Origin: Paludibacteraceae bacterium
GTDB lineage: Bacteria > Bacteroidota > Bacteroidia > Bacteroidales > Paludibacteraceae
DNA: 39,419 bases
Reading direction: 5' to 3'
NCBI GenBank assembly: GCA_024693065.1
Contig: JAILLP010000028.1
Coordinates: 1 to 39,419, forward strand
Of the stretch, positions 1 through 39,419 are shown in pieces (position 1 is the first letter of the stretch; each line of letters opens with the position of its first letter). Under the pieces are notes generated by a model that was not told the DNA's origin, ran no database searches, and was given only the letters and a program-made list of their open reading frames with translations. A program made the position numbers and the translations under genes.

Positions 1-987
1 CTCCTCGCTCGCATAGGCGCATTCGAAGAGGTGCGACAGAAGCGCCAAGCGACCATCGTAGTCCACGCCCCTGTTCTTCAGGATGGACAAACATCTGTTG
101 ATGTAATCCTCGCTTCCAGGCATACGCTTCTGCGCCCTGTACTGATTGAACGTATCAACCAGTTCCGTGAGTTTTCGGGCGTAATCATAATCCTTGTACT
201 TCGGCTCCGAGAAGTATTTCATGGCGCACTGCAGTCCATCCTGCTGGCTTTTGGGGTCACTTCCCAAGGTGATCATATCCGCATAGAGCCGTAGCATATC
301 CTCACACAGCGGTTCATTGACAAAAATCGGCTGGAAGGCGGAACCGAAGAGATGCAGCACTTCATCCAACTTAGGCGTGTTCACCACTTCAATAGGCTTT
401 TCCCTACCCTTGACCAGAATCCTTAGGCGGAACTCTTTCTTATTCAAATAGGAGCACGTAATATTTTCTATGTCAGAATAATAGCATTTTTCTTCAGAAC
501 TAATCCAACCAGAAGAAACCACTAGATGATCCTTATGGAACAGATGGATAGGCTTATAATACAAGAAAGGGAAAAGCGATGGTTCAGAACAGAAGTAAAA
601 TATCGACTCGGAGATGTTGGAACTTTTAGTCAGCACGGAAAGGAGAAAAGTAAGCATTCTTGAAAGCCTTCCATTCTTGAAAACACAATAGAGAAGAATG
701 CATATCACAGACAAGAAGATAAAACCGAGATCAGATCCTACTTTTCTTCCCCAATGCATGTGGTCTGACAACCAGGAAGCATATGATAAGGGACCAATAA
801 TAACGACGACAAAAAAGCCCACAAAGAGAAGCAGGTAAAGGCCACCCACCAGAAGGGCTCCCGGCATGCCAAGCAACATTCTAACAATAGACACAAAATT
901 CGGGTCCGCCCGCAGCGCACCCTTCTTCGTCAGCAGATCCTTTTTTTGCCACTCCTTGAATATGTTCTCTATCTTTATGATATCCAT
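1..987 (-). CDS. Membrane-anchored TerB/J-domain protein (paralogue 1, cut by left edge)
   Basis: The frame is open for 329 codons from ATG at 987 to the window edge, so the C-terminus is missing. It starts MDIIKIENIFKEW with a short LLT-KKGAL helix shared by all three paralogues. Hydrophobic stretches follow at about residues 35-60 and 80-95, then a mixed beta region resembling a bacterial PH-like domain. The last visible part is the TerB-like helical domain, ending in HLFECAYASEE. The J domain present in paralogues 2 and 3 must lie beyond the edge. By analogy with DjlA it is probably an inner-membrane co-chaperone presenting a DnaK-stimulating J domain to the cytosol. That role is inferred. 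The start is fixed by the shared MD-[IT] N-terminus and by a -7 promoter box only five bases upstream of the ATG. Confidence 0.8.
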   Translation of the reverse strand, partial: MDIIKIENIFKEWQKKDLLTKKGALRADPNFVSIVRMLLGMPGALLVGGLYLLLFVGFFVVVIIGPLSYASWLSDHMHWGRKVGSDLGFIFLSVICILLYCVFKNGRLSRMLTFLLSVLTKSSNISESIFYFCSEPSLFPFLYYKPIHLFHKDHLVVSSGWISSEEKCYYSDIENITCSYLNKKEFRLRILVKGREKPIEVVNTPKLDEVLHLFGSAFQPIFVNEPLCEDMLRLYADMITLGSDPKSQQDGLQCAMKYFSEPKYKDYDYARKLTELVDTFNQYRAQKRMPGSEDYINRCLSILKNRGVDYDGRLALLSHLFECAYASEE

Positions 988-992
988 AGATT

Positions 993-1000
993 CAAAATTA
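993..1000 (-). promoter_or_regulatory. -7 box TAATTTTG, start codon 5 bases downstream
   Basis: A perfect match to the Bacteroidetes -7 consensus TAnnTTTG on the minus strand, ending five bases before the ATG at 987. The same box with the same five-base spacing precedes paralogue 2. Transcription would begin about at the start codon, so the mRNA may be leaderless. No clear -33 TTTG is seen. Confidence 0.5.
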
Positions 1001-1011
1001 GCATATTTTTA

Positions 1012-1150
1012 TGGGAAACGCAATGATGCATAACATGGATTTATATATTCTTTTGCCCCCTCCGGGGGCGTCAACACATCATACTTCTCCACATTTCCCA
1101 GGGTGTTGCCCTGGGCTATATAATGTAGTGGCCTTTCAGGCCGTAGGGAA
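1012..1150. repeat. Hairpin-rich interspersed repeat (copy between paralogues 1 and 2)
   Basis: Contains three short inverted repeats in a row: GCCCCCTCCGGGGGC, CCCAGGGTGTTGCCCTGGG and GGCCTTTCAGGCC, joined by AT-rich linkers. A near-identical copy lies at 2388-2527 and a partial one at 2626-2680, each just downstream of a J-domain gene. Related modules recur elsewhere in the window. Confidence 0.8.
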
Positions 1151-1153
1151 ACA

Positions 1154-2362
1154 TCATTTCGTCACGCTAACCGGTTCCACGCTCAACTCCGCACACAAAA
1201 AATCGTACGCCTCCGTGACCGCACGGAAACGGATGGCGGCCTCCTCCCGCTCGCTATCCGTGGCGGTGGGCGGCAAGGTATCGGGGTGGCAGGTCTTCAC
1301 CTGTGTGCGGTAGGCACTCTTCACCTCCTCCAACGGAGCATTCTCCTTCAAATTCAGCAATTTATAGGCCTCCCGCTTGCGGCTGGAGCAGACAGATCGG
1401 TAGCGCTCACGTTGCTGGGTATTCTCCTGCTCCTGTCGATGGCCTTTAGCCTGCTTCTGCGTCTCGAAGCGATACTTCAACGAAAGGAGGTCCCATTCCT
1501 TGATACAGAGGTAATAAGCGATCTGGGAAAGATAAAACCACTCATCATCGTCCACCATTCCATCGCTCGCATAGGCGCATTCGAAGAGGTGGGACAATAG
1601 CTCCATACGGTCGGTATAGTCCACGCCCTTGTTTTTCAAGATAGAGAGGCAAACACTCACGTACCCCATATCTTGTGGCAGTGCGTTCCCTCGTCTGAAC
1701 ATGTTATATCGTTTCTTTTCAACAGAGAGGGCAGATCTGCAATCATAACGGCCACGGGACAACTCCGAAATGGACTTCTCCGCAAATTGGGTCTCAACAG
1801 ACTGATACTGAGGATCATCCTTTAACGTTATCACATACGAGAAGAGTTTCACCATCTGATCGTAATACAATTGATTGACGAAGGAGGATTTGAAACAGGA
1901 AAACAATTGCGTCAAGCAGTTGAACTTTGTGTTTGACGTATTATCGGTATTCCAATTAAATGAATGGCCCTTGAATGAGACAGAAAGGCACTTCACCCAC
2001 GTCGCCGAATCTTGATCGTAATAAGTGGAATGGACAGTCTTTCTCAAATCGGCATAATAATACTTGCGTTTTACGAGTCCCCATAGACGAAACGCCTCTA
2101 CACGATCCTTGTAAAAACGCTTGACGGAAAACAACTGTACAAACAAGAGGAAGAAAAACACCCCACAAGTGACGGAGATAGGCATATGAATGGTGCTCAC
2201 CCTATCGGTCACTACACATGAAATCGCAAAAAAACCAAATCCGACAGGGATTCCGAAGACATAAGGGATCCAACTACGCCCCATACTCAACGCCCCTTTC
2301 CTCGTCAACAAATGCTTTTTCTTCCAGCCTGCGAATAAACTATCTAATCTTTTCGTGTCCAT
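1154..2362 (-). CDS. Membrane-anchored TerB/J-domain protein (paralogue 2)
   Basis: 402 residues. Order: a conserved N-terminal helix (LLTRKGAL), two membrane segments at about 33-52 and 62-80, and a beta-rich region at about 95-165 that resembles a bacterial PH domain. A TerB-like domain follows at about 235-305 (HLFECAYASDGMVDDDE, the acidic metal-type loop of TerB). A J domain sits at about 330-392 with an intact HPD motif at 359-361 (CHPDTLPP). Having TerB and J together on a membrane anchor recalls DjlA, although here the J domain is inserted later and followed by a short conserved tail (ELSVEPVSVTK). Probable role: membrane-localised DnaK co-chaperone, possibly in envelope stress. That is inferred. 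The TerB-J half is almost the same as in paralogue 3, while the membrane and PH-like half has diverged strongly. Confidence 0.85.
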   Translation of the reverse strand: MDTKRLDSLFAGWKKKHLLTRKGALSMGRSWIPYVFGIPVGFGFFAISCVVTDRVSTIHMPISVTCGVFFFLLFVQLFSVKRFYKDRVEAFRLWGLVKRKYYYADLRKTVHSTYYDQDSATWVKCLSVSFKGHSFNWNTDNTSNTKFNCLTQLFSCFKSSFVNQLYYDQMVKLFSYVITLKDDPQYQSVETQFAEKSISELSRGRYDCRSALSVEKKRYNMFRRGNALPQDMGYVSVCLSILKNKGVDYTDRMELLSHLFECAYASDGMVDDDEWFYLSQIAYYLCIKEWDLLSLKYRFETQKQAKGHRQEQENTQQRERYRSVCSSRKREAYKLLNLKENAPLEEVKSAYRTQVKTCHPDTLPPTATDSEREEAAIRFRAVTEAYDFLCAELSVEPVSVTK

Positions 2363-2367
2363 AGTCT

Positions 2368-2375
2368 CAAAATTA
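2368..2375 (-). promoter_or_regulatory. -7 box TAATTTTG, start codon 5 bases downstream
   Basis: Same box and same five-base spacing to the ATG (2362) as in front of paralogue 1. The flanking sequence (CATAAAAATRTGC upstream of the box) is also shared, so the promoter was part of the duplicated unit. Confidence 0.5.
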
Positions 2376-2387
2376 GCACATTTTTAT

Positions 2388-2527
2388 GGAAATACGATGG
2401 CGCATGGCTTCGAATTAAATCTGTTTTGCCCCCTCCGGGGGCGTCCGACACATCGTTCATCTCCACATTTCCCAGGGCGTTGCCCTGGGCTAGATAATGT
2501 AATGGCCTTTCAGGCCGTAGGAGGCAA
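2388..2527. repeat. Hairpin-rich interspersed repeat (copy downstream of the orphan J tail)
   Basis: Second copy of the 1012-1150 element, with the same three palindromes (GCCCCCTCCGGGGGC, CCCAGGGCGTTGCCCTGGG, GGCCTTTCAGGCC) in the same order and orientation. It directly abuts the stop codon of the orphan J-domain tail at 2528. Confidence 0.8.
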
Positions 2528-2625
2528 TCATTTCGTCACGCTAACCGGTTCCACGCTCAACTCCTCACACAAGAAATCGTACGCCTCCGTAATCGTGCGG
2601 AAACGAATCGACGCATCCTCCCGCT
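2528..2625 (-). pseudogene. Orphan C-terminal fragment of a TerB/J-domain paralogue
   Basis: Read on the minus strand, this 98-base stretch encodes only the last helix and tail of the J-domain proteins, from about EREDASIRFRTI to the tail ELSVEPVSVTK and its stop. The remaining roughly 370 residues are absent. Upstream on the minus strand it joins, without a spacer, the CCCAGGG palindrome of another repeat copy (2626). It is the scar of a fourth gene copy, or of an unequal recombination between repeats. Confidence 0.85.
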
Positions 2626-2680
2626 CCCAGGGTGTTGCCCTGGGCTAGATAATGTAATGGCCTTTCAGGCCGTAGGGAAA
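2626..2680. repeat. Partial hairpin repeat downstream of paralogue 3
   Basis: Holds only the CCCAGGGTGTTGCCCTGGG and GGCCTTTCAGGCC modules of the 1012-1150 element. The GCCCCCTCCGGGGGC module is missing, replaced by the orphan J-domain tail. It lies two bases from the stop codon of the next gene. Confidence 0.75.
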
Positions 2681-2682
2681 CA

Positions 2683-3888
2683 TCATTTCGCTACGCTAAC
2701 TGGTTCCACGCTCAACTCCTCACACAAGAAATCGTACGCCTCCGTGACCGCACGGAAACGGATGGCGGCCTCCTCCCTCTCGGTCTCCGTGGCAGTGGGC
2801 GGCAGGGTGTCTGGGTGGCAGTTCTTCACCTGCGCACGGTAAGTTGCCTTTACCTCCTCCAACGAGGCTTTCTCGCTCAATCCCAGTATCTTATAAGCCT
2901 CCTTCGTACGGTTGGAGCAGGCGGATTGGTAACGCTCACGTTGCTTCGTTTGCTCCTCGCTTTCGGTCTGACCGTCATATTGGTTTTGCTTCATCGCCTC
3001 GAAATGACACTTCAAAGAGAGGAAGTCCCAATCCTTGATTCTGAGATAATAAGCGATGCGGGAGAGGTGCTCCAACTCCTCCTCGTCCACCATGCCATCG
3101 CTCGCATAGGCGCACTCGAAGAGGTGGGACAACAACTCCAGACGGTCGGCATAGTCCACCCCCTTATTCTTCAAGATAGAGAGACAGGTGCCAATGTAAT
3201 CCTGATGCGTCTCTTCCATGCAACGGAGGAGATGCTCCTCGCAATCAGACACACAATACTTGGATTCGGAAAGGGGGGAGAGGTACTTCAATGCGGCCTC
3301 GAGCCCCTTCGCACGATACGCATCATCTTGCTTCAAACAAATCACATTGGCAAACAGACAGAACATATCGTCATAAAAAAAACGATTCCTAAAGATTGGT
3401 TTAAAGCACGTACTAAACAAACGAACCAAGCGTTCATCACGGTATACAAACGCCTCTTCCGCCTCATCATGCTTAAAACGAAGGGTGAGCGCCATATATT
3501 GGGACTTCTCAGTAACCACCAGGTGGTAATCCACCAAAATCAGTTCGGAATAGGGGAAAACAATTTTCCCTCCTTTAAAAGGAGCGTAGCGAGCCAAACG
3601 ATCTTTATAAAATAGGGACTCAGCGGAAAAGGTCCAAAGCATGACTCCAATCTGAAGGACCCAGTACACAAACACAACAAAAATGATACCCCCATCTTTC
3701 CCCAAATCCACAAAATGCGACACAAACTGAAAAACAGCCCATGGAGCAACAAGAAGCACAATCACGGAAAGAGCCTTGAACAGTGGTCCTCCAATTCCAT
3801 TTTTACGCACCGTCAACGCACCATCCTCCGTCAGGAGCTTCTCCTTCCCCCATTTCTGGAATATCTCCTTTATCTTCTCCGTATCCAT
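2683..3888 (-). CDS. Membrane-anchored TerB/J-domain protein (paralogue 3)
   Basis: 401 residues from the ATG at 3888. An upstream in-frame ATG at 3927 would add 13 residues, but the MDTEKIKEIF start lines up with the other paralogues. Layout as in paralogue 2: N-terminal LLTEDGAL helix, two membrane segments, beta-rich PH-like region, TerB-like domain (FECAYASDGMVDEEE) and J domain with intact HPD (CHPDTLPPTA). It ends ELSVEPVSVAK. The C-terminal half is nearly identical to paralogue 2, which suggests recent duplication or gene conversion, while the N-terminal half differs. Probable membrane-bound DnaK co-chaperone (inferred). It is divergent to the Sel1-repeat gene at 4089, with the control regions between them. 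Confidence 0.85.
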   Translation of the reverse strand: MDTEKIKEIFQKWGKEKLLTEDGALTVRKNGIGGPLFKALSVIVLLVAPWAVFQFVSHFVDLGKDGGIIFVVFVYWVLQIGVMLWTFSAESLFYKDRLARYAPFKGGKIVFPYSELILVDYHLVVTEKSQYMALTLRFKHDEAEEAFVYRDERLVRLFSTCFKPIFRNRFFYDDMFCLFANVICLKQDDAYRAKGLEAALKYLSPLSESKYCVSDCEEHLLRCMEETHQDYIGTCLSILKNKGVDYADRLELLSHLFECAYASDGMVDEEELEHLSRIAYYLRIKDWDFLSLKCHFEAMKQNQYDGQTESEEQTKQRERYQSACSNRTKEAYKILGLSEKASLEEVKATYRAQVKNCHPDTLPPTATETEREEAAIRFRAVTEAYDFLCEELSVEPVSVAK

Positions 3889-4026
3889 GCCTGCAATTTT
3901 TTGTAAAGGTAAAAAAAGAATGAACAATCAAGGGCCGTTCGTTCCTGGATAATGGACAAATATTAAAAAAAAGAGGTATTTTACCGTCAATAATGGGGCA
4001 TTTGTCTAAAGAATCAATCATAATAT

Positions 4027-4056
4027 TTTGGCATTCAATCGATTTAATTAATTTTG
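4027..4056 (+). promoter_or_regulatory. Bacteroidetes-type promoter of the Sel1-repeat gene
   Basis: TTTG at 4027-4030, an 18-base spacer and TAATTTTG at 4049-4056 match the primary sigma factor consensus of Bacteroidetes (TTTG...TAnnTTTG). The ATG used here is at 4089, giving a leader of about 28 bases. Confidence 0.65.
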
Positions 4057-4088
4057 TGCCGAATTTTAACCAAACACGTACCAATATC

Positions 4089-5858
4089 ATGGAATGCACT
4101 TTTCACAGGAAACACATCTTAGTAGTACTAAGCTTCTTTGCCTGTTGTGTTTGTGGAAATGCGAATGACCAAGAGAGTCCGGCTTCCGACGCTGTGATGC
4201 CGTCGGCGGAGGAGCTCTTCCAAAAAGGGGACTCACTGTACCGACAAAAAGTATACGACACCGCGTTCTTCAAGTTCGGAGAGGCGGCGAAGCTAGGACA
4301 TATCCAAGCCCAATACCGCTACGGCACTTGCCTGCAACAAGGGAAAGGCGTCACGGCCGACAACAAGGAAGCCCTCGTGTGGTACAAGAAGGCGGCCGAC
4401 CAAGGTATGGTGGAGGCGCAACACAAGGTAGCGCTCTGCCTGGAGGGAGGAATAGGAACCGAGAAGGACACGACGGAAGCCCTGCAATGGTACAAGAAAG
4501 CGGCAGGACAACAACATAGCCAATCACAGAAGATATTAGGAGACCGCTACGCCGAAGGGAAAGGTGTGGCGCAAGACCTCAAGGAGGCAGTCAACTGGTA
4601 CAAACAGGCGGCGGAACAAGGCCTCGCCGAGGCGCAATACAAACTAGGCGATTGCCTCATGTACGGACGAGGCACCGTCAGGAACACGGAAGACGGCGCA
4701 CATTGGTACCGTCAAGCGGCCGACCAAGGGTATGCGCAGGCGCAATGCGCGCTAGGCAACTGCTACAAGGAGGGTGTCGGCACAGGCCCTAACCCACGCC
4801 TCGCCTTCCGCTGGATCCGCATGGCGGCGGAGCAAGGGCTGACCAAGGCACAGAACGACCTAGGCGTTTGCTACGAGCAAGCCATCGGAACGGACAAGAA
4901 TGAACGGGAGGCGGCCAACCTCTACACCAAGGCGGCCCAAAAAGGATATGCGGAGGCGCAGTGCAACCTCGGCGCCTGCTACGAGAAGGGTCATGGCGTC
5001 ACCAAGAACTTCGCGGAGGCGATCGCCTGGTACAAGAAGGCGGCCGACCAAGGCAACGCACAAGCCCAATGTCAAATAGCGATGTGCTACAAGAACGGCA
5101 GCGGTGTGACCAAGAGCACCACCGAGATGATCAATTGGTACAAGAAGGCGGCAGAACAAGGCAACGCACAAGCCCAATGCTGCCTCGGCAATTGCTACGA
5201 GCATGGGGATGGCGTCTTCAAGAACTACTCGGACGCAGCGTTCTGGTACAGGAAAGCGGCGCAACAGGAATATGCGGAGGCGCAGTTCCACCTCGGCAAC
5301 CTGTGCTACAACGGGATGGGCATGGAAAAGGACATCGAGGCGGCGGTCAACTGGTACCGGAAGGCGGCGGAGCGAGGCTATGCGACCGCACAATTCAACC
5401 TTGGCTCCTGCTACTACAACGGAATAGGCACGGAGAAAGATGTTCCGACAGCCATCAGCTGGTTCAAGAAGGCGGCTGAGCAGAATGACGCCATGGCGCA
5501 ATCCTTCCTCGGCTACTGCTACGAAAACGGATTCGGGGTGGAGATGGACGAGACGGAGGTCGCCAAGTGGTACGGCAAGGCGGCAAGGCAAGGCGATGCG
5601 AAAGCGCAGTACAAGTTGGGCGTATGCTACTACAAAGGGAACGGTATTCAGCAGAACTACGAGGAGGCCGTCAACTGGTTCAGGAAAGCGGCGGAGCAGG
5701 GATACGTCAGCGCGCAACACAACCTCGGCGTATGCTACGACAACGGATATGGCACGGAGCAAGACCACAAGGAGGCGGTAGTATGGTACAGAAAGGCCGC
5801 CAAACAGGGCGACACATCCTCTCAAAAGGTACTGAAAAACAAGGGAATCAGTTGGTAA
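4089..5858 (+). CDS. Exported Sel1-repeat protein with 14 repeats
   Basis: 589 residues from ATG 4089. An in-frame ATG at 3993 lies upstream of the promoter and is rejected. An N-terminal signal peptide (about residues 1-25, HILVVLSFFACCVCGNA) is followed by about 14 tandem 36-residue Sel1-like repeats that fill the rest of the protein (pattern AQ-x-x-LG-x-CY...G-GV-x-KN...A-x-x-WY-KKAA-x-QG). Sel1 repeats are TPR-like alpha-solenoids that bind partner proteins, so this is probably a periplasmic or surface scaffold. The partner is unknown. Nearly every repeat carries a Cys at the LGxCY position, and several carry a second Cys five residues earlier, recalling the disulfide-rich Helicobacter Hcp proteins. 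The lipobox is poor, so a soluble exported form is more likely than a lipoprotein. Confidence 0.88.
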   Translation: MECTFHRKHILVVLSFFACCVCGNANDQESPASDAVMPSAEELFQKGDSLYRQKVYDTAFFKFGEAAKLGHIQAQYRYGTCLQQGKGVTADNKEALVWYKKAADQGMVEAQHKVALCLEGGIGTEKDTTEALQWYKKAAGQQHSQSQKILGDRYAEGKGVAQDLKEAVNWYKQAAEQGLAEAQYKLGDCLMYGRGTVRNTEDGAHWYRQAADQGYAQAQCALGNCYKEGVGTGPNPRLAFRWIRMAAEQGLTKAQNDLGVCYEQAIGTDKNEREAANLYTKAAQKGYAEAQCNLGACYEKGHGVTKNFAEAIAWYKKAADQGNAQAQCQIAMCYKNGSGVTKSTTEMINWYKKAAEQGNAQAQCCLGNCYEHGDGVFKNYSDAAFWYRKAAQQEYAEAQFHLGNLCYNGMGMEKDIEAAVNWYRKAAERGYATAQFNLGSCYYNGIGTEKDVPTAISWFKKAAEQNDAMAQSFLGYCYENGFGVEMDETEVAKWYGKAARQGDAKAQYKLGVCYYKGNGIQQNYEEAVNWFRKAAEQGYVSAQHNLGVCYDNGYGTEQDHKEAVVWYRKAAKQGDTSSQKVLKNKGISW

Positions 5859-5861
5859 AGA

Positions 5862-6005
5862 GAATTAAGAATTAAGAATTAAGAATTTTGAATTGGCGAC
5901 ATCCCCCAGACAGGGGAGTAAACCACTGTGTACAAAGCATTGCATACGGATATAGCCCTGAAAGGGCGAAACATATACAGCCTAGGGCAACGCCCTAGGG
6001 AATTA
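5862..6005. repeat. Interspersed repeat: GAATTAA spacer plus hairpin modules
   Basis: Begins with tandem GAATTAA-type heptamers, then CCCCCAGACAGGGG, GCCCTGAAAGGGC and CTAGGGCAACGCCCTAG palindromes, the same module order as at 8490-8752 and 15836-16065. No coding capacity is credible. It fills the space between the Sel1-repeat gene and its terminator. Confidence 0.75.
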
Positions 6006-6006
6006 A

Positions 6007-6043
6007 GAATGCGGGGATGCACCAAAGGCACATCCCCGCATTC
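6007..6043. terminator. Bidirectional terminator between the Sel1-repeat and GH16 genes
   Basis: A perfect 13-bp stem (GAATGCGGGGATG / CATCCCCGCATTC) around an 11-base loop, followed by a pyrimidine-rich TCTTCTTCC on the plus strand and by TTAATT on the minus strand. It lies between the convergent genes ending at 5858 and 6095. Confidence 0.75.
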
Positions 6044-6094
6044 TCTTCTTCCATAAATCATTGGACTCGTCGAGCCAATGGATTTATATTATAC

Positions 6095-6925
6095 TTATTT
6101 AGCTTCTTTTGTGAGTCTCAGTTGCAGGACACCATCCTCGACCACCACATTCGCCACCTTCTCCGTCACAAGACCCATAACCCAGTTTCCACGGCCCCAG
6201 CGGGAAGTATTAAATGAATCGAAGTCGTCCGTCCACGCTTCAGCGAAAGATTTGGATTCTTCGTCATACGAATAAACCTTCACATAATCAATGTATTGGG
6301 TGATAGGGATATTCTTGGAGTTCATCTTCCCTACCCAACCAGTTTCGCTGCTCGCCCACAGATTGAATCGAAGACTTTGGGTCTCCTCAAGGGCAGAAAT
6401 CTGACCCTTCGTATCCCCTGCGGCGGTACGTCTCACCTCTTTCCCGTCGACCAGCCACGCCACATAATCAGGCGTCCATTCCATGACATACACATGATAA
6501 TCCGCATCAACCGGGTAAGAGAGAGAATGTTTTTGTTCCGACGTCACCTTGACAGAAGATGAGCCCGTGATGATGTTGGATTGGAAGCCATTCTGGTCCT
6601 TGCCAATCACCTCGATATCCAACTCATTCCAAGGCTTTCCCCCACCCGCATAAGAATCGTTGTAATAGAGGAACATGGAACTGATACAGCCAGGGGCATA
6701 GGCCATCTTCATCTTTGCCTCGAAACGTCCATACTTGAAGCTCTCTCTCGTGTAGATCTCCGCTCCGAAATAGTTGTATGCAGTATTATCCACGGTTTCT
6801 TCCCCGCCGCCTTGTTGCTCTTTGTTCGTTCCATTATTCACCGGTTCATCGTCATCGTGTGAGCAGGCAAACATACCCAACAACATACCCACGCTCAATA
6901 ATTTCAATAAATTAGAATGCTTCAT
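6095..6925 (-). CDS. Circularly permuted GH16 endo-beta-1,3-1,4-glucanase (lichenase) lipoprotein
   Basis: 276 residues from ATG 6925. An in-frame ATG ten codons upstream gives a poorer signal peptide. Lipoprotein signal peptide with Cys21, followed by SHDDDEP, an acidic patch typical of surface-exported Bacteroidetes lipoproteins. Catalytic motif WNELDIEVIG: E101 nucleophile, D103, E105 acid/base. The mature domain starts with the GAEIYTRESFKYGRFEAKMKMA strands. The strands that open ordinary GH16 lichenases (WTDDFDSFNTSRW...DGVLQLRLTK) are instead at the C-terminus, residues 229-273. The same permutation and similar motifs are known in the Fibrobacter succinogenes lichenase. It should cleave mixed-linkage beta-glucan. 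It sits in a region of plant-wall enzymes. Confidence 0.92.
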   Translation of the reverse strand: MKHSNLLKLLSVGMLLGMFACSHDDDEPVNNGTNKEQQGGGEETVDNTAYNYFGAEIYTRESFKYGRFEAKMKMAYAPGCISSMFLYYNDSYAGGGKPWNELDIEVIGKDQNGFQSNIITGSSSVKVTSEQKHSLSYPVDADYHVYVMEWTPDYVAWLVDGKEVRRTAAGDTKGQISALEETQSLRFNLWASSETGWVGKMNSKNIPITQYIDYVKVYSYDEESKSFAEAWTDDFDSFNTSRWGRGNWVMGLVTEKVANVVVEDGVLQLRLTKEAK

Positions 6926-6985
6926 CTTAATACAATTAGTAAAAAAACAGTTCATTTATCGCTCCCTTAACCAGGGTGTCAGTTG

Positions 6986-6993
6986 CAAAGATA
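6986..6993 (-). promoter_or_regulatory. -7 box TATCTTTG upstream of the lichenase gene
   Basis: Perfect TAnnTTTG on the minus strand, about 60 bases upstream of the ATG at 6925. No TTTG is found at the expected -33 spacing, so the upstream half is weak. Confidence 0.5.
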
Positions 6994-7079
6994 AAATAAA
7001 TAAACATTCCACACCGAACTCTTCCCTCAAAAAACCATGGATATTTCAAAACAAAAAAGGCGTTCCACATAATTGACCA

Positions 7080-7286
7080 CGTCGAATTAACGTTTCATAA
7101 TTATCATGTGTCACCCTTTCAGGGTTTCCATACACTCGCACCATTTCACACAGGGGTTTACACCCCTGCCTGGAAGTTGTCGCCCCTAAGGGGCTGGGAA
7201 TTTGCGCATCATGTAAGGAAACGCATTCCCTTCAACTCATAATTGACTTCGTCGAACTGACGTTTCTTAATTCATAATTCATAATT
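7080..7286. repeat. Interspersed hairpin repeat, inverted orientation
   Basis: Contains ACCCTTTCAGGGT, AGGGGTTTACACCCCT, GCCCCTAAGGGGC and a GACTTCGTCGAACT motif bounded by CATAATT spacers. This is the reverse complement, in module order, of the copy at 8490-8752. No gene is seen. Confidence 0.75.
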
Positions 7287-7368
7287 AAAAAAAGGTGGAG
7301 ACCACTTGTCTCAAGCAATCTCCACCTGTAACATAAATTGTAAATTTACATCAGTGTAATGTGAATAT
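7287..7368 (-). ncRNA. Candidate small RNA, copy A
   Basis: The minus-strand transcript would begin about 7368, just after a TTTG-N20-TATATTAG promoter (7372-7403). It ends at a rho-independent terminator: 8-bp stem GGTGGAGA / TCTCCACC (7319-7326 with 7294-7301) followed by seven Ts (7287-7293). The internal part carries the palindrome TGTAAATTTACA, conserved in copy C. An inner CTTG/CAAG stem sits in the terminator loop. Length about 80 nt and no open reading frame. Copies B and C share the promoter, body and terminator. The family is not recognised; function unknown. Confidence 0.62.
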
Positions 7369-7371
7369 GTA

Positions 7372-7403
7372 CTAATATAGATAAAATAATCGAGTATTCC
7401 AAA
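7372..7403 (-). promoter_or_regulatory. Promoter of small RNA copy A
   Basis: Minus strand TTTG (7400-7403), 20-base spacer, TATATTAG (7372-7379). The same 20-base spacing is found at copies B and C. An A-rich tract lies directly upstream, as at copy B. Confidence 0.6.
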
Positions 7404-7439
7404 TTTATCAATGATTTTTTTTAGGCGCCAAACGGATTT

Positions 7440-7630
7440 TTTATACATAAATCCCGAGGGCGTTGCCCTAGGCTATATATGTTACGCCCCTTCAGGGCTA
7501 TTCATTCCTCTTGCATCGCCTTGTCCACAGGGGTTTACACCCCAGCCTGGAGGATGTCGCCCCCAAGGGGCTCAGGAATTGCGCAACCTGCAAGAAAACA
7601 CACGTCCTTCATCTCATAATTCATAATTAA
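7440..7630. repeat. Interspersed hairpin repeat, inverted orientation
   Basis: Modules GAGGGCGTTGCCCTAGGC, CCCCTTCAGGG, CAGGGGTTTACACCCC and GCCCCCAAGGGGC, ending in CATAATTCATAATTAA. It matches the copy at 7080-7286 module by module, including the GCGCAA spacer. No credible gene. Confidence 0.75.
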
Positions 7631-7678
7631 CATGTTTTCCCCATTAGGGGATGTCTCGCGATTACTGATCTCAGGTGA

Positions 7679-7890
7679 TTAGGACTGCGATTCAGTCCTA
7701 AGGGGATGCCGGTTGCCCGGCGCGTCGTGTAATAAAGGCTTTTTAGCCTGATGACCTTTCGGCCATTTCATATATAACACTCAAAGTATTCTGAAAAAGG
7801 GGAGACCACTTATCCCAAGCAGTCTCACCCTAGACATACTTTGTAAGTTTACATTCAGTGTTAATGTGTAATACTTGAATATAGTAAAAA
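7679..7890. repeat. Long direct repeat, first copy (hairpin cluster plus small RNA B)
   Basis: About 210 bases nearly identical to 8164-8370. It holds three small hairpins (GGACTGCGATTCAGTCC, GCCGGTTGCCCGGC, AGGCTTTTTAGCCT), then the whole small RNA copy B. Copy A has only the RNA part. Confidence 0.85.
7794..7872 (-). ncRNA. Candidate small RNA, copy B
   Basis: Same layout as copy A on the minus strand: start about 7872, conserved body (ACATTAACACTGAATGTAAAC...), and terminator stem GGGTGAGAC / GTCTCCCC with a single bulge (7822-7830 with 7799-7806) followed by five Ts. Compared with copy A, both arms of the stem have changed while pairing is kept, and the inner stem is CTTG/TAAG (G-U) where copy A has CTTG/CAAG (G-C). 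This supports selection on RNA structure. Confidence 0.62.
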
Positions 7891-7907
7891 CGATTGGTTC
7901 CTGCAAA
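7876..7907 (-). promoter_or_regulatory. Promoter of small RNA copy B
   Basis: Minus strand TTTG (7904-7907), 20-base spacer, TATATTCA (7876-7883). Confidence 0.6.
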
Positions 7908-8163
7908 TTTTCAGCGCGTTTTTTTCACATAAGAGTACAAATTCATCCTCCACATCCAACATGAGGCAGAAAACGCGAATAAAGGGCTAAAAAATCAATA
8001 TAGGAGCATCCCCACCAACCACAGGGGATAGCAGGAAGGCGATCAGGACAAAACACAAGCGTCGATTTTCCCACCTGCAAGGCAGATCCATGCGAAGGGG
8101 AAAAACTTCCCGCTCACCTCGGGAATCGGCCTAAGGCCAATCCATTCATCTATTTCGTCGGAA

Positions 8164-8370
8164 TTAGGACTGCGATTCAGTCCTAAGGGGGTGCCGGTTG
8201 CCCGGCGTGTCGTAAAGGCTTTTCAGCCTGATGACCTTTCGGCCATATCATATAATCATTCAAAGTGTCTTAAAATGGGGAGACCACTTATCCCAAGCAG
8301 TCTCACCCTAGACATACTTTGTAAATTTACATTCAGTGTTAATGTGTAACGATATGAATATAGCAAAAAA
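8164..8370. repeat. Long direct repeat, second copy (hairpin cluster plus small RNA C)
   Basis: Second copy of 7679-7890, about 480 bases downstream and in the same orientation. It has the same GGACTG and GCCGG hairpins and a slightly shortened linker (GTCGTAAAGG where the first copy has GTCGTGTAATAAAGG). The stretch between the two copies (7908-8160) is AT-rich sequence without a gene. Confidence 0.85.
8273..8351 (-). ncRNA. Candidate small RNA, copy C
   Basis: Minus strand; start about 8351, body nearly identical to copy B, including the palindrome TGTAAATTTACA. Terminator stem GGGTGAGAC / GTCTCCCC (8300-8308 with 8277-8284), then ATTTTA, a shorter T tail than in copies A and B. It is the most upstream of three minus-strand copies that lie in series ahead of the lichenase gene. 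Confidence 0.6.
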
Positions 8371-8386
8371 GAACCGTCCGCGCAAA
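8355..8386 (-). promoter_or_regulatory. Promoter of small RNA copy C
   Basis: Minus strand TTTG (8383-8386), 20-base spacer, TATATTCA (8355-8362). The spacer sequence differs from those of copies A and B while the boxes and spacing are kept. Confidence 0.6.
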
Positions 8387-8489
8387 TTTTCAGGCGAAAA
8401 AAAACGCGTCGGAGATCATTATCAACAGTGGGAAGAAAGAAAAATCAATGAAAAGGAGAAACGACGGCAGGGCGGAGAATTATGAATTT

Positions 8490-8752
8490 TGAAACGATAG
8501 TTCGACGGAGTCAATTTTGAATTTTGAATTATGAGTTCGACGCGGTCAATTAAGAGTTGAAGGATATGCGTTTTCTTACATGATGCACAAACCCTAAGCC
8601 CCTTCGGGGCGGTATCCCCCAGGCAGGGGTGTTAACCCCTGTGTATAAGGCGATGCATGCGGATATAGCCCTGAAGGGGCGAAACATAGATAATTTTGAA
8701 ACGTTAGTTCGACGTAGTCAATTATGAGTTCGAGACATGGTCAATTATTAAT
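8490..8752. repeat. Full-length interspersed mosaic repeat
   Basis: One of the most complete copies: GTTCGACG-type motif with AATTATGA spacer, an ATGCGTTTTCTTACATGATGC linker, GCCCCTTCGGGGC, CCCCCAGGCAGGGG, GGGGTGTTAACCCC, GCCCTGAAGGGGC, then a second ACGTTAGTTCGACGTAGTC motif. The region 8387-8952 otherwise holds only AT-rich sequence and the 5' region of the next gene. Confidence 0.75.
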
Positions 8753-8952
8753 CGGGAGGTGTACTTATGGGAGGATCATTTCCTTGATAATTTTCACACA
8801 TTTTAAGTAATACACAACAAAATATTGGAGGAATGCATTGGAAAAGGAAATAATATGCCTAACTTTGAGTTGTGTGACCCAAGAGAGACATACAAAAAAG
8901 ACTCAATACTTAAAAACAGTAATATTTGTTTAACATTTAATCTAAAAAGAAA

Positions 8953-9453
8953 ATGAAAAAGAATTTTTTCAAATGGGCAGTCTTGTTTACTGCTTTGGCT
9001 ACGGCCTTGACATTCGCTTCCTGTGGTGACGACGAGGAGGAGGAGAACAACGATGGAAATAAAGAGCAAGTCAACGGAGACGATGAGGTTGTACCATCTT
9101 TCCAATTCTTGGACAACTCCATTGAGGTGAAGGCTGGCGACGTAATCCTTTACAGCAAGGTGGAGAAAGGCACAATCACCAATGAATACGAAGAGTTCAC
9201 TGTCGTATCCGCAACTGCTGGCGAGGTAGTTCTCAAGATCAACGGCAAACAAGTGACTTTGAGCGACGCAGGTGCTTCTTACTTGAGCGAGGACTTCCAA
9301 GAGTGGAAGACTGCAGACGCAAAAGCCGCTCCTGCAAAAGTGCTTTTGTGCTTGAAGGGCAACCAAACGAACACCATCATCATCGATGGCACGCTTGCAG
9401 GAAACACTACTATCAGCGGAGGCGCGACTCCAACTTATTTCAGAAAGAAATAA
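8953..9453 (+). CDS. Small acidic lipoprotein, unknown function
   Basis: 166 residues. Lipoprotein signal peptide (LTFASC, Cys24), followed by a strongly acidic Asn/Asp/Glu linker to about residue 46. Acidic residues right after the lipidated Cys are the export signal of surface lipoproteins in this phylum, so an outer-leaflet location is likely. The rest (about 50-166) is predicted beta-rich, with alternating hydrophobic strands (IEVKAGDVILYSKVEKG, EVVLKINGKQVTL) and no motif I recognise. It is a single gene with its own strong terminator at 9468-9505, between two polysaccharide-degrading enzymes. A role in glycan binding is possible but not shown by the sequence. Confidence 0.85.
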   Translation: MKKNFFKWAVLFTALATALTFASCGDDEEEENNDGNKEQVNGDDEVVPSFQFLDNSIEVKAGDVILYSKVEKGTITNEYEEFTVVSATAGEVVLKINGKQVTLSDAGASYLSEDFQEWKTADAKAAPAKVLLCLKGNQTNTIIIDGTLAGNTTISGGATPTYFRKK

Positions 9454-9467
9454 TCCAATTGATAGAT

Positions 9468-9505
9468 AAAAAAATCCCTGGCCAACTCGGTCAGGGATTT
9501 TTTTT
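9468..9505. terminator. Bidirectional terminator
   Basis: Stem AAAAAATCCCTGGCC / GGTCAGGGATTTTTT with a five-base loop and T-runs in both directions. It serves the lipoprotein gene ending at 9453 and the pectinase gene ending at 9570. Confidence 0.9.
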
Positions 9506-9569
9506 GCGGAACATAGTTCCAATTGCTCACATCAATACACATAGATTTATCAGATGGTCAGGCAATCTA

Positions 9570-12443
9570 TCATTTGCCTAACCAATATATTCTACCATTC
9601 TTAATGAAGAGGGAACCCGGCATCGGATTCTCCACCGGTCTACCGCTCAAATCATAGCGTAAACCATCCCCCTGCTCATCCGACATGCGCGCATCCGCGA
9701 CACCCGTCTGTAAAGGTTCGTTGTCGAGCAACGTGAACGCCTCGGACGAAGGGCCCAAACCTCCCATTCTGTTGGCGGCCCGCACCGTAAAGCGGTCCTG
9801 TTCGGAAGTGCCGGAAGGGATCTCAAACGAGTTGGTCGCCACATTCGTCACATAGACGTCGTTCTTGAATACCACATAGCAAAGCGCAGAATCATTGTCC
9901 ACCCAGCGCAGGACGCCCGCCTTCATGGCCACCTGCGGAGCGGAAACCAACCTCGCCTCCTCATCGGGATGCCAGTTGTCGCTACCCGACAAGACATTCC
10001 GCAGGGTATACTTCGAAGCATCCGCATCAGAGAGGACAGGGTTGAGGTAGGCTGTATTACCGTTCTTCTCGTAATAGGAACGTCTGTTGGAGAGGTTCAC
10101 AGCATTGCCATACGCGTCACGGCTGTTATACTCCGCGAAGAGGACCGGCATCACATCATTGATAGGGTTGCCCCAAGCGGCATCCGTCGGGAGGCGCTTC
10201 ATCGTCGTATTCAGATAGACGGCACGGGGTGATTTGTTCCACGCCCTACCCAGCGTATAGTTTTTGTTCGAGATATCATACCCGTCGATGGTGCAATCGT
10301 GGAAGACGTAGCCCCACTGACCCGTACCGGCAGGCGCCGCGATGCAATCACCCGAGCGGTTCTCCAAGAAAAGCAGGCAACGCTCGAAGAAGACGTCACT
10401 ACCTCCGCAGATGAAATCGACCGTGCCGTGGATTTCACCCTCCTCCCAATAGATACGGCCGGAGGTGTTGTTCGAGTAGTAGGTATCCTGTGTGCTCAGC
10501 AGGCGCACCCGCTTGTATATATTGCGGTCGCCCTTGTCCTGCAGCGCCACAAAACGGTTCGCCTTGGCATTCGGATCGTTATAGGCGCGGTTCTGTAGCG
10601 TCAAATCCTGGAAGTACATGTTCTTGGCGGAGGTGTTTAGGCAGAGCGTAGCCGTCACGCTGATGCCCTCCGACTGCGCCGCATTGTAGAGCGTCACGCC
10701 CTGCGTGCTCTGTCCGATGAAAGAGACGTTGGCCTTACCGAAAGAGGTCTTCTGGTTCTCATCACCCGTCAGTCTGCCGAGGTCATACTCCCCGTTCGGG
10801 AAGAAGATGATGAAGCGGGAGGAGGAAGAAGCCTCCGCGGCAGCCTTAGCGGCGGCGAAGTCACCGTCGACACCCACCACGAAATCATACTTCACATGCT
10901 GGGCGGTAGGGGAAGGATTGTATAGATCGTCACCCGTGCTCGTCGTGTCGCCCGACGGACCCTGTTGTTGAGGCAGGTCGCAAGAGATGGTAGAGGCATC
11001 GTTCAAGGCATCCGCCACACCGTCCGCCATCATCTCGCAGACCAGCGAGTTCATGTATATCTCTAGATTCGTGTAGCCACTGCCATCCGAAGCGAGGCTC
11101 GCACCATCCGAAACGTCATCAGGGTTCAAACCATAGGTGGATTCCCACTCGTCTGGCATACCGTCACCGTCGGAGTCCGTCGGGGCAGGTGCGGAGGCAA
11201 GTTCAGGCCAGCCACCCACATCCGAGGTCTTATCGATGATACCCAAGCCACCCAAGACAGAGCCCTTGGCGGTATAGGAACGTCTCCTCGTATCGTCCAC
11301 CACACGGGCATCCACCGCATCACGGTGCAGAGAAGCGCCCGCATACTTCAGGACCTTCTCGTAGGCGACATCCGCCCTTTGGGTAGAGACAGGAGTGACC
11401 GCATACTCCACATTGGAGCGCACGGAGTTCTGGTTCATGGAACCATTGTTGGAGTTATTGATGTCGAAACCATTCCAGTCCCAGCCGTTGCCCTTGTCCT
11501 CCATGTAATTGCCGCTCACGAAGAAGTGTCCATAGACACCCTGTGACTGGCTGTTCTTGCCATCGTCCGCCCACACTTCGAAGATACGGTACTTGATAGA
11601 AGACTTCGTGGCGGGACCAGACTTGTAGTAATTATTCACGAAGTTATAGCTACCCCCTTCGCCCGCATAACCGCTGTTCGTCGCTCCCCAGTTGTAGAAG
11701 ACATTATTGCGGAGGTCCACCAGCTCATTGCCCGCCTCGTTCGAGTAGCGGCTACCGCAGAGGCGGGGCGTACGGCTGTCATGGTGGGCCACTAGGTTAT
11801 GATGGAACGAAGCGCCCTTTCCGCCCCATATTCCGCCATAGCCATGGTATCCCTTCGGGTGGATGGAACCACGCAGGCTCTCGGCCACCAGGCACCACTG
11901 CATCGTGAAGTTCGTATTGTCGTAGAAGGAGGCGCACTCATCCGTGCACCAGCTCATGGAACAATGATCAAGGATGATATTCTTCTGCCTGCGGCCCCAT
12001 ATCGCATCCCTATCCAGGGTGACAGAGCCGTCGCTGTTCACGTCAGGCTTATCCGTGCCCAAGCGGAAACGAATGAAGCGTATGATCACGTTATCCGCCC
12101 CGATGTAGGTCTCGTAGTTTTTCAGGCAGATACCATCACCCGGGGCAGTCTGTCCCGCAATGGTCAAGTCACCATTGGAGATCTTCAGGCGAGAAGTCAG
12201 TTCGATCGTGCCCGAAACATCGAAGACGATTGTCCTAGCGCCCGACTGGTTGACCGCATAGCGCAACGTGCCCTTCGAGCCGTCATCCGCCAAAGAAGTC
12301 ACATGATAAACCTTACCCCCACGTCCGCCCGTGACGTACATGCCGAAGCCCTCGGCGCCAGGGAAGGCAGGCGTGGCGGAGATGAGATCCGCACACCACA
12401 AGGTAAAAAGGAATGGTAATACTACCCTAAAAACATTTTTCAT
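9570..12443 (-). CDS. Secreted pectate lyase (PL1) - pectin methylesterase (CE8) fusion
   Basis: 957 residues. Signal peptide to about Ala23. PL1 parallel beta-helix at about 25-420: opening FPGAEGFGMYVTGGRGG, core DHCSMSWCTDE, and HHDSRTPRL with the probable catalytic Arg. A Ca-binding type linker follows (DSDGDGMPDEWE, about 432-445). The CE8 pectinesterase domain at about 520-830 has the full catalytic set: Q in ALQDKGD, QD in STQDTYY, D in GTVDFICGG and R in LGRAW. After that come an Ig/Fn3-like strand region (about 850-915) and a short C-terminal motif YDLSGRPV...FIKNGRIYWLGK. It should demethylate pectin and cleave the product. The C-terminal motif also ends the gene at 23330 and may direct secretion. 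It lies 122 bases downstream of the GH30 gene and is probably co-expressed with it. Confidence 0.93.
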   Translation of the reverse strand: MKNVFRVVLPFLFTLWCADLISATPAFPGAEGFGMYVTGGRGGKVYHVTSLADDGSKGTLRYAVNQSGARTIVFDVSGTIELTSRLKISNGDLTIAGQTAPGDGICLKNYETYIGADNVIIRFIRFRLGTDKPDVNSDGSVTLDRDAIWGRRQKNIILDHCSMSWCTDECASFYDNTNFTMQWCLVAESLRGSIHPKGYHGYGGIWGGKGASFHHNLVAHHDSRTPRLCGSRYSNEAGNELVDLRNNVFYNWGATNSGYAGEGGSYNFVNNYYKSGPATKSSIKYRIFEVWADDGKNSQSQGVYGHFFVSGNYMEDKGNGWDWNGFDINNSNNGSMNQNSVRSNVEYAVTPVSTQRADVAYEKVLKYAGASLHRDAVDARVVDDTRRRSYTAKGSVLGGLGIIDKTSDVGGWPELASAPAPTDSDGDGMPDEWESTYGLNPDDVSDGASLASDGSGYTNLEIYMNSLVCEMMADGVADALNDASTISCDLPQQQGPSGDTTSTGDDLYNPSPTAQHVKYDFVVGVDGDFAAAKAAAEASSSSRFIIFFPNGEYDLGRLTGDENQKTSFGKANVSFIGQSTQGVTLYNAAQSEGISVTATLCLNTSAKNMYFQDLTLQNRAYNDPNAKANRFVALQDKGDRNIYKRVRLLSTQDTYYSNNTSGRIYWEEGEIHGTVDFICGGSDVFFERCLLFLENRSGDCIAAPAGTGQWGYVFHDCTIDGYDISNKNYTLGRAWNKSPRAVYLNTTMKRLPTDAAWGNPINDVMPVLFAEYNSRDAYGNAVNLSNRRSYYEKNGNTAYLNPVLSDADASKYTLRNVLSGSDNWHPDEEARLVSAPQVAMKAGVLRWVDNDSALCYVVFKNDVYVTNVATNSFEIPSGTSEQDRFTVRAANRMGGLGPSSEAFTLLDNEPLQTGVADARMSDEQGDGLRYDLSGRPVENPMPGSLFIKNGRIYWLGK

Positions 12444-12565
12444 TTCAAGACATATTACGTTTCACATTCAAGCGGACCAATCGATCCACGAATGCAAAAG
12501 AAGGCCTTTTCTATTGTAAAAAGAAAGAAATAATCGTCAAACGATTGTAAAAAAGCGTCAAGGGG

Positions 12566-15208
12566 TCACTCCACCACCATTTTGACGGTTTTGTATATGT
12601 CCTTGCCACGAATCTGCAACAAATAAACACCACACTCCAACGCATCCACGTCAAAGGAGTTGGCTCCAGGAAGAAGGACAATGCTGTTTCCGCCGACTAC
12701 CCTACCCGACATATCCGAGATCATCGCATAGCAGTTCACCTCGTAAGAGATATCCGAGAAGACGGACACCACACCATCCTGATATGAAACGGAGAAGTGA
12801 GACGAAGACGGAACATCCTCGGAAGAATTGGTATCCGGTTTATTAAAGACGAGACGTCCGCTATCGCTGGCAACAGGTCCGTATTCACCCACCGTGGAGA
12901 TCTCATAAATGAACGTGCCCACCGTATCGGACTTTCCTGAGATAGTCGCACAGAACGACGAATCGTCGATCGACACATTGATTCCGCGCGGACGGATCGG
13001 GTTCCAATCCACCTCGACGGTAGAAGCGTTCTCCCAATGGAAGACAAGCGGGTTGATGGAATCATTCGTCGTAAGCACCTGAACCGTATCGTGGGAAACC
13101 GACCTCGTCAACACCGGACGAGGCGCATCGACGATGAGCATACCTTCGCCGGAGAGGTATTCAGGGAAATCCTCCGCATAGTAGACACCGCCGTAGATAT
13201 TATCAGGACCGATCATCGCGGATTTCACCTCGATCGTGCCATTCAGGACAACATTGCCATTATCACCGATATAGAGATGGCGGGTAACCGCATCGCAATC
13301 CACATACATCGTACCCAGCACCACATCGATGCCGGCGGCGCCCAACGCTTTATCATCCTCAAGGCGGAACACACCGCCCGAGACAATCCAACCACCCTCG
13401 AAGGCAGAGGCGTCCACATGAGGCACCAACGTGTCCGTACCGATCTTCACCAAGTATTCCGAACCCTTAATCGCACCGTTCAAGACCATCAAGGCACTTG
13501 TATCAAGCGACATGACACCAATGGTTGTCTGCGCATTCACGAAGAGAGTATCCACCGTAAGGCTGCAATGCGTCTTCGTCGAGAGACCGCCACCATTCGA
13601 AACAATCTGTCCCAGATGATAATCCGCACTATCCAAGTAGATGACAGCGCCATTCTCTATAATAACAGGAGAAGGGGCATCTATGTCTGCGGGCAATGAA
13701 ACCATTCCCCTGCTGACCACAGCCGTATCATGACGGGAAGGCACACCCTCCGGCATCCATGAGACTGGATTATTCCAAGAAGAAAGCGTGTCAGACCCGA
13801 AGATATACTTGGTACTCTTAGGCGTATAAGCGATGGTCGTGATGCTATTGGCAGGCAAGGAGACCACATCCAAAGAGTCGTAGACGCCCAGCACCTCGCT
13901 CCATTTTTTGTTCGGCACATCAGTCTGGACCACCGTAGCCCTGCAATGTTCAGGGAAGAAGGAGCATTCGAGCGACTTGCCGCTCCTGCCCTTGTTCACC
14001 AAGATGACGGTATACTCATCATCGTCAGGGTTTCTGAAGGCGGTGATCAACACATCCGCGTCGGAGGATGTGGCGTACAAGAGTTTCCAGCCACGCTTCA
14101 CGAATTTGGAGAAGTGGCGCAAAGCATGGTAATCACCATTCACACGATAACCGCCCTCGATATTCTGGTACTCCCCGTCGACCAGCAACGTATCGATGTT
14201 GATGCAGGCATCACCCTTGTCACCCCATATCAAGTTCCAATGGGTGTAGGAAGTGACATGGTTGACGGTGAAAGCCAGCGACATGAACCAAGCCGTGTAG
14301 ATAGGGTCCATCTCGACAGGGTCCCTCAACGGGCTGTTCTCCGTCATGAATAAAGGTTTGTTTTCCTTAGAGTATGTATCGTAGAGGCTACTCATCGCCT
14401 CTTTGAAATCATCAGGATAGGCATAGCGTTGCTCTATCGCCTCATGTTCCTTCCTACCACTGTGGTAATAGTGGAACGAATAGGCGGAAAGCAACTTCTT
14501 GTCCGCCTTGTTGAGGTAGTTCTGCACACGGTCCCAACCGATGCCCAGCACCTCAGGTCCGATAATCATCGGCGGGTTCTCCAGAGAGTTGATGGCCTTG
14601 GCGGCGGCGGTCAGGCACTTCGCATAGGAAGCGACCCCATTGGTGCTCTCATCCGGTTCGAGCTCCATACCATAATAGGAAGGGTTGCAATCCACCTCGT
14701 TCTGCAGGCTCACGTAGTCCGGGTAAATGCCCACGGCACGGTACTGCTCCAACGAGCGCTTCCACCATGCGCCGAACTGGTCATACAGGAAACTGCCATT
14801 CGCCCACTTCAAGGAGCTGTGTCCGTTTCCGTCCGTACCCTTCATGTCATTGTTAGACTTCAACGAAGCTGGCGGAGACCATGATGTGAGGTTCAGATAG
14901 AAATCATCGCCCAGACGTTTCTTGGCGGCCGCATAGATGAGGGAGTCCAACGTCAGGTCGGCATCCTCCTCCTGCGCCCAGTTACCCATTCTCAGTGCGC
15001 TGAGGCCCAAGCCATTGAAAACAGTATCATAGAGTTCCTCGCACTTTTCATGCTTGGCGATCCAATCCAAATAGTAGACAATACCGCCTCCGATTCCATC
15101 AACAGACTGATAAGTCGTCGATGGCCTCACATCCATGGTGACAGCCGCCCGAGCAGGCGAAAGCGCCACACATAGCAAGAATATTAGTATCGTCTTAGTT
15201 GTTTTCAT
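12566..15208 (-). CDS. GH30-family xylanase-type glycoside hydrolase with T9SS C-terminal domain
   Basis: 880 residues. Signal peptide to about Ala21. GH30 (beta/alpha)8 barrel with beta side domain at about 24-465: YQSVDGIGGG opening, LRMGNWAQ, SWSPPASLKSNN, acid/base E171 in SLQNEVD and nucleophile E290 in FMTENSP. The motifs fit the bacterial endoxylanase side of the family (glucuronoxylanase-like). Exact specificity is not settled, and I cannot place the Arg that binds glucuronate. Residues about 470-690 form repeated beta strands like a passenger beta-helix. After that come Ig-like strands and, from about 810, a type A T9SS sorting domain (MISDMSGRVV...GVYLLQI...KTVKMVVE). It is therefore exported through the type IX system and anchored at or released from the surface. 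Its 5' region has a promoter-like box and a hairpin. Confidence 0.9.
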   Translation of the reverse strand: MKTTKTILIFLLCVALSPARAAVTMDVRPSTTYQSVDGIGGGIVYYLDWIAKHEKCEELYDTVFNGLGLSALRMGNWAQEEDADLTLDSLIYAAAKKRLGDDFYLNLTSWSPPASLKSNNDMKGTDGNGHSSLKWANGSFLYDQFGAWWKRSLEQYRAVGIYPDYVSLQNEVDCNPSYYGMELEPDESTNGVASYAKCLTAAAKAINSLENPPMIIGPEVLGIGWDRVQNYLNKADKKLLSAYSFHYYHSGRKEHEAIEQRYAYPDDFKEAMSSLYDTYSKENKPLFMTENSPLRDPVEMDPIYTAWFMSLAFTVNHVTSYTHWNLIWGDKGDACINIDTLLVDGEYQNIEGGYRVNGDYHALRHFSKFVKRGWKLLYATSSDADVLITAFRNPDDDEYTVILVNKGRSGKSLECSFFPEHCRATVVQTDVPNKKWSEVLGVYDSLDVVSLPANSITTIAYTPKSTKYIFGSDTLSSWNNPVSWMPEGVPSRHDTAVVSRGMVSLPADIDAPSPVIIENGAVIYLDSADYHLGQIVSNGGGLSTKTHCSLTVDTLFVNAQTTIGVMSLDTSALMVLNGAIKGSEYLVKIGTDTLVPHVDASAFEGGWIVSGGVFRLEDDKALGAAGIDVVLGTMYVDCDAVTRHLYIGDNGNVVLNGTIEVKSAMIGPDNIYGGVYYAEDFPEYLSGEGMLIVDAPRPVLTRSVSHDTVQVLTTNDSINPLVFHWENASTVEVDWNPIRPRGINVSIDDSSFCATISGKSDTVGTFIYEISTVGEYGPVASDSGRLVFNKPDTNSSEDVPSSSHFSVSYQDGVVSVFSDISYEVNCYAMISDMSGRVVGGNSIVLLPGANSFDVDALECGVYLLQIRGKDIYKTVKMVVE

Positions 15209-15235
15209 TTCTGCTCATATATGGTCTTCAACCGC

Positions 15236-15243
15236 CAAATATA
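15236..15243 (-). promoter_or_regulatory. -7 box TATATTTG upstream of the GH30 gene
   Basis: Perfect TAnnTTTG on the minus strand, 27 bases before the ATG at 15208. A TTTG lies 25 bases farther upstream, wider than the usual 18-21. Confidence 0.45.
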
Positions 15244-15284
15244 TAATAAATACCAATACATTGTATCACAAAGAGATAAAAAAT

Positions 15285-15324
15285 AAAGGCTTCTCCCAAG
15301 GTTTATGAAACGGAGAAGCCTTTT
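15285..15324 (-). terminator. Hairpin with T-rich tail in front of the GH30 gene
   Basis: Stem AAAGGCTTCTCC / GGAGAAGCCTTT with a 15-base loop, followed on the minus strand by TTTATTTTTTAT. No gene ends upstream of it on this strand, so it is either the end of a small RNA or an attenuator in a long GH30 leader. The upstream sequence (TTACATTAATAC..., about 40 bases to the stem) resembles the small RNA copies at 7287-8351 in layout, but its promoter match is poor. Confidence 0.5.
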
Positions 15325-15554
15325 CGATTGTCAATTAATGAGCAGACTATTGTATTAATGTAAGCATATATGTCTAATTGTTCCAGCATCGTCAGAAACT
15401 CATTCCGAAAACACCTGCGATTTTTTTTCGCACCGTTCAGTCCCTTCCGACAACATTGCAAATATAGACGTAGAATGCTAGAAAAACTTGCACTTATTCG
15501 GCAATTAGTGGTAGAAAATCGGCGGAAGAATTCAAAAAAGTGCGATTCCACCGA

Positions 15555-15835
15555 GAATTTTAAGAATTAAGAGTTAAAAGTTAAGAATTATGAAACGATA
15601 GTTCGACGTAGTCAATTTTGAATTATGAAACGGCGGTTCGGCGTAGTCAATTAAGAAATGAAGGGAGTGCATTCCCTTACGTGCCGCGCATAACTAAGCC
15701 CTGAAAAGGGGATCCATTATATAGCCCAGGGCGATGCCATGGGGACTCGTGAATATCCATCCGGTTCGTTGTCCGCCCTGAAAGGGCACAACATATATAG
15801 CCCAGGGCATCGCCCTGGGGAATTATGAATTTTGA
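15555..15835. repeat. Interspersed mosaic repeat
   Basis: AATTAAGAGTTAAAAG spacers, two GTTCGACGTAGTC / GTTCGGCGTAGTC motifs, an ATGCGT-like linker and GCCCTGAAAGGGC and CCCAGGGCATCGCCCTGGG palindromes, with a diverged CCCAGGGCGATGCCATGGG. The gap 15325-15554 is AT-rich and holds no gene. Confidence 0.75.
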
Positions 15836-16065
15836 ATTATGAATTATGAAACGTTAGTTCGACATGGTCGATTAGAATGCAGGGATGGATGATATGCATG
15901 AAGAACGTCGCTTTCCCAAGCCCCAACGGGGCGACATCCCCCAGGCAGGGGTGTAAACCCCTGTTAGAAAAGGATTGGGCGACAGAGAGTCCCGAAGGGA
16001 CGACACATGACAATTATGAAACGTTAGTTCGACGAAGTCAATTTTGAATTATGAATTATGAATGG
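15836..16065. repeat. Interspersed mosaic repeat, adjacent copy
   Basis: Follows the previous copy directly: ATTATGAATTATGA spacer, GTTCGACATGGTC, GCCCCAACGGGGC, CCCCCAGGCAGGGG, AGGGGTGTAAACCCCT, a diverged GTCCCGAAGGGAC and a second ACGTTAGTTCGACGAAGTC. Confidence 0.75.
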
Positions 16066-16071
16066 AATGGG

Positions 16072-16106
16072 AGGAAAAAAGAAAGGCGGCCCCCTCAAGA
16101 GCCGCC
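16072..16106 (-). terminator. Terminator of ilvC
   Basis: Minus strand: GGCGGC stem, 10-base loop, GCCGCC, then TTTCTTTTTTTC. It lies 25 bases after the ilvC stop codon. Confidence 0.85.
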
Positions 16107-16130
16107 TTACATCCTATAAGAAAAAACCGA

Positions 16131-17174
16131 TTAGTTATTTTCAGGGCGAAGCTTACGAACCACCTCACCGGCACGCCACATCTCGCTGTCGTGGAGAGCG
16201 GCCAACTCCTTCTCCAAGTTAGCGCGGTAATCCGGCTTAGAGTTGGAGTCGATGGAGATCTGCGCCTCCTGACCTGTGATAACCGATTTGTACAATTTCT
16301 GCATAACTGGTTTGATAGCGTCGTGGAAAGGACCCATCCAATCCAAAGCGCCACGCTGCGCTGTAGTGGAGCAGTTAGCGAACATCCAGTCCATACCGTT
16401 CTCAGCGAACAATGGGCCGAGGGACTGCGTCAACTCCTCAACCGTCTCGTTGAAGGCCTCGGAAGGAGAGTGTCCGTTCTCGCGAAGCACCTCATATTGT
16501 GCGGAGAGCAAACCTTGGATGGCACCCATCAAAGAGCCGCGCTCGCCCGTCAAGTCGGAAGTAGCCTCCTTCTCGAAAGTGGTCTCGAAGAGATAACCCG
16601 AACCGACACCGATACCGAGGGCGATCACCTTCTCCCAAGCCTTACCGGACGCGTCCTGGTAAATAGCGTAGGAAGAGTTCAATCCACGGCCCTGCACGAA
16701 CAAACGACGGAGGGAAGTACCGGAACCCTTAGGGGCGATCATGATGACATCCACATCCTTCGGAGGAATGATGCCTGTACGATCGTTCCATGTGATGGCA
16801 AAACCATGAGAGAAATACAAAGTCTTACCAGGAGTCAAATATTTCTTAATCATTGGCCAGCACTCGATTTGTGCGGCATCAGAAAGAAGCAATTGAATAA
16901 TGGTAGCTTTTTTGCAAGCCTCCTCGATTCCGAACAATGTCTCGCCCGGCACCCAACCGTCAGCGACTGCCTTGTCGAACGTCTTGCCTGGACGTTGTCC
17001 GACGATCACGTTGAAGCCATTGTCTCTTAGATTCATAGATTGGCCAGGTCCTTGGACGCCATAGCCGATGACAGCGATCGTCTCGTTCTTCAGAACTTCA
17101 CGCGCCTTCTCTAAAGGAAACTCATCGCGGGTAACAACATTCTCGATTACACCGCCAAAATTCATTTCAGCCAT
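16131..17174 (-). CDS. ilvC: Ketol-acid reductoisomerase (NADP+)
   Basis: 347 residues, the short class of the family. The Rossmann dinucleotide loop is GYGVQG (37-42). The knotted C-terminal domain carries the Mg-binding DLTGERG. The catalytic region (SHGFAITWNDR, APKGSGTSLRR) is also present. It isomerises and reduces acetolactate or acetohydroxybutyrate to the dihydroxy acids of valine and isoleucine synthesis, in the cytosol. It stands alone here: no other ilv or leu genes are in the window, and a terminator lies on each side, so it is a single-gene unit. Confidence 0.97.
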   Translation of the reverse strand: MAEMNFGGVIENVVTRDEFPLEKAREVLKNETIAVIGYGVQGPGQSMNLRDNGFNVIVGQRPGKTFDKAVADGWVPGETLFGIEEACKKATIIQLLLSDAAQIECWPMIKKYLTPGKTLYFSHGFAITWNDRTGIIPPKDVDVIMIAPKGSGTSLRRLFVQGRGLNSSYAIYQDASGKAWEKVIALGIGVGSGYLFETTFEKEATSDLTGERGSLMGAIQGLLSAQYEVLRENGHSPSEAFNETVEELTQSLGPLFAENGMDWMFANCSTTAQRGALDWMGPFHDAIKPVMQKLYKSVITGQEAQISIDSNSKPDYRANLEKELAALHDSEMWRAGEVVRKLRPENN

Positions 17175-17213
17175 TTGATATACTTTTTTGTTTTATTGAA
17201 TCTTCCGCGAAGA

Positions 17214-17257
17214 TAAAAAAAGAAATCCGAAGCGCAACATGCGTCATCGGATTTCTT
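17214..17257 (-). terminator. Terminator of aqpZ
   Basis: Minus strand stem AAGAAATCCGA / TCGGATTTCTT followed by a run of Ts (17214-17221). It separates aqpZ from ilvC. Confidence 0.85.
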
Positions 17258-17286
17258 GTCAGTTATACATATGTCGTTTCAGGCGG

Positions 17287-17955
17287 TTACTTCTTGTCGC
17301 AACCTGCCACGAAGCCCCATGAGAATGCGGCCAAAGCGGCACCGATGAATGGACCTACGATGAAGATCCAGAGCTGGGACAATGCATCGCCGCCCTGGAA
17401 CAAGGCTGGAGCGATGGAACGAGCCGGGTTAACGGATGTGCCCGTGTAACGAATACATGCCAAGTGCACCAATACGAGGCAAAGACCGATCGCCAAGCCT
17501 GCGAAGTTTCCTGCTCCCTTGCTGGAGTCGGTGGTGCCCAACACGGTGAATACGAACACGAACGTGAAGAAGACCTCAGCGAGGAGTCCGCCCGTCGTGT
17601 TCACGCCAGACTGCAGACTGTTCGCACCTGTACCCTCCAAACCAGCGTTCGAAGTGAGCAGATAAAGGATCGTGGAGCCAAGGAACGCTCCGATCACCTG
17701 GAACAACATGTACATGCCCGCATCCTTAGGGGAAATCCTCTTGGTGAGCAAGCAGCCCAACGTGATGGCAGGATTGATATGACATCCACTGATGCCACCA
17801 ATCGTATAGGCCATCGCGACGACAGCCAAACCGAAGGCTACCGCAGTACCTACAACACTCGCGGTGTCCACACCGCAACTCAAACTTACAGCAGTTCCGC
17901 AACCCATAAGAACCAAAACCATGGTTCCTACCATTTCAGCTAAATACTTTTTCAT
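17287..17955 (-). CDS. aqpZ: Aquaporin Z-type water channel
   Basis: 222 residues, six membrane helices and two half-helices with both NPA boxes: HINPAIT (61-63) and SVNPARS (176-178). The selectivity-filter residues match water-specific AqpZ, not glycerol facilitators: Phe41, His164, Thr173 and Arg179. It conducts water across the inner membrane, serving osmotic adjustment. It is a single gene with its own terminator, on the same strand as ilvC but probably not in an operon with it. Confidence 0.96.
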   Translation of the reverse strand: MKKYLAEMVGTMVLVLMGCGTAVSLSCGVDTASVVGTAVAFGLAVVAMAYTIGGISGCHINPAITLGCLLTKRISPKDAGMYMLFQVIGAFLGSTILYLLTSNAGLEGTGANSLQSGVNTTGGLLAEVFFTFVFVFTVLGTTDSSKGAGNFAGLAIGLCLVLVHLACIRYTGTSVNPARSIAPALFQGGDALSQLWIFIVGPFIGAALAAFSWGFVAGCDKK

Positions 17956-18052
17956 TACACACTAATATTTAAAAAGTTAATAACATAAACATACACTAAT
18001 TCAAAGGTTTATGCGAAAATACAAAAAAAGAAGATTCGGTGGATTTCAAATA

Positions 18053-18106
18053 GTTAAAAATTAAGAGTTAAAAGTTAAGAATTGCCAGTTCGGCGAAATC
18101 AATTAT
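18053..18106. repeat. Short spacer-type repeat remnant
   Basis: AGTTAAAAATTAAGAG spacers followed by CCAGTTCGGCGAAATCAATT, the edge motif of the mosaic repeats, without the hairpin modules. It lies between aqpZ and the HepT remnant. Confidence 0.55.
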
Positions 18107-18187
18107 TGGGGAAGTAAGAGGTTTTCTTCATGGTTAGGATATGGCAGGCATTAAATCACTACTCTATAGTTGAGACTATACAGAGAA

Positions 18188-18565
18188 TTATTGCTTATCC
18201 ATGTCAACAAGCATTCTATCAACGACATCCTTCATCAAAGGCACATCTTCCCGAACTGTTCGGAAAACCACATCAATATCAACCTCGAAATAATGGTGAG
18301 CTATTTTATCACGCATCCGCATTACCCCATTCTAATAGACTTCTGGATAATGAGGGAACAACTCCCCATGAGTCTGTTTGTCAAGGCCCTTCACCGCCTC
18401 GCCCAAAGCTATTAAGTTCATACAAACCGCATCAAGGCGCATCGATCCTTCAGGAGAACAGAGCAATTCATTAGGGTCATCAACAGAGGAGACCCTTTCT
18501 AAAATTGTATCAATAGTCTTGCGGATTTTTTGCAAGCTATCTATCACTATCTCACGGTCATACAT
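18188..18565 (-). pseudogene. hepT: HepT-family HEPN ribonuclease toxin interrupted by an amber codon
   Basis: The frame from ATG 18565 (a GTG two codons upstream is possible) reads as a normal HepT protein, but codon 78, right after YPEVY, is TAG (18332-18334). The family has a conserved Trp (TGG) there. The same frame then continues for 47 codons to TAA at 18188 and contains the intact HEPN catalytic motif RDKIAHHYF (R-x4-H-x-x-Y type) and typical C-terminal helices. A single G-to-A change explains the break. TAG is used as an ordinary stop by neighbours (genes ending at 18985 and 20259), so the code is not altered. The 77-residue product would lack the active site. The ATG overlaps the end of mntA by 8 bases, the usual operon order. 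Confidence 0.85.
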
Positions 18566-18851
18566 ACACACACTCCTTTTGAATACGTTCTCTCAAGAGG
18601 CTATTCATACCATCACGGACACGCACCAAATCGACCCGGCTACCCAACAATTGTTCCAAATCGGTCTGAATCAAATCAAGTGTAAGCAGAGATGGAACCC
18701 TACCCTCATAACACACATCAACATCACTGTCCTCCGTCTGTTCATCACGGGCCACAGATCCGAAAACGCCTAACCGTGTCAGGCCATATCTGCTTTCCGC
18801 CGTTGGCTTATAGAGGCTCAACAAGTGTAGTATTTCCGTTCTTGTCTTCAT
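18558..18851 (-). CDS. mntA: MntA-family nucleotidyltransferase antitoxin
   Basis: 97 residues from ATG 18851. An in-frame start at 18908 gives an unlikely hydrophobic extension. Minimal nucleotidyltransferase fold with the antitoxin signature GS-x10-DxD: Gly31-Ser32 and Asp43-x-Asp45 (VFGSVARDEQTEDSDVDV). MntA antitoxins neutralise HepT by transferring AMP groups to a Tyr near its HEPN active site. It sits first in the pair and overlaps hepT. The antitoxin is intact although its toxin is broken, the order of decay expected when the toxin is lost first. Confidence 0.88.
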   Translation of the reverse strand: MKTRTEILHLLSLYKPTAESRYGLTRLGVFGSVARDEQTEDSDVDVCYEGRVPSLLTLDLIQTDLEQLLGSRVDLVRVRDGMNSLLRERIQKECVYV

Positions 18852-18984
18852 CTCAATTCCTCTTTTAATTTTACTGTTTGTAAAAATAGTCAAAATTATG
18901 GAAAACAAACTTTTTTCGCTCAGAAATGTATAAAGGGGTAGTCAGACCGTCCTCTCAGATAGATTAACCGCAAACAATACTCCC

Positions 18985-19560
18985 CTACTGCTGAATCAAC
19001 TTATTCAGCATAGCATAGATGGTGAGACCGGAGATGGATTTGATGTTTGTCTTGCTCGTGATATTTTTCCTGTGGGTGATGACCGTATGGATGGAGAGGT
19101 TCAGTTCGTCGGCTATCTCCTTGTTGGTGAGACCCTTCGCCACAAGCCTCAGCACATCCTTCTCCCTCGCGGAGAGTTCGCAGCTTTGCGAAGAGCCCTT
19201 GTCCGTGTTCTTGGAACGGGTGGTCCGTAGTTTGTTGAGGATGGCGGAGACATTATCGTCCCGCTCAATGACATTGTCGAACATCTTCAGGACCATGGCG
19301 GAGGTGTAATCCGTATGGAGCGCCAAGATGACCAGCTCGTCGTTCTCACGTTTCCAGTCCTGAAACAGTTTGTCCAACTCCTCCTCCCTGAGCAGTTTAG
19401 GATTGACGACAAGGATATCCGCACCGCTTCTGCCTACAACCTGCGGGTAAGAACGATAGACCTTCTGCACCTTCAGTTCAGGCGTTTCGTTGATGATCTT
19501 CTGCAGACCTTCCGTAATGATCACGGAAGATTCCATGAGCACGATGTTCCGCATCTTCAT
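18985..19560 (-). CDS. LuxR/FixJ-type regulator with degenerate receiver domain
   Basis: 191 residues from ATG 19560, which overlaps the stop of the preceding gene (ATGA). A long upstream in-frame extension only duplicates that gene in another frame. Residues 4-112 have a receiver-like fold, but the key residues are missing. The phospho-acceptor position reads ADILVVNP with Asn53 where Asp is expected, and the acidic pair near the N-terminus is ES. The C-terminal 128-188 is a good LuxR helix-turn-helix (LSAREKDVLRLVAKGLTNKEIADELNLS). It probably binds DNA without phosphorylation, perhaps sensing a ligand or protein. Being last in the feoAB - RIC operon, it may control iron or nitrosative stress genes (inferred). 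Confidence 0.85.
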   Translation of the reverse strand: MKMRNIVLMESSVIITEGLQKIINETPELKVQKVYRSYPQVVGRSGADILVVNPKLLREEELDKLFQDWKRENDELVILALHTDYTSAMVLKMFDNVIERDDNVSAILNKLRTTRSKNTDKGSSQSCELSAREKDVLRLVAKGLTNKEIADELNLSIHTVITHRKNITSKTNIKSISGLTIYAMLNKLIQQ

Positions 19561-20231
19561 AGCGCACCTCCTTCCTTCCTGCTGAAATAAGGGATCAATA
19601 TCTTCTCCTCGATGATGGCATGCTTGTCGAGGTCCTTGGAGAGTTGCGCGAGGTCGAACCACACACCGATCCGCTCGTTAGGCATGATCTCCGCCGGCAA
19701 ATACTTGATGATGATATTGGTGAGGTCGCTCAGCTTGTCCCCTATGTTGTCATGCATATAAGTCATCTCGTGGGAATCCTTGGAGGTCACGGAGCGCTCC
19801 TTTCCAACCGATATGCAAGGGAAGAGCGAGGTCTCCTCTTGCTCGAAATGGTTCGTCACCTCCTTCTGGTACTCGCCGAAGAAGTCCATCAGCACCGCAC
19901 CGATCTCGCCCGCAGCCTGAGCGATGCGCTCCACATGCTTGCGGATATGGGGCAAACGATGGTTGATATAATAATCATGGGAGGCTTTCAGGTAACGGAC
20001 AAGCCACTCGCCCTCTATCGCCAGGATCTCCTCGTCCGACGGCATGTAGTCATCGAACGTATACACGTTGCAGAGCATCAGGAACAACGAGACAGGCACC
20101 TCCTCGCTCCTGCAAATCTCCTCGATACGTTTCTCCCCGAAGCCCAGCTTCATGCCGAAACGCGGCAACATTAGAATCAACTGGGGATTCACGTCTAAAA
20201 CGTCTGAAAACTTTTGTCTGGCTATAAACAT
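19557..20231 (-). CDS. Hemerythrin-domain iron-centre repair protein (YtfE/ScdA/RIC-like)
   Basis: 224 residues. A short N-terminal all-alpha segment (about 1-75) similar to the ScdA N-terminal region is followed by a hemerythrin domain (about 80-220). The di-iron ligand pattern is SHDYYINHRLPHIRKH, NHFEQEE, MHDNIGDKL and DKHAIIEEKILIPYF. RIC proteins carry a di-iron centre and help rebuild iron-sulfur or other iron centres after nitric oxide or oxidative damage, in the cytosol. It lies 27 bases downstream of the FeoB-associated gene and overlaps the LuxR-type regulator by 4 bases (ATGA), so they are translationally coupled. Unlike YtfE, the N-terminal part shows no clear CxxC-type motif. Confidence 0.88.
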   Translation of the reverse strand: MFIARQKFSDVLDVNPQLILMLPRFGMKLGFGEKRIEEICRSEEVPVSLFLMLCNVYTFDDYMPSDEEILAIEGEWLVRYLKASHDYYINHRLPHIRKHVERIAQAAGEIGAVLMDFFGEYQKEVTNHFEQEETSLFPCISVGKERSVTSKDSHEMTYMHDNIGDKLSDLTNIIIKYLPAEIMPNERIGVWFDLAQLSKDLDKHAIIEEKILIPYFSRKEGGAL

Positions 20232-20258
20232 TTCCGATTCCTCCCTGTATTTTTAATT

Positions 20259-20459
20259 CTACATCTTTTTCTTTTCCTCGACGTCGCACTGATGGCACCC
20301 TTCGCAGCCTTGGCCATCGCACTTCCCGTCCGATCCGCAATTACAGCCGCAGCCGCAACCACAACCGCCCTTGTTGGACTTCAGCACGCGCCTCACGCTC
20401 CAAGCGACAGCCGCCACAATGATCACCGCCACCACTATTGTTTGCATCGTCTCATCCAT
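20259..20459 (-). CDS. FeoB-associated Cys-rich membrane protein
   Basis: 66 residues. One N-terminal membrane helix (about 6-24, TIVVAVIIVAAVAWSV), then a Lys/Arg stop-transfer and a tail with nine Cys in 25 residues, mostly as CG/CN pairs, ending in a Lys-rich stretch. It fits the small FeoB-associated family found downstream of feoB in Bacteroidetes and Firmicutes, with a suggested role in iron handling at the FeoB pore. It begins 12 bases after the feoAB stop codon. Confidence 0.9.
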   Translation of the reverse strand: MDETMQTIVVAVIIVAAVAWSVRRVLKSNKGGCGCGCGCNCGSDGKCDGQGCEGCHQCDVEEKKKM

Positions 20460-20471
20460 CGTATACCCTCC

Positions 20472-22964
20472 TCAAAAGATTAATTGACCTACCTGATGGA
20501 TGATGAACGAGACCACCCATGCGACCATAGTGGTATAGACCACGGAGAAGAGCGCCCACTTACGGTTCGACTCCTTGGCGATGGCCGTCACCGCCGCCAC
20601 GCAAGGGTAATAGAGCAACACGAAGACCATGAAACCGAACGCCACCAACGGTGTGATCGGGTTCCCCTCACTGTCCCGATGGGCGGCAAGGGCGGTCTTC
20701 AACCCTTCCGACTCCTCATCGGCGGAGAGGTCCGCGTGGTAAAGGACACCCAACGACGACACGATGATCTCCTTCGCGGCCGCACCCGTAAGGATGCTGA
20801 CCCCCATCTTCCAATCGAAGCCCAACGGACGAACCACCGGCTCAATGAACTTACCCATCCTGCCTATATACGAGTTCTCCTTCTGCGCCGACGCACGGCT
20901 CAGCTCCAGCTCGCCCAGCTTCGTCTCCTTCTCCACCTGCGACAACGACGCATCACTCTCCGTAGCCTCAACCAAGGCGTCGATCTTGTCCGTCTCCTCG
21001 TTGTGCGTAGGGAAATAGCAGAGCGCCCAGATGATGACCGAAGCCACCAGGATGACCGAACCCATCTTCTTCAGGTACTGGACCGCCTTCTCCCACATGT
21101 GCAGCAGAGTGTTGCGGGCCGTCGGTATACGGTATGGAGGAAGCTCCATCACGAACTGCTCGGAATTGTTCTTGAACTTCGTCTTCTTCAGCAACAGAGC
21201 GGTACAGACCGCCACCGCGATGCCCAGCAGATAGATGCTCAGCAATATCAGCGCCTGATTGGACTCGAAGAAGACACTCACGAAGAGGAGATAAACCGGC
21301 AGTCTGGCGGAGCAGGACATGAACGGAATGGCCATCATCGTGATGATACGGTCCTTAGGATTCTCCAGCGTCCGCGTGGCCATGATGGCAGGGACGCCAC
21401 ACCCGAAGCCCGTCAGCAGAGGAATGAACGACTTGCCATGCAAGCCCATCTTGTGCATCAGTTTATCCATGATGAAGGCCGCACGGGCCATATAACCCGT
21501 ATCCTCCAAAAGTGATATGAAGAAGAAGAGTATCAATATGTTAGGCAGGAAGACGATCACGCCTCCCACACCCGCGATGATACCGTCCACGATCAGGTCG
21601 GAAAGCATTCCCTCGCCCAGCAGGCTACGCATGGACTCGCCCAACCACTCCACACCAGCCTCGATCCACCCTTGCGGGATAGCACCCAATGAGAAGGTCG
21701 TCTGGAACATCAGCCATAGGAAGAATATCAGGACGGGGAATCCCAACCATTTGTTTGTCAATATCTTATCTATCTTATAGGCGGAATCGTCCGAATCCTC
21801 GTCCGGCGATGACAACGTCTCGGCCAAGGCGCCACGGATGAAACCGTACTTGATGCCCGTGATGACGCTGACCATGTCCTCGCCATACTCCTCCTCTATC
21901 TCCTTCCGGCACTGGTCCACCACCTGACGGATGGAGGAGACATCACCGATATGTTTCTCCAGATGCTTATAGGTGACGGAGTCGTTCTCCAACAGTTTGA
22001 TCGCCACGTAGCGGAACGGGAAGTCCACCGCCACCTCGGCATGCTCCATGATGAGCGGCTTGATTTTGCTGATGGCGCCCTCCACCTCGCTTCCGTAATT
22101 GATATGGATATGCTTGGTGACCTCATCCGCCTCCTCATAGACTGAGATGATGTGGTCCAGCACATGATCGATACCCTTGCCCGTCTTGGAGTTGGTCGGA
22201 GCGCAAGGGAAGCCTAACATCTTCTCCAGCTGCGCGTCATCCAAGGCCATGCCCTTCCCCTCCAGTTCATCGTACATGTTCAGCGCCATGACCATGCGCA
22301 CGTTCATGTCGATCAGCTGTGTGGTGAGGAAAAGATTACGCTCCAGATTGGAGGAATCCACGATGTTGAGCACCACATCAGGGTGTTGCTCGGTGATGTA
22401 TTCACGCACATAAAGTTCCTCGGGGGAGTATTCCGTGATGGAATAGGTGCCAGGGAGGTCCACCAGATTGATCGTGTAGCCATCCTTGTAGAAGGTGCCA
22501 ACCTTAGACGAAACCGTCACACCGCTGTAGTTGCCGACGTGCTCACGCAGTCCCGTCGCATGGTTGAAGAAGGAGGTCTTTCCGCAGTTAGGGTTACCCA
22601 CCAAGGCGACCGTGATGGTCTTGGTCTTGGCGACGATCTTATTGCGCACCTCCTCGGAGAAGGTGCCGGTTGATTCCGAGAGCGCATCCTCATCCACCTC
22701 ATCCATCAGGATGACCTCGATGTGGCTGGCCTCGCTTCGGCGCAGAGAGACATGGCTTTGCATCACCTTGTACTCGATAGGATCCTGAAGAGGAGCGTTC
22801 TTGAGGACGGTCACCCGTTCCCCCTTCACGAAGCCCATCTCCATCACACGATGGCGAAAACCTCCGTGTCCGTTCACCTTCACGATGACACACTGTCCAC
22901 CTTCACTGACATCCGCCAGCGTTCTCACAGCGTCCTCTCTAATATCAACGTCCTTCTGGTTCAT
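20472..22964 (-). CDS. feoAB: FeoA-FeoB fusion, ferrous iron transporter
   Basis: 830 residues. An N-terminal FeoA SH3-like domain (about 12-87) is fused to FeoB. The G domain has G1 GNPNCGKTS (about 122-130), G3 DLPGTYS and G4 NMYDE, a variant of NKxD seen in FeoB. Next come the helical GDI-like spacer and a membrane part with gate motifs (LLTGFGCGVPAIMATRTL) carrying the conserved Cys. It imports Fe2+ across the inner membrane, gated by GTP hydrolysis. It heads a four-gene operon (feoAB, Cys-rich helper, hemerythrin repair protein, LuxR regulator). The FeoA-FeoB fusion is the common form in Bacteroidales. Confidence 0.97.
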   Translation of the reverse strand: MNQKDVDIREDAVRTLADVSEGGQCVIVKVNGHGGFRHRVMEMGFVKGERVTVLKNAPLQDPIEYKVMQSHVSLRRSEASHIEVILMDEVDEDALSESTGTFSEEVRNKIVAKTKTITVALVGNPNCGKTSFFNHATGLREHVGNYSGVTVSSKVGTFYKDGYTINLVDLPGTYSITEYSPEELYVREYITEQHPDVVLNIVDSSNLERNLFLTTQLIDMNVRMVMALNMYDELEGKGMALDDAQLEKMLGFPCAPTNSKTGKGIDHVLDHIISVYEEADEVTKHIHINYGSEVEGAISKIKPLIMEHAEVAVDFPFRYVAIKLLENDSVTYKHLEKHIGDVSSIRQVVDQCRKEIEEEYGEDMVSVITGIKYGFIRGALAETLSSPDEDSDDSAYKIDKILTNKWLGFPVLIFFLWLMFQTTFSLGAIPQGWIEAGVEWLGESMRSLLGEGMLSDLIVDGIIAGVGGVIVFLPNILILFFFISLLEDTGYMARAAFIMDKLMHKMGLHGKSFIPLLTGFGCGVPAIMATRTLENPKDRIITMMAIPFMSCSARLPVYLLFVSVFFESNQALILLSIYLLGIAVAVCTALLLKKTKFKNNSEQFVMELPPYRIPTARNTLLHMWEKAVQYLKKMGSVILVASVIIWALCYFPTHNEETDKIDALVEATESDASLSQVEKETKLGELELSRASAQKENSYIGRMGKFIEPVVRPLGFDWKMGVSILTGAAAKEIIVSSLGVLYHADLSADEESEGLKTALAAHRDSEGNPITPLVAFGFMVFVLLYYPCVAAVTAIAKESNRKWALFSVVYTTMVAWVVSFIIHQVGQLIF

Positions 22965-23329
22965 ATTTCAATTCATGCCTCCTTGCCAACTATTGCTTCA
23001 TGGGAGGGATGGTTCCTTTGCCTATTGTCGGCAAATGTATCCCTCCGGAAACCCTCTTCATAATCTGCCACAAAGATACGGCGAAAATCGACACACGACA
23101 CACCCGCCGCGCAAATATCGTCCTTTTTCGTCCGAATAACCCTTGGGGCTCAACTAACATGCAAAGGTAACGGATAAGGAGATGGGGAGACATCCCTATT
23201 TGTAGGTATAAAAATGAGAGGATGGGCATTTGTGGGGAGGGGAGGAAAATTATGAATTATGGATTAAGAATTTGAAAAAATTTTTATATTTGCATGCATG
23301 TTACATCATTCATAACTATCAGTGAACAT
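22965..23329. other. Divergent control region of feoAB and the DUF4832-like gene
   Basis: 365 bases without a gene. On the minus strand a perfect -7 box TACATTTG lies at 23032-23039, giving feoAB a leader of about 65 bases with no clear -33 box. On the plus strand TATATTTG at 23285-23292 precedes the gene at 23330. A short GAATTATGGATTAAGAA spacer lies at 23254-23270. I see no convincing Fur-type palindrome. Confidence 0.5.
23285..23292 (+). promoter_or_regulatory. -7 box TATATTTG of the DUF4832-like gene
   Basis: Perfect TAnnTTTG, 37 bases before the ATG at 23330. The TTTG at 23271 is too close to be its -33 box. Confidence 0.5.
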
Positions 23330-24826
23330 ATGAAAAAAATAGCACTTACCATTCTTCTCAATGCATTATTTGCGATGAACAGTATAGCGGCCGATTGGAA
23401 GCCCGTCAGCCTCAGTTCAAAAGTGACCAACGTGCAACCCATGACAGGTCTGGTGTTATGGACCTCGGAGGCAAGTGACCACTATAGCGCCTACGGCAAA
23501 TGCCATGCGCTGGAATACTCGTATGTGGCACCATGCAAAGTGGTGAAAGGATGCAATGCGGATAGCTCGATAAACTATGACTGGAGCTACATGGAAAACC
23601 TTCTGGATGACATCAAGAGCCGCAACCACCAAGCCGTGATCCGTTTCTTCTACGAATACCCAGGCGAGGCGATGGTGGATAACAATGTGGGCACAACAGG
23701 CGTACCAGCCTACATCAAAGCCCGTTCGGACTACAAAGAGAGTGATAAAACGGTGGCCGGCGATGGTTATACCCACTATGCGGACTGGAGATGCACCGAA
23801 CTTCAACGCTTCACCAAACTGTTCTATACCGATTTCGCCAAGAAGTACGAGAAAGACCCTCGCATAGCCTTTGTGGAAGTGGGTTTCGGCCACTGGTCCG
23901 AATACCACATATACGACGAGAACGGTGTGAACATTGGCAAAGACGGGAACTTCCCTTCCAAAGATTACCAGAAAGAGTTTTTCCTGCACCTTGCCAACGT
24001 GATGGGCAGCATACCTTGGGCTATCAGCATCGATGCGGCGGATGACGACTATTCTCCTTTCGCGGATGATAAAGATTTGCGGAAATTGGCTTTCGGATTG
24101 TTCGACGACTCCTTCATGCACAAGGAACACGAGAAGACCTCGAAAGACGGCTACAATGAGGAGTGTTGGATCACAATGGGCAAAGACCGCTGGAAAACAG
24201 GCGTTTGCGGAGGTGAAATAAGCTATTACAGCAATTCAGACCAGAAGAATTTCACCAGAGAGGAAGGCATGTACGGACTTACCTGGAAAGACCAGTCGGA
24301 AAAATACCATATTACTTTCATGATAGCGAACGACAACCCTTCGAAGAACAGTTACAAAAACGCGGACCGTTTCAAGGAGTGCAGCATGATGGCTGGCTAT
24401 CATTTCGTGGTCACCAAATGCGTAACCGATGGCACGCAGACCAAAATCACGGTGGAGAATACAGGCGTGGCACCACTCTACCGAGACGCTTACTTCGCGA
24501 TCGGCTCAATACGTTCGGAACAATCCCTCCGTGGATTACTGCCGGAAGAATCGATTGAGGTCACCATAGACGCCGGACTGGAATGCGACAAAAACGGACG
24601 CGCCCTCTCCAAGCCTGTGATCGCCAGCGACTACATACTCGACTCGCAGACCATCGAATATGACTGCAACTACAACACCACAACTGGTCTCCAAATGGTC
24701 GAGCAGGAATCCACAGACGACAACCAACGGTATGACCTCTCAGGAAAAAAGGTTTCCGAAAACCACCGTGGCGTGGTAGTCGTCAAAGGGAAAAAGATAT
24801 TGGATAAATCACTTTTATCCCGCTAA
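23330..24826 (+). CDS. Secreted DUF4832-like protein of unknown activity
   Basis: 498 residues from ATG 23330. An in-frame ATG at 23294 lies within the promoter zone and is rejected. Signal peptide to about Ala21 (LFAMNSIAADW). The body reads like a glycosidase-type barrel: GLVLWTSEAS, VIRFFYEYPGEA, IAFVEVGFGHWSEYH and WAISIDAADDD. A beta-rich part from about 365 follows (KITVENTGVAPLYRDAYFAIG), the pattern of DUF4832 proteins. A glycan-cleaving role is possible but I recognise no established catalytic pair. The C-terminal YDLSGKKVSENHRGVVVVKGKKILDK is the same kind of tail as in the pectinase at 9570, suggesting a shared export or anchoring signal. Confidence 0.75.
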   Translation: MKKIALTILLNALFAMNSIAADWKPVSLSSKVTNVQPMTGLVLWTSEASDHYSAYGKCHALEYSYVAPCKVVKGCNADSSINYDWSYMENLLDDIKSRNHQAVIRFFYEYPGEAMVDNNVGTTGVPAYIKARSDYKESDKTVAGDGYTHYADWRCTELQRFTKLFYTDFAKKYEKDPRIAFVEVGFGHWSEYHIYDENGVNIGKDGNFPSKDYQKEFFLHLANVMGSIPWAISIDAADDDYSPFADDKDLRKLAFGLFDDSFMHKEHEKTSKDGYNEECWITMGKDRWKTGVCGGEISYYSNSDQKNFTREEGMYGLTWKDQSEKYHITFMIANDNPSKNSYKNADRFKECSMMAGYHFVVTKCVTDGTQTKITVENTGVAPLYRDAYFAIGSIRSEQSLRGLLPEESIEVTIDAGLECDKNGRALSKPVIASDYILDSQTIEYDCNYNTTTGLQMVEQESTDDNQRYDLSGKKVSENHRGVVVVKGKKILDKSLLSR

Positions 24827-24861
24827 ACAAAGGACTAACTTTTTCATAAATTATAATCATT

Positions 24862-25401
24862 ATGGCAAACAAGTATTCAGGCACACAGACTGAGAAGAAT
24901 TTAGAGGCCGCCTTCGCAGGCGAGAGCCAAGCACGTAACAAATACACCTACTTCGCGTCGAAGGCGAAAAAGGAGGGGTTCGAACAGATCGCGGCCATCT
25001 TCCAACAGACGGCAGACAACGAGAAGGAGCATGCCAAGCTTTGGTTCAAGGAGTTGGAAGGCATCGGCTCGACCGCGGAGAACCTGGCAGCCGCAGCTGA
25101 CGGAGAGAACTACGAATGGACCGACATGTACGAAGGGTTCGCCAAAACAGCGGAAGCGGAAGGATTCAAGGACCTCGCCAGAAAGTTCCGTTTGGTGGCA
25201 GCCATCGAGAAACGCCACGAGGAGCGCTACCGCGCCCTGCTGAAGAATGTGGAGACTGCCCAAGTATTCGAGAAGAGCGAAGTGAAGGTGTGGGAGTGCC
25301 GCAACTGCGGACACATCGTAGTGGGAACCAAGGCGCCAGAGATCTGCCCTACATGCGCCCACCCGAAAGCCTACTTCGAAGTACACGTGGATAATTTCTA
25401 A
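24862..25401 (+). CDS. rbr: Rubrerythrin
   Basis: 179 residues. The N-terminal ferritin-like four-helix domain has di-iron ligands: Glu21 ([11 protein letters not shown]), Glu54 and His57 (NEKEH), and a second pair in AEAEGF (98-102) and IEKRHEERY (115-123). The C-terminal rubredoxin-like iron site has two CxxC pairs, Cys146/149 (CRNCG) and Cys162/165 (CPTCAHP). It reduces hydrogen peroxide to water using electrons from rubredoxin or NADH-linked partners, a main peroxide defence of anaerobes. It starts 35 bases after the previous gene and may have its own promoter there. Confidence 0.97.
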
Positions 25402-25473
25402 GGGAAACCCCTCACAGGTTGTTCCTCGCATGAATAGAATGATGAATATTAATTTATATTTTAGTTTTTTAAG

Positions 25474-25866
25474 ATGATGAAGCAATTGATTGGATTATCA
25501 TGCATAATGGCCTCGATCCTCACGCTCTCTTCCGCTTGCACGGATGCGAACATGAAGAAAGATGCGGAGGGCAACTATGTGGTGGAAACAACAGAGTTGG
25601 GCAAGGAGGTGACCGGTTTCGCGGGCAATACGCCGCTGAAGGTCTCCATCGACGCAAACGGTAGCGTCGTCAAGGTTGAGGCGCTCGAGAACCAAGAGAC
25701 CCCAGGGTACTTCAAAATGGTCACAGATGACCTGTTGTCTAAACTTGAGGGGAAAAACGCGGAAACGATAACGCAGGTTGACGCTGTGTCGGGCGCCACA
25801 TTCTCAAGCAAAGCCGTGATCAAGAACGCCCAAATCGCCCTGGATTATTACCAGAAACACAAGTAA
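25474..25866 (+). CDS. FMN-binding domain lipoprotein
   Basis: 130 residues, with ATG codons at 25474 and 25477. Lipoprotein signal peptide (LTLSSAC, Cys22). One FMN-bind domain (about 45-127) ends in the flavinylation motif D-A-V-S-G-A-T (103-109), where Thr109 would carry covalently bound FMN, as in RnfG and NqrC. It would act outside the cytosol as an electron carrier after modification by ApbE, which is not in the window. It is separated from rubrerythrin by 72 bases. A functional link to peroxide reduction is only suggested by position. Confidence 0.88.
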   Translation: MMKQLIGLSCIMASILTLSSACTDANMKKDAEGNYVVETTELGKEVTGFAGNTPLKVSIDANGSVVKVEALENQETPGYFKMVTDDLLSKLEGKNAETITQVDAVSGATFSSKAVIKNAQIALDYYQKHK

Positions 25867-25908
25867 AACAAGACGAACCAATCTCTCTGTCTTCTCAGGC
25901 AGATTGAC

Positions 25909-25943
25909 AAGTGCGGCAGGGTCACCTCTACCGCACTTTTTTT
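25909..25943 (+). terminator. Terminator after the FMN-binding lipoprotein
   Basis: Stem AAGTGCGG / CCGCACTT with a 14-base loop and seven or more Ts. The rest of the gap to 26169 is AT-rich and contains a short perfect inverted repeat at 26125-26139. Confidence 0.88.
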
Positions 25944-26124
25944 CGCTACTTAAAATTATATAATTAATTTATTATCAATATATTACAAAACAATATTTCA
26001 TCACTTAGCTATTAAACAAAAAAGGTCTATTTTCTACTGAAAAAAAAGGGTTCCTTCTGATGCGCGGTTCAGAAAAATAGTTACTTTTACAGAAAATAAT
26101 AAGAAATAGAAATAGATTAAAAAT

Positions 26125-26139
26125 AGAGTCATAGACTCT
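26125..26139. promoter_or_regulatory. Inverted repeat AGAGTC-ATA-GACTCT upstream of the DUF4015-type gene
   Basis: Perfect 6-bp arms around ATA, 30 bases before the ATG at 26170. It could be an operator or a leader hairpin. No regulator can be assigned. Confidence 0.35.
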
Positions 26140-26169
26140 TATATATCAGTTGATTATACTATAATAGAG

Positions 26170-27606
26170 ATGAAGAGGGGGAAGTTTTGCTTAGGAGCGA
26201 TGGCCTTGGTGGCATTGTGTAATATGATTGGATGTGCGAATGGTGGGCACCGTCCCATGGGAGAAGGAACAGGTACTTATGTTGAGGAAGCGAATGACTC
26301 CATCCTCAAGGACTCTGTCGCGACAGACTCCGTTGCGGCGGACTCTGCCCGTACCGACTCGACACCCGTCGTTTTAGAGAAAATACCTTTCTGCAAAGAT
26401 TCCATACTGATACAAAGCCGTGGCGGTAGCCCGAATGGTTGCAAACTGCTCATCCCGCCCATCAAGGTGAAGGGTATCTACATCACGGGTGCGATGGCGG
26501 GCACGAAGAACATGAAGAACCTTGTGGAGTTGGTGGAGACGACTGAAATGAACGCTATCGTCCTCGACATCAAAAACGACGGCGGTAATGTGACCTACAA
26601 GATGAATAACGCCCAAGCCCAGGAGATCGGCGCCTGCGTCCGCTACGTGAAGGACATGCCTGCACTCATCAAGGAACTCCACGAGAAGGGTATCTACGTC
26701 ATCGGCCGTATCGTCTGCTTCAAAGACCCTATCCTGGCAAGAAAACGTCCTGACCTGGCGCTTTGCCAGCCTGACAGTACCCCTGTCACGGACGGCAAGG
26801 GCAACCCTTGGGTGAATCCGTTCAAGAAGGGCGTGTGGGAGTATATCTGCGACTTGGCGGAACAGGCCACTTTGGACGGATTCGACGAGATCCAATTCGA
26901 CTACGTGCGCTTCCCAATCGGTAGCAGCGCCAACAAGGCGGTCTATGGCGTGGATCTCAGCACCTATTCCAAGGAACAGGGCTTGACGGACTTCTTCTCC
27001 TACGTGGAGAAACGCCTGCACAAGAAGAAGATCATCTTCGGTGCGGACCTCTTCGGTACGGTCATCGGTAGCCCTACGGACAGGAAAAGCACGGGACAGG
27101 ACTACGTGAAAATCGCCTCCATGACGGATAATATCTGCCCGATGGTCTATCCTTCGCACTATGCGTCAAGGACTTTCGGTCTGGACGTGCCGGACGCTCA
27201 TCCGTACACGACGATTCTCAAGGCGATGCAATTGTCACAGGAGGAATTGGCCAAGGATTCTCTTCCTAAGGCAAGGGTGAGGGCTTGGCTGCAATGCTTC
27301 TCCGCCCCTTGGGTGCCTGGCCACATCAACTATGGCAGCGCACAGGTGAAACAACAGATCCAGGCGGTTTATGACGCAGGATACGACGAGTGGATACTCT
27401 GGAACGCATCCAACCGCTACGGTCAGGTGAAGGCCGCCCTCTCCAAGTCCAAAGCGCCTGCGGAGAGTGCCGAGAAGAAGGATACGACCACGAACACGAA
27501 GGCTAAAGACACGACTGCAGTTCCTGCCTCGAACACCAGTGACGAAAAGCCTTCCACCGTACCAACTACTACACAGACAGACTCCACCCAACAGCCTAAC
27601 AACTGA
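26170..27606 (+). CDS. DUF4015-type putative glycoside hydrolase lipoprotein
   Basis: 478 residues. Lipoprotein signal peptide (LCNMIGC, Cys22), then a Ser/Asp/Thr-rich linker with repeated DSV-A-T/A units (about 44-62). The catalytic-type (beta/alpha)8 domain at about 100-430 has KGIYITGAMAG, MNAIVLDIKNDGG, GFDEIQFDYVRFP, IIFGADLFG, NICPMVYPSHY and WLQCFSAPW, the pattern of the DUF4015 putative glycosyl hydrolase group. The acidic residues in DEIQFDYVRFP and the D in LDIKNDGG are the best active-site candidates. The C-terminal tail (about 430-478) is Thr/Lys/Pro-rich and disordered. The substrate is unknown. It is a single gene with a strong terminator. Confidence 0.85.
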   Translation: MKRGKFCLGAMALVALCNMIGCANGGHRPMGEGTGTYVEEANDSILKDSVATDSVAADSARTDSTPVVLEKIPFCKDSILIQSRGGSPNGCKLLIPPIKVKGIYITGAMAGTKNMKNLVELVETTEMNAIVLDIKNDGGNVTYKMNNAQAQEIGACVRYVKDMPALIKELHEKGIYVIGRIVCFKDPILARKRPDLALCQPDSTPVTDGKGNPWVNPFKKGVWEYICDLAEQATLDGFDEIQFDYVRFPIGSSANKAVYGVDLSTYSKEQGLTDFFSYVEKRLHKKKIIFGADLFGTVIGSPTDRKSTGQDYVKIASMTDNICPMVYPSHYASRTFGLDVPDAHPYTTILKAMQLSQEELAKDSLPKARVRAWLQCFSAPWVPGHINYGSAQVKQQIQAVYDAGYDEWILWNASNRYGQVKAALSKSKAPAESAEKKDTTTNTKAKDTTAVPASNTSDEKPSTVPTTTQTDSTQQPNN

Positions 27607-27625
27607 TGTTGGGGATCCATCGATA

Positions 27626-27665
27626 AAAAGACAGGGGATGTGTTTTCGCACATCCCCTGTCTTTT
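27626..27665 (+). terminator. Terminator of the DUF4015-type gene
   Basis: Perfect 17-bp stem from AAAAGACAGGGGATGTG to its complement around TTTTCG. The A-run and T-run at the ends make it usable in both directions. Confidence 0.9.
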
Positions 27666-27710
27666 CCTTCCCACAAGGTTGCGGATGCTTATACGCTACG
27701 GATTACGAAC

Positions 27711-27750
27711 TTAATTCTTAATTGACTTCGTCGAACTATCGTTTCAAAAT
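27711..27750. repeat. Edge motif of the mosaic repeat, inverted
   Basis: TTAATTCTTAATTGACTTCG followed by TCGAACTATCGTTTC, the reverse complement of the GTTCGACGTAGTC edge motif. Further AATTCATAATTCTTAATT spacer lies at 27844-27870, next to the comM stop codon. The gap 27607-27873 holds only this and the terminator. Confidence 0.65.
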
Positions 27751-27873
27751 TCGCACCATGTATTAATGTTTTTTCGGTGCCCTAGGCGTCCGATGTTTGT
27801 CGGTCAGGCGCAGATAAATTCCACAAAAAAGAATCCACCGCCCCAATTCATAATTCTTAATTCTTAATTATCC

Positions 27874-29412
27874 TCATCCTGCCCATCCTTCCCTATCCAA
27901 GTTCCTGTAATTGATTGCCTCGGAGATATGCCTCGCCTCTACATTCGCGGAGTGGTCCAGGTCCGCTATGGTGCGGGCCACCTTGAGGATCCTATCGTAG
28001 GCACGGGCGGAGAGGTTCAGTTTCAGCATGGCGGACTTCAATCGGGCGGCGGCCTCATCACCCAACTGCGCATACTTGTGCAACATTTTGGAGGTCATCT
28101 GTGCGTTGCAGTGCACCCCTTTTTCTCCCTTGAAACGCTCCAACTGTATGTTCCTAGCTTGTATGACCCGCTCACGTATCTGTTCGCTCGTTTCGGACGG
28201 CTGGCACTCCGACAGTTTCTCGAAAGGGACCGGCACCACCTCGATGTGGATGTCGATACGATCCAACAGCGGACCAGAGATGCGGCTCAAGTATTTCTGC
28301 ACCACGCCTGGTCCGCAGACGCACTCGCGGGTCGGATGGTTGTAGTAGCCGCACGGGCAAGGGTTCATGGCCGCCACCAGCATGAAACTGGCGGGGAACT
28401 CCACGGTGGAACGTGCCCTGGAGATGGTGATCCGACGGTCCTCCAACGGTTGCCGCATCACCTCCAAGACGGTGCGTTTGAACTCGGGAAGCTCGTCGAG
28501 GAAGAGCACGCCATTGTGCGCCAAGGAGATCTCCCCAGGTTGCGGATTGCCACCACCGCCCACCAGCGCAACGTCCGAGATGGTGTGGTGCGGAGAGCGG
28601 AACGGGCGCTCCGTCATAAGGGAGGTCTCCTTCCCTATCTTACCAGCCACGGAGTGAATCTTGGTCGTCTCCAGCGCCTCGTAGAGCGTGAAAGGTGGAA
28701 GGATGGTAGGGATGCGTTTCGCCAGCATGGACTTGCCCGCACCGGGAGGTCCCACGAGGATCAGGTTGTGTCCACCGGCCGCCGCCACCTCGAAGGCGCG
28801 CTTCACATTCTCCTGTCCCCTGACATCCGAGAAATCAACCTCGAACTGTCCCAGGTGAGAGAAAAACTCCTTGCGGGTGTCAATGACGGTCGGTGCGATC
28901 TCCCGCTTCTTGTTCAGGAAATCTATCACCTCCATAAGGTTCACCGCCCCGTACACCTCCAAGTTGTTCACCACCGCCGCCTCGTTCGCATTCTCCGCTG
29001 GCAGGATCAACCCCTTGTAGCCCTCCTGCCTAGCCTTTATGGCGATGGGAAGGGCACCCTTGATAGGCTGTAGCGTGCCGTCCAGCGATAGCTCTCCCAT
29101 GATGACGTACCGGTCCAGCTCGTCCGAGAGGATATCCCCCGCACCCGCCAAGATACCGATGGCGAGCGGCAGGTCATAGGCGGAACCCTCCTTGCGGATG
29201 TCAGCCGGGGCCATATTGATAATAACTTGGAAATGAGGGAACTTCATTCCACAATACTGGATAGCGGAGATAATCCGTTCGTGGCTCTCCTTGATAGCGT
29301 TGTCGGGCAAACCCACCAACATGAAACGGATACCTTGCGACACATTCACCTCAATGGTGATAATCGTGGCGTCTATGCCTTGCACAGCGGCGCCAAAAGT
29401 CTTTACTAACAT
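27874..29412 (-). CDS. comM: ComM/YifB-family AAA+ ATPase (Mg-chelatase-like)
   Basis: 512 residues, full length. An N-terminal Lon-protease-like domain (about 1-175) is followed by the AAA+ module with Walker A GPPGAGKS (221-228), Walker B GVLFLDELPEF, and an insert with a Cys cluster (CPCGYYNHPTRECVC). A C-terminal Mg-chelatase helical domain ends the protein. ComM is a hexameric helicase that promotes branch migration during integration of incoming DNA in natural transformation. The name YifB or Mg chelatase-like is also used. It appears as a single gene on the minus strand. Confidence 0.96.
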   Translation of the reverse strand: MLVKTFGAAVQGIDATIITIEVNVSQGIRFMLVGLPDNAIKESHERIISAIQYCGMKFPHFQVIINMAPADIRKEGSAYDLPLAIGILAGAGDILSDELDRYVIMGELSLDGTLQPIKGALPIAIKARQEGYKGLILPAENANEAAVVNNLEVYGAVNLMEVIDFLNKKREIAPTVIDTRKEFFSHLGQFEVDFSDVRGQENVKRAFEVAAAGGHNLILVGPPGAGKSMLAKRIPTILPPFTLYEALETTKIHSVAGKIGKETSLMTERPFRSPHHTISDVALVGGGGNPQPGEISLAHNGVLFLDELPEFKRTVLEVMRQPLEDRRITISRARSTVEFPASFMLVAAMNPCPCGYYNHPTRECVCGPGVVQKYLSRISGPLLDRIDIHIEVVPVPFEKLSECQPSETSEQIRERVIQARNIQLERFKGEKGVHCNAQMTSKMLHKYAQLGDEAAARLKSAMLKLNLSARAYDRILKVARTIADLDHSANVEARHISEAINYRNLDREGWAG

Positions 29413-29597
29413 TTTATCAACGTATTATTAACATAACAAGTAAACTTTCACGAAACAGGCAAACAAGCTTTTTCGCAAACGTATGACACAAAGGTAGGGA
29501 AAAAATGTCAAACCGACAAATCAAATGCGTCGGCGCAGGCTAAAAAATACCCTAACCAGGATGGATTTCCAGCCAGGCAGGGGCGTTTCTCCAAGAA

Positions 29598-30434
29598 TCA
29601 ATAATACTCGAGCTTGCGGAATGTGCCGCCCGAAAGGGTGGAGTCCTTGTCATAGAGCAAAGCCTTGTGGTAGTTGCCGCACCAATCGTATTCGTCGTAG
29701 CGGATGATCGCCTTCTCCTCCAGCACGGAGTAGCCCGAGTAGGTGCATCTCTCCGTCATGTTCCCATCCTTGTCATACAGGTAAGTCTCCTGCGAGAGAC
29801 GCATATCCAGGGAGTCGTACACGTTCACTTCCGTCACGTTACCATTCGCGTCGTAGTCCCTGTATTCCTTGCGGGAGATGGTGGAGCGGTCGGAAAAGAT
29901 GGCAAGCAAGGTGTCGTTGCCAAACTCATCGTACGCCATGGTGGTCTTGCTGACGAACCTGCCGTCGGAGGTGGTGATGTAATTTTCCGTCAGTCTACCC
30001 AAGTCGTCGTAGGTGTTGTTTGCGCGATACATCAGGATCCCCTTGTTGTTGAAGTCTTCACATTCTGTCATATACCCGCTCTCGTTGTAGGTGAACACCA
30101 AGGTCCTCTCTAATTCGCCCACCGCATCATGCACTTGCGAAAGGGTCTTACGATTCTTCTCATCGTATTCGGTGCTCCTTTTCTGGTATAAATTGCCCTC
30201 CTCATCGAACAACTCAACGCACGTCTGGTTGCCTCGCTTGTCGTAGGTCATTCGACAGATGATTTTTCCTTGCACCAAATTGTCTGATTCCGCCACACCC
30301 TCATATTCGGTAAGGGTCTTCACTTTCCCTTTCAGTCCGGCCTTCTCCCTATCGCTCTTTCCGGAATCGAAAAGGGAACAACCGACCATCAAGGAAGGCA
30401 GAATCAACAACAAGCATAATCTTGTAAATGACAT
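29598..30434 (-). CDS. Lipoprotein with YD-like repeats, unknown function
   Basis: 278 residues. Lipoprotein signal peptide (LPSLMVGC, Cys19). The mature part is a series of about 8-10 beta-hairpin repeats of roughly 22 residues with a TYDKRGNxT / EYDEKNRKT / TYDDLGRLTE pattern, like the YD (RHS-type) repeats of small Bacteroidetes lipoproteins. Such repeats form a beta-sheet shell in RHS proteins, but this protein has no toxin domain. It lies 61 bases downstream of the MacB permease on the same strand, so it may be the last gene of that efflux operon. The upstream gap 29413-29597 shows nothing further. Confidence 0.8.
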   Translation of the reverse strand: MSFTRLCLLLILPSLMVGCSLFDSGKSDREKAGLKGKVKTLTEYEGVAESDNLVQGKIICRMTYDKRGNQTCVELFDEEGNLYQKRSTEYDEKNRKTLSQVHDAVGELERTLVFTYNESGYMTECEDFNNKGILMYRANNTYDDLGRLTENYITTSDGRFVSKTTMAYDEFGNDTLLAIFSDRSTISRKEYRDYDANGNVTEVNVYDSLDMRLSQETYLYDKDGNMTERCTYSGYSVLEEKAIIRYDEYDWCGNYHKALLYDKDSTLSGGTFRKLEYY

Positions 30435-30495
30435 GGTTCTGATATTTTTTAATCTTGATAAAGTGGAACGGGCGCATGGTGGCGCACCGCCCTGA

Positions 30496-31728
30496 TTACT
30501 CGTATCTGATAGCCTCGATAGGATCCAACTCGGAGGCTCTCTTCGCCGGATACCAGCCGAAGAAAACGCCCGTCAAGGTACACACCAGGAAGGAGAGTAG
30601 CACGGAGTATGGCTGGATGTAGATAGGCCAACCCAATGCGAGCTGCAAGGCGTACGAGGCGCCGACACCGACGACCACGCCTATCAGGCCACCCGTCACA
30701 CTGATCAGAATGGCCTCTATCAAAAACTGGGAGAGGATATCGATGCCCCTGGCTCCCACGGACATACGCAGACCGATCTCCCTTGTCCTCTCCGTTACGG
30801 AGACGTACATGATATTCATGATGCCGATACCTCCCACCACGAGGGATATACCTGCGATGCAAGCGAGAAGGATTGTCATCATGTCTGTCGTGGAGGTCAT
30901 CATGGAGCTCAACTCCTCTTGGGAACGGACGGAGAAATCATCCTCCGCGCCCTCCCTGATTTTGTGGTTCGTCCTCAGTACCTCCGAGATTTCCTCAATC
31001 GCTTTGCTCGTGAGGTCTTCCGACTTGGCGGAGGCATAGATGCTGTTCAGGTAAGTGATGTTGCTCACCCTTTTCTGTATCGTCGTGTAAGGAGCCAGCA
31101 CCACAGCGTCCTGGTCTTGTCCCATGCTGTTGTAACCCTTTGCGGTGAGCACGCCCACCACGGTGAAAGGTACTTTGCCGAAGCGCACCACCTTCCCGAC
31201 CGGTTCCTCCTGGTCAGGGAAGAGGTTGTCGACGATGGTCTTCCCGATGACGCACACCTTAGCGGAGGATGCGATGTCCTGCTCGGTGAACATGTCGCCC
31301 TTACTGATGGTTAACTTTCTGATTTCCAAATAATCCAAAGAGACACCCGTGACGGATGTAGGGTAGTTGTTGTTACCGTAGATCATCTGTCCGCTACCAC
31401 TCACGGTCGGGGAGACATACGCCACGTAATGGGTACATTTGTTGGCGATATCCTCATAGTCGGCATTCTTCAACGTCTGCATCTCGGAGGCGTTCATACG
31501 CGCCCCACCCCCTCGCATACGGTCGTTGTTGCCTGGGTGGACCATAATCATGTTGGAACCCATCTCGGAGATCTGCTCCTGAATGCTCTTCTTGGAGCCT
31601 TGTCCGATCGCCAGCATGGCGATGACGGAGGCCACACCGATGATGATACCCAACATCGTCAGGAATGACCTCAACTTATTGTTACTGATTGCCCTGAGCG
31701 CAATCTTAAATAAATTCGAAAGATTCAT
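30496..31728 (-). CDS. MacB-type ABC transporter permease
   Basis: 410 residues. An N-terminal membrane helix (about 15-40) is followed by a large periplasmic MacB-PCD domain (about 45-240) and three C-terminal helices of the FtsX fold (about 285-310, 335-365, 375-395), with the conserved RTREIGLRMSVGA coupling segment. Type VII ABC systems of this kind work as mechanotransmission pumps, driving export of macrolides, peptides or lipoproteins through a TolC-like channel. The ATPase is a separate gene just upstream (18 bases), unlike E. coli MacB, which is fused. No TolC homologue is in the window. Confidence 0.93.
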   Translation of the reverse strand: MNLSNLFKIALRAISNNKLRSFLTMLGIIIGVASVIAMLAIGQGSKKSIQEQISEMGSNMIMVHPGNNDRMRGGGARMNASEMQTLKNADYEDIANKCTHYVAYVSPTVSGSGQMIYGNNNYPTSVTGVSLDYLEIRKLTISKGDMFTEQDIASSAKVCVIGKTIVDNLFPDQEEPVGKVVRFGKVPFTVVGVLTAKGYNSMGQDQDAVVLAPYTTIQKRVSNITYLNSIYASAKSEDLTSKAIEEISEVLRTNHKIREGAEDDFSVRSQEELSSMMTSTTDMMTILLACIAGISLVVGGIGIMNIMYVSVTERTREIGLRMSVGARGIDILSQFLIEAILISVTGGLIGVVVGVGASYALQLALGWPIYIQPYSVLLSFLVCTLTGVFFGWYPAKRASELDPIEAIRYE

Positions 31729-31746
31729 AACACTCTCTATTTCCTA

Positions 31747-32508
31747 TTAGTCTTTCTGAGGAGGCAATGCTTCCAGAGCCTCCTTCGCCGACGCTATATG
31801 ATCATTGTACGTGTCCTCGATGACCTGACCATCCCGCAGGCGGATATTCCTGCTGCTGTACTGGGACAATTCAGGGTTGTGGGTCACGAAGATGATTGTC
31901 CTGCCCTTCGCATGTAGTTCCTGGAAAAGCACCAGGATCTCGAAAGAGGTGCGGGAGTCCAAGTTACCCGTCGCCTCGTCCGCCAAGATGATGACGGGGT
32001 CGTTGACCAACGCGCGGGCAATCGCCACACGTTGCTGCTGACCACCCGACATTTGGTTGGACTTATGGTTCAAACGTTCGCCCAAGCCGACAGCCTTCAA
32101 GGCGTTCACCGCCCGCTCATACCGTTCCTCGTCAGAGATGGATGAGTTGTACATCAAAGGCAACTCCACATTCTCCACGGAAGTGGTCTTGGCTAAAAGA
32201 TTATAGTTTTGGAACACGAAACCAATCTTGCGGTTGCGCAGGATGGCACGCTCGTTCTTTCCCATGGAACGCACTTCCACACCGTCCAGATAATACTCGC
32301 CGGAGGTAGGCGTGTCCAAACATCCCAGGGCGTTCAGCAGGGTGGACTTACCCGAACCGGACGTACCCATGATGGTCACAAACTCGCCCTCGTAGATGGA
32401 GAACGAAACGCCACGCAATGCGTGCACCACTTCGTCGCCAACCACGAAATCACGCCTCACATCGCGCAACTCGATGATAGGCCTGCCTTTCCCGTTCTTC
32501 TGTTCCAT
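31747..32508 (-). CDS. MacB/LolD-type ABC transporter ATPase
   Basis: 253 residues. Walker A GTSGSGKS (48-55), Q-loop FVFQNYNLL, signature MSGGQQQR, Walker B VIILADEATGNLD and switch His in VTHNPEL. It powers the permease encoded next (18-base gap) with the adaptor encoded before it (9-base gap), all on one transcript. The extra C-terminal tail after about residue 235 is short and unremarkable. Confidence 0.95.
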   Translation of the reverse strand: MEQKNGKGRPIIELRDVRRDFVVGDEVVHALRGVSFSIYEGEFVTIMGTSGSGKSTLLNALGCLDTPTSGEYYLDGVEVRSMGKNERAILRNRKIGFVFQNYNLLAKTTSVENVELPLMYNSSISDEERYERAVNALKAVGLGERLNHKSNQMSGGQQQRVAIARALVNDPVIILADEATGNLDSRTSFEILVLFQELHAKGRTIIFVTHNPELSQYSSRNIRLRDGQVIEDTYNDHIASAKEALEALPPQKD

Positions 32509-32517
32509 GCGAATCCC

Positions 32518-33729
32518 TTATTTACGTTTACCACCACCTGGACGTTTCGGCATGAATGGGCTGTTGCCCCCCTTGCCTCCCTCAGGTGGCATGTTTCCTT
32601 TCTTGAAATCCATATCGGCCGTCTCGATGGAAGAGACGATCAGATGCTCGCCAAGGTTCAAGCCTTCCAAGACCTCCGTGCGGGTACCGTTGCTGACACC
32701 TGTTTTGATGCAACGCTGTTCAGCCGTCTGACGGTCTACGATCGCCCATACGGTAGGACCGGTTATCTCCTCTGGGTCCAAGTACTTCACCTTCATGCCC
32801 GGAGGCAAAATCTTCTCGTCCATCTGGAAACGCAACGCCTTGTTAGGGATGGTCATGATGCTGTCCTTGTTCAGGGTAAGAACAGTGATGTTAGCCGTGA
32901 GTCCCGGCTTCAGTTTCAGGTCTGGGTTCTTGGCGTCGACAATCACCTCGTAGGTCACCACGTTAGAGGTTGTGGTAGGTTCCAAACGTACCTGGCGAAC
33001 CACACCTGCGAATTTGTCGTTCGGGTAGGCATCCACCGTGAATTCCACCTTCTGACCCTCCTTGACCTGACCTATGTCCGCCTCGTCAATGTTGGCTACT
33101 ACCTGCATATCCACTAAGTTCTCCGCAATGATGAACAACGTAGGGGTCGTCATGCTGGCGGCCACTGTCTGGCCCTCCTCCACTTCAACGGAGATGACCA
33201 CACCGTTGATTGGCGAAGTGATGGTCGCATAGCCTAAGTTGGTTTTTGCCCTGTCCACCTCATATTTAGCCTTACGCAAAGAGTTGGAGACCTTCATGTA
33301 CTGGAACTCAATCTCCTCGAACTCAGCCTCGCTGATCAGTTTCTTCTCGTGGAGGGCCACGTTCCTATCGTATACTTTCTTGTAATAATCATATTCGTGC
33401 ATTGCGTTGGAATAGTCTGTCTTCGCGGACTCCAACGATGTGGACAAGGTAGAACGGTCCAACTCGGCCAACAACTGGCCTTTCTTCACCTTCGAGTTAT
33501 AATCCACATGGATCTTGTCGATCTTTCCGGAAACCTGCGTACCAACTTCCACTTCCGTGACTGGCTCCACCTTTCCTGTGGCGGTGATCGAATTGGAAAT
33601 ACTTCCCAACTCCACCAACTCCGTCTTCACGATGGTTTGAGGCATCTTCTTCTTTCCGAAAAATAAAAAATATGCGGCTACCGCCAACAGCAGTATCCCG
33701 ACAATCAAAATGACCTTCTTTTTGTTCAT
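32518..33729 (-). CDS. MacA-type periplasmic adaptor of the efflux pump
   Basis: 403 residues. One N-terminal membrane anchor (about 5-24), then a biotinyl-lipoyl hybrid half (VEVGTQVSGKIDKIHVDYNS) and a coiled-coil hairpin (about 95-165, EYDYYKKVYDRNVALHEKKLISEAE split into shorter heptads). The second lipoyl half (TITSPINGVVISVEVEEGQTV), beta-barrel and membrane-proximal domains follow. The C-terminus is rich in Gly/Pro/Lys. It links the MacB pump to an outer-membrane channel. First gene of the operon adaptor - ATPase - permease (- lipoprotein). The 168 bases upstream hold no gene. A TTTG with a loose TACTAATT box may be its promoter. Confidence 0.94.
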   Translation of the reverse strand: MNKKKVILIVGILLLAVAAYFLFFGKKKMPQTIVKTELVELGSISNSITATGKVEPVTEVEVGTQVSGKIDKIHVDYNSKVKKGQLLAELDRSTLSTSLESAKTDYSNAMHEYDYYKKVYDRNVALHEKKLISEAEFEEIEFQYMKVSNSLRKAKYEVDRAKTNLGYATITSPINGVVISVEVEEGQTVAASMTTPTLFIIAENLVDMQVVANIDEADIGQVKEGQKVEFTVDAYPNDKFAGVVRQVRLEPTTTSNVVTYEVIVDAKNPDLKLKPGLTANITVLTLNKDSIMTIPNKALRFQMDEKILPPGMKVKYLDPEEITGPTVWAIVDRQTAEQRCIKTGVSNGTRTEVLEGLNLGEHLIVSSIETADMDFKKGNMPPEGGKGGNSPFMPKRPGGGKRK

Positions 33730-33897
33730 ATATTAGAATAATTTATTCGCACACATTAAACTCTTAAAATTAGTAAAAGAGTGATAATTGAAAAACAAAA
33801 ATCGACGAAATGGCATATTTCATCGACCAATCACCCCGTCAATTCGCAGTTTCCCCCAGATGATAATTCACGTATTTCTATGCTTTCCTCTTGGCTA

Positions 33898-34527
33898 TCA
33901 GACAGTTTGTTCGCTCAGGATACGGGAAACGTTCTCCCTCCAATCCTCCCTGTTCTGTGGCTGATAGGTGTGGAAACCCATGGACCGCGCCGTCTCGACG
34001 TTCCGCGGACCATCGTCCACGAAGAGCGTCTCCTCCGCCTTGATGCCTGCCGTGCGCAACACGTGCTCGAAGATCTCCTGCGAAGGCTTCGTCATCTTCA
34101 GTTGATAAGAGGCGAACATCTTGTCGAAGTAATGGTGGATCGGTTGCCCCAATTCGGAGAACGCTGGGGTCTCGGCCCATTCAAAAACATGCGGGTTGAT
34201 ATTGCTGAGGAGGTATAGCTTGTATTTCTTCCGCAACTCCTCCAGGTACAACAGTTTGTTGGGGTCCACCCGTTCCACGATGGCCAGCCATGCGGAGGCG
34301 ATGGCTTCGTCAGGTATGTTCCTGCCTGTCATGGCGCGGAGGGCTTCGTTGAATTCCTCCTTGTTTTTGGTGCCATCCTCCAAGTCGAGGAAGAGACCGT
34401 TTTGTCGGTAAAGGTTCAGGTATTCGGAGATGTTGTCGACACCCATGTCCCGGAAGGACCGTAGGACGCTTTCCAAATCAGCATCTATCAGCACTCCTCC
34501 GAAGTCGAATACGATGTTACGTATCAT
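33898..34527 (-). CDS. HAD-family sugar-phosphatase-like hydrolase (YihX type)
   Basis: 209 residues. Motif I is DFGGVL with nucleophile Asp8; position +2 is Gly, as in the YihX-type subgroup. Motif II is LSNIN, motif III Lys is in MTKPSQEIF, and motif IV is FVDDGPRN. A helical cap of the IA subfamily lies at about 17-85. It probably dephosphorylates a small sugar phosphate such as glucose-1-phosphate, but the substrate is not set by the sequence. It overlaps the preceding small membrane protein gene by 4 bases (ATGA), so the two are coupled. Confidence 0.88.
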   Translation of the reverse strand: MIRNIVFDFGGVLIDADLESVLRSFRDMGVDNISEYLNLYRQNGLFLDLEDGTKNKEEFNEALRAMTGRNIPDEAIASAWLAIVERVDPNKLLYLEELRKKYKLYLLSNINPHVFEWAETPAFSELGQPIHHYFDKMFASYQLKMTKPSQEIFEHVLRTAGIKAEETLFVDDGPRNVETARSMGFHTYQPQNREDWRENVSRILSEQTV

Positions 34528-35048
34528 TTTTTCTTCACTTTAATGTATTTGGACGGTTTTTTCCCGTCGCAGGTCGGCTTGATGGAGATCGCCACCTTGT
34601 CCGGGAAGACCCTCATCATGTTCATCACGGCAGGCACTCCTATCTCGCTGGACAATTCGGACAGGTTGTAAACAAAGATGCCCGAACATACCTTACTCGA
34701 GTCCGACGCCTCCAACTTGAGCTCCTTCAAATCGGCCTCCATCTTCACGTTTTCGCACTCCACCAAACAGGTGAGGGCTTGCACGCTATCCGCATTGGTC
34801 TCGAAATTCAGTATGAAGGACATCGGCAACTCCCCGTACATCAGGCGGTTCGCATAGATGGACTCCTGCACAGGGGAGAAATCCGCGGTCACACACTCCA
34901 CGGACATATAACATACGCTCCGCATGGAAAGGTATTTCCACTCTATATCCTTTTTCTCCTGGTTGTCTCCCTTGCCGTTCAGGAAAGCCACGGCTAGTGC
35001 GGAAAGCGCACACAACGCCAAAATGATGAATAACACGTATTTTTTCAT
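34524..35048 (-). CDS. Small membrane-anchored protein, unknown
   Basis: 174 residues. A single N-terminal hydrophobic helix (about 4-23) is either an anchor or an uncleaved signal. A Lys-rich linker follows, then a mixed alpha/beta domain with four Cys (in SVCYMSVEC, LTCLVECENV and later). The end is Lys-rich (KKPSKYIKVKKK). No family recognised. It is translationally coupled to the HAD phosphatase and lies 48 bases downstream of pyrD. A link with either is not evident. Confidence 0.75.
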   Translation of the reverse strand: MKKYVLFIILALCALSALAVAFLNGKGDNQEKKDIEWKYLSMRSVCYMSVECVTADFSPVQESIYANRLMYGELPMSFILNFETNADSVQALTCLVECENVKMEADLKELKLEASDSSKVCSGIFVYNLSELSSEIGVPAVMNMMRVFPDKVAISIKPTCDGKKPSKYIKVKKK

Positions 35049-35096
35049 ATGCCCGATTGTTTTATATGATTGATATGATGAATGTTATGACCCATC

Positions 35097-36008
35097 TTAT
35101 ACTTTTAACGCTCCGATTATCTCCTTCACGGACTTGCATCCATGACGTTCCAAATAATCGTTGATGCCCTCCACCACCTTTACGGAGATGGCTGGGTCGA
35201 TGAAGTTGGCGGTACCGATCTCAATGGCGGAAGCGCCCGCCAGGAAGAACTCGACAGCGTCCGTGGCGTTCATGATGCCTCCCAAGCCCACAACCGGTAT
35301 CTTCACCGCCTTGGCCACCTGCCATACCATGCGCAAGGCCACTGGTTTCACGCAAGGACCCGACAAACCGCCCGTCACCGTAGAGAGGACCGGTCTCTGA
35401 CGCTCCGCATCGATCGCCATGCCCATCAATGTGTTGATGAGGGAGACGCTATCCGCACCCGCCGCCTCAGCTGCCAAGGCTATCTCGGCGATGTTCGTGA
35501 CATTCGGGGAGAGTTTCACGATCAATGTTTTCTTATAGGCCTTGCGGACAGCGGAGACCACCGATTCGGCGCCTGCACAGGTCGTTCCGAAAGCCATACC
35601 GCCCTGCTTCACGTTCGGGCAGGAGATATTCAACTCGATGGCGGAGATATCCTCCAAGGCATTGATCTTCTCGGCCGTAGCCACATAATCCTCCACGCAA
35701 GCCCCGGAGACGTTCACAATCATGTTCGTCTGCACCTTGCGGATGCGTGGGTAGATGTTCTCCACGAAGTAATCCACACCCTTGTTCTGCAGTCCTACGC
35801 AGTTCAACATGCCGGAAGGGGTTTCGGCCATACGTGGATACGGGTTTCCTTCGCGGTGCGCAAGGGTCGTACCCTTCACGATGATGGCACCGATACGGCT
35901 GATATCCATGAAATCAGCATATTCCTCACCATATCCGAACGTGCCGGATGCGGTCATCACCGGGTTTTTCATCCGCAACCCGCCTATATTAACGCTTAAA
36001 TCTGCCAT
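35097..36008 (-). CDS. pyrD: Dihydroorotate dehydrogenase B, catalytic subunit
   Basis: 303 residues. FMN-binding TIM barrel. The class 1B active-site Cys lies in [10 protein letters not shown], substrate-binding motifs are in [16 protein letters not shown], and [19 protein letters not shown] binds the FMN phosphate. It oxidises dihydroorotate to orotate in pyrimidine synthesis and passes electrons through the PyrK subunit to NAD+. It overlaps pyrK by 13 bases, the usual pyrK-pyrD order. Final residues [10 protein letters not shown] are normal. Confidence 0.97.
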
Positions 36009-36772
36009 GTCAAATCCTTTATGTTAAATACTGGTCCGTCGGAGCAAACGCACTTATGCCCCGACTGGGTCTCGGTCACGCAGCAGAGGCAAGCGCCCAA
36101 GCCGCAGGCCATCTTATTCTCCAACGAGACCTCACAATCGATGTCACTCTTTTTGGCGAACGAAGCCACCGCCTTCATCATTGGGGTAGGTCCGCACACA
36201 TAGATCTTATCGAAATGTTCCTTGTTCAGCAACGAATGGTTGGTCACGAAGCCCTTCTCGCCGAGCGAACCGTCCTCCGTGGTCACGCAGACACGTCCGA
36301 AACGCTCGAACTGCTTCATCTGCAGCAGATCCTTGCCAGAGCGGGCGCCCAACAGGAATGTAGGCTCATAGCCCTTCTGACGCAGATGCCGACCGAGATC
36401 CAGCAATGGGGCGACACCCACACCGCCACCCACCAGCAGCAAAGAGCGCTGAGACGGTTGAGGCTCGGAGAAGCCATTGCCCAAAGGAAGCACCACGTTC
36501 AGCGAGTCGCCAGCCTTCAACGTGGCCAGCTTACGGGTACCGTCACCCACCAATTGGATGAGCAACCATAACTCGTTCTTCTCCCTGTCCACGTAATGGA
36601 TGGAGATCGGTCGGCGGAGGAAAGTCGTGGCGGAATCGTCCACCCGCACCTCCGCGAATTGCCCCGGGCGCATCTCGGGAAGAGCGGCCGACGAGGTAAG
36701 TTTCATCAGGACATGCTTGTCGCCCAACTTCTCGTTGGAGACTATGTCCAAGTCCAATATATGTTTCTTCAT
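35996..36772 (-). CDS. pyrK: Dihydroorotate dehydrogenase B, electron transfer subunit
   Basis: 258 residues from ATG 36772. An in-frame ATG at 36805 lies inside the promoter box and is rejected. FAD-binding beta-barrel with RRPISI (53-58), NAD-binding GGGVGVAP (115-122) and YVCGPTPMM, and a C-terminal [2Fe-2S] cluster with Cys223, Cys228, Cys231 and Cys243 ([12 protein letters not shown]...CVCSDGP). It transfers electrons from the PyrD FMN to NAD+. Confidence 0.96.
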
Positions 36773-36792
36773 AAGCTTAATATGCTTCAATA

Positions 36793-36800
36793 CAAATATA
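36793..36800 (-). promoter_or_regulatory. -7 box TATATTTG of pyrKD
   Basis: Perfect TAnnTTTG on the minus strand, 20 bases upstream of the pyrK ATG. The -33 half is not clear. Confidence 0.5.
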
Positions 36801-36845
36801 TACAAAACGACGGGGGATAAAAACCCTCTCTCCGAAAAAATGTTG

Positions 36846-37094
36846 TCAGCGCGCTTCCTTCACGTTGTTGATGGTCACCTTCGCGGAGCGTTCCACACCG
36901 TTCGCCCTACGGATGGCCAGTATGGCCTTCTCGTCCGTGTACTTCCCTTTGACAGGTATGGTAAGGGTGTGAAGACCGTCCCAATCGCCCGTTCCCTTCA
37001 CCGTGAAGGTGATTTGATAATTCTTCGTGACATCAGCGTCCGCCGTCGGAATGAAGTTCTCGAACACATTCCGGATACTATCCAACAAAGCCAT
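36846..37094 (-). CDS. Small conserved-looking protein, unknown
   Basis: 82 residues, no signal peptide or membrane helix. An amphipathic N-terminal helix (MALLDSIRNVFENFIP) is followed by alternating beta strands (YQITFTVKGTGDW, HTLTIPVKGKY) and an ILAIRRANG helix. Probably a small cytosolic alpha/beta protein. It has a clear promoter of its own (37123-37155) and normal codon use, so I take it as a real gene. No family recognised. Confidence 0.7.
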   Translation of the reverse strand: MALLDSIRNVFENFIPTADADVTKNYQITFTVKGTGDWDGLHTLTIPVKGKYTDEKAILAIRRANGVERSAKVTINNVKEAR

Positions 37095-37122
37095 AATCTT
37101 TTACTTAACATAAAATTCCCCA

Positions 37123-37155
37123 CAAAGATAAATCCTTTTTGGCTGACTCCCCAAA
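37123..37155 (-). promoter_or_regulatory. Bacteroidetes-type promoter of the 82-residue protein gene
   Basis: Minus strand TTTG (37152-37155), 21-base spacer, TATCTTTG (37123-37130), 28 bases before the ATG at 37094. Confidence 0.65.
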
Positions 37156-37240
37156 GGATTTAGGCAAAGTTTAACGGAGAACGATTGCCACCTCAAAAAA
37201 ATATATGAAGGATAGCCATGGCACATTAGGCGGGAAAAAG

Positions 37241-37248
37241 TATCTTTG
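37241..37248 (+). promoter_or_regulatory. -7 box TATCTTTG of the symporter gene
   Basis: Perfect TAnnTTTG, 33 bases before the TTG start at 37282 and 17 bases before an out-of-frame ATG at 37266. No TTTG at -33. Confidence 0.5.
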
Positions 37249-37265
37249 TGAAACATTAACAACTA

Positions 37266-37295
37266 ATGACACTTCATTCTATTGGAAGCAATTGA
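37266..37295 (+). other. Nine-codon upstream reading frame overlapping the symporter start
   Basis: ATG at 37266 opens MTLHSIGSN and ends at TGA 37293-37295, in another frame than the symporter and across its TTG start codon. It is the only ATG between the promoter box and the symporter reading frame. It could couple or limit translation, or be chance. Confidence 0.3.
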
Positions 37296-38730
37296 ATCAA
37301 TCATTTCGGACGCAAGCGCACTGCTCTGGGGATGGCCGCTCATCCTCCTCTTGGTGGGCACACACATATTCCTGACAATCAGGCTACACTTTCCTCAACG
37401 CCACATATTCAAAGCCATTAGGCTAACCTTCTCGAAAGAGAAAGGGACCAGCGGCGACGTCAGCGCATTCAGCGCACTCGCGACCGCTTTGGCAGCCACC
37501 ATCGGAACGGGCAACTTGGTCGGCGTGGGTACAGCCATCGCATTAGGCGGCCCCGGTGCGGTGTTCTGGTGCTGGATAACAGGTGTCTTGGGCATGGCTA
37601 CCAAGTACAGCGAGGGACTGCTTGCGGTGAAGTTCAGGGTCAAGACCTCCAATGGGGAGATGCTCGGCGGACCGATGTACGCTTTGGAACGTGGATTGGG
37701 GGTCAAATGGTTAGCCGTCCTTTTCTGTGTTTTCACCGCCCTCGCCTCCTTCGGCATAGGTAACATGGTGCAAGCCAACTCCGTCGCCAACCTTTTAGAG
37801 ACAGATCTTAGCATCGACACCACCTACACGGGTATCGTCATCGCCCTCCTTGTGGGATTAGTCATGATTGGAGGGGTGAAAAGCATATCCAAGGTGTGCG
37901 GGCTACTTGTCCCATTTATGGCCGCCTTCTACATTTTAGGGTGCATTTACATCCTCTGCTGCAACCACGGTCATATTCTCTCCGCCATCTCAACCATCGT
38001 ACAATCCGCTTTCGACCCTCAATCCGCAGGCGCAGGCTTCATAGGCGGCACCATCATCAACACCATACGGTATGGTGTCGCGAGAGGATTGTTCTCCAAC
38101 GAGTCCGGCATGGGTTCCGCTCCTATCATCGCCGCCGCGGCAAAGACCAAAAACCCGGTGCGCCAAGCATTGGTCTCCATGACCGGCACATTTTGGGACA
38201 CCGTCGTGATCTGCGCCATGACAGGCATCGTCTTGGTCAGCAGCCTGGACGCACACCCTGAAATGCAATGCGAGGGAGGTGTCAGCATGATGCATGCGGC
38301 ATTCAGCACCATACCTGTCGTAGGCCCGCTCGTCCTGGCGGTGGGACTATTCACCTTCGCGTTCTCAACCATCTTAGGATGGTCCTACTACGGAGAAAAG
38401 GCCATAGAATACCTCGGCGGAAAAAGATTCACCATCGTATACCGCATCCTTTTCGTGGTCGCTACCTTTTTCGGCTCCATCTTCACCCTCAATGCGGTAT
38501 GGGACTTCGCGGACATCATGAACGGACTGATGACCATTCCCAACCTGATCTCCCTGATACTCCTGTCCGGCATCCTCGTGAAGGAGACCCGCAAGTATCT
38601 ATGGAAACCCGACGGTCTGAATATGAATCACAATAGTGAACTGGACATCAACCTATTAGCGAGGGAGAAACATCTGAAGAAGAGGAATAAAAGCCCAAAG
38701 AGAGAAAAAACATCAGCTCGGCGGAATTAA
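37282..38730 (+). CDS. Alanine/glycine:cation symporter (AGCS family)
   Basis: 482 residues from TTG 37282. The N-terminus (ISDASALLWGWPLILLLVGTHIFLTIRL) matches the usual start of the family, and there is no in-frame ATG before residue 108, so a TTG start (or ATT at 37276) must be used. There are about ten or eleven membrane helices. The family signature is in ALAATIGTGNLVGVGTAIALGGPGAVFW, and a second conserved stretch is in GVARGLFSNESGMGSAPIIAAAA. It imports alanine or glycine with Na+ or H+. The C-terminal tail is Lys/Arg-rich and cytosolic. It is a single gene, divergent from the small gene at 37094. Confidence 0.93.
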   Translation: MEAIESIISDASALLWGWPLILLLVGTHIFLTIRLHFPQRHIFKAIRLTFSKEKGTSGDVSAFSALATALAATIGTGNLVGVGTAIALGGPGAVFWCWITGVLGMATKYSEGLLAVKFRVKTSNGEMLGGPMYALERGLGVKWLAVLFCVFTALASFGIGNMVQANSVANLLETDLSIDTTYTGIVIALLVGLVMIGGVKSISKVCGLLVPFMAAFYILGCIYILCCNHGHILSAISTIVQSAFDPQSAGAGFIGGTIINTIRYGVARGLFSNESGMGSAPIIAAAAKTKNPVRQALVSMTGTFWDTVVICAMTGIVLVSSLDAHPEMQCEGGVSMMHAAFSTIPVVGPLVLAVGLFTFAFSTILGWSYYGEKAIEYLGGKRFTIVYRILFVVATFFGSIFTLNAVWDFADIMNGLMTIPNLISLILLSGILVKETRKYLWKPDGLNMNHNSELDINLLAREKHLKKRNKSPKREKTSARRN

Positions 38731-38798
38731 AAAAACAGGCTATCACAAGATCCACTTAGACTATCGTTAAAATATGCCCTTTTTATAAATAGTGTTAA

Positions 38799-38825
38799 AT
38801 CCATTCAAAAAAAATGGATATTTTT
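38799..38825 (+). terminator. Weak terminator after the symporter gene
   Basis: Six-bp stem ATCCAT / ATGGAT with a nine-base A-rich loop and ATTTTTAC tail, 69 bases after the stop codon. Short stem, so modest support. Confidence 0.5.
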
Positions 38826-38860
38826 ACACAAATCAAGAAAGCGAATAGATTAAAAATATT

Positions 38861-38868
38861 TATATTTG
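38861..38868 (+). promoter_or_regulatory. -7 box TATATTTG upstream of the last gene
   Basis: Perfect TAnnTTTG 119 bases before the ATG at 38988, which would give a leader of about 115 bases. No -33 TTTG at normal spacing. Confidence 0.4.
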
Positions 38869-38987
38869 CACAAAATATAGATTTACATACATGTGTATGA
38901 TTGAAAAAACCAAAAAGCGAATTAAATACCTTGTAAATTAGACATTCTTATAATAGTGATTCAAACAATTTCAAAAGATAGACGAGT

Positions 38988-39419
38988 ATGAAAAAAACTT
39001 TTACAAAACGACTAACGCTTTTTGTGTTCCTACTAGGAATGGTAGGGAGTGCCCTTGCACAAGGAATAAGCGGCACAGGCGAAACTGGGAAGACTATTTT
39101 CCGTCAATTGCTTTGGCAGGAAGACTTCGGCACTTTCACGTCCGACTCCACCTATTGGTCTTGGGACTATTCCGACTTGGATGCACCTAAGAAAGTGACG
39201 CACAACGATGCAAAGAAGTGGTCCACCTGCTACGGGTTGGAGATCCCTAGAACGAAATGTACACGTTCTCCATTTGACCAAGGATCATTTACCGTGGCTG
39301 GTAATGTGACTTCAGCAGCCGATGGAGTAGGAGGAACTCAATGGGGATATGAGTCCATGTGCTTTAACGGCAAGTATCCTTCTGAAAACGGCTTCACGTT
39401 CGTCCCTGACCACACCTAC
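38988..39419 (+). CDS. Large secreted protein, N-terminal part (cut by right edge)
   Basis: 144 codons visible with no stop before the edge. Signal peptide to about Ala24 (LFVFLLGMVGSALAQ). The mature start runs LLWQEDFGTFTSDSTYWSWDYSD, the usual opening of long T9SS-exported surface proteins of Bacteroidetes (QEDFG...). It is rich in aromatic and Gly residues, and the rest looks like a beta-sandwich. Function cannot be set from this part. Confidence 0.8.
   Translation, partial: MKKTFTKRLTLFVFLLGMVGSALAQGISGTGETGKTIFRQLLWQEDFGTFTSDSTYWSWDYSDLDAPKKVTHNDAKKWSTCYGLEIPRTKCTRSPFDQGSFTVAGNVTSAADGVGGTQWGYESMCFNGKYPSENGFTFVPDHTY

Follow-up and report, generated by a model that had tools for sequence, protein, structure and literature searches.

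What are three similar short sequences, each apparently with a promoter and a terminator of its own, doing in a stretch of DNA otherwise empty of genes? The question arises in the window analysed here (the whole stretch of 39,419 nucleotides, from a Paludibacteraceae bacterium), where an earlier note had described three minus-strand copies of a unit made of TTTG-N20-TATATT, a body of about 40 nt and a terminator hairpin. All three are present, with a body that we put at ~43 nt; the two promoter boxes are exactly 20 nt apart in each, and the region 7287-8386 does lie in a gene desert, as no frame of at least 80 aa is found wholly inside 7077-8802. As we read the sequence, the promoter of copy A (7374..7403, minus strand) has TTTG at 7403-7400 and, after N20, TATATT at 7379-7374; the predicted RNA occupies 7287..7370 (minus), with the body at ~7370-7328, the terminator stem at 7327-7293 and a T tract running to 7287. 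The promoter of copy B (7878..7907, minus; TTTG 7907-7904, N20, TATATT 7883-7878) would drive an RNA at 7794..7875 (minus; body ~7875-7832, terminator stem ~7831-7798, T tract to 7794), and that of copy C (8357..8386, minus; TTTG 8386-8383, N20, TATATT 8362-8357) an RNA at 8271..8353 (minus; body ~8353-8309, terminator stem ~8308-8277, short T tract). We take TTTG and TAnnTT to be the boxes of the Bacteroidota housekeeping-type promoter. Simple scans gave 13 promoter-like matches vs 5.9 in shuffles and 5 terminator-like matches vs 2.2, both mildly above chance; the decisive evidence for the putative RNA copies is their conservation across species, not these scans.

Within its own genome the unit is confined to this locus. 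When copy C was used as a query against the whole genome, copies B and A were 92% and 76% identical to it, and the other three matches were 14-21 bases long with E >0.2. The sequence TGTAAAYTTACA likewise occurs in the whole genome only at the three copies. The likeness between B and C spans ~213 nt and extends well beyond the terminator; A is alike over the first ~97. The earlier note was right about the three copies but missed this extension of B and C. Downstream of copy A lies a lichenase-type glycoside hydrolase family 16 gene (6095..6955, minus; PF00722, E 3.5e-28). A small lipoprotein-like gene, recognised by eye and without a Pfam match, flanks the RNA stretch on the opposite side, and beyond it, upstream of the RNAs, is a pectate lyase/pectinesterase gene (9570..12443, minus; PF01095, E 1.7e-22), hereafter pectinase.

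A covariance model was trained on 14 B/C-type copies, with the A copies left out. The search of related genomes with such a model, proposed in the earlier note as a check, found the unit in 8 of the 16 genomes of the genus at E <1e-6. There were 22 matches at E <= 1e-6 in 11 sources; one of them is cut at a contig end and appears to be the same B copy on a neighbouring contig of genome G010. Without it, 21 full copies remain, namely three each in G000, G001, G005, G009, G010 and G015, two in G007 and one in G008. The A copies were recovered at 57-65 bits despite their absence from training (65.1 bits for copy A of the window); copies B and C of the window, both training sequences, scored 109.2 and 106.0 bits. 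Weak matches in G002, G004 and G006 and at a second G008 site (L067, L068, L069, L077), including those in three further genomes of the genus at E 0.059-0.53, were judged after reading to be chance. An exact body pattern run over the GTDB species genomes hit 11 stretches in seven genomes, all labelled as Paludibacteraceae or Bacteroidales bacterium. Where the records name a habitat, it is yak, sheep or water-buffalo rumen, or horse faeces.

At the level of the family, 20 of 358 genomes matched at E <= 0.05, namely the eight carriers and 12 others. Eight of the 12 non-carrier loci (L087-L093, L097; six of them aligned) have no conserved body and share mainly a hairpin with the RNA. Two of these, L088 1501-1575 (+) and L089 1501-1575 (-), from genus g22 (per-genome E of 4.5e-4 and 0.003), combine a promoter-like box with a short body and a terminator whose apex, of the CTCGGGATGAG type, is similar, and possibly represent either a distant relative of the window RNA or a separate small RNA. 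Loci L091, L093 and L097, also of genus g22, carry a near-identical terminator, GAGACGGCTCGGGATGAGTCGTCTC, after a gene in these three genomes, and L094-L096 and L098 matched the same model positions. In a sample of the order, two of 393 genomes matched at E <= 0.001: the window's own genome and G478, which has mainly the terminator in common with the window RNA. Within the genomes searched, the predicted RNA is thus found in one genus, with no convincing copy elsewhere. As for the earlier note's suggestion of comparing the copies with Rfam, neither the window nor four carrier loci produced a match to Rfam 15 at the gathering score. A single sub-threshold match overlaps a copy (IS128, 14.7 bits vs 80, E 5.1). 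The putative sRNA family therefore matches no Rfam family at threshold, and no account of it was found in the literature. Most of what is known about regulatory RNA in Bacteroidota comes from Bacteroides; what we describe is a delimited and strongly conserved predicted RNA family in gut relatives that are known here from metagenome-assembled genomes.

Is it the RNA that selection has preserved? The TTTG-N20-TAnnTT arrangement is found in 20 of the 21 full copies, the exception being a copy behind a prophage in G009. Among 15 B/C-type copies, the mean identity is 97% in the body (nt 5-43) and 60% in the promoter spacer. A comparison between the two carrier clades is more telling. Relative to copy B of the window, 42 of 43 body bases are kept in G008 and 39 and 41 in the two G007 copies, whereas the spacer keeps 8 of 20 bases in G008 and 10 and 8 in G007. 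Over the same distances, aquaporin third codon positions, compared ungapped from the start, are identical at 0.31 (G008) and 0.26 (G007), about what saturation would give. Such near-invariance of the body, set against the spacer and the third codon positions, argues for strong purifying selection on the body, in agreement with the earlier note's view that the copies reflect selection on an RNA and not a drifting repeat. The same 97% vs 60% contrast tells against the combined possibility of short protein genes or drifting repeats, to which we give almost no credence. Short frames do exist, for instance one of 30 codons in the 3′ segment of copy B, but they are broken in other copies by indels and stops (the corresponding G015 B segment reads ATG-AAA-TGA), the body of one G007 copy has no ATG, and it is the stems that are kept, not the frames. 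Small proteins were rejected on the ground that frames are not conserved between copies. A mobile repeat was rejected as well: there is no plasmid or phage match, a long pattern gave 0 hits in viral contigs, and in the own genome only the three copies rise above chance. One viral match (L122), which sits in a repeated AAATACACATTAACA stretch, was judged to be chance.

The gene order offers another possibility, namely that each unit is a cis-acting leader or attenuator of the gene downstream. In the window, a promoter, a short body and a terminator do precede a co-oriented gene. The earlier note had placed all copies upstream of the lichenase, and lichenase does lie beside the RNAs in six of the eight carriers, the window included, but not in the stretches read from G007 and G008. 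There, the RNAs lie downstream of the pectinase on its strand, and the next gene is convergent. Moreover, each copy has a promoter and a terminator of its own, and a promoter-like TATCTTTG belongs to the lichenase itself. We consider a leader function very unlikely, and a lichenase leader was dropped on two grounds: the separate promoter and terminator of every copy, and the lack of a lichenase next to the copies in the stretches read from G007 and G008. The pectinase is a steadier neighbour, near the RNAs in seven of the eight carriers; the exception is G001, where it shares a contig with the RNAs but lies ~7 kb from copy C. There (C18 ~43,400-51,000; L038), the RNAs, lichenase and Sel1-repeat genes appear to be inverted against the pectinase relative to the window. 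Pectinase orthologs occur in 15 of the 16 genomes of the genus at E <= 1e-50. Around the pectinase in seven non-carrier stretches, reaching only ~1.5 kb beyond the matched piece, the covariance model found nothing at E <= 5. On an aquaporin tree the carrier label needs two changes, with which gain and loss are both compatible.

The terminator supplies a second kind of evidence. Its apical loop is GNGA(Y) in all 21 copies, with all four bases occurring at N and the extra 3′ pyrimidine present in all but the G007 and G008 copies; we presume it to be a GNRA-type loop. Of the four occurrences of the apex motif CTYGNGAYRAG in 439 kb of the genome's sequence, three are at these copies. The earlier note held that the terminator stems differ between copies with pairing retained, and that the inner stem shifts from G-C to G-U. 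The shift is borne out by column pair 64-68 (GU in nine rows, GC in nine, the rest gaps). Retained pairing is nearly but not strictly right, since copy A is fully paired in the fold but a U.C mismatch or a bulged U interrupts the stem once in each of the window's B and C copies. Covariation was tested on 22 rows (19 distinct) against 500 shuffles, in an alignment fitted to the covariance model. The stem pairs in 92.5% of cells, equalled by 2/500 shuffles; double-changed cells number nine vs 1.4 in shuffles, with 0/500 as high, and the covariation score was reached by 3/500. The number of pairs with double changes (2 vs 0.9, reached by 79/500) is not clearly raised, and that of further pair types (11 vs 11.7, reached by 463/500) is not raised. 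Thus, the covarying stem that the earlier note expected in homologues is seen when the A copies are included, on all rows, but the 14-sequence B/C-type alignment alone has no covariation beyond shuffles. On the comparative evidence as a whole, the predicted RNA family is real. What characterises small RNA genes with intrinsic terminators in general, namely their own promoter and terminator, no conserved frame and conservation across species, is found here.

The reading we favour, with a probability of roughly 0.6, is that the three copies belong to a paralogous family of ~80-nt antisense sRNAs, similar in build to the FopS sRNAs of Bacteroides but unrelated to them in sequence. Each copy would be transcribed from its own housekeeping-type promoter and end at its own intrinsic terminator, whose hairpin with the GNRA-like apical loop would both end and stabilise the RNA. 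The weakly structured 5′ body of ~40 nt would be the working part, most likely pairing with translation-initiation regions and so blocking a few mRNAs, and the presence of three copies could provide dosage or differently controlled outputs. The body is only mostly unpaired (mean unpaired probability 0.53-0.60 in the three window copies). A small, weak hairpin is possible within it: B and C could form ACAUU-7 nt-AAUGU and A the shorter ACAU-7 nt-AUGU, and G007 and G008 would have a U.U mismatch. The best folds of a short 5′ piece, not all of which have the ACAUU-type pairing, reach -1.1 (B), -2.2 (G008) and -2.7 (A) kcal/mol, and RNAalifold favours a different body hairpin of four pairs that never varies. 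Identical runs within the body are just 6-7 bases long between A and B, so that a seed common to all three copies would be short; between A and C there is one run of 14.

Conservation of the ~40-nt body exceeds what a short seed needs, which counts against the antisense reading and would suit an RNA that acts by binding protein: the body and/or the GNRA-like hairpins would titrate a protein, as CsrB or 6S RNA does. The constant GNGA(Y) apex is in keeping with this. So is a segment beyond the terminator of B and C (minus strand; 7679..7793 in B, with hairpins H2 at 7766-7751, H3 at 7749-7736, H4 at 7721-7708 and H5 at 7701-7679; 8164..8270 in C, with H2 at 8246-8231, H3 at 8229-8216, H4 at 8206-8193 and H5 at 8186-8164), whose near-constant stems and varying loops and linkers would make the array a set of extra binding sites. 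All four hairpins are present in 12 of 12 B/C copies of the window's clade. Two stem pairs of H2 vary with pairing kept (G-U/G-C/A-U; C-G/U-G/U-A), the stems of H3 and H4 are constant bar one weak outer pair, with loops and linkers that vary in length and sequence, and H5 (TTAGGACTG-AATCG-CAGTCCTAA) is invariant in the B/C copies. Since a single pair in H2-H5 has changed on both sides, the support for these hairpins comes from fixed stems and free linkers, not from covariation. On the other hand, the array is absent from the A, G007 and G008 copies, and no protein partner was found. Protein binding is to our minds an unlikely alternative, albeit one to be taken seriously. Under the antisense reading, the segment could be added, as some 110 nt with four hairpins, by read-through of the terminator. 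The T tracts are 4-5 long in B/C copies and 6-7 in five of the six A copies, which makes read-through into the segment plausible.

The likeness to FopS is one of architecture. The FopS sRNAs of Bacteroides thetaiotaomicron are ~65-70 nt long, have canonical promoters, a single-stranded 5′ seed stretch and a terminator hairpin, occur as many paralogs, repress mRNAs, those of the susC type included, at start codons and have the RRM-1 protein RbpB as a partner (PMC11697453). Compared with them, the window RNA is also a paralogous family with canonical promoters and a mostly unpaired, conserved 5′ stretch followed by a terminator hairpin, at ~80 nt instead of ~65-70; it differs in its three tandem copies, its occurrence in one genus and the extra hairpin segment of B and C. 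The 35-nt R1′ seed consensus published for FopS aligns locally with the body no better than with shuffles (B 238/1000, A 801/1000). The window RNA may hence work like FopS by its architecture, without being a member of that family. The own genome encodes a single RRM_1 protein, of the class to which the FopS partner belongs (PMC11697453). In the whole genome G000, one SusC among 14 matches lies over the NCBIfam cut-off, which seems few for a fibre-degrading Bacteroidales and makes SusC repression unlikely as a broad rule here. Tandem paralogous sRNAs are familiar from other phyla, as OmrA/B, Qrr and PrrF. The present copies resemble those near-identical genes with separate promoters and terminators in layout, not in sequence, and differ in phylum and promoter type.

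Which mRNAs might such an antisense RNA meet? Duplex energies, computed without regard to target structure, were obtained for 27 start positions in the window (26 genes, lichenase counted twice) and then for 291 starts from ~440 kb. A single candidate target emerged, the aquaporin mRNA. Among the 27 window starts, aquaporin is the best pairing for B and C, whereas copy A pairs better with the ilvC start (-19.5 vs -18.1). Among the 291 it comes first for B, with an energy of -20.2 and 13 contiguous pairs, G-U allowed, spanning the start codon; the candidate site, TTAGTGTGTAATG (17953..17965, minus), is complementary to the 5′ part of RNA B. Shuffles reached the aquaporin pairing energy in 28/2000 cases for B, 7/2000 for C and 582/2000 for A (uncorrected). 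Among the 27, the pectinase start ranks second for C (-19.1) and takes fourth place for B (-15.6); nothing marked out the starts of lichenase or the lipoprotein. All six genomes of the window's clade have the pattern TTARTGTGTAATG where the aquaporin gene starts, with an A/G difference that keeps an A-U or G-U pair; the pattern is absent there in G007, G008 and seven non-carriers that have the gene. Across the genus it occurs nine times in seven of the 16 genomes vs twice for the reversed control, and the three non-aquaporin occurrences precede no frame of more than 19 codons. Nevertheless, the gene was picked after the look, its leader is conserved beyond the site, and G007 and G008 have no site although their RNA body is nearly the same. 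We hold aquaporin as a true target tentatively, and with more doubt than belief. A covariance model, defined copies and a candidate target are in place for the RNA family. In the window the aquaporin gene lies at 17286-17955; a leader of ~30 nt is conserved in six species, and the sequence farther upstream differs in G015.

Copy A has a further property. In G009 it is in two pieces, with the promoter and first bases at C7 ~288,350-288,410 and the body and terminator ~58 kb away, adjoining the lichenase. The intervening C7 ~288,389-346,244 (L041, L046, L099-L101) is a ~58-kb prophage inserted in sRNA gene A. A 20-bp core, ATATTCACATTACACTGATG, is present at both prophage ends and corresponds to 7349..7368 (minus) of copy A in the window, which represents the empty site. 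A tyrosine integrase that also has SAM-like and Arm domains (PF00589, E 1e-23) adjoins the second end, and the prophage encodes a family A DNA polymerase (PF00476, E 1.5e-31). Searched with 18 bases of the core, IMG/VR yielded two contigs, and these same two are the only ones confirmed to encode a relative of the G009 integrase (85% identity), in a search that covered close relatives only and confirmed two of seven candidate stretches. In contig 3300033463_000651 (L121) the core is flanked on both sides by phage arms that match the G009 ends by eye, i.e. an apparent attP; in the second the core is at the contig end. The duplicated core, the integrase at one end, the matching attP and the empty attB identify copy A, on sequence grounds, as the place where a phage attaches in a single lysogen, G009.

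This use invites the question whether the units are conserved as double-stranded DNA, that is, as an operator, or a site of recombination, that closely follows a promoter. Partial palindromes in the body (TGTAAATTTACA; ACATT-N7-AATGT) would also suit such an element. However, the palindrome is not perfect in copy B or in G007 and G008, a terminator hairpin is part of what is conserved, and a single phage use leaves the conservation of B and C unexplained. The confinement of TGTAAAYTTACA to the three copies speaks against a DNA element and rules out a genome-wide operator. We regard a DNA element as distinctly improbable and return to the antisense sRNA reading. Copy A documents, with the empty and the phage site both known, how a phage attaches to a predicted small-RNA gene and in doing so displaces the RNA promoter.

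Phage integration into genes is a habit known from tRNA and tmRNA genes. As there, a tyrosine integrase here enters a conserved small RNA gene and the core is duplicated; the difference is that the core here is the 5′ part of the RNA, so that insertion separates the promoter from the RNA. No TTTG-N18..22-TAnnTT is found in front of the displaced G009 copy A. It is conceivable, though we think it improbable, that lysogeny switches sRNA A, silencing it or placing it under another promoter, while B and C form a class with two lengths, either the short RNA or a read-through RNA of ~210 nt with four small hairpins. If the RNAs control aquaporin and/or the plant-fibre enzymes, the phage would reset host physiology through its choice of insertion site. 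Around the copies, at 7100-7240, 7480-7600 and 8590-8690, there are GC-rich palindromic stretches of the CAGGGGTGTAAACCCCTG and GCCCCTTAGGGGC type and AT-rich AATTATGAATTA/GTTCGACG repeats, REP-like by eye; one stretch, 7454-7499 on the plus strand, gives a sub-threshold Rfam match to Acido-Lenti-1 (25.3 bits vs 37, E 0.0035).
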